Positions 1 to 50,200 of a DNA stretch of 50,200 nucleotides are shown one piece after another (positions within the stretch are counted from its first letter, which is position 1; every line of letters begins with the position of its first letter). This stretch comes from Nitrospinaceae bacterium. GTDB taxonomy: Bacteria > Nitrospinota_A > UBA7883 > JAJDBK01. A program made the translations under genes and the position numbers. Location of the stretch: positions 1 through 50,200 of the forward strand of contig JAJDBK010000040.1 of the NCBI GenBank assembly GCA_029261405.1. The letters run 5' to 3'. A model generated the notes under the pieces. That model had not been told where the DNA came from and ran no database searches. It saw only the letters and a list, made by a program, of their open reading frames with translations.

Positions 1-22
1 CCGGCCTTTTCAACGGGCCGGA
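1..22. terminator. Hairpin at window edge, possible terminator
   Basis: The arms CCGGCC (1-6) and GGCCGG (about 16-21) enclose a short T-containing loop. It lies just past the stop codon (37-39) of the minus-strand HEAT remnant, where a terminator would be expected, but any U tract would fall outside the window. Confidence 0.35.
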
Positions 23-36
23 CACCGGTAATTTAT

Positions 37-396
37 CTATTCCGTTTCGAGCGCTCTTAGAGCCTTGTCGGTTCCAAGTTTTCGTAGAGCGTTGCCCGCT
101 ACCTGTTTGGTGAACGTATCACCACCCTTGAGTTGGGCGGAGATGTCACCTACTGCGTTATCCCTCTGACTCCGGGCAAGTGACCTGATTGCGCCCCATT
201 TCAACGCCGGTTGCGCATCTGCGCCGGTGAGTGTATTCCGAAGAAAACCGGCGGTGGTTTCCCCAGAAAAATATCCGAGTGCGTGAATCGCCCGGACGCG
301 AATATGGATAAGTTGTGACTCGTCACCAGCCAGGAAAACCAGCGCATCTTCGGCATCCGATGAAGGTGGAGCGCCTACTTTCGATTTGCGTTCCTC
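37..396 (-). pseudogene. HEAT-repeat protein remnant (5' truncated)
   Basis: The reverse strand holds an open frame of about 119 codons ending in TAG at 37-39 and bounded upstream by an in-frame TAG at 397-399. It translates to alternating amphipathic helices with HEAT/PBS-lyase-like spacing, for example IRVRAIHALGYFSG, LKWGAIRSLARSQ and AGNALRKLG. No ATG, GTG or TTG codon lies in frame at a sensible place near its 5' end, although a GGAGGAA stretch sits there. I therefore read it as the 3' part of a broken HEAT-repeat gene; the MITE-like element beginning 37 bases further on may mark the break. HEAT repeats mediate protein-protein contacts; no specific partner can be named. A rare start codon or a frameshift are alternatives. 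Confidence 0.5.
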
Positions 397-432
397 CTAC
401 GTTGAATATAATGTAAAAAAGGGCTATCAGCT

Positions 433-624
433 AGGAGCCTGTCGGACTTTGGAGGTCGTTAGTGAAAAAGCTCAGGTTTGAGTCAGATTGTTCGCTGTTT
501 TGAGGTGTATCGCTGTGGCCGCGCCACTTCGCCGAAAAAGAGCGGATAATCTGGTCAAAGCTGTGCCACATCGCTGTGGTCGCACCACTTTGTAGTAGAA
601 TCATCCTAAGTCCGACAGACTCCT
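433..624. repeat. MITE-like element, copy A (192 bp, 17-bp terminal inverted repeats)
   Basis: The left end AGGAGCCTGTCGGACTT (433-449) and right end AAGTCCGACAGACTCCT (608-624) are inverted repeats with one mismatch. The interior has no ORF but carries two ~16-bp palindromes (GCTGTGGCCGCGCCAC at 512 and GCTGTGGTCGCACCAC at 573). A second copy in the opposite orientation lies at 24522-24732 with matching ends and shared interior blocks. It fills most of the 275-bp gap between the HEAT remnant and the HD-GYP gene. Small size, terminal inverted repeats and absence of coding capacity are the hallmarks of a non-autonomous mobile element; no target duplication is obvious. Confidence 0.8.
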
Positions 625-671
625 GGAATATATAAATGCTTATCAGTTAACTGATCGAAAGGTGAATCCGA

Positions 672-2126
672 ATGCGGGCCGTCAGCCATTATATCTTTAC
701 CGTGTTGGTCATGACCGTTTATGGGGGGCAGGTGTGTCCTTATATCGATACTCTCGATGTTGTGACCTGGGGTTTGTTTCTCATCGTCACGTTTGGGGCG
801 GCGTTTCTCATACGGCCTTACCTGATAGAGTGGCTTGTAGCGCGGGAACCGTACCATCTGCATGTTCGGAGGCAACTGATACTGGAGTTCTCCATATTCT
901 TTGCGGTAGCTCTGTTTATCACCCTCTACAACATGATCCTCTATGAGTTCCCTTTCGGAAGCGGTGTGAAGGTGATGGTCGGATGCCTTTCGTTGGGACT
1001 GTTTGTGGCCGCTGATCTTGCTTTGGAGAGAGAAAGGATCGTCTGCGCCACCCTGGTTACATCCGGTCGGGAGCTTACGCTTAACGAAGAATTCTTTCCA
1101 CTCACAAAGAAGTTTGCGGCAGTGGCGACGTTTACTGTTTCGATGATCGTTATTATCGTATTCCTGGTCATATCGCGAGACCTGCTCTGGTTAGGTAGTA
1201 TCGATCAGAACAATCTATTCGGGCCGAGACTTGCCGTGATTGTGGAGCTTGCATTTATCGGTACGGTCGTTCTGGCCGAAGTGATAAACCTTATCTTCTC
1301 CTTCTCCAAAAACCTGAATATCTTTATCTCAAATGAAAACAGGACTCTCGTGGAGGTGGCTAACGGGAATTTAAAGATGCGGGCGCCGGTAAGCTCCAAC
1401 GACGAGTTCGGGTATATGGCCAAATATACCAACCAGATGATCGATAATCTGGAAAAAAAGACAGAGGAACTTCAGACCACCCGCGACGTAACGATTCTGG
1501 GACTTGCCACGCTGGCGGAGACCCGTGACAACGAGACGGGAGCGCACATCCTCAGGACACAAAGGTATGTGCGGGCGTTGGCTGAAAAACTGGCCGAAAA
1601 TCCCCGCCACAAAGATCATCTGACCGCAGATACCATTGACCTTCTTTTTAAATCCGCCCCCATGCACGATGTCGGGAAAGTGGGCGTGCCCGACGCAATC
1701 CTGCTCAAACCGGGGAAACTGACCGACGATGAGTTTGCGATAATGAAACAACATCCCACATACGGATATGAAGCGCTACGCAAAGCGAGTAAAAACCTTG
1801 GCGAAAACTCGTTCCTGCTACTCTCCGAAGAGATAGCCTATACCCATCATGAAAAATGGGACGGGAGCGGTTACCCGAATGGCTTGAAGGGGGACGAAAT
1901 TCCTCTACCCGGCAGGTTGATGGCGTTAGCCGATGTTTATGACGCGCTCATCAGCAAACGAGTATACAAAGAGGCGTTCTCCCACGACAAGGCGAAGTCG
2001 ATAATCGTGGAAGGGAAAGGTAAACATTTCGACCCAGCCGTGGTGGACGCTTTTCAGGAAGTTGAAAACCGGTTCGTGGAGATAGCGGATGAGTTCGGGG
2101 ACAAACATACCAGGGACCAGGATTAA
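672..2126 (+). CDS. Membrane HD-GYP phosphodiesterase (c-di-GMP turnover)
   Basis: A 484-residue protein that probably hydrolyses cyclic di-GMP in the cytoplasm under control of its membrane part. About six hydrophobic segments lie between residues 5 and 212 (around 30-48, 70-90, 100-115, 148-168 and 185-212), followed by a HAMP-like linker (~213-265, with ANGNLKMRAPVSSNDEFG) and the HD-GYP domain (~272-475). The catalytic signatures are intact: HD at H332-D333 in MHDVGKVGVP, then HHEKWDGSGYP at 392-402, the GYP motif proper. The ATG at 672 follows an AAGGTGA ribosome site. The copy A repeat ends 47 bases upstream, so the promoter must lie in or at the edge of that element. The input signal is unknown. 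Family assignment is firm, substrate is from family knowledge. Confidence 0.9.
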   Translation: MRAVSHYIFTVLVMTVYGGQVCPYIDTLDVVTWGLFLIVTFGAAFLIRPYLIEWLVAREPYHLHVRRQLILEFSIFFAVALFITLYNMILYEFPFGSGVKVMVGCLSLGLFVAADLALERERIVCATLVTSGRELTLNEEFFPLTKKFAAVATFTVSMIVIIVFLVISRDLLWLGSIDQNNLFGPRLAVIVELAFIGTVVLAEVINLIFSFSKNLNIFISNENRTLVEVANGNLKMRAPVSSNDEFGYMAKYTNQMIDNLEKKTEELQTTRDVTILGLATLAETRDNETGAHILRTQRYVRALAEKLAENPRHKDHLTADTIDLLFKSAPMHDVGKVGVPDAILLKPGKLTDDEFAIMKQHPTYGYEALRKASKNLGENSFLLLSEEIAYTHHEKWDGSGYPNGLKGDEIPLPGRLMALADVYDALISKRVYKEAFSHDKAKSIIVEGKGKHFDPAVVDAFQEVENRFVEIADEFGDKHTRDQD

Positions 2127-2147
2127 GAAAACGCCACACTCATAGTT

Positions 2148-2570
2148 TTACATGGTTCCTTTGGCCTTGATTGCTTCGTCCAGAAGGCGAAGAATTCGCT
2201 CAGATCTTGCAATCGCTTCCATGGATTCTGACTGAGGAAAATTACTTTCAAGATTATAATCGGCCTTGGATCTGACAGATTTCAAGTTTTTTAATAATCT
2301 TCCGATATCAGCTATGGAATTGTGAGTGGTTCCCTCGTTGCCAGGTTTTTGATGATCCAGAAAACGGGAAATTAATCGTTGGTGCACTCCTTTCCCTTCA
2401 CCCCGTTTCGCTTCACCTTTGGGAAGAAAAGATTCAGAAAAGAACAATGCTCCATGGTAAGCGGAATAATAGGCTCTGCTTGCGGCTGTTCGGTAAACTA
2501 CCTCACCGCAATCCTCCTTATTTGCCAGAGTCCTCGCGTATTTGAGTAAATCGCTAATCTCGATGCTCAT
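2148..2570 (-). CDS. HEPN-domain protein (UPF0332-like), possible RNase toxin
   Basis: A 140-residue all-helical protein. The segment SRAYYSAYHGALFFSE matches the HEPN core with an RX6H motif (R, six residues, H), and LKSVRSKADYNLE resembles the C-terminal helix of UPF0332-type HEPN proteins. HEPN proteins with RX4-6H are often metal-independent RNases in toxin-antitoxin or defence settings; activity here is inference. The ATG at 2570 overlaps the stop of the upstream TPR-like gene as TGATG, so translation is coupled; a TTG one codon earlier (2573) is also possible. No nucleotidyltransferase (MNT) partner is present, unlike the common HEPN/MNT pairs. The pair looks richer in A+T than its neighbours, which hints at recent acquisition. 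Confidence 0.7.
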   Translation of the reverse strand: MSIEISDLLKYARTLANKEDCGEVVYRTAASRAYYSAYHGALFFSESFLPKGEAKRGEGKGVHQRLISRFLDHQKPGNEGTTHNSIADIGRLLKNLKSVRSKADYNLESNFPQSESMEAIARSERILRLLDEAIKAKGTM

Positions 2571-3334
2571 CAAACCCCATTGGAAACCCTGATAGTCAGC
2601 AGTCCCTTCGAGTAGAGAGGAATCTCAAGAGCATCAATCCTTCTGGCTATTCCGAGATCATGCTCGACCACCTTCTCCGGCGACAGATCAACATTTATCT
2701 CACAATCGAGCCACTCAGACTCCTCGTCAAACATTGGTGATATAGAAGTGTCAAAATAATTAAAACCATGCTCACGAAGATAGTCATAAGCCGCCGACTC
2801 GGCTATTCGATATCCACTCTTACCAGTCGTTCCATCTATCTCGTCGTGATCCTCCAGGAATTCGAGAATCTGTTTGCTAGTAGCGCTTATCTCCACATTG
2901 GGATACTTATCATGTAGCTGTTCAAGAATATCCCGTGCGTTGACATAAGTTCCAGACAAACACTGAAGATCAAACATAGCGGAAAGATATTCACAGTCTT
3001 TCTTATCAGAGATTTTCGCCATCTCCGCTTCGGCTTCTTCTATTAATCCACAATGGGCGAGGGATAGCGAGTAGTTAATATGTCCCGAGCCCCGACCAAG
3101 GAATAATTTTGTGGCCGTCTGGTGGTTGTGGTGCATTTCCTCTATTTCTCCCCTCATGCACGAGGCGATCCCTCGTACGGTCCATCCGAGATAGGCGTTC
3201 TCCCGGCCAAGTCCGCAAAGTTTTCTCGCTTCATTTTCGAATCTTCTCAACACAAGTTCGCTTCGCCGATCACTCAGATTCGTGTTGATAATACCCGATA
3301 GGATTGCATTACCCTCTAGCTGGGGTTGAGTCAT
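2570..3334 (-). CDS. TPR-like protein coupled to HEPN gene, unknown function
   Basis: A 254-residue protein if started at ATG 3334 (MTQPQLEGN); a longer frame reaches 3415 but its extra 27 residues look like non-coding sequence. Residues ~1-160 are helical with TPR-like pair spacing (HINYSLSLAHCGLIEEAEAEM, then a helix with GTYVNARDILEQLHDKYP). The last ~80 residues form a separate alpha/beta-looking module (EWLDCEINVDLSPEKV, GLLTIRVSNGV). I do not recognise this C-terminal module, and no GSxxxxD nucleotidyltransferase motif is visible. The stop overlaps the HEPN start in TGATG, so the two are almost certainly made together. It may be the antitoxin or a substrate-sensing partner; this rests on arrangement only. 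Confidence 0.6.
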   Translation of the reverse strand: MTQPQLEGNAILSGIINTNLSDRRSELVLRRFENEARKLCGLGRENAYLGWTVRGIASCMRGEIEEMHHNHQTATKLFLGRGSGHINYSLSLAHCGLIEEAEAEMAKISDKKDCEYLSAMFDLQCLSGTYVNARDILEQLHDKYPNVEISATSKQILEFLEDHDEIDGTTGKSGYRIAESAAYDYLREHGFNYFDTSISPMFDEESEWLDCEINVDLSPEKVVEHDLGIARRIDALEIPLYSKGLLTIRVSNGV

Positions 3335-3480
3335 ACTGTTACCATCTTCATAAAAGCGAATTTTGTCATAAAAAACATGACCGTTCAAGAAACAAAAGAA
3401 CCTCTGCAATCGCACAACAATAATGGTACACGTTTATGCGAGTGTCATCGTCCAATCGAGGAGGAAGAATGGACGTTATA

Positions 3481-3518
3481 AAAACGGCCCCGCTTGGACA
3501 GGCCAGCGGGGCCGTTTT
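3481..3518. terminator. Perfect 14-bp stem, probably bidirectional terminator
   Basis: AAAACGGCCCCGCT (3481-3494) and AGCGGGGCCGTTTT (3505-3518) pair perfectly around a 10-base loop and carry A/T-rich ends on both sides. It lies just downstream of the small minus-strand repeat protein (stop at 3553) and upstream of the TPR-like/HEPN pair. Confidence 0.85.
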
Positions 3519-3552
3519 CACCTTAAGGTGGAGGAGGATCAGGTCTTACCGT

Positions 3553-3867
3553 CTACTTACCGAGGTTCGGGAGGCCGTAGAGATCTTCACCAAAATCAAT
3601 CTTGTCATACGCCCTTTGTTTATGGACTGAACCTACATTCGGGAGTCCGTAGAGATCGGCTCCGAAATCGATTTTGTCAAAAGCCCCTTTTTTCACCACA
3701 AATCCATCGAGGGTGGGTAGGCCGTAGATATCGTTACCGAAATCAACCTTGTCCCAGCTTGGCGCCATCTCATAGCCGGTTTTTGCCTGTGCGGTGGAAG
3801 TGACAGCGACTGCGGAAAAAGCCACGACAGCTAGAAAGACCACTGCCACGCTTAGTATCTTTTTCAT
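3553..3867 (-). CDS. Small secreted protein with three DFGxDxYGLP repeats
   Basis: A 104-residue protein with a Sec signal peptide (MKK, hydrophobic core, cleavage likely after AQA at residue 28) and a mature part of about 76 residues made almost wholly of three repeats at ~37-61, 62-85 and 86-104. Each repeat reads aromatic-DK(V/I)DFG-x-D(I/L)YGLP: WDKVDFGNDIYGLP, FDKIDFGADLYGLP, YDKIDFGEDLYGLP. A strong AGGAGG ribosome site precedes ATG 3867 and a perfect terminator follows, so it is a monocistronic and probably well-expressed gene. I do not recognise the family. The repeated acidic and aromatic residues suggest a periplasmic or surface structural or metal-binding role, but that is a guess. 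Confidence 0.85.
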   Translation of the reverse strand: MKKILSVAVVFLAVVAFSAVAVTSTAQAKTGYEMAPSWDKVDFGNDIYGLPTLDGFVVKKGAFDKIDFGADLYGLPNVGSVHKQRAYDKIDFGEDLYGLPNLGK

Positions 3868-4053
3868 TATGTTTCCTCCTGGTTCGGGAGTATCGCTCCC
3901 TTATATATTAACCGCCGATTTAGTCGACGTCTGAATGTCTCAATGGTATAAAGAGCATAAAACGGGCCAAGATAACTGGTTGAATGTAAAGGGGTGGTAG
4001 CGGCTCCGAGCAGACGATTTTGCCTGGACAAGACAAAAATGTCCGTTAACGCA

Positions 4054-4084
4054 CAAAAAAAGGCGCAGGGCAAACGCCTGCGCC
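4054..4084 (-). terminator. Rho-independent terminator after ndk
   Basis: On the minus strand GGCGCAGG and CCTGCGCC pair around a short loop and are followed by a U run (A run 4054-4061 on the plus strand). It starts 18 bases past the ndk stop. Confidence 0.85.
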
Positions 4085-4101
4085 AAACGAAAAATACCGC
4101 T

Positions 4102-4515
4102 CTAAACGATATCAAGCTCCGAGAAGAAATATGATATCTCCCGCGCCGCAGAAGTCTCCGAATCAGAACCGTGGACCGAGTTTTTCTCCAGATCAACCGC
4201 CAACTCTTTGCGGATGGTTCCTTCGTCAGCGTCAGCCGGGTTGGTCGCCCCCATCAAGGTTCGCCAGGCAGGTTGCGCGTTGGCGCCGGAGAGTACAGCC
4301 ACGACACTGGGGCCAGACGACATATAACCGGTCAAATCCCCGAAAAAGGGGCGCTCTTTATGCTCGATATAAAAACCTTCGGCTTGCGCCAAGGTCATGT
4401 GCAATCTGCGCAAGGCCACAACCGTAAGGCCTGCGGCTTCAGCTCGTTTGAGAATTTCACCGGTCAGTTTACGCTCAACAGCGTCCGGTTTGATAATGGC
4501 AAAAGTAAGCGACAT
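4102..4515 (-). CDS. ndk: Nucleoside diphosphate kinase
   Basis: A 137-residue cytoplasmic enzyme that passes the gamma-phosphate from ATP to other (d)NDPs through a phosphohistidine. FAIIKPDAV at the N-terminus, RPFF at 55-58, and the active-site block NSVHGSDS with H115 are all intact, and the length is typical. The start at ATG 4515 ([11 protein letters not shown]) follows AAGGAA; the frame is open further upstream, but that stretch contains the korB terminator. The gene lies after korAB on the same strand, separated only by that terminator, so its transcription may depend on read-through or on a promoter inside korB. Confidence 0.97.
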
Positions 4516-4529
4516 CAATGTTCCTTTCG

Positions 4530-4571
4530 AAAAAAAAAAGATGGCGCCGGAAAAAATGTCCCGGCGCCATC
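4530..4571 (-). terminator. Terminator between korB and ndk (possible attenuator)
   Basis: On the minus strand an 11-bp GATGGCGCCGG / CCGGCGCCATC stem with a 10-base loop is followed by a ten-base U run (A run 4530-4539 on the plus strand). It begins 15 bases past the korB stop. The U run ends about 15 bases before the ndk start codon, leaving no room for a separate ndk promoter downstream of it. Confidence 0.9.
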
Positions 4572-4585
4572 TGTGTTGGAAAAAA

Positions 4586-5455
4586 TTACGGTCTGTATTC
4601 GTCAATAGAAATATTCGGATCGAAATCATCCGAGGCGTTCGCCTTGGCCCTGACTTCATCGAGACGATCAAGAAGCGTAGGCCGCTCGACCTGATAATAA
4701 AGACCTGTAATCACCTCTCCTCTGGCCTTTGGTTTGTTCGCCAACGCCAAAGCGGCCATGAGGTCGGTTGCATCATGGTCTTCCGGCACCCTTTCAAGGT
4801 TTCCCTTGTAGGAGTCGAAGGTGTTGATCTTGTTAAAGGTCGGGCAAGGGCTGATGATATCGATGAACGAAAATCCCTTATGCAGGATAGCGTTTTTGAT
4901 AAGCTCCTGCATAACTTTACCTTCCGAGCTGTACGCCTGCGCCACATATGTAGCCCCGTAGGTGAGGCACAACGAGACAGGGTTTATCGGGTTATCGGGG
5001 GCGCCGTATGGGGATGTGGTGGTCACCATGCCAACTTCAGACGTGGGGGACATCTGCCCCTTGGTCAGTCCGTAGATCGAGTTATCCATACAGATGTAGG
5101 TGATGTCGGTGTTCTTCCTGGCAATATGGGGGACATGCCCGCCGCCGATGGAGAACCCGTCACCGTCGCCGCCAAAAACAATAACTTCCTGATCGGGACG
5201 CGCTACCTTGAGACCGGCGGCCACTGGCAAAGCCCGGCCATGAGCGGTATGCATTCCGTATGTCTTCACGAAGTAGGGAAAACGGGAGGAGCAACCGATA
5301 CCGGAGACGAGTACGGCATCGTGGATACCAATCTCAAGCTCGGCGAACGCCTTCAAGGTGGAGTTTAATACGCCGTAGTCGCCGCAACCGGGACACCAGG
5401 TCGGCGGTATATCACTTTTGTAATCTTTCGCCTTCATGGGTGTATTAGTGGACAT
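4586..5455 (-). CDS. korB: 2-oxoglutarate:ferredoxin oxidoreductase, beta subunit
   Basis: A 289-residue subunit carrying thiamine pyrophosphate and a [4Fe-4S] cluster. It has the conserved cluster cysteines (CPGCGDYG at 21-28, GIGCSS at 52-57 and a later PCPTFNK) and the TPP/Mg motif [13 protein letters not shown] near residues 95-107. With KorA it interconverts 2-oxoglutarate + CoA and succinyl-CoA + CO2 using ferredoxin. The ATG at 5455 directly abuts the korA stop, so the two form one transcription unit. Related 2-oxoacid oxidoreductases (pyruvate or isovalerate type) have the same architecture; adjacency to sucCD favours 2-oxoglutarate. Confidence 0.92.
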
Positions 5456-7180
5456 TTACACTACCTCCTTTATCTTGTCGGCTATCATCGCCGGGGTAAA
5501 GGGCATTCCGCCGTAGATAGCGTAACTGATCGGTTTAACACCGGTTTCGCCCTGAATAACCTTGGCCAGTTGACCCTGCTTGTTAACTTCCGGGATAAGA
5601 ATCTTCGGGTGAGCGTCGAGAAACTTGTCGAGCGCCTTGCGCGGCAGAGGCCATATAAGTTTCGGATATAAGGAAGAGACCTTGATCCCTTCGGCCCGGA
5701 CCATATTGACCGCCTCCCTGACGACACCAATGGTGGAGCCCCAGGAGATAATGCCAAGCTCTGCGCCCTCTTCGCAGTCCGCTTCTGTCTCGGGGAAGAA
5801 GTCTTCGAGGTCGTCGAGTTTGTTGAAACGTTTGTCGATCATGGCGACATGGTTATCCGATGTGTACTTCGGAGCCGATGATTCAGAGTGTTCCAGGCCG
5901 GTGGAGATATAGGCGCACCCTTCAGTTCCCGGCAGGGACATGGGCGAAATGTTCGATTCGGTCAACTTGTACCGAAGGAAGTTTTCGCCGTTAGTGGTTA
6001 TGTCACGGTTAACAATACGAAGTGTTGACGGGTCAGGTCTTTTCATCGACGCGGTTCGGAAACCGAGGGATCCGTCAGAGAGGACCATAACCGGTAGCTG
6101 GTATTTCTCCGCGACGTTAAACGCTTCTACCGTGAGATAGACACAATCCTCGATTCCTTCAGGGCTGATGACAACTTTCGACGCATCGCCGTGGCAACCG
6201 AGGGCGGCCAGCAGAAGGTCGGACTGCTCATGTTTGGTCGGCAGACCGGTAGAGGGACCACCACGCTGTACATCGGCGATGACGATCGGAACTTCCGACA
6301 TGGATGCCATTCCGATAAGCTCCTGCATCAGCGAGAGACCGGGGCCGGATGTTGCGGTCATCGATTTGGCTCCGCCGAACGAAGCTCCGATGATGTTGGC
6401 TATAGAGGCGATCTCATCTTCCGCCTGAACGAGGTTGCCGTTTTTCCTCGGCAGATGTTTCGCCAGAAAATAGGCCACCTCGGTGGCCGGAGTGATCGGA
6501 TAAGCGGAGAAGAACTCAACACCGGCCAGCAGGGCGCCAAGACCGATGGCGTCGTTACCCGAGATGACAATGGTGTCCTCTTTTCTGGTACCACTTACCA
6601 TCGAGTAGGGGTCTTTTTTCGTCAGGTTTTCCTTGACGTGGGCGATACCCGCGTCGATGGCCTTGAAGTTGATGTCCACAACTTCCTGCCCCTTTTTCAG
6701 GAACTTCGCTTCGATAGTCTCCTTGATGGAGTTGATCGGAAGGTCGAAAAGCTCCGCCACGGCGCCTAATGCGACCATATTCTTGGAGCGGTATGTACCG
6801 AGGTCATCCTTGGCGATCTTGCTCATCGGGACCGCATAACAGAAGACACCGGGTACGTTGACCTCTTCTTTGATTTCTCCCCCCGGATAGTCGTATACCA
6901 GAGCGGAGCCTTCAGCCAGCCCGCCGATATTGACATCGAGCGCTTCTTTATTAAATACACAGGTCACGTCGATGACGCTTCCTTCGCACAGTACCGTATC
7001 CTTGGAAAACCGGACCTGGTACATGGCGTAACCGCCTCTTATTTCCGCCGGAAAAGTTTTAAAGGTCAATACTTCCAGCCCGGATCGGGCCGCCGCCTGG
7101 GTAACCATGTCACCAGCGGAGATTATTCCTTCTCCACCCTCACCGCCGAAACGTATCACTAAATCGTTTCGTTTCGTCAC
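5456..7180 (-). CDS. korA: 2-oxoglutarate:ferredoxin oxidoreductase, fused gamma-alpha subunit
   Basis: A 574-residue subunit. Residues ~5-190 are the gamma (CoA-contacting) domain with RFGGEGGEGIISAGDM; residues ~200-574 are the alpha domain with GNDAIGLGALLAG, FFSAYPITPATE, QAEDEIASI and GGPSTGLPTKHEQSDL. This gamma-alpha fusion is the usual KorA layout. The GTG at 7180 sits 8 bases after AGGGG and is preferred; a TTG at 7186 would be only about 2 bases from it. The gene follows sucCD on the same strand but is separated from it by a 189-bp repeat element. The complex has no separate ferredoxin-like delta subunit here. The direction (oxidative or reductive TCA) cannot be read from sequence. 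Confidence 0.93.
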   Translation of the reverse strand: MTKRNDLVIRFGGEGGEGIISAGDMVTQAAARSGLEVLTFKTFPAEIRGGYAMYQVRFSKDTVLCEGSVIDVTCVFNKEALDVNIGGLAEGSALVYDYPGGEIKEEVNVPGVFCYAVPMSKIAKDDLGTYRSKNMVALGAVAELFDLPINSIKETIEAKFLKKGQEVVDINFKAIDAGIAHVKENLTKKDPYSMVSGTRKEDTIVISGNDAIGLGALLAGVEFFSAYPITPATEVAYFLAKHLPRKNGNLVQAEDEIASIANIIGASFGGAKSMTATSGPGLSLMQELIGMASMSEVPIVIADVQRGGPSTGLPTKHEQSDLLLAALGCHGDASKVVISPEGIEDCVYLTVEAFNVAEKYQLPVMVLSDGSLGFRTASMKRPDPSTLRIVNRDITTNGENFLRYKLTESNISPMSLPGTEGCAYISTGLEHSESSAPKYTSDNHVAMIDKRFNKLDDLEDFFPETEADCEEGAELGIISWGSTIGVVREAVNMVRAEGIKVSSLYPKLIWPLPRKALDKFLDAHPKILIPEVNKQGQLAKVIQGETGVKPISYAIYGGMPFTPAMIADKIKEVV

Positions 7181-7209
7181 TTGCAATACCCCTTTATTTA
7201 CCCCGTAAA

Positions 7210-7398
7210 TTCATGAAGATTCGGCTGAAACAGTGGCTTGACTACAGCCATAAGCCATGTTCTGCGCCACTTTCGGGTGTTTTGGTTCTCGGCGTACTAT
7301 ACAAGTACGCCTCTGAGCCAAAACACTCAAATGTACACAACGACAAGCGCCTGCAACTTCGCTATGGTCGTACCACGTTCATTCAAAACCTTCATGAA
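7210..7398. repeat. Palindromic repeat element, copy C (189 bp)
   Basis: The ends TTCATGAAGATT (7210) and AACCTTCATGAA (7387-7398) are inverted repeats with one mismatch. The centre (~7277-7327) forms a long imperfect hairpin around GGCGTACTATACAAGTACGCC-like arms extended by GTGTTTTGG/CCAAAACAC. Two degenerate copies of the GTGGCYNGNCCACAGC palindrome lie at 7233-7248 and 7361-7376, linking it to the MITE-like copies A and B although its ends differ. It fills the 226-bp sucD-korA gap. Confidence 0.65.
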
Positions 7399-7405
7399 AT
7401 CCAGG

Positions 7406-8290
7406 TTAGTTATTAGTCGCTCCAAAAAGCGCCTGTTTGATTGTTTCTCCCAAATCCGCAGGGGATTTGACCACAGAAATCCCACACTCACGCATTATTT
7501 TCATCTTTTCATCCGCCGTACCTTTACCACCGGAGATGATGGCGCCTGCGTGGCCCATGCGTCTGCCCGGAGGGGCCGTCTGTCCGGCTATAAATCCAAC
7601 TACCGGCTTTTTTACATTCTCCTGAATGTAGCGGGCCGCGTCTTCTTCAGCCGATCCGCCGATCTCGCCGATCATGCAGATCGCTTCGGTCTGGTCGTCG
7701 TCGTTGAAAAGTTTGATTACATCGATAAAATCTGTACCGTTGACCGGGTCACCACCTATTCCGACGCAAGTCGATTGCCCGATTCCGAGACCGGTGAGCT
7801 GGCCCACCGCTTCGTATGTCAGGGTGCCGGAACGGGATACCACTCCCACAGGGCCAGGTATATGGATGTGACCCGGCATGATGCCGATCTTCGCTTGACC
7901 CGGCGTTATGATACCGGGGCAGTTCGGGCCGATCAGCCTTGAGCTTTTGCCGCTCATATACTGCTTTACCTTAATCATGTCGTAGACCGGGATTCCTTCG
8001 GTGATGCAGATCACAAGTTCTATCCCCGATTCCACGGCTTCAAAAATAGCGTCGGCGGCGAATGGTGGTGGCACGAATATCACCGTGGCGTTGGCGCCGG
8101 TGGCGTCTTTGGCCCGGCGTACGGTGTTGAAGACCGGTACCCCTTCAGCCTTTTGACCCTCTTTGCCGGGAGTTACCCCTCCCACAACGTTGGTTCCATA
8201 CTCCTTGCAACCCGCAGTGTGAAAAGAGCCTTCTTTGCCGGTAATCCCCTGGACTATCAGCCTGGTATCCTTATTTACTAATACGCTCAT
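7406..8290 (-). CDS. sucD: Succinyl-CoA synthetase, alpha subunit
   Basis: A 294-residue subunit of the enzyme that converts succinyl-CoA + NDP + Pi into succinate + CoA + NTP. The N-terminal CoA-binding Rossmann domain ([12 protein letters not shown]) is followed by the ligase domain with [11 protein letters not shown] and the phosphohistidine loop [13 protein letters not shown]247. The length is typical for SucD. It lies 12 bases after sucC and shares its promoter. Together with korAB it supplies the 2-oxoglutarate to succinate section of the TCA cycle. Confidence 0.97.
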
Positions 8291-8302
8291 ATTCCCCTCC
8301 GG

Positions 8303-9475
8303 TTACGCGGTAGCCGTTATGGCGGAGACCGCCTTTTTGGCGCCGTCACGCATCCCGTCGGCCACGATGAAGTTAAAACCACTTTCGGCGAGGATTTTTT
8401 TTCCTTCATCGACGTTGGTTCCTTCCATCCTGATTATTACGGGGGCGGTGACGTTGATCTTCCTGGCCGCGTTAACCACGCCGTTAGCCAGCCGGTCGCA
8501 ACGGAGAATACCGCCGAATATGTTGATGAAAATCCCTTTGACGCTCTCGTCGGCCAGGATTATGCGAAAAGCGTTTTCGATCTGCTCTTCAGACGCTCCG
8601 CCACCGACATCGAGGAAGTTGGCCGGTTCGCCACCTTCTATCTTGATGATGTCCATGGTAGCCATGGCAAGCCCGGCGCCGTTGACCATGCAACCTATAC
8701 TGCCGTCGAGCTTAATATAGTTCAAGTCGTACTTCGACGCTTCGATCTCAAGCTCTTCTTCTTCATTCAGGTCGCGGCATTCCACTATCTCTTTCTGACG
8801 GAACAGAGCGTTGTCGTCGAAGTTCATCTTGCAGTCGAGCGCAATGACCTCATTATCTCCCGTTATCAACAGCGGGTTGATCTCCGCAAGGGAGCAATCC
8901 TTGGCTTCAAACGCCTTGTAGAGTGACATAATGAATTTAACGCCCGCTTTAAAAGCGGCCCCTTCGAGCTTGAGGAAGAACGCAAGCTCCCTTGCCTGGG
9001 AGGGCATTAATCCTATAGCCGGATCGACCCACACCTTCATGATCTTTTCAGGTGTATTGGCCGCCACCTCCTCGATCTCCATACCACCCTCTTCAGAAGC
9101 CATGATGGCCGCTCGTGAGGTCTCACGATCAATGACTATTCCCAGGTATAACTCCCGGGCGATATCAAGGCCTTCTTCTATAAGGATGGTTTTGACCAAT
9201 TGACCTTCCGGCCCTGTCTGGTGGGTGACAAGATTCATCCCGAGAATCTCGTTTGAATACTCGATCACTTCTTCTCTGGTTTTGGCTAGTTTGACACCGC
9301 CACCTTTACCTCGCCCACCTGCGTGGATCTGGGCTTTAACTACAACCGGTAAACCGAGTTCGTCAACAATCTCGTTGATGGCGTCAGCGTCGGCTGTTTC
9401 GATGACACTTCCATCAGGAGTAGGGACACCGAACTTTCTTATAACTTCTTTCGCCTGATACTCGTGGATTTTCAT
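8303..9475 (-). CDS. sucC: Succinyl-CoA synthetase, beta subunit
   Basis: A 390-residue subunit with an N-terminal ATP-grasp domain ([35 protein letters not shown], the nucleotide-binding lysine loop) and a C-terminal ligase-CoA domain ([31 protein letters not shown]). The ATG at 9475 follows AAAGGA and gives the canonical N-terminus; the frame stays open to 9571 but that part covers the promoter. It is the first gene of the sucCD unit. Confidence 0.97.
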
Positions 9476-9542
9476 ATAGGCATATCCTTTTATGGATGGG
9501 AATAGGTTCCACTCATTACAAAACTTGCCACAAAAGTCTGAT

Positions 9543-9571
9543 TTTATAGCATAAGCCCGGAGACGAGTCAA
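9543..9571 (-). promoter_or_regulatory. Sigma-70-type promoter for sucCD
   Basis: On the minus strand TTGACT (plus-strand 9566-9571), a 17-base spacer and TATAAA (9543-9548) form a near-consensus promoter, with TGC just before the -10. The leader to the sucC ATG is about 60 bases. Confidence 0.75.
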
Positions 9572-9650
9572 ATATTCGCGCCCAGGTTCTGAAGGTTGCT
9601 ATTATATACTGGGTAATCTGATGTATTGCTGAAAAAAGGAGGTTAATACG

Positions 9651-10118
9651 GTGTTCGGAAACTGGCTCGGAACTATGTCTGTGATACTTGTGGCCTCGAT
9701 GTTTCTCGCCTGCGTCAAAGGCGGAAATGAACCCGCCGACCTGATACAGGCGTCGCGGGTGATTCGAGACATGATGAAACCGGCGAACCTTTCCCGGTCA
9801 GGGTTTGCCTCCCGGGGGCCTGAAGCCACCCCATCACAGTTTGTTTCTTATATATTTTCAGAGATGGGCGCCGCCGAGTGGCCGGAACATGAAGGCATGG
9901 TCAACCCGGATGAACTAAAAGAGCTGAGGGCCATGGGTATGACATTCATGCCTACCGGGGTGGCTTTTGTCTCCGGCTCCCCCGACCCCGATGAAGGACG
10001 ACAGTTGGTCATAAAGTGGAATAATTCGGAACGTTTTGTTATTGTCGAAGGTTATACGAACCTGGAAGAAGCCCCGGTTCTGGTCCGTAAATGGAAACTG
10101 CCGAAGGTTTCACGATAA
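9651..10118 (+). CDS. Putative lipoprotein of unknown function
   Basis: A 155-residue protein. The GTG at 9651 follows a full AAGGAGGT ribosome site. The N-terminus has a hydrophobic stretch ending in MFLAC (C21), close to a lipobox although the -3 residue is Phe. The rest is a small mixed domain ending in a beta-rich block with basic residues (LVIKWNNSERFVIVEGY, VRKWKLPKV). I do not recognise it. It lies 10 bases before the hybrid kinase on the same strand, so the two are probably co-transcribed and it could be a periplasmic or membrane accessory of that sensor; this is inference from position. Confidence 0.7.
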   Translation: MFGNWLGTMSVILVASMFLACVKGGNEPADLIQASRVIRDMMKPANLSRSGFASRGPEATPSQFVSYIFSEMGAAEWPEHEGMVNPDELKELRAMGMTFMPTGVAFVSGSPDPDEGRQLVIKWNNSERFVIVEGYTNLEEAPVLVRKWKLPKVSR

Positions 10119-10128
10119 ACAGCGGAAA

Positions 10129-11832
10129 ATGAGTATGACCTCCAGGAAGAGTTATGAGGAGCTTGAAAAAGAACTCGACAGGGCGAACAACCTGATTGAA
10201 GCGGTCCGACACAGGGATATTAAAGCCGTCGGCTCCGATCCACTCCTCCAGGCCCTGCTTGAGGAGAATGGCGGTTTCGCCAAGCCGTATCATGAAGAGC
10301 CACAACTCGAAGAGTCGAAGCTCGAACTGATCACTTCGGTCCTCGAGTCCCTGACCTACCCGCTCTATGTAATCAACGTTAAGGATTACTCCGTAGAAAT
10401 ATCCAACTCCGCCGCAAAACGGTTGTATGGCGCGAAAAATTCCACCTGTTACGCCCTTGTGTTCGGTAGGGCAAAACCGTGCCCGGAGGAAAGATGTGTC
10501 CTGGAGAGGGTCAGGAAAACCGGGCGGGCCTGCTCTGTCGAACATTCCCTTGAAGAGGAAAACGGCGCAAAACGTATCTACGAGGTTCGGGGTCATCCCA
10601 TCTTCGACCGGGATGGAGAGCTTGTCAAGATGATTGAAACCGCTGTGGATATTACTGAACACAAGGAGGAGGAGCGGGAGCGTACCCGATTGCTGGAGCG
10701 GGTACGTCATGGTCAGAAGTTTGAGAGCCTCGGTGTTCTTGCAGGTGGAGTGGCGCACGATTTCAACAATATCCTGACATCTATCATAGGCAACGTGGAG
10801 CTTGCCATAGAGGACGCGCCAGCAGACTCTCCCCTGCTTGAAAGCGTGGAGGAGATCCAGACCGCCGCATACAGAGCGCACGATCTGTGCAAACAGATGC
10901 TGTCGTATTCCGGTGGCGGTAAATTCTTCACCCGGCGGGTAGACTTGAGTGAGATAGTCGAGGGTATGTCGAAACTGTTCAAAACCGTGGTTACCAAAGA
11001 GGCTGACCTGCGGTTCGAGCTCTCAAAGACGCCGTTAATGGTGAATGTCGATATCTCCCAGATACGGCAGGCGATCTTGAGCGTGGTCGTCAACTCGTCG
11101 GAGGCCATTGTCCAAGGTGGGGGAGGTGGGGTAATCAGTGTGAGTACAGGGATTATCGAATGTTGCATAAACAACGTGAAGGAAAATTGCACCGTCGTCG
11201 GCATATCGGGCGGCTTGTACGCTTACGTCAAGGTGGAGGACACCGGAGCGGGGATGGATACAGCTACCCAAAGCAAGGTATATGATCCTTTCTTCAGCAC
11301 AAAGTCCGCGGGCAGGGGGCTTGGAATGTCTGTGGCTATGGGAATCGCCCGATCCCATGATGGCGGAATGAAACTCGACTCCCGGGAAGGTGAAGGAACC
11401 CGGGTATCTTTTCTCCTGCCAATGGTCGATGAAAGTAGCGCGGAATGCGGGTCCGATTCTCGCCGTGCAAAGATAATCCTGTTCGTAGACTCAGAGGATC
11501 AGGTCCGGCGGTTGGGGGAGAAGATGATAAACAAACTTGGCTACTTAACCGTTACTGCAAAGAGTCCAAAAGACGCCCTGGAAATGTTTCGTGAACAGGC
11601 GGATAAAATGTCGCTGATATTTCTTAACCTGCAGGAGACAGACGAAGAGGTCGAGCAGTTGATCGGTGAGTTCAGGCGAATAAAGGGAGATATTCGCATC
11701 GTTCTGATAAGCGGCTACAGCGAGGCGGATATGGGAGAAAGACTCTCGGGCGCCAGGTCTACAGGCTTCATGAAAAAACCGTTTCAGATATCGGAATTAA
11801 AACGGGTGATCGAAGAGAACCTTTCTGGTTGA
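10129..11832 (+). CDS. PAS hybrid histidine kinase with degenerate receiver
   Basis: A 567-residue soluble sensor. A coiled N-terminal region (~1-65) precedes a PAS domain (~66-178) holding the cysteine pattern C107...PCPEERC (C118, C123). The HisKA block GGVAHDFNNILTSI has H210, followed by an ATPase domain (~300-432: N box with VVVNSSEAI, G1 DTGAGM, G2 GRGLGM). The C-terminal receiver (~448-565) lacks the phospho-acceptor: Asn500 stands where Asp is expected (SLIFLNLQE), while acidic D454 and Lys550 (FMKKPF) remain. It may therefore act as a docking or allosteric module. No DNA-binding partner is adjacent. The start could also be ATG 10135; the long frame from 10036 overlaps the previous gene and is unlikely. 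Confidence 0.88.
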   Translation: MSMTSRKSYEELEKELDRANNLIEAVRHRDIKAVGSDPLLQALLEENGGFAKPYHEEPQLEESKLELITSVLESLTYPLYVINVKDYSVEISNSAAKRLYGAKNSTCYALVFGRAKPCPEERCVLERVRKTGRACSVEHSLEEENGAKRIYEVRGHPIFDRDGELVKMIETAVDITEHKEEERERTRLLERVRHGQKFESLGVLAGGVAHDFNNILTSIIGNVELAIEDAPADSPLLESVEEIQTAAYRAHDLCKQMLSYSGGGKFFTRRVDLSEIVEGMSKLFKTVVTKEADLRFELSKTPLMVNVDISQIRQAILSVVVNSSEAIVQGGGGGVISVSTGIIECCINNVKENCTVVGISGGLYAYVKVEDTGAGMDTATQSKVYDPFFSTKSAGRGLGMSVAMGIARSHDGGMKLDSREGEGTRVSFLLPMVDESSAECGSDSRRAKIILFVDSEDQVRRLGEKMINKLGYLTVTAKSPKDALEMFREQADKMSLIFLNLQETDEEVEQLIGEFRRIKGDIRIVLISGYSEADMGERLSGARSTGFMKKPFQISELKRVIEENLSG

Positions 11833-11846
11833 GCCTGACAGACTCC

Positions 11847-13268
11847 TTAAAAAGAGTATTTGGCTTCGAAGAATAGCTGGTCGTTTTCGTCGATCGCCGC
11901 AAAGTAACTCTTCTCACCACTCTGGTAGAGTAACATTCCGATGGTAGCGAGAAAACCATCCCGGATATCGTATCCGGCGGAGAGACGCTGGAAAGAGCCT
12001 TTTTCACCCCTTGCGCCAAATAGTGAGGTGAGGGCGACGAGATGAAGCCGGTCGCGCATCTGGTTACTGTTCACCCGGATGACGGTCTGAAATTCATCCT
12101 TGTCCATTTCGTCCGGGCCGTCTGCCATTCGTGGGTCGTGGTTGATGATGATCCTGTCGATACCCTCAAACAGAACAGTCGTATCCGTTATCCCGGAATA
12201 TTCCAGTCCGACCATTATGTCGATCCGCTCTTTCGTCTCGCCAGGTGTTGCGAAGTATTCCAGGCCGGAAAACCTCGCCGACTCCAATTTCAGCAGGAAA
12301 TTCCCAGTCGCAACATTGATGGCGCCTCCGATCATGTTTATCCGGCTATGCTCTCTTCTGGTGGTAAAATCTCTCGTATCGAGAGTTAAATGCGCCCGAT
12401 CATCATAAACCTCGGCAAAATATAAGGAGATATCCCACCCGGAAAAGACGCCGTTTAACGCCGCCGCCCACTCTGGGGCCACACCCCATGAATCGGGTCT
12501 GGTTTCGTCTGGAGGGGGTAAATTTACAGGGTAGAATGGACTACCGAAGACAGGCTCCTTGTTGAACCTTATTTCGTGAAGGGCTATGGCGCTAAGAGAC
12601 CACGATCCGAAATAATAATCGAGCCTGCTCATTGTTACGGGAAGTCGCAGGTCTTCAATATCGACCAGACCGGGGTTTCTGTTGTCGAGGGGGTTTAAAA
12701 TGTCGGTTACGCGCAAATTATCCGACTTTCCCCATACCACTATCTGCCTGCCGATTTTTATGTCGAGACCGCCTGCCACGGTCCCTTGCAGGTAGGCGTT
12801 TTTCAGCTCAAGTTCCGATTCTGAATCGTTTAACAGCTCGCCTGTGAAACCGTCCTGTCCCCTGACCCGGTACGAAAGATCGTAAAATCCTGAGGAATCG
12901 GCGAAAACCCTCCAGTTATCTTCAAGCCGGATATCCACGTCGAGTTTCAGCCGCCCCCTTAACATTGAGAGACCACGGTGATCCGATTCCCCTGTTTGCG
13001 GAGCTTTTCTGTCGTAACTGTATGCTGTGGAGAAAGTGAAGGCCCCGCCAAAATCGAACATGGACCGCTCGTCCGGCCGGGTCGGTTTATCGTCTCCGAG
13101 AGGCTCCATGGGCTCTTCGTCGAATCCGTCGAGAGCGTTATCCACCTGCCACGGTTTCTCCTCCTCAAAGTCGGCAAGAGCCTCATCCGTATCCTGGGCT
13201 GTGACCACATTGCCATATGTAAATAGGGTTATGGTGAGCAGGAAGAAGAACATCTTTGATAAACGCAT
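11847..13268 (-). CDS. DUF1302 family outer-membrane beta-barrel protein
   Basis: A 473-residue protein with a signal peptide (MRLSKMFFFLLTITLF... cleavage near VVTAQ), an acidic linker (~25-70) and a beta-rich barrel ending in Phe, the usual BAM recognition residue. The segment GRQIVVWGKSDNLRVTDILN with the following DNR matches the DUF1302 signature. DUF1302 members are outer-membrane barrels, sometimes linked with lipid or RND transport, but the transported substrate is unknown. It converges with the hybrid kinase and is divergent from the PilB/GspE-type gene. Its stop codon falls inside a short sequence resembling the end of the MITE-like repeat. Confidence 0.85.
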   Translation of the reverse strand: MRLSKMFFFLLTITLFTYGNVVTAQDTDEALADFEEEKPWQVDNALDGFDEEPMEPLGDDKPTRPDERSMFDFGGAFTFSTAYSYDRKAPQTGESDHRGLSMLRGRLKLDVDIRLEDNWRVFADSSGFYDLSYRVRGQDGFTGELLNDSESELELKNAYLQGTVAGGLDIKIGRQIVVWGKSDNLRVTDILNPLDNRNPGLVDIEDLRLPVTMSRLDYYFGSWSLSAIALHEIRFNKEPVFGSPFYPVNLPPPDETRPDSWGVAPEWAAALNGVFSGWDISLYFAEVYDDRAHLTLDTRDFTTRREHSRINMIGGAINVATGNFLLKLESARFSGLEYFATPGETKERIDIMVGLEYSGITDTTVLFEGIDRIIINHDPRMADGPDEMDKDEFQTVIRVNSNQMRDRLHLVALTSLFGARGEKGSFQRLSAGYDIRDGFLATIGMLLYQSGEKSYFAAIDENDQLFFEAKYSF

Positions 13269-13324
13269 CCCCGATTATAAACCACCTTCATTTGCGAACA
13301 CGCCTCTATTAAGCGATCTGCAAG

Positions 13325-13353
13325 TCTTCCATACGCAAGGAATCTGCTATAAT
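13325..13353 (+). promoter_or_regulatory. Extended -10 promoter of the PilB/GspE-type gene
   Basis: TGCTATAAT (TATAAT at 13348-13353) is an extended -10; a weak -35 (CTTCCA) lies about 16 bases upstream. The gene starts 30 bases after the -10. The same TCTGCTATAAT string occurs ahead of valS. Confidence 0.6.
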
Positions 13354-13382
13354 CGGTCCAAAATACTCTATCAGAGGATCAG

Positions 13383-16013
13383 ATGGTTACGGGAGCAGAG
13401 CGGAATAAGCCAGGGGCTAGAATGTTGGGTGACCTGCTCGTTCAAGACAAGCTCATCACGCTCGATCAACTGGAGAACGCTCTTAAAACCCAGAAAGCGG
13501 AGCGCATGAGGATCGAGAAATTCGATCTTGGAGAATATCTGGTTTCCAACAGGATCGTCGATAGAAACATCTTGAACGCTATCGAGAAGAAATACCGTTT
13601 TAACGTCAAACTTGGCGACTCCCTTGTCGCTGACCGTGTCATCACCCAGGAACAGCTCGATAAGGCTCTGACCAAAAAGAAAGAATTTCAGTTCGTGGGC
13701 GAAGTACTGCTCCAACAGAAACTGATCGACAAAAGCCAGTTGTATGAAGCGCTGAAACAGCAGTTTTCCGTTCCATCGTTCCAGGCCGTTCTGGTAAATG
13801 AGGGGCTGGTTACCGAGGCTCGAATGCGTGAGATCATGCTGAAGAACACGTTGCATCCTTCCCTCGGAGAGGTTCTGATCGAACAGGGCGCAATCTCGAT
13901 CCTCAACTTACACAGGGAGTTGCGCAAGCATAAAAAACGGCGACAGTTAGGCGATATGCTTGTGGAATCCGGTTTTATATCTGTGGAACAACTGGAGCTT
14001 GCCCTGGAAAAACAGCGCTTTTCCGGGACACCTCTGGGGAAGACCCTGATCAACTCAGGCGTGATTACAGAGGTCGAGTTCTCTCTGGTCCTGGCGCGGC
14101 AGTTCGCCATGCCCTTTTCGATTCTTGACGACAACACCATACCCGACCAGGAGGTGGGCAGACTGACGAATATCGTGGGTATCAAGGAAGCCATAAAGTA
14201 TCATGTTATTCCCTTAAGTTTCAAAGATAAAAAGCTGAAACTCGCCGTATTTAACCCCTACGATATCGAGCGGGTGGTCGGCTTTGATTCTGTTATAAAC
14301 TTTGATATAAGCCTGACTCTGACCCGGGAGGAGGATTTCAGGAAGACGTTTGAGCGGCTCTATGGCAGGGCTCCTGACTGGAATGAGATGAACGATCAGA
14401 TGGGAGACCTGATCGGAGAAGCGTTAAACATCTCCATTGAAGACGACTCGCCCACAGAGATCGAATCGAAATACGCCGCCCCCGGAAAGGATAAGGAAGC
14501 TGAAAACCTGGTCAACCTCATAGTCTCGTACGGTATAACTTCAAGCGCCTCCGATATCCATATTGAACACGACCAGAAAGGCGTTCATGTACGGTATAGG
14601 GTGGACGGAGTTTTACGCGAGCTTAAAGACCCCGACATTTCAAGACGCTTGCAGGCCAAGGCGGCGGCGACCGTGTCGCGTGTCAAGGTCATGTCGAGCC
14701 TCGACATTGCCGAACGCCGTCTTCCTCAGGATGGAGCGTTCCGTCTCTCGATATTCGACACCAACATAAACGCCAAGGTTAATCTCGATTTTCGTGTGGC
14801 GATCTGCCGTTCAGCGTTCGGCGAAAACGTTGTCATGCGCATAATCGACTCCCGCAAGGCGGACATGCGGCTCGATGAACTGACCCATTCAAAAGAGATC
14901 CTGGACGGACTGGTCAAGCTACTCAAGAGTCCTGCGGGCATGTTGCTCGTAGTTGGGCCTACAGGTTCCGGGAAATCCTCCACTCTCTACGCCAGCCTCC
15001 ATTACCTTAACAATACAGGTACGAAGATCATAACGGCGGAGGACCCGGTGGAGCATAAGGTCGCCGGCATCATGCAAACCCAGGTCTTGCCGAAGATCGG
15101 CCTCACTTTTGTGAGACTGTTAAAATCGTTTTTACGGCAGGATCCGGATATCATAATGGTCGGTGAGGTCAGGGACGCCGAAACCGTGAGAGTGGCTGTG
15201 GAGGCGGCGCTGACCGGGCATTTCATACTCTCCTCCCTTCACACCAACGATTCGATCGGCTCCATCAGCAGGATGCGAGACATGGGGCTTTCCGATCTTC
15301 AGATCGTCTCGGCCTTGAGAGGTGTCCTGGCCCAGAGACTGGTCCGCGCAATTTGCAAGAGGTGCAGACAGATATATATGCCGAGTCGGGAAGAGTGGTC
15401 TGTCATATTTCCGGAAGAGCCGGTGCACCTGAAGTTCTATCAGGGCGCAGGTTGTCAGGAGTGTAACCACACAGGCTTCGCCGGCAGGGTGGTTATTTCA
15501 GAGTTGTTCCTGATAAACCAGGTCATTGCGAAAACTATTCTTCAGGGCGCCGACGAAGAGATCATATACGAAACAGCCAAGGGTGAAGGTATGAAGATGA
15601 TGATCGAGGATGGCCTCGACAAACTTGACCAGACCACCCTTTCGGAGCTTATCAAGGTCATACCGACGGAATCGGTTTTGCGGTTCCGCACAAACTACAC
15701 CCAGGCTCATTCGATGTTTCACCAGTATGAGGCGCCGGAAGGATGCGCTCTGGAGTTTCAGACACTCTTTACAGCAGTCAAACAGGGAATGTCGAAGATA
15801 AGGATTCATGAGCTGTTTGTCCAGTTCCGTAACCTGAGAAAAAGGATGAAAGAGCCGACCGACCATCTGAACGAACACGATTTCGGTCGGTTTCTCGAAA
15901 GCAAGCTGAAAGAAGCCGGGAGCGGAGAAGATCCGAGTGGTTACAGAATCAGTCTGCTCAACCACGAGCGGAGGGCTGTTATCATGGTCGAGGCGTCACG
16001 GGCTGATTTATGA
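13383..16013 (+). CDS. PilB/GspE/MshE-type secretion ATPase with expanded N-terminus
   Basis: An 876-residue AAA ATPase that would power pilus extension or type II secretion from the inner-membrane face. The core is complete: Walker A GPTGSGKSST at 525-534, Asp box around 553, Walker B DPDIIMVGEVRD at 587-598, His box SLHTND near 618, and zinc tetracysteine C658xxC661...C691xxC694. The N-terminus holds about eight units of the form LG-x2-LV-x2-G-x-I-x3-QL-x2-AL between residues 14 and 240, compared with one or two GspE_N/MshEN domains in ordinary members; MshEN domains can bind c-di-GMP. About 110 residues after the ATPase core (765-876) form an extra helical tail. No inner-membrane platform or pseudopilin gene is adjacent. 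Whether it serves the pilins at 38.6 kb is unknown. Confidence 0.9.
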   Translation: MVTGAERNKPGARMLGDLLVQDKLITLDQLENALKTQKAERMRIEKFDLGEYLVSNRIVDRNILNAIEKKYRFNVKLGDSLVADRVITQEQLDKALTKKKEFQFVGEVLLQQKLIDKSQLYEALKQQFSVPSFQAVLVNEGLVTEARMREIMLKNTLHPSLGEVLIEQGAISILNLHRELRKHKKRRQLGDMLVESGFISVEQLELALEKQRFSGTPLGKTLINSGVITEVEFSLVLARQFAMPFSILDDNTIPDQEVGRLTNIVGIKEAIKYHVIPLSFKDKKLKLAVFNPYDIERVVGFDSVINFDISLTLTREEDFRKTFERLYGRAPDWNEMNDQMGDLIGEALNISIEDDSPTEIESKYAAPGKDKEAENLVNLIVSYGITSSASDIHIEHDQKGVHVRYRVDGVLRELKDPDISRRLQAKAAATVSRVKVMSSLDIAERRLPQDGAFRLSIFDTNINAKVNLDFRVAICRSAFGENVVMRIIDSRKADMRLDELTHSKEILDGLVKLLKSPAGMLLVVGPTGSGKSSTLYASLHYLNNTGTKIITAEDPVEHKVAGIMQTQVLPKIGLTFVRLLKSFLRQDPDIIMVGEVRDAETVRVAVEAALTGHFILSSLHTNDSIGSISRMRDMGLSDLQIVSALRGVLAQRLVRAICKRCRQIYMPSREEWSVIFPEEPVHLKFYQGAGCQECNHTGFAGRVVISELFLINQVIAKTILQGADEEIIYETAKGEGMKMMIEDGLDKLDQTTLSELIKVIPTESVLRFRTNYTQAHSMFHQYEAPEGCALEFQTLFTAVKQGMSKIRIHELFVQFRNLRKRMKEPTDHLNEHDFGRFLESKLKEAGSGEDPSGYRISLLNHERRAVIMVEASRADL

Positions 16014-16076
16014 TTTTTTCGATAATCCACAAAATGATAATTTTATCTCCGTCATATTCAGGGCCGGTGTAGCGCC

Positions 16077-16940
16077 ATGGGAGTAGGCTTGGAAATTGAG
16101 GATGTGAGGCGGTGGCTTGAGTCTGCGCCTCAACTACCTGAAGAAACAAAACGGGCGTTGTCTCTGCTCAAGAGTCAAGGAGAGCTGTTCCCTGAGGGTA
16201 TCGATAATCTCAGCGATAGCAAAGAGTTGGAGTCCAGGATTCTCGCCACCTTAAATTCCCCTTTCATGCGAATGTTAAATAAAATACCCGATATAACCAC
16301 GGGTAAAGAGGTTGTCAGCTCCGACGAGATTAAAAGCCTCGCTCTGGCTTCCACGTTGACATTACCGTTTTTCACAGGAACCGAAGAGAACGCAAATTAT
16401 TACAAGGAGCTGTGGACTCATTCGATCCTGGTGGGGCTGGTGTCAAGATACCTGGCAGAAGATATGGGGCAACTGAACCTTGATTCGTTCTATCTGGCGG
16501 GAATGTTACACGATACCGGTTCTCTGCTGGTTCCGAAATTGAAGAATTCCGGTTTCGCAGGCGACCTGAAGGAGGGTGAAGCCCCGGAGAAAAGGGGGAC
16601 GAACGTTGTTATTTCTCATGATGAGATTGGCGCCACGGTTTTGGGATACTGGAGATTCCCGGTCGAAGCGGTCTGCGCCGCAAGGTTTCATCACCGTCCA
16701 TGGCTCGACACAGTTTCCCCCACTGTATCTCTCGCCGTACATTTCGCCGAATCAGTTATCGGCATGGCGGGTCTTGCCCCAGGTTACGAAGTCCTGTCGC
16801 CGGAGTCTTTCCTCGAATCGAGAGGCGCCGCGATGCTGGAGGAATATGACATTGAACCAAGCGAACGGTACCTTAATCAACTCTCCTGCACGGTAAAAAG
16901 TTACGCCATATCGGCGGTCGAAATATCAGGCGTGCGATAG
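16077..16940 (+). CDS. HDOD domain protein
   Basis: A 287-residue cytoplasmic signalling protein. The HDOD fold is seen from ~15 to 230: helical N-terminal part, then LWTHSILVGLVSRYLAE, LAGMLHDTGSLL with H145-D146, SHDEIGATVLGYWRFP and ARFHHRP. Many HDOD proteins have lost phosphohydrolase activity and act as regulators; here several metal-site histidines remain, so activity is open. It follows the secretion ATPase by 63 bases on the same strand and may be co-transcribed. The ribosome site before ATG 16077 is weak. Confidence 0.8.
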   Translation: MGVGLEIEDVRRWLESAPQLPEETKRALSLLKSQGELFPEGIDNLSDSKELESRILATLNSPFMRMLNKIPDITTGKEVVSSDEIKSLALASTLTLPFFTGTEENANYYKELWTHSILVGLVSRYLAEDMGQLNLDSFYLAGMLHDTGSLLVPKLKNSGFAGDLKEGEAPEKRGTNVVISHDEIGATVLGYWRFPVEAVCAARFHHRPWLDTVSPTVSLAVHFAESVIGMAGLAPGYEVLSPESFLESRGAAMLEEYDIEPSERYLNQLSCTVKSYAISAVEISGVR

Positions 16941-16943
16941 GGC

Positions 16944-16972
16944 CCTTCGCTCCCTGATCTATCTGCTATAAT
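16944..16972 (+). promoter_or_regulatory. Extended -10 promoter of valS
   Basis: TGCTATAAT with TATAAT at 16967-16972 forms an extended -10; the -35 region (CCTTCG) is poor. The valS start lies 37 bases downstream. Confidence 0.55.
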
Positions 16973-17009
16973 TCCCGATTCTACTTTTAAATTATAGCGA
17001 GATTATTTC

Positions 17010-19634
17010 GTGACCCAGCTACCCAGTCAGTACGAACCGAAGGCGGTGGAGGAGAAGTGGAACAGGAAATGGCTTGAAGATGGCCTTTTCGCGGCAGAGG
17101 ACAGCTCCGATAAAAAACCGTACTCCATAGTCATTCCCCCTCCCAACGTGACAGGTGTTCTTCATATAGGACACGCTCTTAACAACACGTTGCAGGACAT
17201 TCTTATCCGTTACAAACGGATGGATGGATTCAACTCGATGTGGATGCCAGGCTCCGATCACGCAGGGATCGCCACCCAGAACGTTGTCGAAAAGGCTCTC
17301 GACAAGGAGGGGATCCATCGCAGTGAACTGGGCCGTGAAAAATTTGTCGAGCGGGTCTGGGAGTGGAAAGAGGAGTATGGGGGAAAAATCCAGGGTCAGC
17401 TAAAAAAACTGGGGGCCTCCTGCGATTGGGACCGGGAGCGGTTCACGATGGACGAAGGTTTATCAAAGGCTGTTCGGGAGGTTTTTGTAACTCTTTACGA
17501 TGAGGGGTTGATATACCAGGGCGAATACCTTATCAACTGGTGCCCCCGTTGCCACACCGCCCTCTCCGACCTGGAAGTCGAATATAACGAGCGGCAGGGA
17601 CACATGTGGCATATCGAATACCCGGTTGTGGGAACCGGTAAAAAGTTCGTCATCGCCACCACCAGACCCGAAACGATGCTCGGCGATACCGCCGTAGCGG
17701 TAAACCCGGAGGACGAAAGGTATAAGGACCTTATTGGCAAGGAGGTGGCCCTCCCCCTTAAATTCAGAAAAATACCGATCATCGCCGACGAATATGTCGA
17801 TATGTCATTCGGTAGTGGAGCGCTGAAAGTCACACCGGCCCACGATCCGAACGATTTTTTGCTGGGGGAAAAACACTCCCTCGAAATGATATCAATCCTC
17901 GATGGCGACGCGAAAATAAACGAAGCGGGCGCTCCATACACCGGCCTTGACCGGTATGATGCGAGAAAGAAGATCGTGGCCGATCTCGAAGAGAACGGTC
18001 TGCTGGTGAAGGTTGAGGAGCATACCCATTCGGTCGGCTCCTGTTACCGTTGCCACACTGTCGTCGAACCGGGAATATCAAATCAGTGGTTCGTAAAGAT
18101 AAAACCGTTGGCCGAACCTGCGATCAGGGCGGTGGAAAACGGAGATGTAAAATTCGTCCCGAAACATTGGGAGAACACCTATTTCGAGTGGATGAACAAT
18201 ATCCGCGACTGGTGTATTTCACGACAGATATGGTGGGGCCACAGGATCCCCGCCTGGGTCTGCGATGAGTGTGGTGAACTGATGGTTCTGCGCGAAGACC
18301 CGGATAGATGTGTAAAGTGCGGTCATCAATCCCTCACGCAGGAGACTGACGTTCTCGACACCTGGTTCTCATCGGCGTTGTGGCCCTTTTCCACCCTTGG
18401 ATGGCCCGAAAATACCGATGCGCTAAAGACTTTCTACCCGACGTCGGTTCTGGTGACATCGTTTGATATTATCTTCTTCTGGGTGGCCCGGATGATGATG
18501 ATGGGGCTGAAATTTACCGGCAAGGCGCCTTTCGCCGAGGTCTATATACACGCTCTGGTCCGGGACGAAAATGGGCGGAAGATGAGCAAGTCGAAGGGGA
18601 ACACCATCGACCCGCTTGAGATCATGGAAAATTATGGTACCGACGCCATGCGGCTTACCCTGACCGCCCTTGCGGCCCAGGGACGCGACATCAAACTTGC
18701 CGAAGAGCGGATTGAGGGCTACAGGAACTTCGTCAACAAGCTCTGGAACGCATCCCGGTTTGCGCTGATGAACCTTGAGGGATTCGATACGAATAGTCCT
18801 CTCCCGAAAGGGAACCTCGATCTGGCTGACCGATGGATTCTTTCGAGACTGAACAGAACAAACATGGCGGTCAGGAAAGCTTTCGATGATTACCGCTTCA
18901 ACGAGGTGGCCCACGAGCTTTACAGGTTTACCTGGCACGAGTTTTGTGACTGGTACCTTGAGATGATAAAACCGAGGCTCTACGGAAAGGAGCCGGGTGG
19001 AGACGTTGCCCGGGCCGTATTAGCCCATACGCTCAGGGCCACTCTTAAAATGTTGAGTCCCGTCATGCCGTTTGTCACCGAGGAGTTGTGGCAAAAGGTA
19101 TCGCCTGATGGCGGCGCCCTGGCCTTGGCGGAATACCCGGTTCCCGACACTTCGCTCATTGACGACAAGACCGAAAACGATATGAAACTCGTGATGGAGG
19201 TCACCACCGCCATTCGGAACGTCAGAGGTGAACTCGGTGTCAAACCATCAACAATCCTCTCCACATTTATGATGGTCAAGGATAACCCCGGGGCGAAAGA
19301 GACCCTGCAACGTCAACTACCGTTCATCGAGAAACTTGCCAATATCGCCGGGCGCCTGACCGAAGAGCCATCCGATAAACCGGAAAACACCGCTGTGGCC
19401 GTGGCGGGTGGAGTGGAGCTTTATGTCGACCTTGAAGGGCTTGTGGACGCTGGTGAGCGGAGAGCCAAGATCGAAAAGGAGCTTGGCAAACTCGAAAAGG
19501 AGATTGCTATCTTCGAGAAAAAACTGGGGAACGAGCGCTTTGTCGCAAACGCTCCCCCCGAAGTTGTGGAGAATGCGCGGGGAAAGCTTGAGAAGGCTAA
19601 AGCGGAAGCGGAGAAACTGAAGGGCCATTTATAG
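17010..19634 (+). CDS. valS: Valyl-tRNA synthetase
   Basis: An 874-residue class I synthetase that charges tRNA-Val in the cytoplasm. Seen in order: PPPNVTGVLHIGH (HIGH at 52-55), the CP1 editing domain (TTRPETMLGDTAVAV), zinc-finger cysteine pairs (CPRCHT, CYRCHT, CDECG...CVKCG), GRKMSKSKGN near residue 525, the anticodon-binding domain with FCDWYLEMIKPRLYG, and a C-terminal coiled coil (~805-874) typical of ValRS. It starts with GTG at 17010 behind a weak purine-rich site. The length is normal. Confidence 0.98.
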   Translation: MTQLPSQYEPKAVEEKWNRKWLEDGLFAAEDSSDKKPYSIVIPPPNVTGVLHIGHALNNTLQDILIRYKRMDGFNSMWMPGSDHAGIATQNVVEKALDKEGIHRSELGREKFVERVWEWKEEYGGKIQGQLKKLGASCDWDRERFTMDEGLSKAVREVFVTLYDEGLIYQGEYLINWCPRCHTALSDLEVEYNERQGHMWHIEYPVVGTGKKFVIATTRPETMLGDTAVAVNPEDERYKDLIGKEVALPLKFRKIPIIADEYVDMSFGSGALKVTPAHDPNDFLLGEKHSLEMISILDGDAKINEAGAPYTGLDRYDARKKIVADLEENGLLVKVEEHTHSVGSCYRCHTVVEPGISNQWFVKIKPLAEPAIRAVENGDVKFVPKHWENTYFEWMNNIRDWCISRQIWWGHRIPAWVCDECGELMVLREDPDRCVKCGHQSLTQETDVLDTWFSSALWPFSTLGWPENTDALKTFYPTSVLVTSFDIIFFWVARMMMMGLKFTGKAPFAEVYIHALVRDENGRKMSKSKGNTIDPLEIMENYGTDAMRLTLTALAAQGRDIKLAEERIEGYRNFVNKLWNASRFALMNLEGFDTNSPLPKGNLDLADRWILSRLNRTNMAVRKAFDDYRFNEVAHELYRFTWHEFCDWYLEMIKPRLYGKEPGGDVARAVLAHTLRATLKMLSPVMPFVTEELWQKVSPDGGALALAEYPVPDTSLIDDKTENDMKLVMEVTTAIRNVRGELGVKPSTILSTFMMVKDNPGAKETLQRQLPFIEKLANIAGRLTEEPSDKPENTAVAVAGGVELYVDLEGLVDAGERRAKIEKELGKLEKEIAIFEKKLGNERFVANAPPEVVENARGKLEKAKAEAEKLKGHL

Positions 19635-19831
19635 CGGAAAAAAATGCATTCGGTATTTGGTCAGTACGGCCCTGGTTGTTATGATCTTTTATAACCGTCA
19701 ATAATCTGTTGTCGCTGGAATTTTCCAACATGCTGTAAACATGTGGATTATATTGCGTTTAGTCGTTGGTGTCAATATGGCGGGAATGTTGCATCTCTGT
19801 ACGGCGTACAACGAATTACAGGGATAAAGGA

Positions 19832-19993
19832 ATGACCAGCGAACAAAACGAGCTATCTGTCACGAAGGAGATTTTCGATATCTTCTACGATGAGGCCCGT
19901 AAAATCACCAGAAACGACGACGAAGCCCGCGCCTTGAAAGATCAGGCTGTAAGTTATTTCCTGGAGTATTATCCTCTTTCAAAAGCGGGTTAA
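19832..19993 (+). CDS. Small conserved-looking protein, 53 residues
   Basis: ATG at 19832 follows GATAAAGGA, a good ribosome site. The product MTSEQNELSV... is acidic, helical and soluble with no cysteine or membrane segment; EIFDIFYDEARKI and ARALKDQAVSYFLEYY look like two amphipathic helices. I do not recognise it. Its last four bases overlap the 3' end of bamD on the other strand, so the two genes are convergent. The 197 bases upstream hold an ACATG...CATGT inverted repeat but no clear promoter. Confidence 0.6.
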   Translation: MTSEQNELSVTKEIFDIFYDEARKITRNDDEARALKDQAVSYFLEYYPLSKAG

Positions 19994-20745
19994 AGAGTCT
20001 TTTTTAACTTCAGACCCTTTGCCCTCTCCTTTGCTCTCCCGGCAAACTGACTCTCAGGAAAAGTCTTGATCAGGAAAGTGAAAATCGTGGCGGCCCGTTT
20101 GTACGATTGTTCTCGCATGTAACAATCGGCCAGCAGGAAGAGGGCTTCCGGCGCATCGTCTGACTCCGGGTGTTTTTCGTAATATTCGCGTAGCCGTGTT
20201 ATAGCCGATATGTTCTTCTCGACACGATAATAGTATAGAGCTACCTCCATCTCCGAACGTACCAGAACAGTCTCCATCTCTTTCCTGAACTTTACCGCGT
20301 ACTGGACCAGCGGATGCCCCGGATATTTTTGCTCGAACCGTTCAAACTCCTTGATAGCCTTTTTTGAGTTGGTCTGGTCCCGGTCTGCGGAGAAGGAGTC
20401 TTGGTAATAACACATGGCGAGGTAGAATTGCGCCCTGGCTGTATTTCTGTCGAGAGGGAACTGTTCTAAAAATCGTTCGTAATACATTACCGCCTCAAAG
20501 AAATCACCATTCTTGTATACGGAGTCGGCAAGTCCCAGCAACGCTGTTTTCCTGTATGGGGAATCGGGATTTTCGTCCACGGCTTTTCGATAAAGCTCCA
20601 CCGACTGACTGAACCGCCCCCTGGCGTAGTAGTTATTGGCCCTGTTCACGGTTATCGCTTCGGGCTGGATCAGGTCCGCTGTCGAACAGGAGGCCGTCAG
20701 CAGGAGCAGAACCCCCATCGCCGTTGTATACAATCGATTTTTCAT
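19990..20745 (-). CDS. bamD: Outer-membrane assembly lipoprotein BamD
   Basis: A 251-residue lipoprotein of the BAM complex, which inserts beta-barrels into the outer membrane. A signal peptide with lipobox LTASC (C20) is followed by about five TPR motifs; the BamD hallmark RDQTNSKKAIKEFERFEQKYP-like segment is present. The size is right for BamD. Other TPR lipoproteins such as CpoB are possible but the RDQT block favours BamD. No other bam gene lies nearby. Confidence 0.88.
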   Translation of the reverse strand: MKNRLYTTAMGVLLLLTASCSTADLIQPEAITVNRANNYYARGRFSQSVELYRKAVDENPDSPYRKTALLGLADSVYKNGDFFEAVMYYERFLEQFPLDRNTARAQFYLAMCYYQDSFSADRDQTNSKKAIKEFERFEQKYPGHPLVQYAVKFRKEMETVLVRSEMEVALYYYRVEKNISAITRLREYYEKHPESDDAPEALFLLADCYMREQSYKRAATIFTFLIKTFPESQFAGRAKERAKGLKLKKTL

Positions 20746-20902
20746 TTTATCGCTTTTCGCTCGTACCCGTATGTGGTGTCATCAAGGTAACGGAATTGAT
20801 CTTCAAGTAAACTTTACCCTTTATGTTTTGGCTCTTTTGGAAGACTATAAATACATCAAATGGTAGAGCATCGTAACATTTATAACCTTGATCTGGTAGC
20901 CG

Positions 20903-21772
20903 ATGATGGAAAAAGTAGGGGTTGTCGCAAAAACAGGTAGCCCGCTAGCCGCCGAAGGCGTAACAGCCTTGAAAAAGTGGCTTGAGGAGAAGGGAAAAAC
21001 CCTCCTGCTCGATGAGGAGTCCGCCTCTGCGTCGGGTCTTGATTCCGGTGTCACCAAAGATGTCCTGGCGAAGGAGTCTGACCTTATAGTTGTCCTGGGT
21101 GGGGACGGAACCTTTCTTTCTATCGCACGGCTCACCTACACTCGCACCGTGCCGATCCTTGGCATTAATCTCGGCAGTCTCGGTTTCCTCACCGAATTCG
21201 CTTATGAAGACACCCTGAATGCCATGGAACAGGTGTTAAAGGGCGATTTCGAATACGAAGACAGGATAATGCTCGACGTGAGTATTACGAGGGAAGGCCG
21301 ACAGGTGGCCTTCTACACTGTGCTAAACGATCTGGTGATAAACCGCGGTTCTCTTGCCCGGATGGTGACCGTAAACGTCAGGGTGGGGGACCTGTTTGTA
21401 AACAAATACACCTGCGATGGTCTCATAGTGGCGACACCCACCGGCTCCACCGCCTACAACCTGGCCGCTGGTGGTCCGATAGTGCATCCGTCGCTTAACG
21501 CCGTCATTATAAGCCCGATCTGTCCTCACACCCTTTCTAACCGACCGATAGTCCTTCCAGACAACATCACGGCAAACCTTTCGATGGAAAGCGCCACGGG
21601 TGAGGCTGTAGCCACCCTCGACGGACAGGTCGGTTATCAGCTAAGCAGCAGGGACAGGATAGAGGTTAAACGCTCCGATCAGGTGACAAGAGTGATCCTT
21701 TCTGACAAGACAGATTATTACAGACTATTGCGAACCAAGCTCAAGTGGGGAGAGGCGATAAGGCATGACTAG
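20903..21772 (+). CDS. nadK: NAD kinase
   Basis: A 289-residue cytoplasmic enzyme that makes NADP+ from NAD+. The GGDGT motif is at 66-70 (VVLGGDGTFLSIARL), followed by GINLGSLGFLTEF, NDLVINRG and the second glycine-rich block TPTGSTAYNLAAGGPIVHP. The length is typical. The first two codons are both ATG; the second (20906) could also be the start. The 3' end overlaps the following GGDEF gene by 8 bases, so the three genes nadK, GGDEF and recN form one compact operon. Confidence 0.96.
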   Translation: MMEKVGVVAKTGSPLAAEGVTALKKWLEEKGKTLLLDEESASASGLDSGVTKDVLAKESDLIVVLGGDGTFLSIARLTYTRTVPILGINLGSLGFLTEFAYEDTLNAMEQVLKGDFEYEDRIMLDVSITREGRQVAFYTVLNDLVINRGSLARMVTVNVRVGDLFVNKYTCDGLIVATPTGSTAYNLAAGGPIVHPSLNAVIISPICPHTLSNRPIVLPDNITANLSMESATGEAVATLDGQVGYQLSSRDRIEVKRSDQVTRVILSDKTDYYRLLRTKLKWGEAIRHD

Positions 21773-22835
21773 CAGGAAGTGTTCATTTGAGGAGACGGCC
21801 GTTATTGCCCGGAAGGCCATTCCGTTCATGTCGGAGAACCAGATTGCGGTGAATCCGAGGAACTATCACATATGGTACGAGTATTTCCAGAGTACCAGGA
21901 AAGACCTTAAAGATGAACTCGACTCCCTTCTCGACGCCGGGAAACCGATGGATGAAAGGACGATGGAGAAGATCTACGAAAAATTCTTCCACCATTCTTA
22001 CGAAGATGATGAGAGAGAAAAAAAGATTGAGGAGGAGATCAAGGTCATCAACCGTGTCAACCGTGATACGGAGAGGATGTTACGCCCCCTCAGAACCGGG
22101 TTGTCGGAACTTTCGGGCAAAACCGAGGACTACAGCGCCCGGTTGGAGCAGTACGCCAACAAGATCCTCGGCGTAAGCCAGCAGGAGGCGGGATCAGTTC
22201 TCAAGGCGATCAGCTCCGACACAAAAGACGCGGCTATATCAAACAGGTCGGCAAGTGAGCGGATGACCGTATACGCAAAGAGGATAGAAGAGCTTAACTA
22301 CAACCTTACCCGGGCGAGAAAAGAGGCCCGGATCGACGACCTTACCCACATAGCCAACAGGCGCGCATTCAACGAGTCGCTTGAGAGGGAAGTGAAGTGG
22401 GCCACGAAAGTCGGCAAGGTCTCAACGCTCATCATGATCGACATAGATTTTTTCAAAAAGATCAACGATCTCCACGGCCACCAGGTGGGGGACCGGGCGC
22501 TTTCGGGCGTGGCGGGCATCCTTGACAGAAGGTCTACGCAAGACATTACCGTATTTCGATACGGAGGGGAGGAGTTCGCCATTATCCTTCACGACTCCGC
22601 TCTGGATAAAGCTATCGAGGTTGCGGAGAGGTCGCGAAACGAGGTGGGCGGCGCTACTTTCGAGGTGGGTAAAGCCGAGATCAGGATCACGATTTCCCTC
22701 GGAGTATCGGAGATAAAGGGGGGCAGGTCGCTTGATAACAGCTCCCGAATGGCGGACGAGGCGCTCTATCTGGCCAAGGAATCGGGCCGAAACAACGTCA
22801 AGTCGGAACTGGAAATAATAAAAGCCGGATGCTGA
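21765..22835 (+). CDS. Diguanylate cyclase (GGDEF domain)
   Basis: A 356-residue soluble protein. The N-terminal ~80 residues form a helical domain (IPFMSENQIAVNPRNYHIWYEY-like) known at the front of some diguanylate cyclases, followed by a coiled-coil stretch (~85-185) and the GGDEF domain (~186-350). The active loop is GGEEF at 267-271, compatible with synthesis of c-di-GMP from GTP. The region before it (RRSTQD, 255-260) does not give a properly spaced RxxD inhibitory site. It overlaps nadK by 8 bases and recN by 7, so its production is tied to both. Confidence 0.9.
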   Translation: MTSRKCSFEETAVIARKAIPFMSENQIAVNPRNYHIWYEYFQSTRKDLKDELDSLLDAGKPMDERTMEKIYEKFFHHSYEDDEREKKIEEEIKVINRVNRDTERMLRPLRTGLSELSGKTEDYSARLEQYANKILGVSQQEAGSVLKAISSDTKDAAISNRSASERMTVYAKRIEELNYNLTRARKEARIDDLTHIANRRAFNESLEREVKWATKVGKVSTLIMIDIDFFKKINDLHGHQVGDRALSGVAGILDRRSTQDITVFRYGGEEFAIILHDSALDKAIEVAERSRNEVGGATFEVGKAEIRITISLGVSEIKGGRSLDNSSRMADEALYLAKESGRNNVKSELEIIKAGC

Positions 22836-24523
22836 AGGATCTTACGGTCACAGACTTTGCCATAGTCAAAACAGCCAGGGTGGAGTTTCATCCCGGATTC
22901 AATGTGCTGACCGGAGAGACCGGAGCGGGCAAGTCGATCATGGTTGAAGCGTTCGAGGTTGTGGTAGGTGGTCGTCCTGTGGTGGAGATGATAAGGACCG
23001 GGTGCGACAAGGCTGTGGTAGAGGCCCGTTTCGATATCTCCGGGAACGAAGAGGCCATCTTGTGGCTCTCGTCGGCTGGAATGGAGGGGGAAGAAGACCT
23101 CATCCTCAGGCGCGTGGTTTCCCGGGCCGGGAAGAACAGGGTCTTTATCAACGGCGCCATGGCAACCGCCGGTCAACTAAAAGAACTCGGAAGAACGCTG
23201 GTCGATATCCACGGTCAGCACGAGAGCCAGAACCTTTTTGAACCGCAAAAGCATATCTCTTTTCTCGACCGGTTTTTGTCGCTCACAGAATCGGTTGAGC
23301 GATACCGGGCCGTCTACTACAGTTACATCGAACTTAAACGGGAACTTAAATCGTTGACGGAGGGGAGGCGCGAGCTTGCCAGAAAAAAAGACCTGCTCGC
23401 CTTCCAGGCCGGGGAGATCGAAAACGCCGCCCTGATACCCGGAGAAGACACCGAACTTGCCAGGGAACGGAAAATTCTGGCAAACGCCGGGAGACTGGTG
23501 GAACTTGCAAACAGCGTCACATCTCTACTCGAAGAGGGGGAGAGCCCGGCCAGCTCCACTATCCGGGCCGCCCTGCGATCAGGCGAGGCCATGGCGGAAA
23601 TTGATAGCGGCGCCAGGCCTGTAGCGGAACTGCTGGCATCTACCCTTATCCAGCTCGAAGAGGCTACGACGGAGACAAGAAGTTACGCCGAAACGTTGGA
23701 ACATGAGCCGGAGCGGTTGGAGCTTATCGCAGAGCGGTTGAACCTGATAGGTAGCCTGAAGAAGAAATATGGCGACACCATTGAGGATATCGTCCGGTTT
23801 GGAGGGGAGGCGCGAGAGGAGCTTGAGTCGATAGATCTTTCGGTGGAGAGAGCCGACGCTCTGGGCATTGAGATAAAAAAAGTGGAAGAGAAAGTCTGTG
23901 CAATGGCCCTTGAACTCGATAAGGCCAGGAGAAGTGGCGCGGACCGGTTTGCGGGAGGTGTCCTTCAACAGCTCATGGAACTTGACATGGAACGGGCCGC
24001 TGTAACGCCTGAGTTTACTTACGAGAAGGATGACGAGAGTCCATGTCAAATGGGAGGGGAGTCGGTAGCGCTCAACTCAAACGGTATCGGCAGGATGGAG
24101 ATACTCTTTTCGGCCAATCCGGGAGAGGCGTTAAAACCGCTCTCGAAGATAGCGTCGGGGGGAGAAATCAGCCGGGTGATGCTTGCTATCAAATGCGCTA
24201 TGGCGGATAAACAACCTTCACCCGTGATGGTTTTTGATGAGGTTGATACAGGTGTTGGAGGGGTGACCGCAGACCGGATTGGCGAAAAACTTCGCCTGCT
24301 GGCCGAAACCTCGCAGGTATTTTGCGTTACCCATCTGGCTCAGGTGGCAAGCCAGGCTATCGCCCACTTCAAGGTGGAGAAAAACCTCGCAAGCGGTAGA
24401 ACGGCGGTTACGGTAAGAGACCTCGACCGGGAAGGGCGAATTCACGAACTCGCAAGGATGGCCGGCGGCGAAAAAGCCTCTTCCGCGGCGAGAGCGTGGG
24501 CGGAGGAGGCTCTGGGAAACTAG
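22829..24523 (+). CDS. recN: DNA repair protein RecN
   Basis: A 564-residue SMC-like ATPase acting in double-strand break repair. Walker A is GETGAGKS (residues ~30-37); the coiled-coil arms span ~150-380; the signature and Walker B region reads IASGGEISRVMLAIK and PVMVFDEVDTGVGG, followed by VFCVTHLAQVAS. The length matches RecN. The start ATG 22829 overlaps the GGDEF gene. The stop codon TAG (24521-24523) includes the first bases of the MITE-like copy B, so the element sits exactly at the gene's end and may have supplied the stop. Confidence 0.96.
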   Translation: MLKDLTVTDFAIVKTARVEFHPGFNVLTGETGAGKSIMVEAFEVVVGGRPVVEMIRTGCDKAVVEARFDISGNEEAILWLSSAGMEGEEDLILRRVVSRAGKNRVFINGAMATAGQLKELGRTLVDIHGQHESQNLFEPQKHISFLDRFLSLTESVERYRAVYYSYIELKRELKSLTEGRRELARKKDLLAFQAGEIENAALIPGEDTELARERKILANAGRLVELANSVTSLLEEGESPASSTIRAALRSGEAMAEIDSGARPVAELLASTLIQLEEATTETRSYAETLEHEPERLELIAERLNLIGSLKKKYGDTIEDIVRFGGEAREELESIDLSVERADALGIEIKKVEEKVCAMALELDKARRSGADRFAGGVLQQLMELDMERAAVTPEFTYEKDDESPCQMGGESVALNSNGIGRMEILFSANPGEALKPLSKIASGGEISRVMLAIKCAMADKQPSPVMVFDEVDTGVGGVTADRIGEKLRLLAETSQVFCVTHLAQVASQAIAHFKVEKNLASGRTAVTVRDLDREGRIHELARMAGGEKASSAARAWAEEALGN

Positions 24524-24732
24524 GGGTCTGTCGGACTTAGGATGATTCTGCTACAAAGTGGCTCGACCACAGCGATATGGCCCGGTTTTGGCCAGATTAT
24601 CCACCCTTTTTCGGCGAAGTGGCGCGGCCACAGCGATTACACCTCAAAACAGCGAACAATCGGACTCAAAACCGGGCTTATCGCTGTGGCCGAGCCACTT
24701 CGCTAACGAACCCCCAGGTCCGACAGACTCCT
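24522..24732. repeat. MITE-like element, copy B (211 bp)
   Basis: The ends AGGGGTCTGTCGGACTT (24522-24538) and AGGTCCGACAGACTCCT (24716-24732) are inverted repeats with a few mismatches and match copy A at 433-624 in reverse orientation. The interior carries three ~16-bp palindromes at 24558-24573, 24619-24634 and 24683-24698. The element exactly fills the space between the recN stop and the DUF1848 start codon. Confidence 0.8.
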
Positions 24733-24740
24733 GGCTACTT

Positions 24741-25622
24741 GTGATAATCTCCGCATCCCGACGAACAGACATTCCCGCCCTTCATTCCGAATGGTTTGCA
24801 GACAAGATAAGGAGAGGGGAGGTCACTGTTCGCAATCCTTACAACCGACGTGAACGGATAGTCTCCCTGAAACGTAAAGATGTGGACGGTTTTGTCTTCT
24901 GGTCGCGTAACTACGAACCTTTCATTGAATGCCTCAAGTCTATCCACGCGAAAGGCTACAGATTTTATTGCCACTTCACTATTATCGGATATCCGCGTTT
25001 TATCGACAGGGGCTCACCTGCGGCAAGGAAAGCTGTCGATACTGCAAAGAAACTTGGCGACCTGTTCGGCCCCGAAACAGTGATATGGAGGTACGACCCG
25101 ATCCTGCTTACATCCCGGACCGACCCTGCATGGACCCTGGATAATTTCGGCGGGATAGCCAGATTGATTCGCGGCGCTACCGACACATGCGTCATCTCGT
25201 TCGTGGACAGATATCGGAAGAGTGAACGGAATCTCTCCATAGCTTTGGCGAAAGGAGACGCGCTTTTGTCTCACCCGTCGGAGGAGGGGATAGTCTCTCT
25301 CGCCAGTCTTATGGATGATGAAGCGCGCAATAACGATATAGTAATGAAGACCTGCTGTGAGAGCGATGTAGCCCTTAAAACCTCTCTCCCTGAAGTGTCG
25401 TGCATCGACAAAGAGAGGATGGAGCGGGTTAGCGGGACTCTTCCCGACGACCTTGAACGTAACCGCACGCGAGCCGGATGCAACTGTTACAAGTCGGTCG
25501 ATATAGGGGCTTACGACACTTGTGTTCTCGGATGCGCATACTGTTACGCTAATAACTCTGTAGCCAGCAGTGCGAAACGGGTGAAATCGATAAGACCGGC
25601 AAGTGAAGGTCTGTGGCTTTGA
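24741..25622 (+). CDS. DUF1848 protein with C-terminal Cys cluster
   Basis: A 293-residue protein of the DUF1848 family. It starts IISASRRTDIPALHSEWF, contains FWSRNYEPF and WRYDPI, and ends with the cysteine-rich signature CNCYKSVDIGAYDTC followed by LGCAYCYANN, which resembles a radical-SAM-type CxxCY site placed at the C-terminus. The function is not established; iron-sulfur binding is likely. The GTG at 24741 gives the family's usual N-terminus (M-I-I-S-A-S-R-R-T-D). No ribosome site precedes it because the MITE-like element ends only 8 bases upstream, so expression may be weakened or element-driven. The longer frame reaching back to 24558 only translates the repeat. Confidence 0.85.
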   Translation: MIISASRRTDIPALHSEWFADKIRRGEVTVRNPYNRRERIVSLKRKDVDGFVFWSRNYEPFIECLKSIHAKGYRFYCHFTIIGYPRFIDRGSPAARKAVDTAKKLGDLFGPETVIWRYDPILLTSRTDPAWTLDNFGGIARLIRGATDTCVISFVDRYRKSERNLSIALAKGDALLSHPSEEGIVSLASLMDDEARNNDIVMKTCCESDVALKTSLPEVSCIDKERMERVSGTLPDDLERNRTRAGCNCYKSVDIGAYDTCVLGCAYCYANNSVASSAKRVKSIRPASEGLWL

Positions 25623-25635
25623 TAGCTGTTTGCAG

Positions 25636-26925
25636 TCAGTCTGTCTCTTCTTTTTTCTCCACTTTTCCCCCGACTCCTTCGACCGGGAGTTTTATGATAA
25701 ACGCTGTCCCTTCCCCCTCTTCGCTCTGGACGGTGACTGCGCCTCCATGCTGCTTTATGATCTCGTAACAGATATATAACCCAAGGCCGGTCCCGACACC
25801 CACCGCCTTGGAGGTGTAGAATGGGTCGAAAACGCGCTTGATCTTATGTTTCGGTATACCGTTGCCGTTGTCGTAGAAGGTCAGCACCAGGTCGTCTGTG
25901 GTTTCACCGTCGACTTCATCCCCCTCGAAAACCGACGCCGATACGTCGATGAATCCCTTGGTCTCCTTGTCCCCTTCCTTGCGCAGTCTTTTTAATCTGT
26001 CTTCGATGGCGTCGGCGGCGTTTACCAGGAGGTTTACGAAGACCTGTTCCAATTTCGAGAATTGTCCCTTGATCTCCCTTACGTTCAGGTAGTTTTCCGT
26101 TATCTTGATATCTTTCCGGATATTTGTCCGAACCAGGTTTACCGCCTGCTTTATTACCTGCCGGATATCGACCTTATCTTCCTGGCTGTCGTCTCCCATA
26201 TGACTGTAATGTTTTACACCCGCCACGATATCCTTGATCCGGTCAGTCCCGCGCAAGGCTTCTTCTATCATCTTCGGAAACTCGTTAACGAGGATGTTTT
26301 TAAGAGTCTCCTGGTTCCTTGGATCGTTCAGGTCGTCCAATCTTGGTGTGAGCCGTTTTATATATTCCTTTAATAGTTGCAGGTTTGATCGGATGAAAGT
26401 TGTTGGATTGTTTATTTCGTGGGCTATGCCGGTGGAGAGAAGGCCGATGGTGGCCATCTTTTCCGATTGCACCAGTTGCTGGGTCTTCGCCAGCAGACCG
26501 TCCACCAGTTTTTTCTTCTCCAGGGACCGGCTTACGGATCGCAAAAACTGCTGGTTGTCGATCGGTTTGAGAATCATGTCGTTGGCCCCGGCTCGAACGG
26601 CCTGCATGAAGATCTCCATGGTTCCGTAACCCGTTATGACGATAATCTCAAGTTCGTTGTCGATCTTCCGGATTTGCTTGATAAGCTCCACGCCGTCCAT
26701 GCCGGGCATTTTAAGATCTGTTATGACAAGGTCGATGTTGTGGGTTTCAAAAGTGTCGAGAGCTTCAAAGCCGTTTGAGGCGAGGACAACCTTGTGTCCC
26801 TCTTTCTCTATCATCCGTTGGATAATTTTGGCCACACTCGGTTCGTCATCGACTACCAGTATTGTTCGGGAGACGAAAGCCAGTTTATCGGCAAGATTAG
26901 CGTTATTATTTATATCGATTTGCAA
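25636..26925 (-). CDS. Receiver-histidine kinase fusion
   Basis: A 429-residue soluble two-component protein with reversed order. The receiver (~20-135) is complete: ILVVDDEPSV, phospho-acceptor D70 in VITDLKMPGMDG, and K120 in MILKPID. A coiled linker leads to HisKA with GIAHEINNPTTFI (H169) and an ATPase domain (~300-415: LLVNAADAI, YDNGNGIP, GTGLGLYIC). The start is TTG 26925 (MQIDIN) behind GGAG. It is the last gene of a minus-strand run with a TPR protein and a ParA-like ATPase. No output regulator is encoded here; the receiver may take phosphate from another kinase and control this one. Confidence 0.9.
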   Translation of the reverse strand: MQIDINNNANLADKLAFVSRTILVVDDEPSVAKIIQRMIEKEGHKVVLASNGFEALDTFETHNIDLVITDLKMPGMDGVELIKQIRKIDNELEIIVITGYGTMEIFMQAVRAGANDMILKPIDNQQFLRSVSRSLEKKKLVDGLLAKTQQLVQSEKMATIGLLSTGIAHEINNPTTFIRSNLQLLKEYIKRLTPRLDDLNDPRNQETLKNILVNEFPKMIEEALRGTDRIKDIVAGVKHYSHMGDDSQEDKVDIRQVIKQAVNLVRTNIRKDIKITENYLNVREIKGQFSKLEQVFVNLLVNAADAIEDRLKRLRKEGDKETKGFIDVSASVFEGDEVDGETTDDLVLTFYDNGNGIPKHKIKRVFDPFYTSKAVGVGTGLGLYICYEIIKQHGGAVTVQSEEGEGTAFIIKLPVEGVGGKVEKKEETD

Positions 26926-26964
26926 AGGGAAATTCTCCAGGTTACCAAGCCCGGTTCAATTGTA

Positions 26965-27405
26965 TCAAAGTTTTGAGCTTTGGATGGCCTTCAAACTGGC
27001 TTTAGCCCTTTTGTTATCCGGGTCAAGCTCCACTAAAGCGGTTAAGGCGGAGATGGTTTTCGACAATAATCCTGCGCTGTAATATATGGTCGCTATCCGG
27101 TAGAGAGCGGCAATATTCTTTCTGTCAATCCTTATAATTCTTCTGTATAGGTGAAAAGCGTCGAGCGGATTTTTTTTCTTTTCGAAGTTTTCCGCTTTGG
27201 AATAAAGCTCGGCCAAATTTTCATCACTTCCGGTTTCGATACTCCCGTCACCGAGTCTGGCAAGTTCGAACTCATCTTTAAACCACGAAATCAGCCGCGC
27301 CATCTCTTCAGGAGTCGCAGGGAGACTATCTGAAGTTATATCGCTGTCGGTGGTATTGCGGATAATGGCGTCAAGCCCTCTTCCTTTTATCGGTAGAACG
27401 GCCAT
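26965..27405 (-). CDS. Small TPR protein
   Basis: A 146-residue soluble protein with an N-terminal unstructured and acidic part (1-65) and about two TPR motifs (~65-140: AELYSKAENFEKKKNPLDAF, AALYRIATIYYSAGLLSK, ALVELDPDNKRAKA). It starts one base after the stop of the ParA-like gene and precedes the receiver-kinase by 39 bases, so the three are likely a unit. TPRs suggest a scaffolding role, perhaps linking the ParA-like ATPase to the kinase; this rests on order alone. Confidence 0.75.
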   Translation of the reverse strand: MAVLPIKGRGLDAIIRNTTDSDITSDSLPATPEEMARLISWFKDEFELARLGDGSIETGSDENLAELYSKAENFEKKKNPLDAFHLYRRIIRIDRKNIAALYRIATIYYSAGLLSKTISALTALVELDPDNKRAKASLKAIQSSKL

Positions 27406-27406
27406 G

Positions 27407-28168
27407 TCACATCACCGTCAGGTCGTCGGCGAGCATGGTGTAGTCATAGGCGCCGTTTGATTTGGGCGCGTACATCTGGATCGGTTTTCCCTTCGCCGGG
27501 GCTTCTGCAAGTTTGGCGTCGAGTCTCACGCTGGTTCTGACGAGGTTTCTTCCATACAGGTTTTCCATCTCTTCTATCAGCTTTTTGCTCAGTTTCATCC
27601 TTCTATCCACCATTGCGGGTACCAGTCCGGTTATGGTCAGGCCGGGGTTTAGCCTCTCCTTTACCAGCCCTACAAGCTCACTCACGCTCTTTATCGCCAC
27701 CACCGAAAGATGCTGGGGCTGGACAGGGCACAACACCTCGCTTACCGCCACAAGAACGTTTAGAGCCAGCAGACCGAACCCGACCGGGCTATCTATGAGG
27801 ATATAAGAGTATTTCGATTCCACCTGTCCAAGGATCTCTTTTAACCGGTTCTCCCGTCCACGCAGGGGCGATAGCTCAAGCTCCGCGCCGCAGAGACGTA
27901 TATCGGAGGGGAGCAGATCGAGTCCTTTTACCTTTGTTGTGACGATGGCGGAATTTATGTCAGGAGTCATTCCGAGCAACGCTTCGTACACGGTTGGCTG
28001 GTTCTTATCCGGCTCCAGACCCAGATGTATCGACGCGCTGGCTTGCGGATCGATATCGACCAGAAGGGTCTTTGCGCCCCGCAGAGCGAACGAGGCGGCG
28101 AGGTTTACCGCAGTTGTGGTCTTTCCCGATCCCCCCTTTCTGTTGGCGATTGCTATCTGACGGGCCAT
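27407..28168 (-). CDS. ParA/Soj-family ATPase
   Basis: A 253-residue Walker-type ATPase. The deviant Walker A KGGSGKTT (11-18, with signature K11) and LLVDIDPQASAS are intact, as is the later ILIDSPVGFG. Members position DNA, chemoreceptor arrays, flagella or other cargo. No ParB gene or parS-like sites are beside it, and it is followed by TPR and receiver-kinase genes, so it is more likely an orphan positioning or regulatory ATPase than the chromosome partitioning protein. Confidence 0.88.
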   Translation of the reverse strand: MARQIAIANRKGGSGKTTTAVNLAASFALRGAKTLLVDIDPQASASIHLGLEPDKNQPTVYEALLGMTPDINSAIVTTKVKGLDLLPSDIRLCGAELELSPLRGRENRLKEILGQVESKYSYILIDSPVGFGLLALNVLVAVSEVLCPVQPQHLSVVAIKSVSELVGLVKERLNPGLTITGLVPAMVDRRMKLSKKLIEEMENLYGRNLVRTSVRLDAKLAEAPAKGKPIQMYAPKSNGAYDYTMLADDLTVM

Positions 28169-28173
28169 CTTTG

Positions 28174-29541
28174 TCAGGCGGAGTGAATAGAGAGGCCGGA
28201 TGCGTTCTGGGCCGCTTCCATCATGGCTTCGGCGAAAGTCGGGTGGGCGAAGGGGAGATCTGCGAATTTTTCCACTGTCATGCCTGAGGCGATCGCCACC
28301 ATTGCGGTATGGATCATGTCGGTGGCCCCGGCCCCGATGATATGAACGCCGAGCAGTTTTTTCGTCTCGCCATCGGCTATGACCTTGGCGAACCCTGATA
28401 TTTCTCCCGTCGAATGCGCTCTGGCAAGGGAGCGGAAGTGGAAAACACCAGTTATGGCGTTATCAGGCGCGTTATCCGATGTAACCCCCACCGCTCCTAT
28501 CTCCGGGATGGTGAAAACAACCCTTGGAACATGGGCGAGATCAAGAGTCGCGCTCTTCCCGGTGACGATATCGGCAACGAACGCCCCCTCCTTGTATGCT
28601 GTATAAGCCAGCATGTTCTTGCCAGCCACGTCACCTGCGGCGAATATATTTGGTTGCGTGGTTCGCATCTTGTCGTCGGTTATCACCTCACCTTTATCGC
28701 CGGTTTCAACACCAGCGTCATGAAGGTTGAGCGATCCGGTATTGAACCGTCTTCCCGCCGAGACAAGGGCGCATTGGGCGGTCAACCGTTTCCCCTTGTC
28801 CGTAACGGCCACGACTCCATCCCCGTCCCTTTCAAGGGTCTCAATCCTCGATCCTGTGACGATTTTTATCCCCTGCTTTTTAAATTCCCTCGCCAGAGTC
28901 GATGATATTTCCCGGTCTTCCATCGGTAGCAGACGGTCCATTATTTCAAGAACCGTAACCTGTGAGCCGAATCGCTTAAGGGCGCCGGCAAACTCACAAC
29001 CGACGTAACCTCCGCCGATGATCAGAATCGATTCGGGCGGGCGATCAATCTCCATAATGCCGGAGCTGTCATAAAGATAAGGAGAGGGTAGATCGAACAG
29101 AGCCATAGGTGACGTTCCTGTGGCGATCAACGCATTTGCAAAAGAGACTTTTCTGGCGCCATCCTCCCCGCTGATGGAAACAGTATTGTCGGATATGAAC
29201 GACCCGTCCCCTTTTGCAACCTCCACCCCCCTTTTCGCAAGGAGGCCCGACAGGTTCTTCCGAAACGATTCGACGAGGTTTTTCTGTTTGTTGATAACCT
29301 TGGCAAAATCGATATCGAATGTAAGCTCACCTTTGTCGAGGGTTACGAGCCACTTGGCGTGATCGACAGCTTCAGCGGATGCAATCCACGATTTTGCGGG
29401 CACACAGCCCCTGTTCAGGCATACGCCACCCACCGATTCCCGCTCCACCAGAAGAACACGTTTGCCCGAGTCAGCGACCCGCAAAGCCGCCGAATATCCG
29501 GCGGGTCCACCACCAAGAACGACAAAATCGTATAAAGACAT
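28174..29541 (-). CDS. lpdA: Dihydrolipoyl dehydrogenase
   Basis: A 455-residue FAD disulfide oxidoreductase. FAD-binding GGGPAGYSAAL is at 10-20, the redox disulfide is C41LNRGC46, the NAD-binding GGGYVGCEFAGAL is near residue 175, and the C-terminal HPTFAEAM supplies the active-site base His. It regenerates lipoamide in 2-oxoacid dehydrogenase or glycine cleavage complexes; no E1/E2 genes are in this window, so the partner is unknown. Five bases separate it from the ParA-like gene, so they may share a transcript. Other members of the class (mercuric reductase, glutathione reductase) are less likely given the C-terminal motif. Confidence 0.93.
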   Translation of the reverse strand: MSLYDFVVLGGGPAGYSAALRVADSGKRVLLVERESVGGVCLNRGCVPAKSWIASAEAVDHAKWLVTLDKGELTFDIDFAKVINKQKNLVESFRKNLSGLLAKRGVEVAKGDGSFISDNTVSISGEDGARKVSFANALIATGTSPMALFDLPSPYLYDSSGIMEIDRPPESILIIGGGYVGCEFAGALKRFGSQVTVLEIMDRLLPMEDREISSTLAREFKKQGIKIVTGSRIETLERDGDGVVAVTDKGKRLTAQCALVSAGRRFNTGSLNLHDAGVETGDKGEVITDDKMRTTQPNIFAAGDVAGKNMLAYTAYKEGAFVADIVTGKSATLDLAHVPRVVFTIPEIGAVGVTSDNAPDNAITGVFHFRSLARAHSTGEISGFAKVIADGETKKLLGVHIIGAGATDMIHTAMVAIASGMTVEKFADLPFAHPTFAEAMMEAAQNASGLSIHSA

Positions 29542-29604
29542 GACTTTAACCGGCTAAATTGAGATCATATCGGCATTATCAATAACAACTCATGGGTATG
29601 CAAA

Positions 29605-30117
29605 TTGATAAAGCCGTATAAAAATATATTTCCGCAAATCGACCCTACAGCTTTTGTCGAAGAGACCGCCCAGGTCATAGGTGATGTCCATATCGGCCCG
29701 GAATCCTCAGTCTGGCATAACGCCGTGATAAGGGGTGATGTGAATTATATTAGAATCGGGGCGAGAAGCAACATTCAAGACTGTTCCGTTGTGCATGTGA
29801 CCGGGAAACCTCCAGCGCCGACCATCATCGGGGACGATGTAACTGTGGGCCATAACGTGATCCTGCACGGTTGCACCATCGAAGGTCCGGCCCTCATAGG
29901 TATGGGCGCCATCATCATGGACAACGCCGTCATTAAACCCAACGTGGTCATCGGCGCCGGGGCGCTTGTCAGCGAAGGGAAAATAATCGAGGAGGGGACT
30001 CTTGTTATCGGCTCACCCGCCCGCCCGAAACGGAAACTTACAGAGGAGGAGATCGGTTTCCTTAACCAATCGGCGCAAAACTATGTAAGGTATCGCCTCG
30101 ATTATATGGAGTCTTAG
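29605..30117 (+). CDS. Gamma-carbonic-anhydrase-like hexapeptide protein
   Basis: A 170-residue left-handed beta-helix protein of the YrdA/PaaY/gamma-CA group. The metal histidines of the family are present as H64, H83 and H88, with the 5-residue H83-H88 spacing expected (VGHNVILHGC), and hexapeptide repeats run from ~20 to 135. The enzyme would interconvert CO2 and bicarbonate, but many YrdA-type proteins show little activity because they lack the acidic loop of the Methanosarcina enzyme. The start is TTG 29605; no good ribosome site is visible, and no ATG is in frame nearby. Confidence 0.88.
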   Translation: MIKPYKNIFPQIDPTAFVEETAQVIGDVHIGPESSVWHNAVIRGDVNYIRIGARSNIQDCSVVHVTGKPPAPTIIGDDVTVGHNVILHGCTIEGPALIGMGAIIMDNAVIKPNVVIGAGALVSEGKIIEEGTLVIGSPARPKRKLTEEEIGFLNQSAQNYVRYRLDYMES

Positions 30118-30129
30118 CAGACGGTTGTT

Positions 30130-31695
30130 ATGTCGGGTATGGTTAATTACAGTTCCCGCACTGCCACCATTGCGTCGATTCTTCTGTCGATATGCTTGCT
30201 GTCGTGTAACGGCGCTCCGTCTGGCGATATCGTAGCCGAGACTTTCGACCGCCTGAACAGTATCCGGACCGCGAAAAAAGAGATTGTTCTCGATAAACTT
30301 GAAAAACTCCTTAAAAAGACAGAATCCGCCGCCACCGACAAACTTCTGATCGATAATTTCAGATCGTTCAGGGCAAACTGGATCTCATCCGGGCGGGATG
30401 TTGACCGGGTACAAGAGTATGTGGACAACCTTGACCGGCGCTACATCGATAGCTACTACTACTTCTACGACATCCTCTATATCGACAAGAGCGGCTACGT
30501 TTTTTATACCGTCAAACGGGAGTCAGATTACGGGCGGAATATTTTTGCGGGTGAGTTGGGCGAAACGAGACTCGCAAAGGAGCTTGAACCGAGTTCAAAA
30601 GCCATATTCATCGATTACGACTTTTACGCTCCATCCAGGGAGGCGGCCGCCTTCTTCGCCACACCCGTAACGAACGAAGGAAAAAATCTGGGGTGGATCG
30701 TTTTCCAATACTCTTCCAACAGGATCAACACTCTTCTCTCCGACACGTCGGGGCTTGGCACAACAGGCGAGGTCTACATTACCAACGAAAAGAAGGTGAT
30801 GCTGACCCAGTCCCGGTTTATTTCCGACAGTACGATTCTCAATTACAAAGTGGAGACTAACGCTTTGCGAAAAGCGTTGAGCGCTGGTGTCGGCAACATC
30901 ATTTCAAAAGACTACCGGGGTGTAATGGTCTACAGCTCGTTTGAAAAGTTCAGCTACGCAGGGGCAACCTGGGTCATCGTTGTGGAGATAGACGAAACGG
31001 AGGTAATCACCGGGCTTTACCTGAGGAACAAGGAGTATCTTCTCGATGAGATTAAAAAGAGGCTCTCACCCGGCGTAGCGGTTAAAGCGCATGAGGGTTT
31101 ATTCGACAAAGATAGCGGAAAGGTCGATATAAACGAATACGGCTCCGGCGGGAGCGGGGAGACTCTCACCACTCTGGGTGTCACAACATGTACAGGAGTA
31201 GTGATTAGTGACAAAGGGAAATTTAGCTATCTGGGCCACCTGCATCCCCTCGACGAGGCGTACTACACAACAGTGGAAAGAGAGACGCTGAACATTTATT
31301 ACAGCCTGATTAACAGCCCGTATGGAGGAAATGTGGCTGACCTGATGGGGGAGATGACACGCAAGATACTCCATTTCGAAATAATCCCGGACAATTTGCG
31401 GGAGGTAAACGGTGTCATCGCCGCTGTTCACACAGTGAGTTTGAGTAAAATCGTGGACAAACTTCTCGATATGGGGCTTTTCCTCTCCCAGATAAAGGTT
31501 CTTCACGATCCCGAAATGACCTACGCCAACATCATAACCGAAGTCGATACAGGCGATACCATCGTACAGTGGGTTAACGACGGGACCGGTGAAAAGAGAT
31601 GGGGCACGACCAACGGTGTCGCCACTCTTGAGGAGATCGTGAAATCAGCGACAGGTTACGAAAAGAAACGAAGAGCCTATCTGGCGCGACAATAG
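30130..31695 (+). CDS. Lipoprotein with Cache-like sensor and CheD-like domain
   Basis: A 521-residue protein with a signal peptide and lipobox ICLLSC (C26). Residues ~35-290 resemble a double-Cache extracellular sensor: a long helix, then YYFYDILYIDKSGYVFYTV, FFATPV, GWIVFQYS and TTGEVYITN. Residues ~312-505 resemble CheD, the receptor glutamine deamidase: T348-LGVTT-C354 and LGH370LHP place Thr, Cys and His with nearly the same spacing as the CheD triad (Thr six residues before Cys, His 16 after). CheD is normally cytoplasmic, so a CheD-like fold behind a lipoprotein signal is odd. The function is unknown; it might be a sensor lipoprotein with its own amidase or deamidase. It starts 12 bases after the gamma-CA gene. 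Confidence 0.7.
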   Translation: MSGMVNYSSRTATIASILLSICLLSCNGAPSGDIVAETFDRLNSIRTAKKEIVLDKLEKLLKKTESAATDKLLIDNFRSFRANWISSGRDVDRVQEYVDNLDRRYIDSYYYFYDILYIDKSGYVFYTVKRESDYGRNIFAGELGETRLAKELEPSSKAIFIDYDFYAPSREAAAFFATPVTNEGKNLGWIVFQYSSNRINTLLSDTSGLGTTGEVYITNEKKVMLTQSRFISDSTILNYKVETNALRKALSAGVGNIISKDYRGVMVYSSFEKFSYAGATWVIVVEIDETEVITGLYLRNKEYLLDEIKKRLSPGVAVKAHEGLFDKDSGKVDINEYGSGGSGETLTTLGVTTCTGVVISDKGKFSYLGHLHPLDEAYYTTVERETLNIYYSLINSPYGGNVADLMGEMTRKILHFEIIPDNLREVNGVIAAVHTVSLSKIVDKLLDMGLFLSQIKVLHDPEMTYANIITEVDTGDTIVQWVNDGTGEKRWGTTNGVATLEEIVKSATGYEKKRRAYLARQ

Positions 31696-31705
31696 CGGTG
31701 GTGCG

Positions 31706-32503
31706 TTACTCTATTGGAACACGGTTGAGTTTGTATTGAGCAGGATCAACCTTCATCTTGTAGACTGCCGGACGAAATGGTGATTTGTCTGCAATATGTT
31801 TAACTGCCTTGATTGTATCTTCAGTCGCCCTGCAACCTATTAGAATTTCAGTCAGGGAACCGGGAGGAAGTTCCCATTCGCCGTCGTTGGTTATTGGCAT
31901 TCCGGAAATTTTGCCGAAAGAACTCTCTTGAGCGATCAAGCGAAATTCGTCTTCATATTCCCAGTCAGAAGATTTAGATAATAGTGGAGCAATTAAGCTT
32001 GTTTCATCATCATCACTTAAAAGCATTTCTGGATATTCCTCAACGTAATCAATTTTCAATGCTTCTCTGAACGTATCGTTGTCCGTATTAAAACCCAGGC
32101 AGACCCCTGTGTGGCTATCAGCATAATGCGCCCACATCAATGGACAGTCTGGCTTTGTTGTCATGGAATATACTCTATATTGTTTCCAAACAACCTCCTG
32201 CATACCTTTCGAGCAATCCTTGATCATATTTATTAATTTCGCTGAATCCGCACCTAATTGTTTCGACCGTTTAAGATGCTCTTTTTCAGGTAAGTCTGGA
32301 TATTTTCTTCGACCTATCTCATCGAAGTACTTAATATGATTCTCATGAATATCAGGATCATGAATGGCTTCCGGATTGTAAGCAAAATGACAATCCCATG
32401 GATCATTAAAATCTTTTGGATTTGAGAAATGGATGAAACCGCCCAACAGAATGCGTGAGAGCCGAGCAAGGTCAAACGGCTGGTAATGATAAAGGGTTTT
32501 CAC
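31706..32503 (-). CDS. DUF2971 protein
   Basis: A 265-residue protein if started at GTG 32503, which has AGAGG at good distance and gives MKTLYHYQ, the usual family N-terminus; ATG 32539 would add 12 residues. The conserved DUF2971 blocks are seen: FSNPKDFNDPWDCHF, LMWAHYADSHTGVCLGF and WEYEDEFRLI. The function of the family is not known; members are common in accessory and defence-rich regions. The base composition looks more A+T-rich than its neighbours. It is the last gene of the minus-strand run after mtnA, 66 bases downstream, and may be a late addition. Confidence 0.85.
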   Translation of the reverse strand: MKTLYHYQPFDLARLSRILLGGFIHFSNPKDFNDPWDCHFAYNPEAIHDPDIHENHIKYFDEIGRRKYPDLPEKEHLKRSKQLGADSAKLINMIKDCSKGMQEVVWKQYRVYSMTTKPDCPLMWAHYADSHTGVCLGFNTDNDTFREALKIDYVEEYPEMLLSDDDETSLIAPLLSKSSDWEYEDEFRLIAQESSFGKISGMPITNDGEWELPPGSLTEILIGCRATEDTIKAVKHIADKSPFRPAVYKMKVDPAQYKLNRVPIE

Positions 32504-32569
32504 TTTAGCCTCTTCAGCTGTCTCCCAGGAGGAAGCCATCTTGATCTACTTGACCCGGCGTTTAACGCT

Positions 32570-33607
32570 CTATCTCAACCGGGCCAAGGACTCCGTAAAT
32601 GGCGCTCTGGCGATCCCTTTTTCTGTGATGATTGCAGTAACAAGTTCGTTCGGCGTGATGTCGAACGCCGGGTTGAGCGCCTCGGCGCCTTCCGGGGCTA
32701 TGCTCATCTTCCCCATGATACTGGTCACTTCCGAAGGGGATCTCTGCTCAATCGGAATGTAATCCCCCGATTCGGTACCAAAATCGATGGTAGACAACGG
32801 AGCCGTAACATAAAAAGGTATTCCGTTCATTTTCGCCAGGGCCGCCACCATGTATGTTCCGATCTTGTTGGCCACATCGCCGTTCGCCGCTATCCGGTCC
32901 GCGCCGACAACGATTTTCCTGATTTTTCCTTTTCGCATCAGCGATCCTGACATGTTGTCGCAGATAAGCTGTACCGGGATGCCTTCTTTCATAAGCTCCC
33001 AGGTGGTCAGCCGAGCGCCTTGAAGCCAGGGCCGTGTCTCGTCGGCCAGAACGGAAATCCTCTTGCCCGCAAGGTGGGCCGCCTTGATGACACCCAAAGC
33101 TGTGCCGTAATCACCAGCGGTCGCCAATGCGCCAGCGTTACAATGGGTCAGAACCGTATCTCCATCATCAAGAAGGGTTGCGCCGTTCTCCCCCATGGTT
33201 TTGTTTATAGTCAAATCCTCTTCATAGACCTTGACAGCTTCTTTATCCAGCAGGTCTTTTATCTCTTGTGTGGTTTTATCGCTGTTCGCCAGAGCCAGAG
33301 TTCTCATTCGGTCTAACGCCCAGAAGAGGTTGACCGCAGTGGGTCGCGCTTCAGCCAGAGTCGCAATGACCTTATCGAATTCCTCCATGAAAGCGCCGTT
33401 GCTCCCGTTGTTGATGGCTCTGGCGCCGATAGCCGCTCCCATGGCGGCGGTAACACCGATTGCCGGAGCGCCACGGACAACCATATCCCTGATAGCGAAA
33501 GCTACATCCTCGTGTGTTGTAAAGTCGAGGTACTCCTCCTTGTCAGGGAGAATACGCTGGTCTATAAGCCTTACGCTGTCGTTTCGCCATTCAACGGTCT
33601 TGAACAT
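32570..33607 (-). CDS. mtnA: S-methyl-5-thioribose-1-phosphate isomerase
   Basis: A 345-residue enzyme of methionine salvage that isomerises methylthioribose-1-phosphate to methylthioribulose-1-phosphate. The family's catalytic Cys and Asp are seen at C156 ([20 protein letters not shown]) and D237 ([19 protein letters not shown]), with [12 protein letters not shown] near the N-terminus. The length is typical. No other mtn gene is in the window. Related eIF2B-alpha-like ribose-1,5-bisphosphate isomerases are a less likely alternative. Confidence 0.95.
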
Positions 33608-33629
33608 CTTCGTTTCCTTCTAACTCTAT

Positions 33630-34352
33630 CTAGTCGTTCTTCTTGATGATATTATCGAGTTCTATTTTATCTTCTTCGCTTGGGCCGTCATCGGAGGTAT
33701 CGCTCTTCGCTTTGGCCTTCTCACCGCCGACGAGCCGCTCTTTAAGGTCCAATAACTCCAGAGCTTTTTGAGTGACACCGACTTCCAGCTTATCGAGTGT
33801 CTCTCCGAATTTCTTTACTTTCTCACCTTTGCTGGTCGCTTTCCCCGGTTCATTGCCGGTACCTTTCAGGTCAGCGGCAAGACCGGGGGCGACTTTCTCA
33901 AGCGCCTTTCCGCTCATCACAAGCAGGTAAGGAGCCGATACGGACCCTTTCAGGATATCTTCCTCAAGGCTCGGAACGATGGTCATCGGGTACGTTATAG
34001 CCACCAGAATCACAACCCCCTTTACGAGACCCAGAATAAAACCTGCAAACCTGTTCGCGGAGCTTAAAGCGTCCGATCCGTCAAGAATTTTCCGGACAGC
34101 CGATCCTGTGATCGCAAGACCAAAGAGACCAACGAAAAAGAGGACCAGAAAAGAGCAAACCTCCCTGGCTACCGCGATATCGGTGAGACTCTCAAGGTAT
34201 GGCGCCATAGTCATGTAGTATGTCGAAGCGACCCAGAACCCTACTACCAGAGAAGATAGAGAGAAGGCCTCCCGCACAAAACCACGAAAGAGGGACCAGA
34301 TACCTGAAGCTAGCAGGAAGAATATAGCAAAAAGGTCGAACCAGTGTATCAA
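33630..34352 (-). CDS. CvpA family membrane protein
   Basis: A 240-residue protein with four membrane segments in the first ~165 residues (MIHWFDLFAIFFLLASGIW, FSLSSLVVGFWVAS, VCSFLVLFFVGLFGLAITG, FILGLVKGVVILVAITYP) and a charged soluble tail (~170-240) rich in Lys and Glu. The fold matches CvpA, linked in enterobacteria with colicin V export and envelope stress resistance; the exact role is unclear. It lies between a TPR membrane protein and mtnA in a tightly spaced run. Confidence 0.88.
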   Translation of the reverse strand: MIHWFDLFAIFFLLASGIWSLFRGFVREAFSLSSLVVGFWVASTYYMTMAPYLESLTDIAVAREVCSFLVLFFVGLFGLAITGSAVRKILDGSDALSSANRFAGFILGLVKGVVILVAITYPMTIVPSLEEDILKGSVSAPYLLVMSGKALEKVAPGLAADLKGTGNEPGKATSKGEKVKKFGETLDKLEVGVTQKALELLDLKERLVGGEKAKAKSDTSDDGPSEEDKIELDNIIKKND

Positions 34353-34371
34353 CGCAGAGAGCCTTGTCTAT

Positions 34372-35166
34372 TTATTGGTCGTGAACTTTTAAACCACCGC
34401 CCTGTGAGCCTTCGAAGACTTTGCTGTCGTCTCTGGTGTTGGCGGCCTTTGCCAGTTCCGCAATAAAAGCCGGGTCCATATCCTTGTTATCAACATCCTT
34501 TATCAGGTTGTCGATGTAGTTACCCTGGACAAACGAAGGGTAGTCGGTTTTGAGCTGGATAAAAGATGACTTGGCCTCACTCTTCTTTCCTGAGCTAAGG
34601 TATGCAAAAGCGAGGGAGTAGAGCGCCTCGCTTTTCGGATAGAATTTCGCGTTCCCGGAAAGCTCTTCAAGAATCGGCGTCGCTTCTTCTGCGGAGCCTT
34701 TCCGCAGAAGGACGCTGGCTTTGCCCGCTTGCGCCAGTTCGTGGAACATGGTCCCTTTCAGGGCTGATCCTGTCACCTTGTCGTACTCGCCGACAGCCTT
34801 GCCATACTCCATCCGTTTTGCATAGAGGGACGCCAAGTGGAGTCTGGCCTGTGTAACGACCCCCTCCGGGCCACCGGCTTCGATCACCTTCTCAAACTCC
34901 GTGACCCCCTGGTCGATCTGGCCGCGGCTCGCGTTTATTTCGGGGGTTACGCTGTCGGCAAAGAAGAGCCTTTCGTGAGAATCATTAAACGCGGTTTTTT
35001 TGTAATAACCGGCCCCGTACACGACTACTGCGCAAAGAAGAATCAGACCTGCGAAGAGGGCTATTCTTCCCGACGACTCCGCCAGCCAGTCGGTAGCCTC
35101 CGCTTCGTCGGTCAGAAGGCTGGACTGGATATCTTTTTTCTTTACTATTTTCTTGTAGCGACCCAT
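34372..35166 (-). CDS. Membrane-anchored TPR protein (YfgM-like)
   Basis: A 264-residue protein with a charged N-terminus, one membrane segment (~33-51, IALFAGLILLCAVVVYGAGYY) and a periplasmic TPR domain (~75-230). This topology resembles YfgM/CcmH-like ancillary TPR proteins that assist envelope protein maturation. The partner is unknown. It sits 19 bases before cvpA and 35 bases after the PHP gene on the minus strand. Confidence 0.75.
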   Translation of the reverse strand: MGRYKKIVKKKDIQSSLLTDEAEATDWLAESSGRIALFAGLILLCAVVVYGAGYYKKTAFNDSHERLFFADSVTPEINASRGQIDQGVTEFEKVIEAGGPEGVVTQARLHLASLYAKRMEYGKAVGEYDKVTGSALKGTMFHELAQAGKASVLLRKGSAEEATPILEELSGNAKFYPKSEALYSLAFAYLSSGKKSEAKSSFIQLKTDYPSFVQGNYIDNLIKDVDNKDMDPAFIAELAKAANTRDDSKVFEGSQGGGLKVHDQ

Positions 35167-35201
35167 CTGGACTATAACTCCATCTACTTATTTATTTTTG
35201 T

Positions 35202-35855
35202 CTATCCGTGCCGTAACAGCCTGTCGGTCAGGCTAAGGGCGGTTTCGAACGCTTTTTCCGTCTCTTCTTCGGTCATGCCAGCTCCCCTCATCACTTTCAC
35301 AGCCATCTCACTATTCATAAGATCGCGCGGATGGTGGGAGTCTGTGTTAAAGATCATTCTGGCGCCTGTCTTTCTGGCCACAGACAGGACATGCCCGTTT
35401 GTAAATGAATGTCCGCCCCGTCCCGATATCTCGAGCGCCACACCGTTCTTTTCGGCCAGCTCCCCTTCTTTTTCTGTTATAAGACCGGGGTGCGCCAGTA
35501 TGTCTACACAGGCTGTAATAGCGGCCAGATTAGTTCCAGGGGCCACAGGCTCCACAACCGTCTCGCCGTGAACCAACACTATTTTCGCTCCGGCCTCCCT
35601 GCATTTTGTCACCAGGGCGCCTATATCCGCAGGCGGCGCATGTGTTATCTCAACTCCCGGAACGATCCGAACCGGGTATCCTTGCATCTTCTCGCAGAAC
35701 CGGCTTAACCGTTCCGCGACAAAATCGTAGTTGGACCAATCGACATGATCGGTCAGGCCGATAGCCCGCACTCCCGCAACTTCCGCCCTACGGACAAGTT
35801 CCGCCGGTACCAGTACGCCGTCGGAAAAGAGCGTGTGAGTATGAAGGTCGATCAA
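35202..35855 (-). CDS. PHP-domain phosphoesterase
   Basis: A 217-residue protein of the polymerase and histidinol phosphatase superfamily. The metal-binding blocks are in order: HTHTLFSDG (H5, H7), LTDHVDW, PGVEITH, LVHGE, ILAHPG and NTDSHHP, so an active trinuclear site is likely. It may hydrolyse a small phosphate ester, for example nucleoside 3',5'-bisphosphate or histidinol phosphate; the substrate cannot be told. It heads the minus-strand run down to mtnA. Confidence 0.85.
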   Translation of the reverse strand: MIDLHTHTLFSDGVLVPAELVRRAEVAGVRAIGLTDHVDWSNYDFVAERLSRFCEKMQGYPVRIVPGVEITHAPPADIGALVTKCREAGAKIVLVHGETVVEPVAPGTNLAAITACVDILAHPGLITEKEGELAEKNGVALEISGRGGHSFTNGHVLSVARKTGARMIFNTDSHHPRDLMNSEMAVKVMRGAGMTEEETEKAFETALSLTDRLLRHG

Positions 35856-35982
35856 AGTTGAGCCAATCTATATTATTGTGCCATTTTGCAACGTATGAGA
35901 ATATACCTAAGTCGGACGTATCACAACCTGTTAATCGGCGTTGGAATTAAACCCTCAAAAGCCAAACCGCAGAAAATTAACC

Positions 35983-38238
35983 ATGCAGGGAACCTCCTTT
36001 TGGTCCAAACCGTACAAAACAGCCTTATCGTTGTTCATCGCCTCCTCTGCAATTTTTGGAGCGAAACTACTGTTTCACCGGGAGTTTTCGCCCCTTGATA
36101 TAGATTACGGCGCAACGAGCGCAAAAATCGCTCTTTTTCTTCAGGCGGTGATCGCTATTCCGTTCTTCTTCGGACTGGTCGGGTTTTTGGCTCTCGCTCT
36201 GGCTTGTGGAGTCGAGTCGATTCCGGCTCTTGAAGGACGAAAAAACAGGTTGTGGCTGATCCTTGCCGGTCTGGCTTCCCTCTTTTCCTTAACACCTTTA
36301 GTGGGAATGACCGCCGAATCGACTCCCGTACTCGTCTTGATCGTCACCCCTCTGCTCGCAACTCTTCTGATCGCTCTTTTCTCGTTACGGCTCTCTTACG
36401 ACAGGAGCGCCGATATAATCGGAGTAGCTGTGGCCGCTTTCTTCACTTACAAGGTCGCAACCCTCCTGGCAAGCTCCGGTGTCAGCGCCGCATTCCCTGT
36501 CACATGGGAATTCCTTCATGATCGACCGGTAGCGATTGTGGCGTTTGTTCTCGGATTGCTCGCAAGTTTTACACTTTTGTTTCTCGTTACGCGATTTTCC
36601 ATTAAACCTCCCGACCTTGACCGGATAACCGCCACCTTGGCCGGGCTACTCCTTTCCGGCGTATCGATCTGGCTCTTTTTCGTGCTGACAACCATGCTCG
36701 AAAGGCTCTTTGCGTTCAGCGCCCTTATCGGGTTTCGGAGTGGAGTGGAGGTTCTGGCGTTATTCATGTTTACAGCGGTTGTGAGGTATGGAGTTGAAAA
36801 ACAAGGTTTAAACAAACAGGCGGCGTTGATATCGACGGGCCTCGCGTGCGCTGTGGCCATCGGGGTTTTACTTTGGCCGGTGACTGCAAAAAACTCCACC
36901 TACAACTCCGGGACGCTTCTTGAAAAATCGGCCAGAAACGTAATTGCGGATCTCTTCGACAGCGATGGGGACAACGCTTCGACCATTCTTGGGGAGGACG
37001 ACTGTGACGACTCGAATTTCGGCGTCAGACCGGGCAGGTCCGATATTCCGGGAAACGGTGTTGATGAAAACTGCCTGGCAGGTGACCTTGAAACACCCGA
37101 CAGAGCGAAACCTGTCTGGCGATACGAAGGTGTCTCGGAACCGCGAAAGATAATCGTTGTCTCTGTAGACACCCTCCGTTCCGATATGGTCTTTTCTGAC
37201 AAACCGGTGATGCAAAATCTCGCCGCTTTCGCCAACAAACACGCCGGATTCTCCAACGCCTACGCCCTCGGAGCGGCGACCGCCATAAGTATGCTGAATC
37301 TTTTCCATCCTGAGAGTGTCAATCCCCGCGCCGCCATGCGTAACAGAAACCTTCTAAGCTACCTTGATGAAGCGGGATACCAGTCAAACTGTTTTATTCC
37401 GTCTCTGCGTCAACTCTCCCCGATGATTACAGAAACCATCTATAAACGGTGTAACCGGATAGAGTTTTTTTACGGCGATGATGTTGCCCATATTCCGCCG
37501 GGTGAAAAAGTCCTTAAACGGGTATCCACTTTTCTTAAAACCGCTCCTGACAAGACTTTCGCATGGATCCTGCTCGACGATATTCACGACTACTATATAC
37601 ACCGGGATGGAGAGGGGTACCATTCCCGCTTTCTTTTTGATGGGGTAGCACACCTTTTGACCATAAAAGGGTTGAGCGATTACCTTTACGCCAAATATAT
37701 TGACCGGGCTCGTTATCTCGACACGACGCTCGACCGCTATCTGCTTATCCCGCTCGATAACGACCCATCCCTGAAGAATGCGCTATTCATCCTCATGTCG
37801 GATCATGGAGAGGAGTTCTACGAACATGGAGGTGTTTTTCATGGCGGTACGGTTTTCGAGGAGGCGCTGAAAGTTCCCCTGCTCTTAAAGGACGGTAATG
37901 GAGGAGGCGTTTTCGATCACCCGGTACACATGGGTGACGCTACCCGCACTATTATGGAGACCATCGGTTTTGTCCGGGAACCGGGTCCGTCCATCAACTT
38001 GCGAACACCCTACGATAAAAACCGCCCTTTGGTCCATTTCATGGGGAACACCGGCGATTTTGTCATCCGGCTTGGCGGATACAAAGCGATAGTGAACTAT
38101 TTCACCAACGCCACCCTACTTTTCGATCTTGCCGAAGACCCTGACGAGCTAACAGATATCAGCTCGACTCAACCTGAGATAACAGCGAAAATAAAGCGAA
38201 TTCTTGATAAAGAAGCGCGAGTCATCATAAAGAAATGA
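35983..38238 (+). CDS. Membrane sulfatase-fold protein with MopE-type metal motif (first paralog)
   Basis: A 751-residue protein from ATG 35983 (TTG 35941 would add 14 residues). About eight membrane segments (~20-300) are followed by a short calcium/metal-binding-like stretch (~326-368: FDSDGDN, EDDCDDSNFGVRPG, NGVDENCLAGD) and an alkaline-phosphatase-superfamily domain (~385-750: VVSVDTLRSDMV, NAYALGAAT, LMSDHGEEFYEHGG). No CxPxR formylglycine motif is present; the aligned position holds Thr, as in LtaS/EptA-type phosphotransferases. It probably acts on an envelope substrate on the outer side of the inner membrane. A full paralog lies at 41353. The protein order suggests a locus with the pilins between. 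Confidence 0.85.
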   Translation: MQGTSFWSKPYKTALSLFIASSAIFGAKLLFHREFSPLDIDYGATSAKIALFLQAVIAIPFFFGLVGFLALALACGVESIPALEGRKNRLWLILAGLASLFSLTPLVGMTAESTPVLVLIVTPLLATLLIALFSLRLSYDRSADIIGVAVAAFFTYKVATLLASSGVSAAFPVTWEFLHDRPVAIVAFVLGLLASFTLLFLVTRFSIKPPDLDRITATLAGLLLSGVSIWLFFVLTTMLERLFAFSALIGFRSGVEVLALFMFTAVVRYGVEKQGLNKQAALISTGLACAVAIGVLLWPVTAKNSTYNSGTLLEKSARNVIADLFDSDGDNASTILGEDDCDDSNFGVRPGRSDIPGNGVDENCLAGDLETPDRAKPVWRYEGVSEPRKIIVVSVDTLRSDMVFSDKPVMQNLAAFANKHAGFSNAYALGAATAISMLNLFHPESVNPRAAMRNRNLLSYLDEAGYQSNCFIPSLRQLSPMITETIYKRCNRIEFFYGDDVAHIPPGEKVLKRVSTFLKTAPDKTFAWILLDDIHDYYIHRDGEGYHSRFLFDGVAHLLTIKGLSDYLYAKYIDRARYLDTTLDRYLLIPLDNDPSLKNALFILMSDHGEEFYEHGGVFHGGTVFEEALKVPLLLKDGNGGGVFDHPVHMGDATRTIMETIGFVREPGPSINLRTPYDKNRPLVHFMGNTGDFVIRLGGYKAIVNYFTNATLLFDLAEDPDELTDISSTQPEITAKIKRILDKEARVIIKK

Positions 38239-38299
38239 CCTCTATTCGACATATGTAATGTCAGTTAAAACAATGTGTTAGTGGTAGCGCGTAGTGCGG

Positions 38300-38339
38300 T
38301 TGACAAGAATTGACACTGTTGGTTTCGGTTGGAAGTAAT
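38300..38339 (+). promoter_or_regulatory. Candidate sigma-70 promoter region upstream of prepilin 1
   Basis: Two TTGACA boxes sit at 38300-38305 and 38310-38315; AGTAAT at 38334-38339 is an imperfect -10 for the second (18-base spacer). The 418-bp gap 38239-38656 holds no convincing gene; these boxes, the sigma-54-like site and the GGAGGAA ribosome site are all I can see in it. Confidence 0.35.
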
Positions 38340-38542
38340 AGCAACTGGTTGATATTACTGCGCTTTATCCATTTCTACCCTCCCTGCCGGGGGGCGGGTT
38401 ACATTTTTTGTCACTGTGCCGATTGAATAAATGATAAAAAATGGCGGAATTTGGAGACCGGCTTTCTGTCTGAGACCGGTGTTTTATCATAAGGGTAGTA
38501 TAAACAGGTATATGCAGTCTTGTTTTGAATGTGTGTAGTGTT

Positions 38543-38559
38543 TTGGCGCCATCCTTGTA
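38543..38559 (+). promoter_or_regulatory. Sigma-54-like promoter ahead of prepilin 1
   Basis: TTGGCGCCATCCTTGTA keeps the GG at -24 and ten-base spacing but has GT instead of GC at -12. The site lies 98 bases before the prepilin start. Sigma-54 control of pilA is common in deltaproteobacteria. Confidence 0.45.
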
Positions 38560-38656
38560 ACAGTTAAAAAGGACAGGGAGAGGCTGGCCAATAACTAAAC
38601 GGTTCAACCAAACCATTATTTATACTTATTATTATCGACATTCGGAGGAATCAGTC

Positions 38657-39049
38657 ATGTTACGTGCAATCAACGAACAGAAGAACAAAGACGGTTTTAC
38701 GCTGGTAGAGCTTTTAATCGTCGTCGCCATTATCGGCATCCTGGCGGCTATCGCCATTCCACAGTTTGCGGCTTACCGCGCCCGCGCCTACTGCGCCTCC
38801 TCCGAGTCTGATCTTGCGAACCTGGCTATAGCTGAAGAAGCCTATTTCGCTGACAACGATGTCTACACCACCGACACCACTGCGGCGGCCATCGCCAACT
38901 CGTGGAGCGCCACCACCAACGATGTCGTAACCGTGACCGGCGGCGACACTGCCGGTTTCACAGCCACAGCCGCTCATCCGAACTGTGTTGACGCCGCTGG
39001 CGCAAACGTAACATACACATGGGATTCCACAGCTGGCGGACTGCAGTAA
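38657..39049 (+). CDS. Type IV prepilin 1 (PilA-like)
   Basis: A 130-residue prepilin with a 13-residue leader ending in Gly, cleaved before F14 (DG|FTLVELLIVVAIIG), and Glu at mature position 5. The mature 117-residue pilin has a short globular part with one Cys in the helix (C33 mature) and one near the C-terminus, possibly a disulfide, and ends in TYTWDSTAGGLQ. The N-terminal 57 mature residues place aromatics at 1, 24, 27, 32, 51 and 57, the same positions as Geobacter sulfurreducens PilA. The ribosome site GGAGGAA is strong. A terminator follows, so it can be expressed alone at high level. Pseudopilin is an alternative but sequence and size fit a major pilin. Confidence 0.93.
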   Translation: MLRAINEQKNKDGFTLVELLIVVAIIGILAAIAIPQFAAYRARAYCASSESDLANLAIAEEAYFADNDVYTTDTTAAAIANSWSATTNDVVTVTGGDTAGFTATAAHPNCVDAAGANVTYTWDSTAGGLQ

Positions 39050-39081
39050 ACGCTACAGTCTGACTGGATAGTATGACTCCT

Positions 39082-39118
39082 GGCGTGGCGCTCATCAAAC
39101 GGGCGCCACGCCTTTTTT
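39082..39118 (+). terminator. Terminator between the two prepilin genes
   Basis: GGCGTGGCGC (39082-39091) pairs with GCGCCACGCC (39103-39112) and is followed by TTTTTT. It would uncouple prepilin 1 from the downstream genes, which then depend on read-through or a promoter within 33 bases. Confidence 0.9.
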
Positions 39119-39151
39119 AATCGGCGGTTTGTTAGCTTGGGAGATGCGGAA

Positions 39152-39538
39152 ATGTTGGACCGGAAAGGCTACAAGGAAGACGGCTTTACATTGGTGGAGC
39201 TTTTAATCGTGGTGGCCATAATCGGTATTCTGGCGGCTATCGCAGTTCCTCAATTCGCAAACTACAGGGCAAGAGCCTACTGTTCGGCCGCAGAGTCAGA
39301 CCTTATCAACCTGGTAATCTCCCAGGAGGGGCACTACTCCGATAACGATGTCTATACGACCGACCTTACCGCCGCCTCCATCGCCAACACCTGGAATGCG
39401 TCAAACGGTGTGACGGTTGTGGTTACAGGAGCCGACACCCAAGGATTTACCGCAACCGCAAACCATCCGAACTGTCAGGACCAGACAGGAGCCAACATTA
39501 CATACACCTGGGACTCACAGGCTGGCGGTTTGCAATAG
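39152..39538 (+). CDS. Type IV prepilin 2 (PilA-like paralog)
   Basis: A 128-residue prepilin from ATG 39152, which has GGGAG eight bases upstream; a TTG at 39137 is possible but worse. The leader ends DG|FTLVELL with Glu5. It is clearly a duplicate of prepilin 1: the same N-terminal helix, Cys33, the YTTD(L/T)TAA block, ATANHPNC and the shared ending TYTWDSQAGGLQ. Differences are concentrated in the middle (SQEGHYSDND). Tyr replaces Phe at mature position 51. It may be a minor or alternative subunit. It overlaps no coding frame of the next gene if that gene starts at 39543. Confidence 0.92.
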   Translation: MLDRKGYKEDGFTLVELLIVVAIIGILAAIAVPQFANYRARAYCSAAESDLINLVISQEGHYSDNDVYTTDLTAASIANTWNASNGVTVVVTGADTQGFTATANHPNCQDQTGANITYTWDSQAGGLQ

Positions 39539-39542
39539 TCGC

Positions 39543-41351
39543 TTGATTTGCGGAAATAGCGGCCTGAAAGATTTCTGGCTTGCGCCTGCTCTTCTTCTAC
39601 CGGTTTGCATAACCGCCTATTTGAACTCTCTTGATGTTCCGTTCCAGTTCGACGACCAGATATTCATTGTCGTAAATGGCGCTATTCATGACGCATTCAA
39701 TCTCTCCTCCATCTGGTCTTTCAACCCGGCCCGGTTCCTGACTTTTTTCACCCTTGCAATCAACTGGGGGGCTGGAGGGCTTGATGTCACCTGGTACCAC
39801 ATTTTCAATATCACGGTTCATTTCATAAACTCTCTTCTGGTCTTTGGACTGGCGAAGATCCTTTCCCGATCAGAAGTGGCGCCGTTTCCGCTGGCCTCAG
39901 GCCTGAAAAGACTCTTTCCATATACCGTGGCTTTGCTCTTTGTCTCTCATCCGATTCAGACCCAGGCGGTGACATATATCTGGCAACGCAACACCTCCAT
40001 AGCCACACTCTTCTATCTTCTCTCGTTATACTTCTACCTGAAATCGGCTATGACCGAAGGTGAGAAACCGGAAGCGGCGCACAGTTATTTTGCAAGCTCA
40101 GTGGTGGTGGCCTGCCTTGCCATGTTCACAAAGCAGATATGCGTGACATTGCCGGTGGCGATCCTCATCGCTGACTGGTTTTTCGTGAGCGGTTCATTTG
40201 CAAAACTTAAAGAACGGGTTGTCAGGCTTTCGGCTTTCCTCCCCGCCCTTCTTATAGTTCCCATTGTGACGGTTTTGGGAGGGAGCCTGGAGCTTGCCCA
40301 TATAGATTCCGCCAGAGAGGTTCTTTCTCCACAAATCTATCTGCTGACACAGCTTAACGTACTGCTTCTTTATCTCGGTTTGCTCTTTTATCCAGTGGGA
40401 CAGAACCTCGATTACGATTTCCCCGTATCGGCTCTGCTCGCAGATTCCGCATTGTCGCTCATCATTCTGCTGATCCTGCTCTGGCTGGCCATCTGGATGT
40501 TCCAGAGGAACCGGATGGTTTCGTTCGGCATCCTCTTCTTTTTCCTGGCTATAAGCGTCGAGTCTTCGCTTCTTCCGCTGGAGGATCTTGTGTTCGAACA
40601 CAGGGTATATCTGCCTTCGGTCGGTTTCTTTCTGGCGATTACATCGATCACATTCGCTTTTGCGGAAAGATACATGAAGAGCGGCCTTAAGACAGGTCTG
40701 CTGATTGTCGTTACCGCGTCGCTAACCCTCGCCCTGACATCTATGACCATCGAGCGAAACGAAGTGTGGAGAAGCAAAGAGAGCTTGTGGAGGGATGTGA
40801 CAGAAAAATCTCCAAACAAGGCCAGAGGTTATAAAAATCTGGCCAGCGTCTACCTCGACCAGAAAAAATGGGATCTGGCCCACAAGAATTTTATCGAAGC
40901 GTTGCGAAGAGACGGGGAGGACACTGTTGTTCATTACGCGCTCGGTTACCTTGCAAGCAGACGCTCCGACTTTGACGAGGCGGAAAAACGGTATCAGGAC
41001 GCCATTAAACTGGAACCCCTTTACCCGGAACCGCATATGGCTTTGGCGGGGTTATATCTACGCCAGAAGAGATACAAACCGGCCCGGAAACATTTCTATC
41101 TCGTCATGAGGCTCGATCCGGATAAATTTCCGGACGCGCGGTTTTACCATGTCGAGTCGCTGGCGGTGGACGGGAAAACCAAAGAGGCTATTGACGCGCT
41201 CGAATCGGCCCTGAAACAAAAGATAAACAGGAACTCGGCCTTCACCTATGGAAAACTGTATAAAAACCTGGGGCTACTCTACAAGGAAGTCGGGGATGAG
41301 ACGAAAGCTGGAATCAATTTCATGAAAGCTGAAAAGATGGGAGACAGGTGA
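39543..41351 (+). CDS. GT-C type glycosyltransferase-like membrane protein with C-terminal TPRs
   Basis: A 602-residue protein, start uncertain: TTG 39543 is the first plausible start after prepilin 2 and has no strong ribosome site. About eleven membrane segments fill residues ~10-400. The first periplasmic loop has the acidic FDD motif (36-38), then RFLTFFTLAINW and WYHIFNITVHFINSLLV, as in GT-C/TMTC-type transferases that use lipid-linked sugars. Residues ~430-600 form four or so TPRs. It lies five bases after a pilin gene and one base before a sulfatase-fold protein, so modification of pilin or another surface polymer is plausible; no donor or acceptor is known. Confidence 0.8.
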   Translation: MICGNSGLKDFWLAPALLLPVCITAYLNSLDVPFQFDDQIFIVVNGAIHDAFNLSSIWSFNPARFLTFFTLAINWGAGGLDVTWYHIFNITVHFINSLLVFGLAKILSRSEVAPFPLASGLKRLFPYTVALLFVSHPIQTQAVTYIWQRNTSIATLFYLLSLYFYLKSAMTEGEKPEAAHSYFASSVVVACLAMFTKQICVTLPVAILIADWFFVSGSFAKLKERVVRLSAFLPALLIVPIVTVLGGSLELAHIDSAREVLSPQIYLLTQLNVLLLYLGLLFYPVGQNLDYDFPVSALLADSALSLIILLILLWLAIWMFQRNRMVSFGILFFFLAISVESSLLPLEDLVFEHRVYLPSVGFFLAITSITFAFAERYMKSGLKTGLLIVVTASLTLALTSMTIERNEVWRSKESLWRDVTEKSPNKARGYKNLASVYLDQKKWDLAHKNFIEALRRDGEDTVVHYALGYLASRRSDFDEAEKRYQDAIKLEPLYPEPHMALAGLYLRQKRYKPARKHFYLVMRLDPDKFPDARFYHVESLAVDGKTKEAIDALESALKQKINRNSAFTYGKLYKNLGLLYKEVGDETKAGINFMKAEKMGDR

Positions 41352-41352
41352 C

Positions 41353-43605
41353 TTGAACAAAACACCAGGCCCGGCGCGCCGGGATGGGTACCTCCTTGAA
41401 CTTGCCTTGACCGGAGTTTTTGGCGGCGCAGTGGTTGGATTGATGGAGCTTGCCATCGGATTGCGTCCGGCGCCATGGCCCGGTTTGCAGACTGTATTGG
41501 TAGCGTTCGGACTGTCGGCAAGCCTACTGGCTCTATACGGTCTGATTGTAGCCGTAACAATATCCCTGATGGCCAAGGCGGTCTGTTCGAAAAAACCTTT
41601 CCATCTCAAGATCGGCGTGATTTTTCTTGGCGCAGTATTGGTTGCGGTTCGGTACGAGTTTTCGCAAACGCTTGCACTGGTTGTCTGCGCTACGTTGATC
41701 GTCTGGATCGTATGGCGCCTCGGCTCCCGTCCGGCCCTGATGGCGTTTATTCTTTGGTGTTTGCTATTTCTGGCGTTAAAACCGTTCTTTTCCGGGCTTG
41801 CGATGGAGCTTGTTTTTACCGACTGGCAGGTTCTTTTCATCATGGTTGCGGCAATGGCCGGAACGTATCTGCTCTTCTTCGCTCTTGCTATCGGATGGAT
41901 GGAAGAGCCGCTTACAGGTTTCCCTGCGTTCGTGTCAGTTCTGTTGGCGCTTGTCGCCGGGTTGGCTTTGGCGGTTGCAAGCTCCCTTTTCCTTATCAGG
42001 TTGTGGGGGTTTAACACCATGGGGTATCTGCAGTTTGTGGTGTTGACACTCTGGATCGGAATCATCGGGCCACCGGTGCGAATGCTTGTCGTGGCCCGGT
42101 TTCGCGAAGCCAGTTCGATTCTCCTCCTGTCGCTTGTGGCGGTTATAGCGTTTGTCTCTTTGGCCAGCAAGGATTCGGTCAACCTCGTAACCAAAAGAGC
42201 GCCCAACGGTGGGGCCGCCGTTTCGCTTATGGCCATGACTTTCGACTTCGACCGGGACGGTTACAGCTCCCTATTCGGTTTTGGCGACTGCGACGATAAC
42301 AACAGTAACATTAACCCCGGCGCTATCGATTGGCCGAAAAACGGTGTGGACGAAAACTGTATCGGCGGAGACCTTCAAACCCTTAAACACAACTACTTTA
42401 CCTTGCCGGTTGATGTCATAAAACCACCGCGGGAAAAGGGACGGAAAGGGAAGGTGGTAGTCTTTGTGGTGGTCGATACATTGCGGGCCGATATGGTATC
42501 GACCGAACAGGCGCCGGTCTTGTCAGCCATAGGCAAAGAATCGCTCCGCTTCAGCAACGCATACGCCCAGGCCAACAACACCCTCGAATCGACACCCTAC
42601 TTTTTCCAGATCGGGTTTAGAAACCTGCCGCTGTTCAACTCGAACTGGATGCTGGTCAAAGCCTTACGGGCTGGCGGCGTAAAATCCGCCGGAGTTTTTC
42701 AGGCCAGCGTGAAGGAGTGGTGGGGCGCCGCCGGATTCGGAGGGAAAGCTTTTGATTTCGACGTAATCCACAGGCCGGATGAATCGGTCAGGAATTTTAC
42801 GTTAACCCAGGTGTCGGAAAAGGCTGTTGAGACACTTTCCGGTTATAAAGAGGGTGAGGACCTTTTTCTCTTTGTACATTTCGAGGCGCTCCACGATTCG
42901 TTTACCCAGGTCATGGAAGGGGAGCGGATAACAGGGGAGGGTCTTAACATCAGCGAAGTTGCGAGGATGTGGGATATCGACGGTGTGGTGTCGGCCATGC
43001 GGAGACGGTATCTGGACGTGCTAGCCGGTATCGACAAGGCTATGGCGCCGCTGGTCGGGAAGGTTCACGAACTCAAAGATAAAGCGGACCTGTTATTCAT
43101 AATCTCATCTGATCATGGCGAGGAGTTTTATGAACATGGCGGCCTGTTCCATATGGGGGCGCTTTACGACGAAACAACGAAAGTTCCACTCTTTATAAGT
43201 GGTACCGGAATAGAACCGGGGGAGGAATCCACTCCGGTGGGACTCTACCGGATACCCGATACGATTCTTGACTTTTTTGGTTTTGAAGGGAGACGGGTAA
43301 CAGCCTTGGACCTGCTAAACAGACCGGTAGGCGATTACGAAGTCTTCTCTCATTTCAGCTGGCGCGACAAACAGAACCGGCGGGTCTACATGCTTGTGGA
43401 TAAAGGTTTCAAACTGATCGTGAACCTCGCCGAAGGAAAACGGGAGTTTTACAATCTGACAGACGACCCGGCGGAACAGAACAACCTGTCGGGAGACCCG
43501 AAGGTTACTGAAGTGGAGAACCGGCTTTTGGAGAAGATTGACAGTACCCTTTTCTACATGAACTACGGCGACTACACATTGGCAAATATGAGAAAGCGGA
43601 AGTAG
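41353..43605 (+). CDS. Membrane sulfatase-fold protein with MopE-type metal motif (second paralog)
   Basis: A 750-residue protein from TTG 41353 with GGAGACAGG in front; the previous stop is one base away. About eight membrane segments (~15-275) precede the metal-binding-like stretch FDFDRDGY (297-304), GDCDDNNSNINPGA (311-324) and NGVDENCIGGD (330-340), then the alkaline-phosphatase-superfamily domain (~367-745: VVVDTLRADMV, SNAYAQANNT, SSDHGEEFYEHGG). As in its paralog at 35983 there is no CxPxR; Thr stands at the likely nucleophile position. The C-terminal ~100 residues include the usual FYNLTDDPAEQNNLS tail seen in sulfatase-type enzymes. Substrate unknown. Confidence 0.87.
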   Translation: MNKTPGPARRDGYLLELALTGVFGGAVVGLMELAIGLRPAPWPGLQTVLVAFGLSASLLALYGLIVAVTISLMAKAVCSKKPFHLKIGVIFLGAVLVAVRYEFSQTLALVVCATLIVWIVWRLGSRPALMAFILWCLLFLALKPFFSGLAMELVFTDWQVLFIMVAAMAGTYLLFFALAIGWMEEPLTGFPAFVSVLLALVAGLALAVASSLFLIRLWGFNTMGYLQFVVLTLWIGIIGPPVRMLVVARFREASSILLLSLVAVIAFVSLASKDSVNLVTKRAPNGGAAVSLMAMTFDFDRDGYSSLFGFGDCDDNNSNINPGAIDWPKNGVDENCIGGDLQTLKHNYFTLPVDVIKPPREKGRKGKVVVFVVVDTLRADMVSTEQAPVLSAIGKESLRFSNAYAQANNTLESTPYFFQIGFRNLPLFNSNWMLVKALRAGGVKSAGVFQASVKEWWGAAGFGGKAFDFDVIHRPDESVRNFTLTQVSEKAVETLSGYKEGEDLFLFVHFEALHDSFTQVMEGERITGEGLNISEVARMWDIDGVVSAMRRRYLDVLAGIDKAMAPLVGKVHELKDKADLLFIISSDHGEEFYEHGGLFHMGALYDETTKVPLFISGTGIEPGEESTPVGLYRIPDTILDFFGFEGRRVTALDLLNRPVGDYEVFSHFSWRDKQNRRVYMLVDKGFKLIVNLAEGKREFYNLTDDPAEQNNLSGDPKVTEVENRLLEKIDSTLFYMNYGDYTLANMRKRK

Positions 43606-43682
43606 CGGCGCCTTTGCCACTTCTTAACCGTCAAGAAAAGACCGGAGGCAGGTGGCTCCGCCGCCCCCCGGAGCAGATGTAA

Positions 43683-43766
43683 ACAGACTCCCGAATCCTA
43701 GCGAAGCGAAACAGGCTGTGGCCCAGCCACTCTTAGCGTTAGCGTAACTGGCTGTGGCCCAGCCAC
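43683..43766. repeat. Degenerate repeat: two 17-bp palindromes and a MITE-end fragment
   Basis: GGCTGTGGCCCAGCCAC occurs at 43714-43730 and again at 43750-43766. ACAGACTCC at 43683 resembles part of the end of the MITE-like copies. The second palindrome lies inside the dinB coding sequence. Confidence 0.65.
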
Positions 43767-44959
43767 CGGGCGGACATTATTGATGTAAAACCGTACCTCT
43801 CTCTTGTTTCGTCTATGGAGTTTAGCAACTTTCTCTTTTTATCTTCGTTTTCCGCCTGATCGAAGAGGTTGATCTGGGGGTCCGGTTTTGTGAGGGTGGA
43901 AACTGTTACGCCGATGAGTCTTATCTTCTGACGCTTTTTGTCTAACGAGGTGAGGAGCGCGCGCGCGGTTCTGTAAATGACTGAAGGATCGCTGGTCGGC
44001 AGGTTTATGGTCTTCGACCTTGTATATGTGTCAAAATCGGCGTATCGGAGCTTTAGTGTCACCTTGCGAAACGAAAGACCGGCTTTTCTCATTCTTCCGG
44101 CCACCCGTTCGGAGAGGTAAGCTAACGTTGCCGCCAAAATCTCCGGGTCGCCAGTATCGACCGAATAGGTGATCTCTTTACCTATAGATTTTGCGGTGTC
44201 CCGTTCTTGAGAGAGGAAATTCGATTCCGCCTGATCTTTGGAGCTTTCTCCCCCGGCTCGTTTTGCGCATTGCTCCGCCTGTTTACCGAGAACCCTGGTC
44301 AGGACCGCCGGGTCAAACTTTAGCAGGTCGCCGATCTCTCTAATTCCCAATTTCTTGTACTCCTTTTCTGCGACCGGCCCAACGCCCGGCAGTTTCCTTA
44401 CAGGAAGAGGGGAGAGAAACGCGGATTCGCAATCGGGATAGACTTCAAGAACTCCGTTCGGTTTTGCCAGATTGGCGGCGATCTTGGCGGTGACCCTGTT
44501 TGTTGCGATACCGATGGAGCATGGGACGCCGATTTCGTTTGCTATAGTCTCGTGGATAGAGTTTGCGATGACAAAAGGGTATTTTGTCCTGTGGAGGCGC
44601 AGACAGCCTGTTATGTCGAGATACGCCTCGTCGATACTCACCTGTTCGACAGCCGGTGTGTACCGTTCCATGATCTCCATGATCCTGCGGGAGAAATCAC
44701 TATATAGATGATGGGAGCCTGTGAGGAATATGGCGTTTGGACAAAGTTTTTTCGCCGCCACCATCGGCATGGCGGAATGGACACCTTTCTCTCTAGCCTG
44801 GTATGATGCGGAGGTGACAACCCCTCTTCCTTCTATAGGTCCGCCTACGATGACCTGTTTACCTTTAAGTTTTGGGTTGATAACGGTTTCGACGGAGACG
44901 AAGAACGCGTCCATATCGATATGGAGAATAGATTTCGGTTTTTTTTCAGAATTCTGCAT
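43739..44959 (-). CDS. dinB: DNA polymerase IV (Y family)
   Basis: A 406-residue translesion polymerase from ATG 44959; upstream ATGs at 44989 and 45046 are possible. Catalytic acidic residues are in place: HIDMDAFFVSVE (D15, D17) and QVSIDEAYLD. The steric-gate region, the helix-hairpin-helix (KLPGVGPVAEKEY) and the little-finger domain (~250-360) are complete. The last residues RWLGHSQLR do not look like normal DinB ends and are encoded by the repeated palindrome GTGGCTGGGCCACAGC. There is no beta-clamp motif at the very end that I can recognise. Confidence 0.94.
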   Translation of the reverse strand: MQNSEKKPKSILHIDMDAFFVSVETVINPKLKGKQVIVGGPIEGRGVVTSASYQAREKGVHSAMPMVAAKKLCPNAIFLTGSHHLYSDFSRRIMEIMERYTPAVEQVSIDEAYLDITGCLRLHRTKYPFVIANSIHETIANEIGVPCSIGIATNRVTAKIAANLAKPNGVLEVYPDCESAFLSPLPVRKLPGVGPVAEKEYKKLGIREIGDLLKFDPAVLTRVLGKQAEQCAKRAGGESSKDQAESNFLSQERDTAKSIGKEITYSVDTGDPEILAATLAYLSERVAGRMRKAGLSFRKVTLKLRYADFDTYTRSKTINLPTSDPSVIYRTARALLTSLDKKRQKIRLIGVTVSTLTKPDPQINLFDQAENEDKKRKLLNSIDETRERYGFTSIMSARWLGHSQLR

Positions 44960-45145
44960 AGTGATTTTCGCTGTTTGTTCGTATTGTAACATAGTGCTGA
45001 AAAAAGTGGCGCCACGAAATGGTGTTATGCGGAAAAATCTTTTCATGCTATGTGCAAAGCCTGTTTTACGCTTTGTGCAAAAAAAACTTCGCGAGAAAAA
45101 AAAACGTTTTTTAAAGGGTTATTAAAATAAAAAGCTATAAATCTC

Positions 45146-45175
45146 TTGACACAAAAGGACAGTTGTCCATACAAT
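45146..45175 (+). promoter_or_regulatory. Sigma-70 promoter with internal operator-like dyad for the cytochrome-porin gene
   Basis: TTGACA (45146-45151), an 18-base spacer and TACAAT (45170-45175). The spacer contains GGACA-GT-TGTCC, a short perfect dyad well placed for a repressor. The 5' leader to ATG 45319 is about 135 bases and ends with GAGGAGAG; the leader may fold but I cannot assign a riboswitch class. Confidence 0.6.
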
Positions 45176-45318
45176 AACCCCTACTTTGCACGAACCTCTA
45201 TGAAAAAGGCTCGCGCAGGGTGCGTTTAGAAGCTTGTTTCAGCCCTTAGCCAGGGTGAAATGAGATATGAGGTGTTTTAAGTTATCCGTTTTTTTATTTA
45301 CCTGAGGAGAGACTATTT

Positions 45319-46524
45319 ATGAAGAAGCTAGTAATAGCGATGTCGTTCGTGGCGTTTGCCATGGTCGGTGTAGTTGCTACGCCTGACGAAGGCTCGGCGC
45401 TTCCCAACTTTGCCAGGCAGACAGGCAACCCCTGTTTCGCTTGCCATTTCCAGCACATTCCCAAACTGAACGCTTTCGGTCGTTCTTTCAAACTGAGCGC
45501 ATACTCTGACGCTACCGTAGATATGATCGAAGACGATCTGCTCTCTACGCCGGCAACCATGCCGCTCGGTTTCGTAACCAAACTGCGTTACCAGACCGAA
45601 ACAAAAAAAACCGCCTCCGAGCCGGAAGAAAAAGGTAAAGAGCGTGGCGAATGGCAACTGCCTGACGAAGCCGCCTTCTGGATGGCTGGCAGAATCGCCG
45701 AAGGTATCGGTTACGCCATTGAGTGGCCTGCAGGTTGGGCTACCGGTAAAGTTATGTTCTCCGCTCCGATCGGTGACGTGATAGCTGGTGTATCAATCTA
45801 CTCCACAGACGCTCTCGGACCTGCATTCGGTCAGGAACTCTTCAACACCGGTATCCTCCGCTCTGTTCGCTCCTTTGAGAACAGAAAAGAGACCATTGTC
45901 GGCCATATCGGCGGAACGACCTACGGCGCCGCCCAGGGTCTGACCTTCTACGCTGGTAACGAGATGTTCTTCGCCGCTGTCGGCCTCTGGGGCCCGGCCT
46001 TCGAGCATGTCGATACCGGCTTCGATCTTTCGACCTGGTACCGCCTTGCTTTCACACCGAACCTCGGTGGATTTGATGTTATGATCGGTGTCTTCGGAAC
46101 CGGTGGCGAGACCAAATGTGTCGAGTGCGCCGAGATCGGAGCCAACGACGATCATAGCCTCCAGACTTTCAAAACCGAGTACTTCGGTGTTGACTTCCAG
46201 GCTCAGGGCGAGCTTGGCAACGGCATGACCCTTGAGTTGCAGGCCATGATGATCACCGCTGGTAGCGGCACCATCTATGCGGAGTCTGACGGTTTCAACT
46301 TCATCGCTGACCTGGGTATCAACCCGGCTCTCACCGTGAAACTCGCTTACATGACTTACACCGACAAGTCTGGTAGCTCCGATGTCGAGACTAACGCCAC
46401 ATCTGTTGGTCTCGCATGGAACGTGGCTCAGAACCTGAGCCTCAGGCCTGAGTTCTCCTTCTTCGGCGGCGACGGCGCCTCCAAGGACAACGCCATGACC
46501 CTGATGTTAATGGGCGGATTCTGA
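45319..46524 (+). CDS. Cyc2-like monoheme cytochrome-porin fusion
   Basis: A 401-residue secreted protein. A signal peptide (1-~27, ending near SALP) is followed by a small cytochrome region FARQTGNPCFACHFQH (heme site C39xxCH43) and LNAFGRSFKLSAY, then a beta-rich domain (~80-401) ending in Phe, as in an outer-membrane barrel. The order FARQTG-CxxCH-FGR-FKL and the fusion to a barrel are the hallmarks of Cyc2, the outer-membrane Fe(II)-oxidising cytochrome of neutrophilic iron oxidisers, and of less studied relatives. A loop carries an extra C267VEC270 pair. The gene has its own promoter and terminator. Iron oxidation is an inference; other electron donors are possible for distant homologs. 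Confidence 0.8.
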   Translation: MKKLVIAMSFVAFAMVGVVATPDEGSALPNFARQTGNPCFACHFQHIPKLNAFGRSFKLSAYSDATVDMIEDDLLSTPATMPLGFVTKLRYQTETKKTASEPEEKGKERGEWQLPDEAAFWMAGRIAEGIGYAIEWPAGWATGKVMFSAPIGDVIAGVSIYSTDALGPAFGQELFNTGILRSVRSFENRKETIVGHIGGTTYGAAQGLTFYAGNEMFFAAVGLWGPAFEHVDTGFDLSTWYRLAFTPNLGGFDVMIGVFGTGGETKCVECAEIGANDDHSLQTFKTEYFGVDFQAQGELGNGMTLELQAMMITAGSGTIYAESDGFNFIADLGINPALTVKLAYMTYTDKSGSSDVETNATSVGLAWNVAQNLSLRPEFSFFGGDGASKDNAMTLMLMGGF

Positions 46525-46561
46525 TCTAACGGAATCACCTTTCAACAAGGTTATTTAAAGA

Positions 46562-46597
46562 GGCCCCCGTCCTTCTGGGCGGGGGTCTTTTTTTGTG
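46562..46597 (+). terminator. Terminator after the cytochrome-porin gene
   Basis: GCCCCCG and CGGGGG(T)C arms around CTTCTGGG are followed by a seven-T run (about 46588-46594). It starts 38 bases past the stop. Confidence 0.9.
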
Positions 46598-46607
46598 GCT
46601 GGGCCAC
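46595..46607. repeat. Solo GTGGCTGGGCCAC palindrome
   Basis: The same palindromic core as at 43714-43766 and in the MITE-like elements, here placed directly at the end of the cytochrome-porin terminator. Confidence 0.5.
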
Positions 46608-46669
46608 TGCCATATTTGTGGCGGACGTAGATTTGTCAATGACGGTTGTTTGCAGGGAGGAGCCTCAAA

Positions 46670-46840
46670 ATGGCTGACGATCTTAAGACGGCGGGCGCCT
46701 GGGCGAAAGAGCTGGGAGCGCCCCTGAAGAAATTCAAGGAAGCGATTAAAGCCGCCGGTATCGAACCGGACAGAAAGAAAGGCGCCTGCGCCTACTACTC
46801 GAAAGAGAGTGCGCTCAAAATTCAGAAGAGCATAGAATAG
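46670..46840 (+). CDS. Small basic protein, possible helix-turn-helix
   Basis: A 56-residue protein with a strong GGGAGGAGCC ribosome site before ATG 46670. The sequence (AGAWAKELGAPLKKFKEAIKA, EPDRKKGACAYYSKESALKI) looks like a short helical domain with a turn between helices, like a mini winged or MerR-type DNA-binding unit, with a single Cys. I recall similar short proteins in deltaproteobacteria but know no function. It lies between the cytochrome-porin gene and the minus-strand ABC genes and is transcribed separately. Confidence 0.75.
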   Translation: MADDLKTAGAWAKELGAPLKKFKEAIKAAGIEPDRKKGACAYYSKESALKIQKSIE

Positions 46841-46870
46841 TTTCTGTCAGCGGTAAAAGCGAAGGGGAGG

Positions 46871-47524
46871 TCAGATCAGCAGGCCATCCCTCATATTAAG
46901 TCTTCGTCCCGCCTTTTTTGCGAGGTTCATGTCGTGGGTTACCATGACCAGCGTCACGCCGGTTTCGTTAAGGTCGCCTAAAATCCTGATTATCATCTCC
47001 CCTGTTTTTGTATCGAGGTTTCCTGTCGGTTCATCGGCTAGGATGACATTCGGTTTTGTGACAATGGCCCGGGCTATGGCTGTCCTCTGCGATTCGCCTC
47101 CTGAAACCTGGGATGGGAAGTGGTCCATTCTGTGATCCAGCCCCACCGTCTCAAGAGCTGTTTTCGCTTGTTGCAGGGGATTTTTTTCGCCCCGGTAATA
47201 TAGGGGGAGCGAGACGTTTTCGAGGAGAGTGTTTCGCGGGAGCAGGTTATGGCTCTGGAATATGAATCCGAGTTCCCTGTTTCTGGTCACAGCAAGTTCG
47301 TCATCACCCAGATGGGCGACGTTCTTGCCGTTCAAGTAGTAGTCACCCCCCGTGGGAGTGTCGAGACATCCCAGGATGTTCATCAGGGTCGATTTCCCGG
47401 AGCCGGAGGGGCCAACCAGAGAGACGAACTCACCTTTATCGACTTTGAAACTGACTCCGCACAACGCCTCAACATCGATTCCGTCCATTCGGTAATGTTT
47501 GGCGACGTTTTCTACCTTGATCAT
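46871..47524 (-). CDS. ABC transporter ATP-binding protein (MacB/LolD type)
   Basis: A 217-residue ATPase with Walker A GPSGSGKST, Q-loop FIFQSHNLLP, signature SGGESQRTAIARA, Walker B VILADEPTGNLD and H-loop VTHD. This pattern is typical of the MacB/LolD/FtsE branch that powers lipoprotein release or export with an adaptor. The gene is 25 bases after the adaptor gene, but no permease follows; the next gene is on the other strand. The permease must be encoded elsewhere or is missing. Confidence 0.92.
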   Translation of the reverse strand: MIKVENVAKHYRMDGIDVEALCGVSFKVDKGEFVSLVGPSGSGKSTLMNILGCLDTPTGGDYYLNGKNVAHLGDDELAVTRNRELGFIFQSHNLLPRNTLLENVSLPLYYRGEKNPLQQAKTALETVGLDHRMDHFPSQVSGGESQRTAIARAIVTKPNVILADEPTGNLDTKTGEMIIRILGDLNETGVTLVMVTHDMNLAKKAGRRLNMRDGLLI

Positions 47525-47549
47525 GTGACACGGAACGGATAGAGGTCCG

Positions 47550-48662
47550 CTACTTCCCCGGCAAGCTTATGTAGACTTTTTCACCCGGCGTGACACCACT
47601 TTCTATGATGGTCTCAAATCCGTTACTTAACCCCGGCGTTACCGATCTTTTAACCGGTTTTCCACCTTTCTCGACCCAGGTGTGGAATATCTCCTCTGAA
47701 CCTTTCCATTCAGAGAGCACAGCCTCTCCCGGCACGATGACCGATTCACCCGATTCCTCTACGAGAATATCGACGTTGGCGGTCATTTGCGGTTTTAACA
47801 GAGCGCGATCCTTGTCGAACGCGTCGATCTTGACTTTGAAAACCGTAATGTTGTTCGATAACTCCCCCATGGGAAAAATTCGGATAACCTTGCCATTGAA
47901 CAATTTCCCGGGGTATGCGTCTACGCTTATAGCGGCTATCTGCCCTGGCGCAACTTTGCCGATATCTGTTTCGTCCACCATGGCGATTACGAATATCTCA
48001 GAAAGATCAGCTACGACGCAAAGCTCGGTACCCCCTGTGACTGACGATATGCCCGATGAAATTATCTGGCCGCGTTGCACCGACTTTTTCAGGATCACTC
48101 CGTCGATAGGGGATAAAATTACGGTCTCCTCCAGCCTTTCCCTTGCGTCGTCAAGCGCCACCTCAGCTTTTTTAAGGGCCGCTGTAGCTCTTTTTACTGC
48201 GGCTTGGGCGCGTACTAGATTTGCGCGACTGGTTTCATAATCCTGTTCGGAATAGATATTTTTTTTCTTCAGGCTGTCTGCTCTTTTGTTTTGAGACTTC
48301 TTCTCGATCAGGTCAGCGTTAGCCGATTGCAGGTCGGCCTCGGCGGAAGTTAAGTCCGCCTCCTTTTGCGCTACGTTCCGTTCTTCGGTTCTTGGGTCGA
48401 GGCGTATTAGTTCCTCCCCTTTTATAACATTGTCACCAGGTTCAAACGGGAATTTTAGGATTTTCCCGGAGGCTTTCGATTTAAGCTCCACTTCAAACCC
48501 CGGCTCCACGGTTCCTGAAGAAGCGACAATGATTTTCACTATTCCTTTGGATGCGGAAACAGATTTTCCAGCGTAGACGGGATTGTCGTTAGCCGACAGA
48601 TATCTTTCTCCCGCAAATAGCGTGGCTATAATCGCAACAGTAAAGATAATATATTTTGTCAT
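47550..48662 (-). CDS. MacA/HlyD-type membrane-fusion (adaptor) protein
   Basis: A 370-residue periplasmic adaptor with an N-terminal anchor or signal (MTKYIIFTVAIIATLFAG), a first lipoyl half (SSGTVEPGFEVELKSKASG), a long coiled-coil hairpin (~95-185), a second lipoyl half (ILSPIDGVILKKSVQRGQ) and a beta-barrel/membrane-proximal region (~215-365). It would connect an inner-membrane ABC transporter to the outer membrane. It heads the two-gene unit with the ABC ATPase. Confidence 0.9.
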   Translation of the reverse strand: MTKYIIFTVAIIATLFAGERYLSANDNPVYAGKSVSASKGIVKIIVASSGTVEPGFEVELKSKASGKILKFPFEPGDNVIKGEELIRLDPRTEERNVAQKEADLTSAEADLQSANADLIEKKSQNKRADSLKKKNIYSEQDYETSRANLVRAQAAVKRATAALKKAEVALDDARERLEETVILSPIDGVILKKSVQRGQIISSGISSVTGGTELCVVADLSEIFVIAMVDETDIGKVAPGQIAAISVDAYPGKLFNGKVIRIFPMGELSNNITVFKVKIDAFDKDRALLKPQMTANVDILVEESGESVIVPGEAVLSEWKGSEEIFHTWVEKGGKPVKRSVTPGLSNGFETIIESGVTPGEKVYISLPGK

Positions 48663-48863
48663 GGGGTAATGATAACATCAGAAACCGATATCTGGTCTAC
48701 TGGTTATTGCCCTGAAACAGGACACCTTTTTTGCTTCAGACGTTTGAAGAAGGATCTTTAATATCTGGTAAGAATATACTCCGACGGGTATACGGCGCTT
48801 AATTTCAGGCTGTTATCGAATTTCCCCCCGATTGCGTTATGCTGGTTACAGGGTACTTGGAAA

Positions 48864-48879
48864 TGGCACGAGGAATGCT
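48864..48879 (+). promoter_or_regulatory. Sigma-54 promoter of the multiheme lipoprotein gene
   Basis: TGGCACGAGGAATGCT has GG (48865-48866), ten bases, then GC (48877-48878) and matches the -24/-12 consensus at nearly every key base. It lies 110 bases before the start. The rest of the 326-bp gap 48663-48988 shows no gene. Confidence 0.8.
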
Positions 48880-48988
48880 ATCATATAAGTGAACGGGTGG
48901 AAGCGTTTCTTTTGTGTCCTGAAATACGTCACCCTCTCATTTATTTCATTTATTGTTCTGATCGTTAATAGAAGAAAGGAAGGAAGAG

Positions 48989-50200
48989 ATGCTTCGCAAG
49001 AACTTGATTATACTTGCACTGTTCTGCATCACCGTAATGACAGCCTGTGGAGGCGGCGGTGGAGGTGGATCAACGCCAGGCTCTTCCTCCGGAACCGATA
49101 GCGGTGGTAGCGCCAAGGTGACGAATCTGAGCGATATCGCGCTCACGCCAGACTATTCCTGGCACGACTCTTACCTCGTAGGCTCTCATACAGGGTACGC
49201 CTGTACCGACTGTCATGCAACATCGGCAAGAGTTAACGGGCTGGAAAACTCCGAGATCTGTAGCTCATGTCACGCCGCACAATATAACGCCACGACGTTA
49301 CCTAACCACGCGGAATACTCCATACCGACCCAATGTAACTCGTGTCACTATTCAGACAGCTTTACATCCCACTCCAGGGTTGAGACCACGGCGTATCACG
49401 ATGTATTGGATAGCAGTTGCGAAAGCTGTCACTACTCGGACAGGCCGTCAACTCACGATGCGGATGGAAGAACCTCCGGTTGCGCGAGCTGTCATTCATA
49501 CTCCAGCGGTGGATGGGTAACAAGCTCTTCTTCCAGTCACAACCATACGAGCGGTTGCTCGAGCTGTCATTCAGCCGATCAACCAGCAAACCACTATGGT
49601 GACACCTGTGAAGATTGCCACACCTACAACGTATGGGCCAACGCTACCTTAAGTTCCCATAACTATACGTCTGGTTGTCAAAGCTGTCATTCAGCCGATC
49701 AGCCTGCGAATCACTACGGTGACACCTGCGAAGAATGTCACACCTATCCGAGCTGGTCAGGAGCGTCTCTTGCGAGTCACACCTATACGTCGGGCTGTTC
49801 GAGCTGTCACTCAGGTGATTCGCCTTCAAACCACTACGGTACCACCTGTGAAGAATGTCACACCTATCCGAGTTGGGGTAGCGCCACTTTCAGCCATAGC
49901 GGCATATCAAGCGGTTGCTCCTCGTGTCACTCGAAACACTATTCAGGTTACGAATGTGAATGGTGTCACACCTCTGGTATCAGTTGGAGCTACAGCCATA
50001 ACAAAGTTGTAGATAACGGTACCACCTGTTACGCTTGTCACTCCAGCGGAACCGGAGACGACGATGATGACGATGATGACGACGATGACGATGGTGATGA
50101 TGACGATGACGATGATGATGACAACGGTGGCGGCGGTGGAGACAGACCGACTCCTCCTCCCGGCGGTGGCGGTGGCGGTGACGACCGTGACGACGACTAG
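48989..50200 (+). CDS. 14-heme c-type cytochrome lipoprotein with repeats and poly-Asp tail
   Basis: A 403-residue protein, complete to the last base of the window. The signal peptide ends in VMTAC (C20), a probable lipobox followed by seven Gly. Fourteen CxxCH sites occur between residues 72 and 351 (CTDCH, CSSCH, CNSCH, CESCH, CASCH, CSSCH, CEDCH, CQSCH, CEECH, CSSCH, CEECH, CSSCH, CEWCH, CYACH), with many extra His residues for axial ligation. Residues 184-303 are three near-identical 40-residue units carrying two hemes each, with a degenerate fourth. The C-terminus has 12 Asp, Gly, 9 Asp (357-378), then Gly-rich and Pro-rich stretches. It is likely outer-membrane or surface attached and moves electrons. 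I do not recognise a named family. The ribosome site is AAGGAAGAG. Confidence 0.9.
   Translation: MLRKNLIILALFCITVMTACGGGGGGGSTPGSSSGTDSGGSAKVTNLSDIALTPDYSWHDSYLVGSHTGYACTDCHATSARVNGLENSEICSSCHAAQYNATTLPNHAEYSIPTQCNSCHYSDSFTSHSRVETTAYHDVLDSSCESCHYSDRPSTHDADGRTSGCASCHSYSSGGWVTSSSSSHNHTSGCSSCHSADQPANHYGDTCEDCHTYNVWANATLSSHNYTSGCQSCHSADQPANHYGDTCEECHTYPSWSGASLASHTYTSGCSSCHSGDSPSNHYGTTCEECHTYPSWGSATFSHSGISSGCSSCHSKHYSGYECEWCHTSGISWSYSHNKVVDNGTTCYACHSSGTGDDDDDDDDDDDDGDDDDDDDDDNGGGGGDRPTPPPGGGGGGDDRDDD
49538..49897 (+). repeat. Three 120-bp tandem repeats in the multiheme gene
   Basis: Cysteine positions 190, 230 and 270 (and 207, 247, 287) are exactly 40 residues apart; the DNA is also very similar, so the units duplicated recently. 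Each unit encodes SH(N/T)xTSGC-xSCHS-x-NHYGxTCE(E/D)CHTY. Confidence 0.85.
50057..50122 (+). repeat. GAY-codon microsatellite (poly-Asp)
   Basis: An uninterrupted run of GAC/GAT codons with one GGT, encoding D12-G-D9. Such trinucleotide runs may change length by slippage without breaking the frame. Confidence 0.85.

What the first reader, a model, noticed from the sequence alone, without database searches (positions are those of the whole stretch)
48989..50200. A 14-heme lipoprotein built by 40-residue duplication and capped with a poly-Asp tail
Fourteen CxxCH motifs in 403 residues, three near-identical two-heme units and a terminal run of 21 Asp residues are seen directly. Known extracellular-electron-transfer cytochromes (OmcS, MtrC types) do not have this combination that I can recall. 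The Asp run could bind Ca2+, Fe or mineral surfaces, or anchor filaments. The exact 40-residue period and DNA-level similarity suggest recent growth of a heme wire.
Basis: partly seen in the sequence, partly recalled or inferred. Interest (0 to 1): 0.78.

Follow-up and report, generated by a model that had tools for sequence, protein, structure and literature searches.

The report
Repeat-built multiheme surface cytochrome, Nitrospinota
The gene encodes a lipid-anchored cytochrome with 14 haems, made longer by repeating a two-haem block and ending in a very acidic tail, and it most likely forms the outer contact of a protein wire that moves electrons between these uncultured bacteria and iron or minerals outside the cell.

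Summary
The gene is real: 403 aa, lipobox Cys20, 14 CxxCH, exact 40-residue periodicity and an acidic tail. Three details change. The 21 Asp are 12+9 split by Gly and are followed by 25 more residues. The repeat units are 70-78% identical in protein but only 67-72% in DNA, so they are not a recent duplication. The gene ends on the last base of its contig (contig C61 repeats the last 141 bp and continues).

It belongs to an uncharacterised Nitrospinota lipoprotein family with modular haem number: three-haem head, n two-haem units, three-haem cap (8, 10, 12, 14, at least 16 haems). In three relatives it lies directly upstream of a giant 27-34-haem cytochrome whose stop overlaps the start of a beta-barrel porin gene. 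The window's genome has that pair elsewhere, plus an inner-membrane protein with the PCC3 signature. Giant cytochrome and porin are homologous to genes in PCC3-type porin-cytochrome clusters of other phyla.

Best reading: the outer-surface terminal cytochrome of a PCC3-like conduit. The poly-Asp is an expansion of an acidic tail typical of the order; its function is untested. A Cyc2-like iron-oxidase candidate lies 2.5 kb upstream. New variant of a known kind.

The parts
48989..50200 (+). CDS of the 14-haem lipoprotein, 403 aa plus stop
   Evidence: 14 CxxCH; Pfam Cytochrome_C7 and Cytochrom_c3_2 above cut-off
48989..49048 (+). Lipoprotein signal peptide with lipobox Cys20 (MTAC|G)
   Evidence: sequence; Cys20 invariant in 9 homologues
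49049..49114 (+). Gly/Ser-rich linker after the lipidated Cys
   Evidence: sequence; absence of Asp at +2 suggests outer membrane (established rule, inference)
49115..49393 (+). Head with haem motifs 1-3 (CTDCH, CSSCH, CNSCH)
   Evidence: conserved in all order members; first motif is CX3CH in G001 and G006
49394..49525 (+). Two-haem unit 1 (44-aa form; haems 4-5)
49535..49654 (+). Two-haem unit 2 (40 aa; haems 6-7)
49655..49774 (+). Two-haem unit 3 (40 aa; haems 8-9)
49775..49894 (+). Two-haem unit 4 (40 aa; haems 10-11)
49895..50050 (+). Cap with haem motifs 12-14 (SGCSSCHSKHYSGYECEWCHTSGISWSYSH...CYACH), the most conserved part of the family
50057..50122 (+). Asp stretch D12-G-D9
   Evidence: also present at the start of contig C61
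50123..50197 (+). Rest of the tail, Gly/Pro/Asp-rich, NGGGGGDRPTPPPGGGGGGDDRDDD
45319..46524 (+). Neighbour, probably same physiology: Cyc2-like monohaem cytochrome, possibly fused to a porin
   Evidence: ALPNFARQT-GNP-CFACH-FQHI-PKL, 401 aa, matches the Cyc2 signature of PMC8406198; weak BBP2 barrel match
46871..48662 (-). Divergent neighbour pair: MacA/HlyD-like adaptor (47550-48662) and LolD/MacB-like ABC ATPase (46871-47524); kept next to this gene in G001 and G006, role in this system unknown

Best explanation
The protein is an outer-membrane lipoprotein displayed on the cell surface and is the terminal extracellular cytochrome of a PCC3-like porin-cytochrome conduit. Inferred path: quinone pool <-> inner-membrane b-haem protein (C57) <-> periplasmic multihaem cytochromes <-> giant 29-haem cytochrome threaded through the 22-strand porin (C45) <-> this 14-haem rod <-> iron or mineral outside. 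Each 40-aa block adds two haems, so duplicating blocks lengthens the haem chain without changing head or cap. The acidic tail is a flexible, highly charged tip that could bind cations or mineral, or dock on the basic giant cytochrome. Shown: anatomy, modularity, family, gene linkage in relatives, homology of giant cytochrome and porin to genes of PCC3-type clusters. Inferred: haem attachment, surface location, electron flow and its direction, tail function.
For: Lipobox and Gly-rich linker. Directly upstream of a giant cytochrome gene whose stop overlaps the porin start in G004, G009 and G008, and on the same contig as the start of the giant gene in G011. Own genome has the giant cytochrome (29 CxxCH) and porin. 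Porin single-copy in 20 of 23 phylum genomes, 22-strand barrel model, pLDDT 72. Porin homologues outside the phylum lie in PCC3-type clusters in G105, G178 and G194. Giant N-terminal region aligns with the periplasmic cytochromes of those clusters at 31-33% over 559-606 columns. Own genome has an inner-membrane protein with two WX3HX13H and SGXXG beside an 8-haem cytochrome, the PCC3 signature of PMC5566968. 16 non-motif His for 14 haems. Opposite charges: lipoprotein body -23 and tail -25, giant +44.
Against: In the window's own genome (and G001) the lipoprotein gene is not next to giant cytochrome and porin. The giant cytochrome already carries a C-terminal part resembling PCC3 extracellular cytochromes, so the conduit might not need another surface cytochrome. 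Sequence does not assign the lipoprotein to the PCC3 extracellular subunit better than to other multihaem proteins. Structure prediction failed (pLDDT 38). No experiment.
Confidence: 0.62

Rival explanations
1. A periplasm-facing outer-membrane lipoprotein: a 14-haem electron reservoir or shuttle that feeds the giant cytochrome from the inside rather than contacting minerals outside.
For: A lipobox alone does not show surface exposure; the giant cytochrome has its own extracellular-like C-terminal part.
Against: Ser/Thr/Gly-rich composition (S 17.4%, T 8.9%, G 11.4%, K 1.0%) is like that described for extracellular PCC3 cytochromes in PMC5566968, unlike the Lys-rich giant protein (K 11.6%); long Gly-rich linker and acidic tail.
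Confidence: 0.2
2. The cytochrome is one of several stand-alone surface cytochromes unrelated to the giant cytochrome-porin pair, tied instead to the neighbouring Cyc2-like protein or the HlyD/ATPase pair.
For: In the window genome and two relatives (G001, G006) it neighbours HlyD and ATPase genes; a Cyc2-like gene is 2.5 kb upstream.
Against: Linkage to giant cytochrome and porin in three to four f5 genomes. In the relatives the best Cyc2-like matches lie on contigs or positions other than the lipoprotein gene.
Confidence: 0.13
3. The poly-Asp tail is simple-sequence drift (codon-repeat slippage in a tolerant disordered end) without its own function. This concerns the tail only and is not exclusive of the main explanation.
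For: The tail varies strongly among orthologues (5-52 residues after the last CxxCH); D12 in G009 but not in its family member G004; another own-genome protein, a GspH-like pseudopilin, carries a longer Asp tail; the contigs split at the tail.
Against: An acidic end is kept in all complete order members even where it is not poly-Asp, and is missing in the sister family; both Asp-rich own-genome proteins are predicted envelope or surface proteins; the Asp codons mix GAC and GAT rather than being one pure triplet.
Confidence: 0.4

Closest known systems
PCC3 porin-cytochrome complex (He et al. 2017, PMC5566968; Gallionellaceae survey PMC10734462)
   Same: Porin, giant periplasmic cytochrome, repeat-built Ser/Thr/Gly-rich extracellular cytochrome with variable haem number, inner-membrane protein with WX3HX13H twice and SGXXG; giant cytochrome and porin homologous to genes in clusters with this architecture in G105, G178 and G194.
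   Different: Genes scattered in the window genome; surface cytochrome is a lipoprotein with acidic tail and is not demonstrably homologous to the PCC3 extracellular subunit; the giant cytochrome looks like a periplasmic-extracellular fusion.
MtrCAB / OmcA-MtrC
   Same: Same plan: lipid-anchored surface multihaem cytochrome with porin and porin-inserted cytochrome.
   Different: No MtrC four-domain layout; PF22113 (MtrC domains II/IV) only below its cut-off (23.6 vs 30 bits); 14 haems in a repeat array instead of 10.
PgcA of Geobacter (PMC11520253)
   Same: Extracellular electron-transfer cytochrome with low-complexity segments proposed to bind minerals.
   Different: PgcA has three separate monohaem domains joined by Pro/Thr linkers; here 14 haems at about 29 aa per haem and a single terminal acidic tail.
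Cytochrome c7 / small tetraheme cytochrome families (PF14522, PF14537; STC 1m1p)
   Same: Best sequence matches.
   Different: Matches cover part of the protein and follow CxxCH spacing; no solved relative covers the whole protein.
OmcS-type cytochrome filaments
   Same: Extracellular multihaem protein.
   Different: Lipidated N-terminus, 14 haems, no sequence match to filament cytochromes in the PDB searches.

Membership tests
PCC3 conduit (PMC5566968) | Outer-membrane beta-barrel porin | tested here: met
   Own-genome homologue on C45, E 1.7e-62 to the G004 porin; 22-strand model of the G004 porin; distant homologues in PCC3-type clusters
PCC3 conduit (PMC5566968) | Periplasmic cytochrome with many haems | tested here: met
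   29-CxxCH protein on C45; N-terminal region 31-33% identical to PCC3-type 20-haem proteins over 567-606 columns
PCC3 conduit (PMC5566968) | Inner-membrane protein with two WX3HX13H and SGXXG | tested here: met
   L011 6478-7071, C57, both motifs and SGFVG; five helices not clearly resolved by the simple hydropathy scan
PCC3 conduit (PMC5566968) | Extracellular cytochrome with repeat units and many haems, homologous to the known PCC3 one | tested here: inconclusive
   Properties fit; profile scores do not separate PCC3 extracellular from other multihaem proteins
PCC3 conduit (PMC5566968) | All components in one gene cluster | tested here: not met
   Own genome: lipoprotein C40, giant and porin C45, inner-membrane protein C57; three components together only in relatives
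PCC3 conduit (PMC5566968) | Direct sequence match to the Sideroxydans ES-1 reference genes | not tested
   Reference sequences not held in a searchable named form here
MtrC/OmcA family | Decahaem protein with MtrC domains II/IV (PF22113) above cut-off | tested here: not met
   23.6 bits against a cut-off of 30; 14 haems
OmcS-type filament cytochrome | Sequence homology to filament subunits | tested here: not met
   No filament cytochrome among PDB sequence matches
OmcS-type filament cytochrome | Polymerisation into filaments | not testable with these tools
   Needs microscopy
c-type multihaem cytochrome | Covalent haem at each CxxCH | not testable with these tools
   16 non-motif His are enough for bis-His ligation; attachment needs mass spectrometry
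Cyc2 (neighbouring ORF 45319-46524) | AXPXFAR[Q/K][T/Y] upstream of a single CXXCH, PXL 4 residues after it, at least 365 aa | tested here: met
   ALPNFARQT, 3 residues, CFACH, PKL 4 residues on, 401 aa; the paper gives 5 residues upstream, so the spacing count differs
Cyc2 (neighbouring ORF 45319-46524) | 16-strand porin fused to the cytochrome | tested here: inconclusive
   Only a weak BBP2 barrel match, E 0.018; not modelled

The most novel reading that the evidence does not exclude
Nitrospinota carry their own class of porin-cytochrome conduit: a giant cytochrome that fuses the periplasmic and extracellular PCC3 parts, plus a separate lipid-anchored, length-variable haem rod whose two-haem modules are gained and lost between species and whose poly-acidic tip makes the contact with iron or mineral.
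Probability: 0.3. Interest if true: 0.62.

Novelty: new variant of a known kind. Interest (0 to 1): 0.45.

Why it matters
It ties a phylum usually discussed for nitrite oxidation to a set of extracellular-electron-transfer parts (Cyc2-like protein, PCC3-like giant cytochrome and porin, surface cytochrome). It also gives a natural series of one protein with 8, 10, 12, 14 and at least 16 haems between the same head and cap. That series allows a direct test of how haem-chain length affects reach and rate, and whether acidic tails serve mineral contact.

Tried and rejected
Recent tandem growth in this gene: rejected on DNA identity of 67-72% with many synonymous changes. Poly-Asp as a unique invention of this cytochrome: rejected, since a GspH-like pseudopilin in the same genome has a longer Asp tail and the G009 orthologue has D12. 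First genome-contig scan with the single protein found no relatives; the alignment scan found six named loci, five titled Nitrospinota and one Nitrospirae. AlphaFold of the lipoprotein was uninformative, so no fold search was run on it. Fold search of the porin model gave generic barrels (ushers, porins), not MtrB specifically. Sequence searches of the porin profile and of the giant cytochrome against the PDB found nothing. Literature searches on polyaspartate with cytochromes and on Nitrospinota electron transfer gave no paper on this protein.

Full report
Observation. The ORF at 48989-50200 (+) encodes 403 residues with 14 CxxCH motifs. Shuffling the mature body 1000 times never gave more than 3 CxxCH or more than 12/40 matches at offset 40, against 14 and 32 observed, and 40 is the only strong period. 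The N-terminus MLRKNLIILALFCITVMTAC-GGGG is a lipoprotein signal, and the Cys is invariant in nine homologues. The tail after the last haem is SSGTG-D12-G-D9-NGGGGGDRPTPPPGGGGGGDDRDDD.

Assembly. The window is a whole contig (G000:C40, 50,200 bp) and the stop codon is its last three bases. Contig C61 starts with the same 141 bp, tail and stop included, and runs on into a strong hairpin followed by a T run (z = -4.7). The gene end is therefore credible, but the tail lies on an assembly branch, as expected for a simple repeat or population variation (inference).

Repeats. Units 2-4 are 28-31/40 identical in protein but 80-86/120 in DNA, with 9-14 synonymous codon differences per pair: old duplications kept by selection on the protein. 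A fourth, 44-residue unit precedes them. Units 2 and 3 of the window gene are closest to each other, while unit 4 is closest to a unit of G004, so part of the expansion may be shared with relatives. A truly recent duplication exists in the relative G011 (123/129 DNA identity). In G006 units 3-5 are closest to each other, an independent expansion.

Family. Homologues occur across the order and, more weakly, the class. Named copies are mostly Nitrospinota MAGs (one record is titled Nitrospirae). In G001 and G006 the first site is CX3CH. All complete order-level members have an Asp-containing end, mostly an acidic Gly/His/Asp tail; sister-family members end in short near-neutral tails. Runs of 10 or more Asp codons occur in the 24 genomes of the phylum only in this gene (repeated at the start of C61), in the G009 orthologue, in one other G002 protein, and in a GspH-like pseudopilin of the same genome.

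Context. In G004, G009 and G008 the lipoprotein gene (two copies in G008) lies directly upstream of a 27-34-haem cytochrome gene whose stop overlaps the start of a porin gene. In G011 the contig shows two lipoprotein genes and then the start of the giant gene. The porin is found in 20 of 23 searched genomes of the phylum, own genome included, as one copy each (G022 in two contig pieces), and its model is a 22-strand barrel. The own genome has the giant cytochrome (29 CxxCH) and porin on C45. In the window genome, G001 and G006 the lipoprotein gene instead neighbours an HlyD/ATPase pair.

Link to a known system. PCC3 was defined as porin + extracellular + periplasmic multihaem cytochromes + an inner-membrane protein with two WX3HX13H and SGXXG (PMC5566968). 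Its extracellular part varies from 10 to 35 haems in Gallionellaceae (PMC10734462). The own genome has a protein with exactly these inner-membrane motifs next to an 8-haem cytochrome on C57. Searching 289 genomes with the porin profile found distant homologues outside the phylum. Three of these (G105, G178, G194) lie in clusters of the inner-membrane protein, a 20-haem cytochrome starting QISPG.L, a 19-31-haem repeat cytochrome, and the porin; two more (G056, G066) lie beside a 27-haem cytochrome. The N-terminal two thirds of the Nitrospinota giant cytochrome aligns with those periplasmic proteins much better than with the extracellular ones, while its C-terminal third scores higher with the extracellular proteins than with the 20-haem periplasmic ones, suggesting a fusion. 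The lipoprotein itself cannot be assigned to the PCC3 extracellular subunit by sequence.

Iron. The window ORF 45319-46524 carries the Cyc2 signature AXPXFAR[QK][TY]-CXXCH-PXL (ALPNFARQT, CFACH, PKL) and is 401 aa long. PMC9769843 reports Cyc2 homologues in Nitrospinota MAGs. This favours an iron-linked role, without fixing the direction of electron flow.

Mechanism. Most likely the protein is the outermost cytochrome of this conduit: anchored by its lipid, carrying a chain of bis-His haems (16 non-motif His for 14 haems), with reach set by the number of units and a charged flexible tip. Body and tail are strongly acidic (-23 and -25) while the giant cytochrome is basic (+44), which would suit docking (inference). 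The main alternative is a periplasm-facing reservoir. Structure prediction did not help.

Verdict. A real and well-formed member of a so far uncharacterised Nitrospinota cytochrome family that works like the surface subunit of PCC3/MtrCAB conduits. The haem-number series among relatives is the most useful part. The Asp run is striking, but it is an expansion of an existing acidic tail and is not unique to this protein.

Noticed in passing
window 45319-46524 (+): Cyc2-like monohaem cytochrome with the AXPXFARQT, CXXCH and PXL signature (a candidate Fe(II) oxidase); full-length homologues in many genomes of the phylum.
   Followed up: partly
L010 4777-5622 (own contig C43, about 87.4 kb): GspH/FimT-like pseudopilin with a C-terminal tail of more than 60 nearly uninterrupted Asp.
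   Followed up: partly
L012 5957-8713 (own contig C45): Giant 29-haem cytochrome that looks like a fusion of the periplasmic and extracellular PCC3 cytochromes, next to its porin.
   Followed up: partly
L045 2130-3158 (G011): Recent in-frame 43-residue two-haem duplication (123/129 DNA identity) in an orthologue.
   Followed up: yes
L046 8034-8954, L048 8935-9819, L049 2233-3303: First haem site is CX3CH (CGTTCH or CGDTCH), and several sister-family members have CX4CH sites.
   Followed up: partly
window 46871-48662 (-): HlyD/MacA-like adaptor and LolD/MacB-like ATPase without an adjacent permease gene; the same pair sits beside the lipoprotein gene in G001 and G006.
   Followed up: partly
L042 11753-13288, L046 5731-7212, L051 1517-2992, L052 1731-3215: Membrane protein with a spermine-synthase domain (Pfam hit tested for L042 only) next to or near the cytochrome gene in several relatives.
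   Followed up: no
window 50060-50200 and G000:C61:1-141: Exact 141-bp overlap of two contigs across the poly-Asp tail, an assembly branch that could reflect tail-length variation in the population.
   Followed up: no
L068 1614-2420 (G002): Unrelated secreted-looking protein with a D10 run beside a paralogue, in another genome of the order.
   Followed up: no
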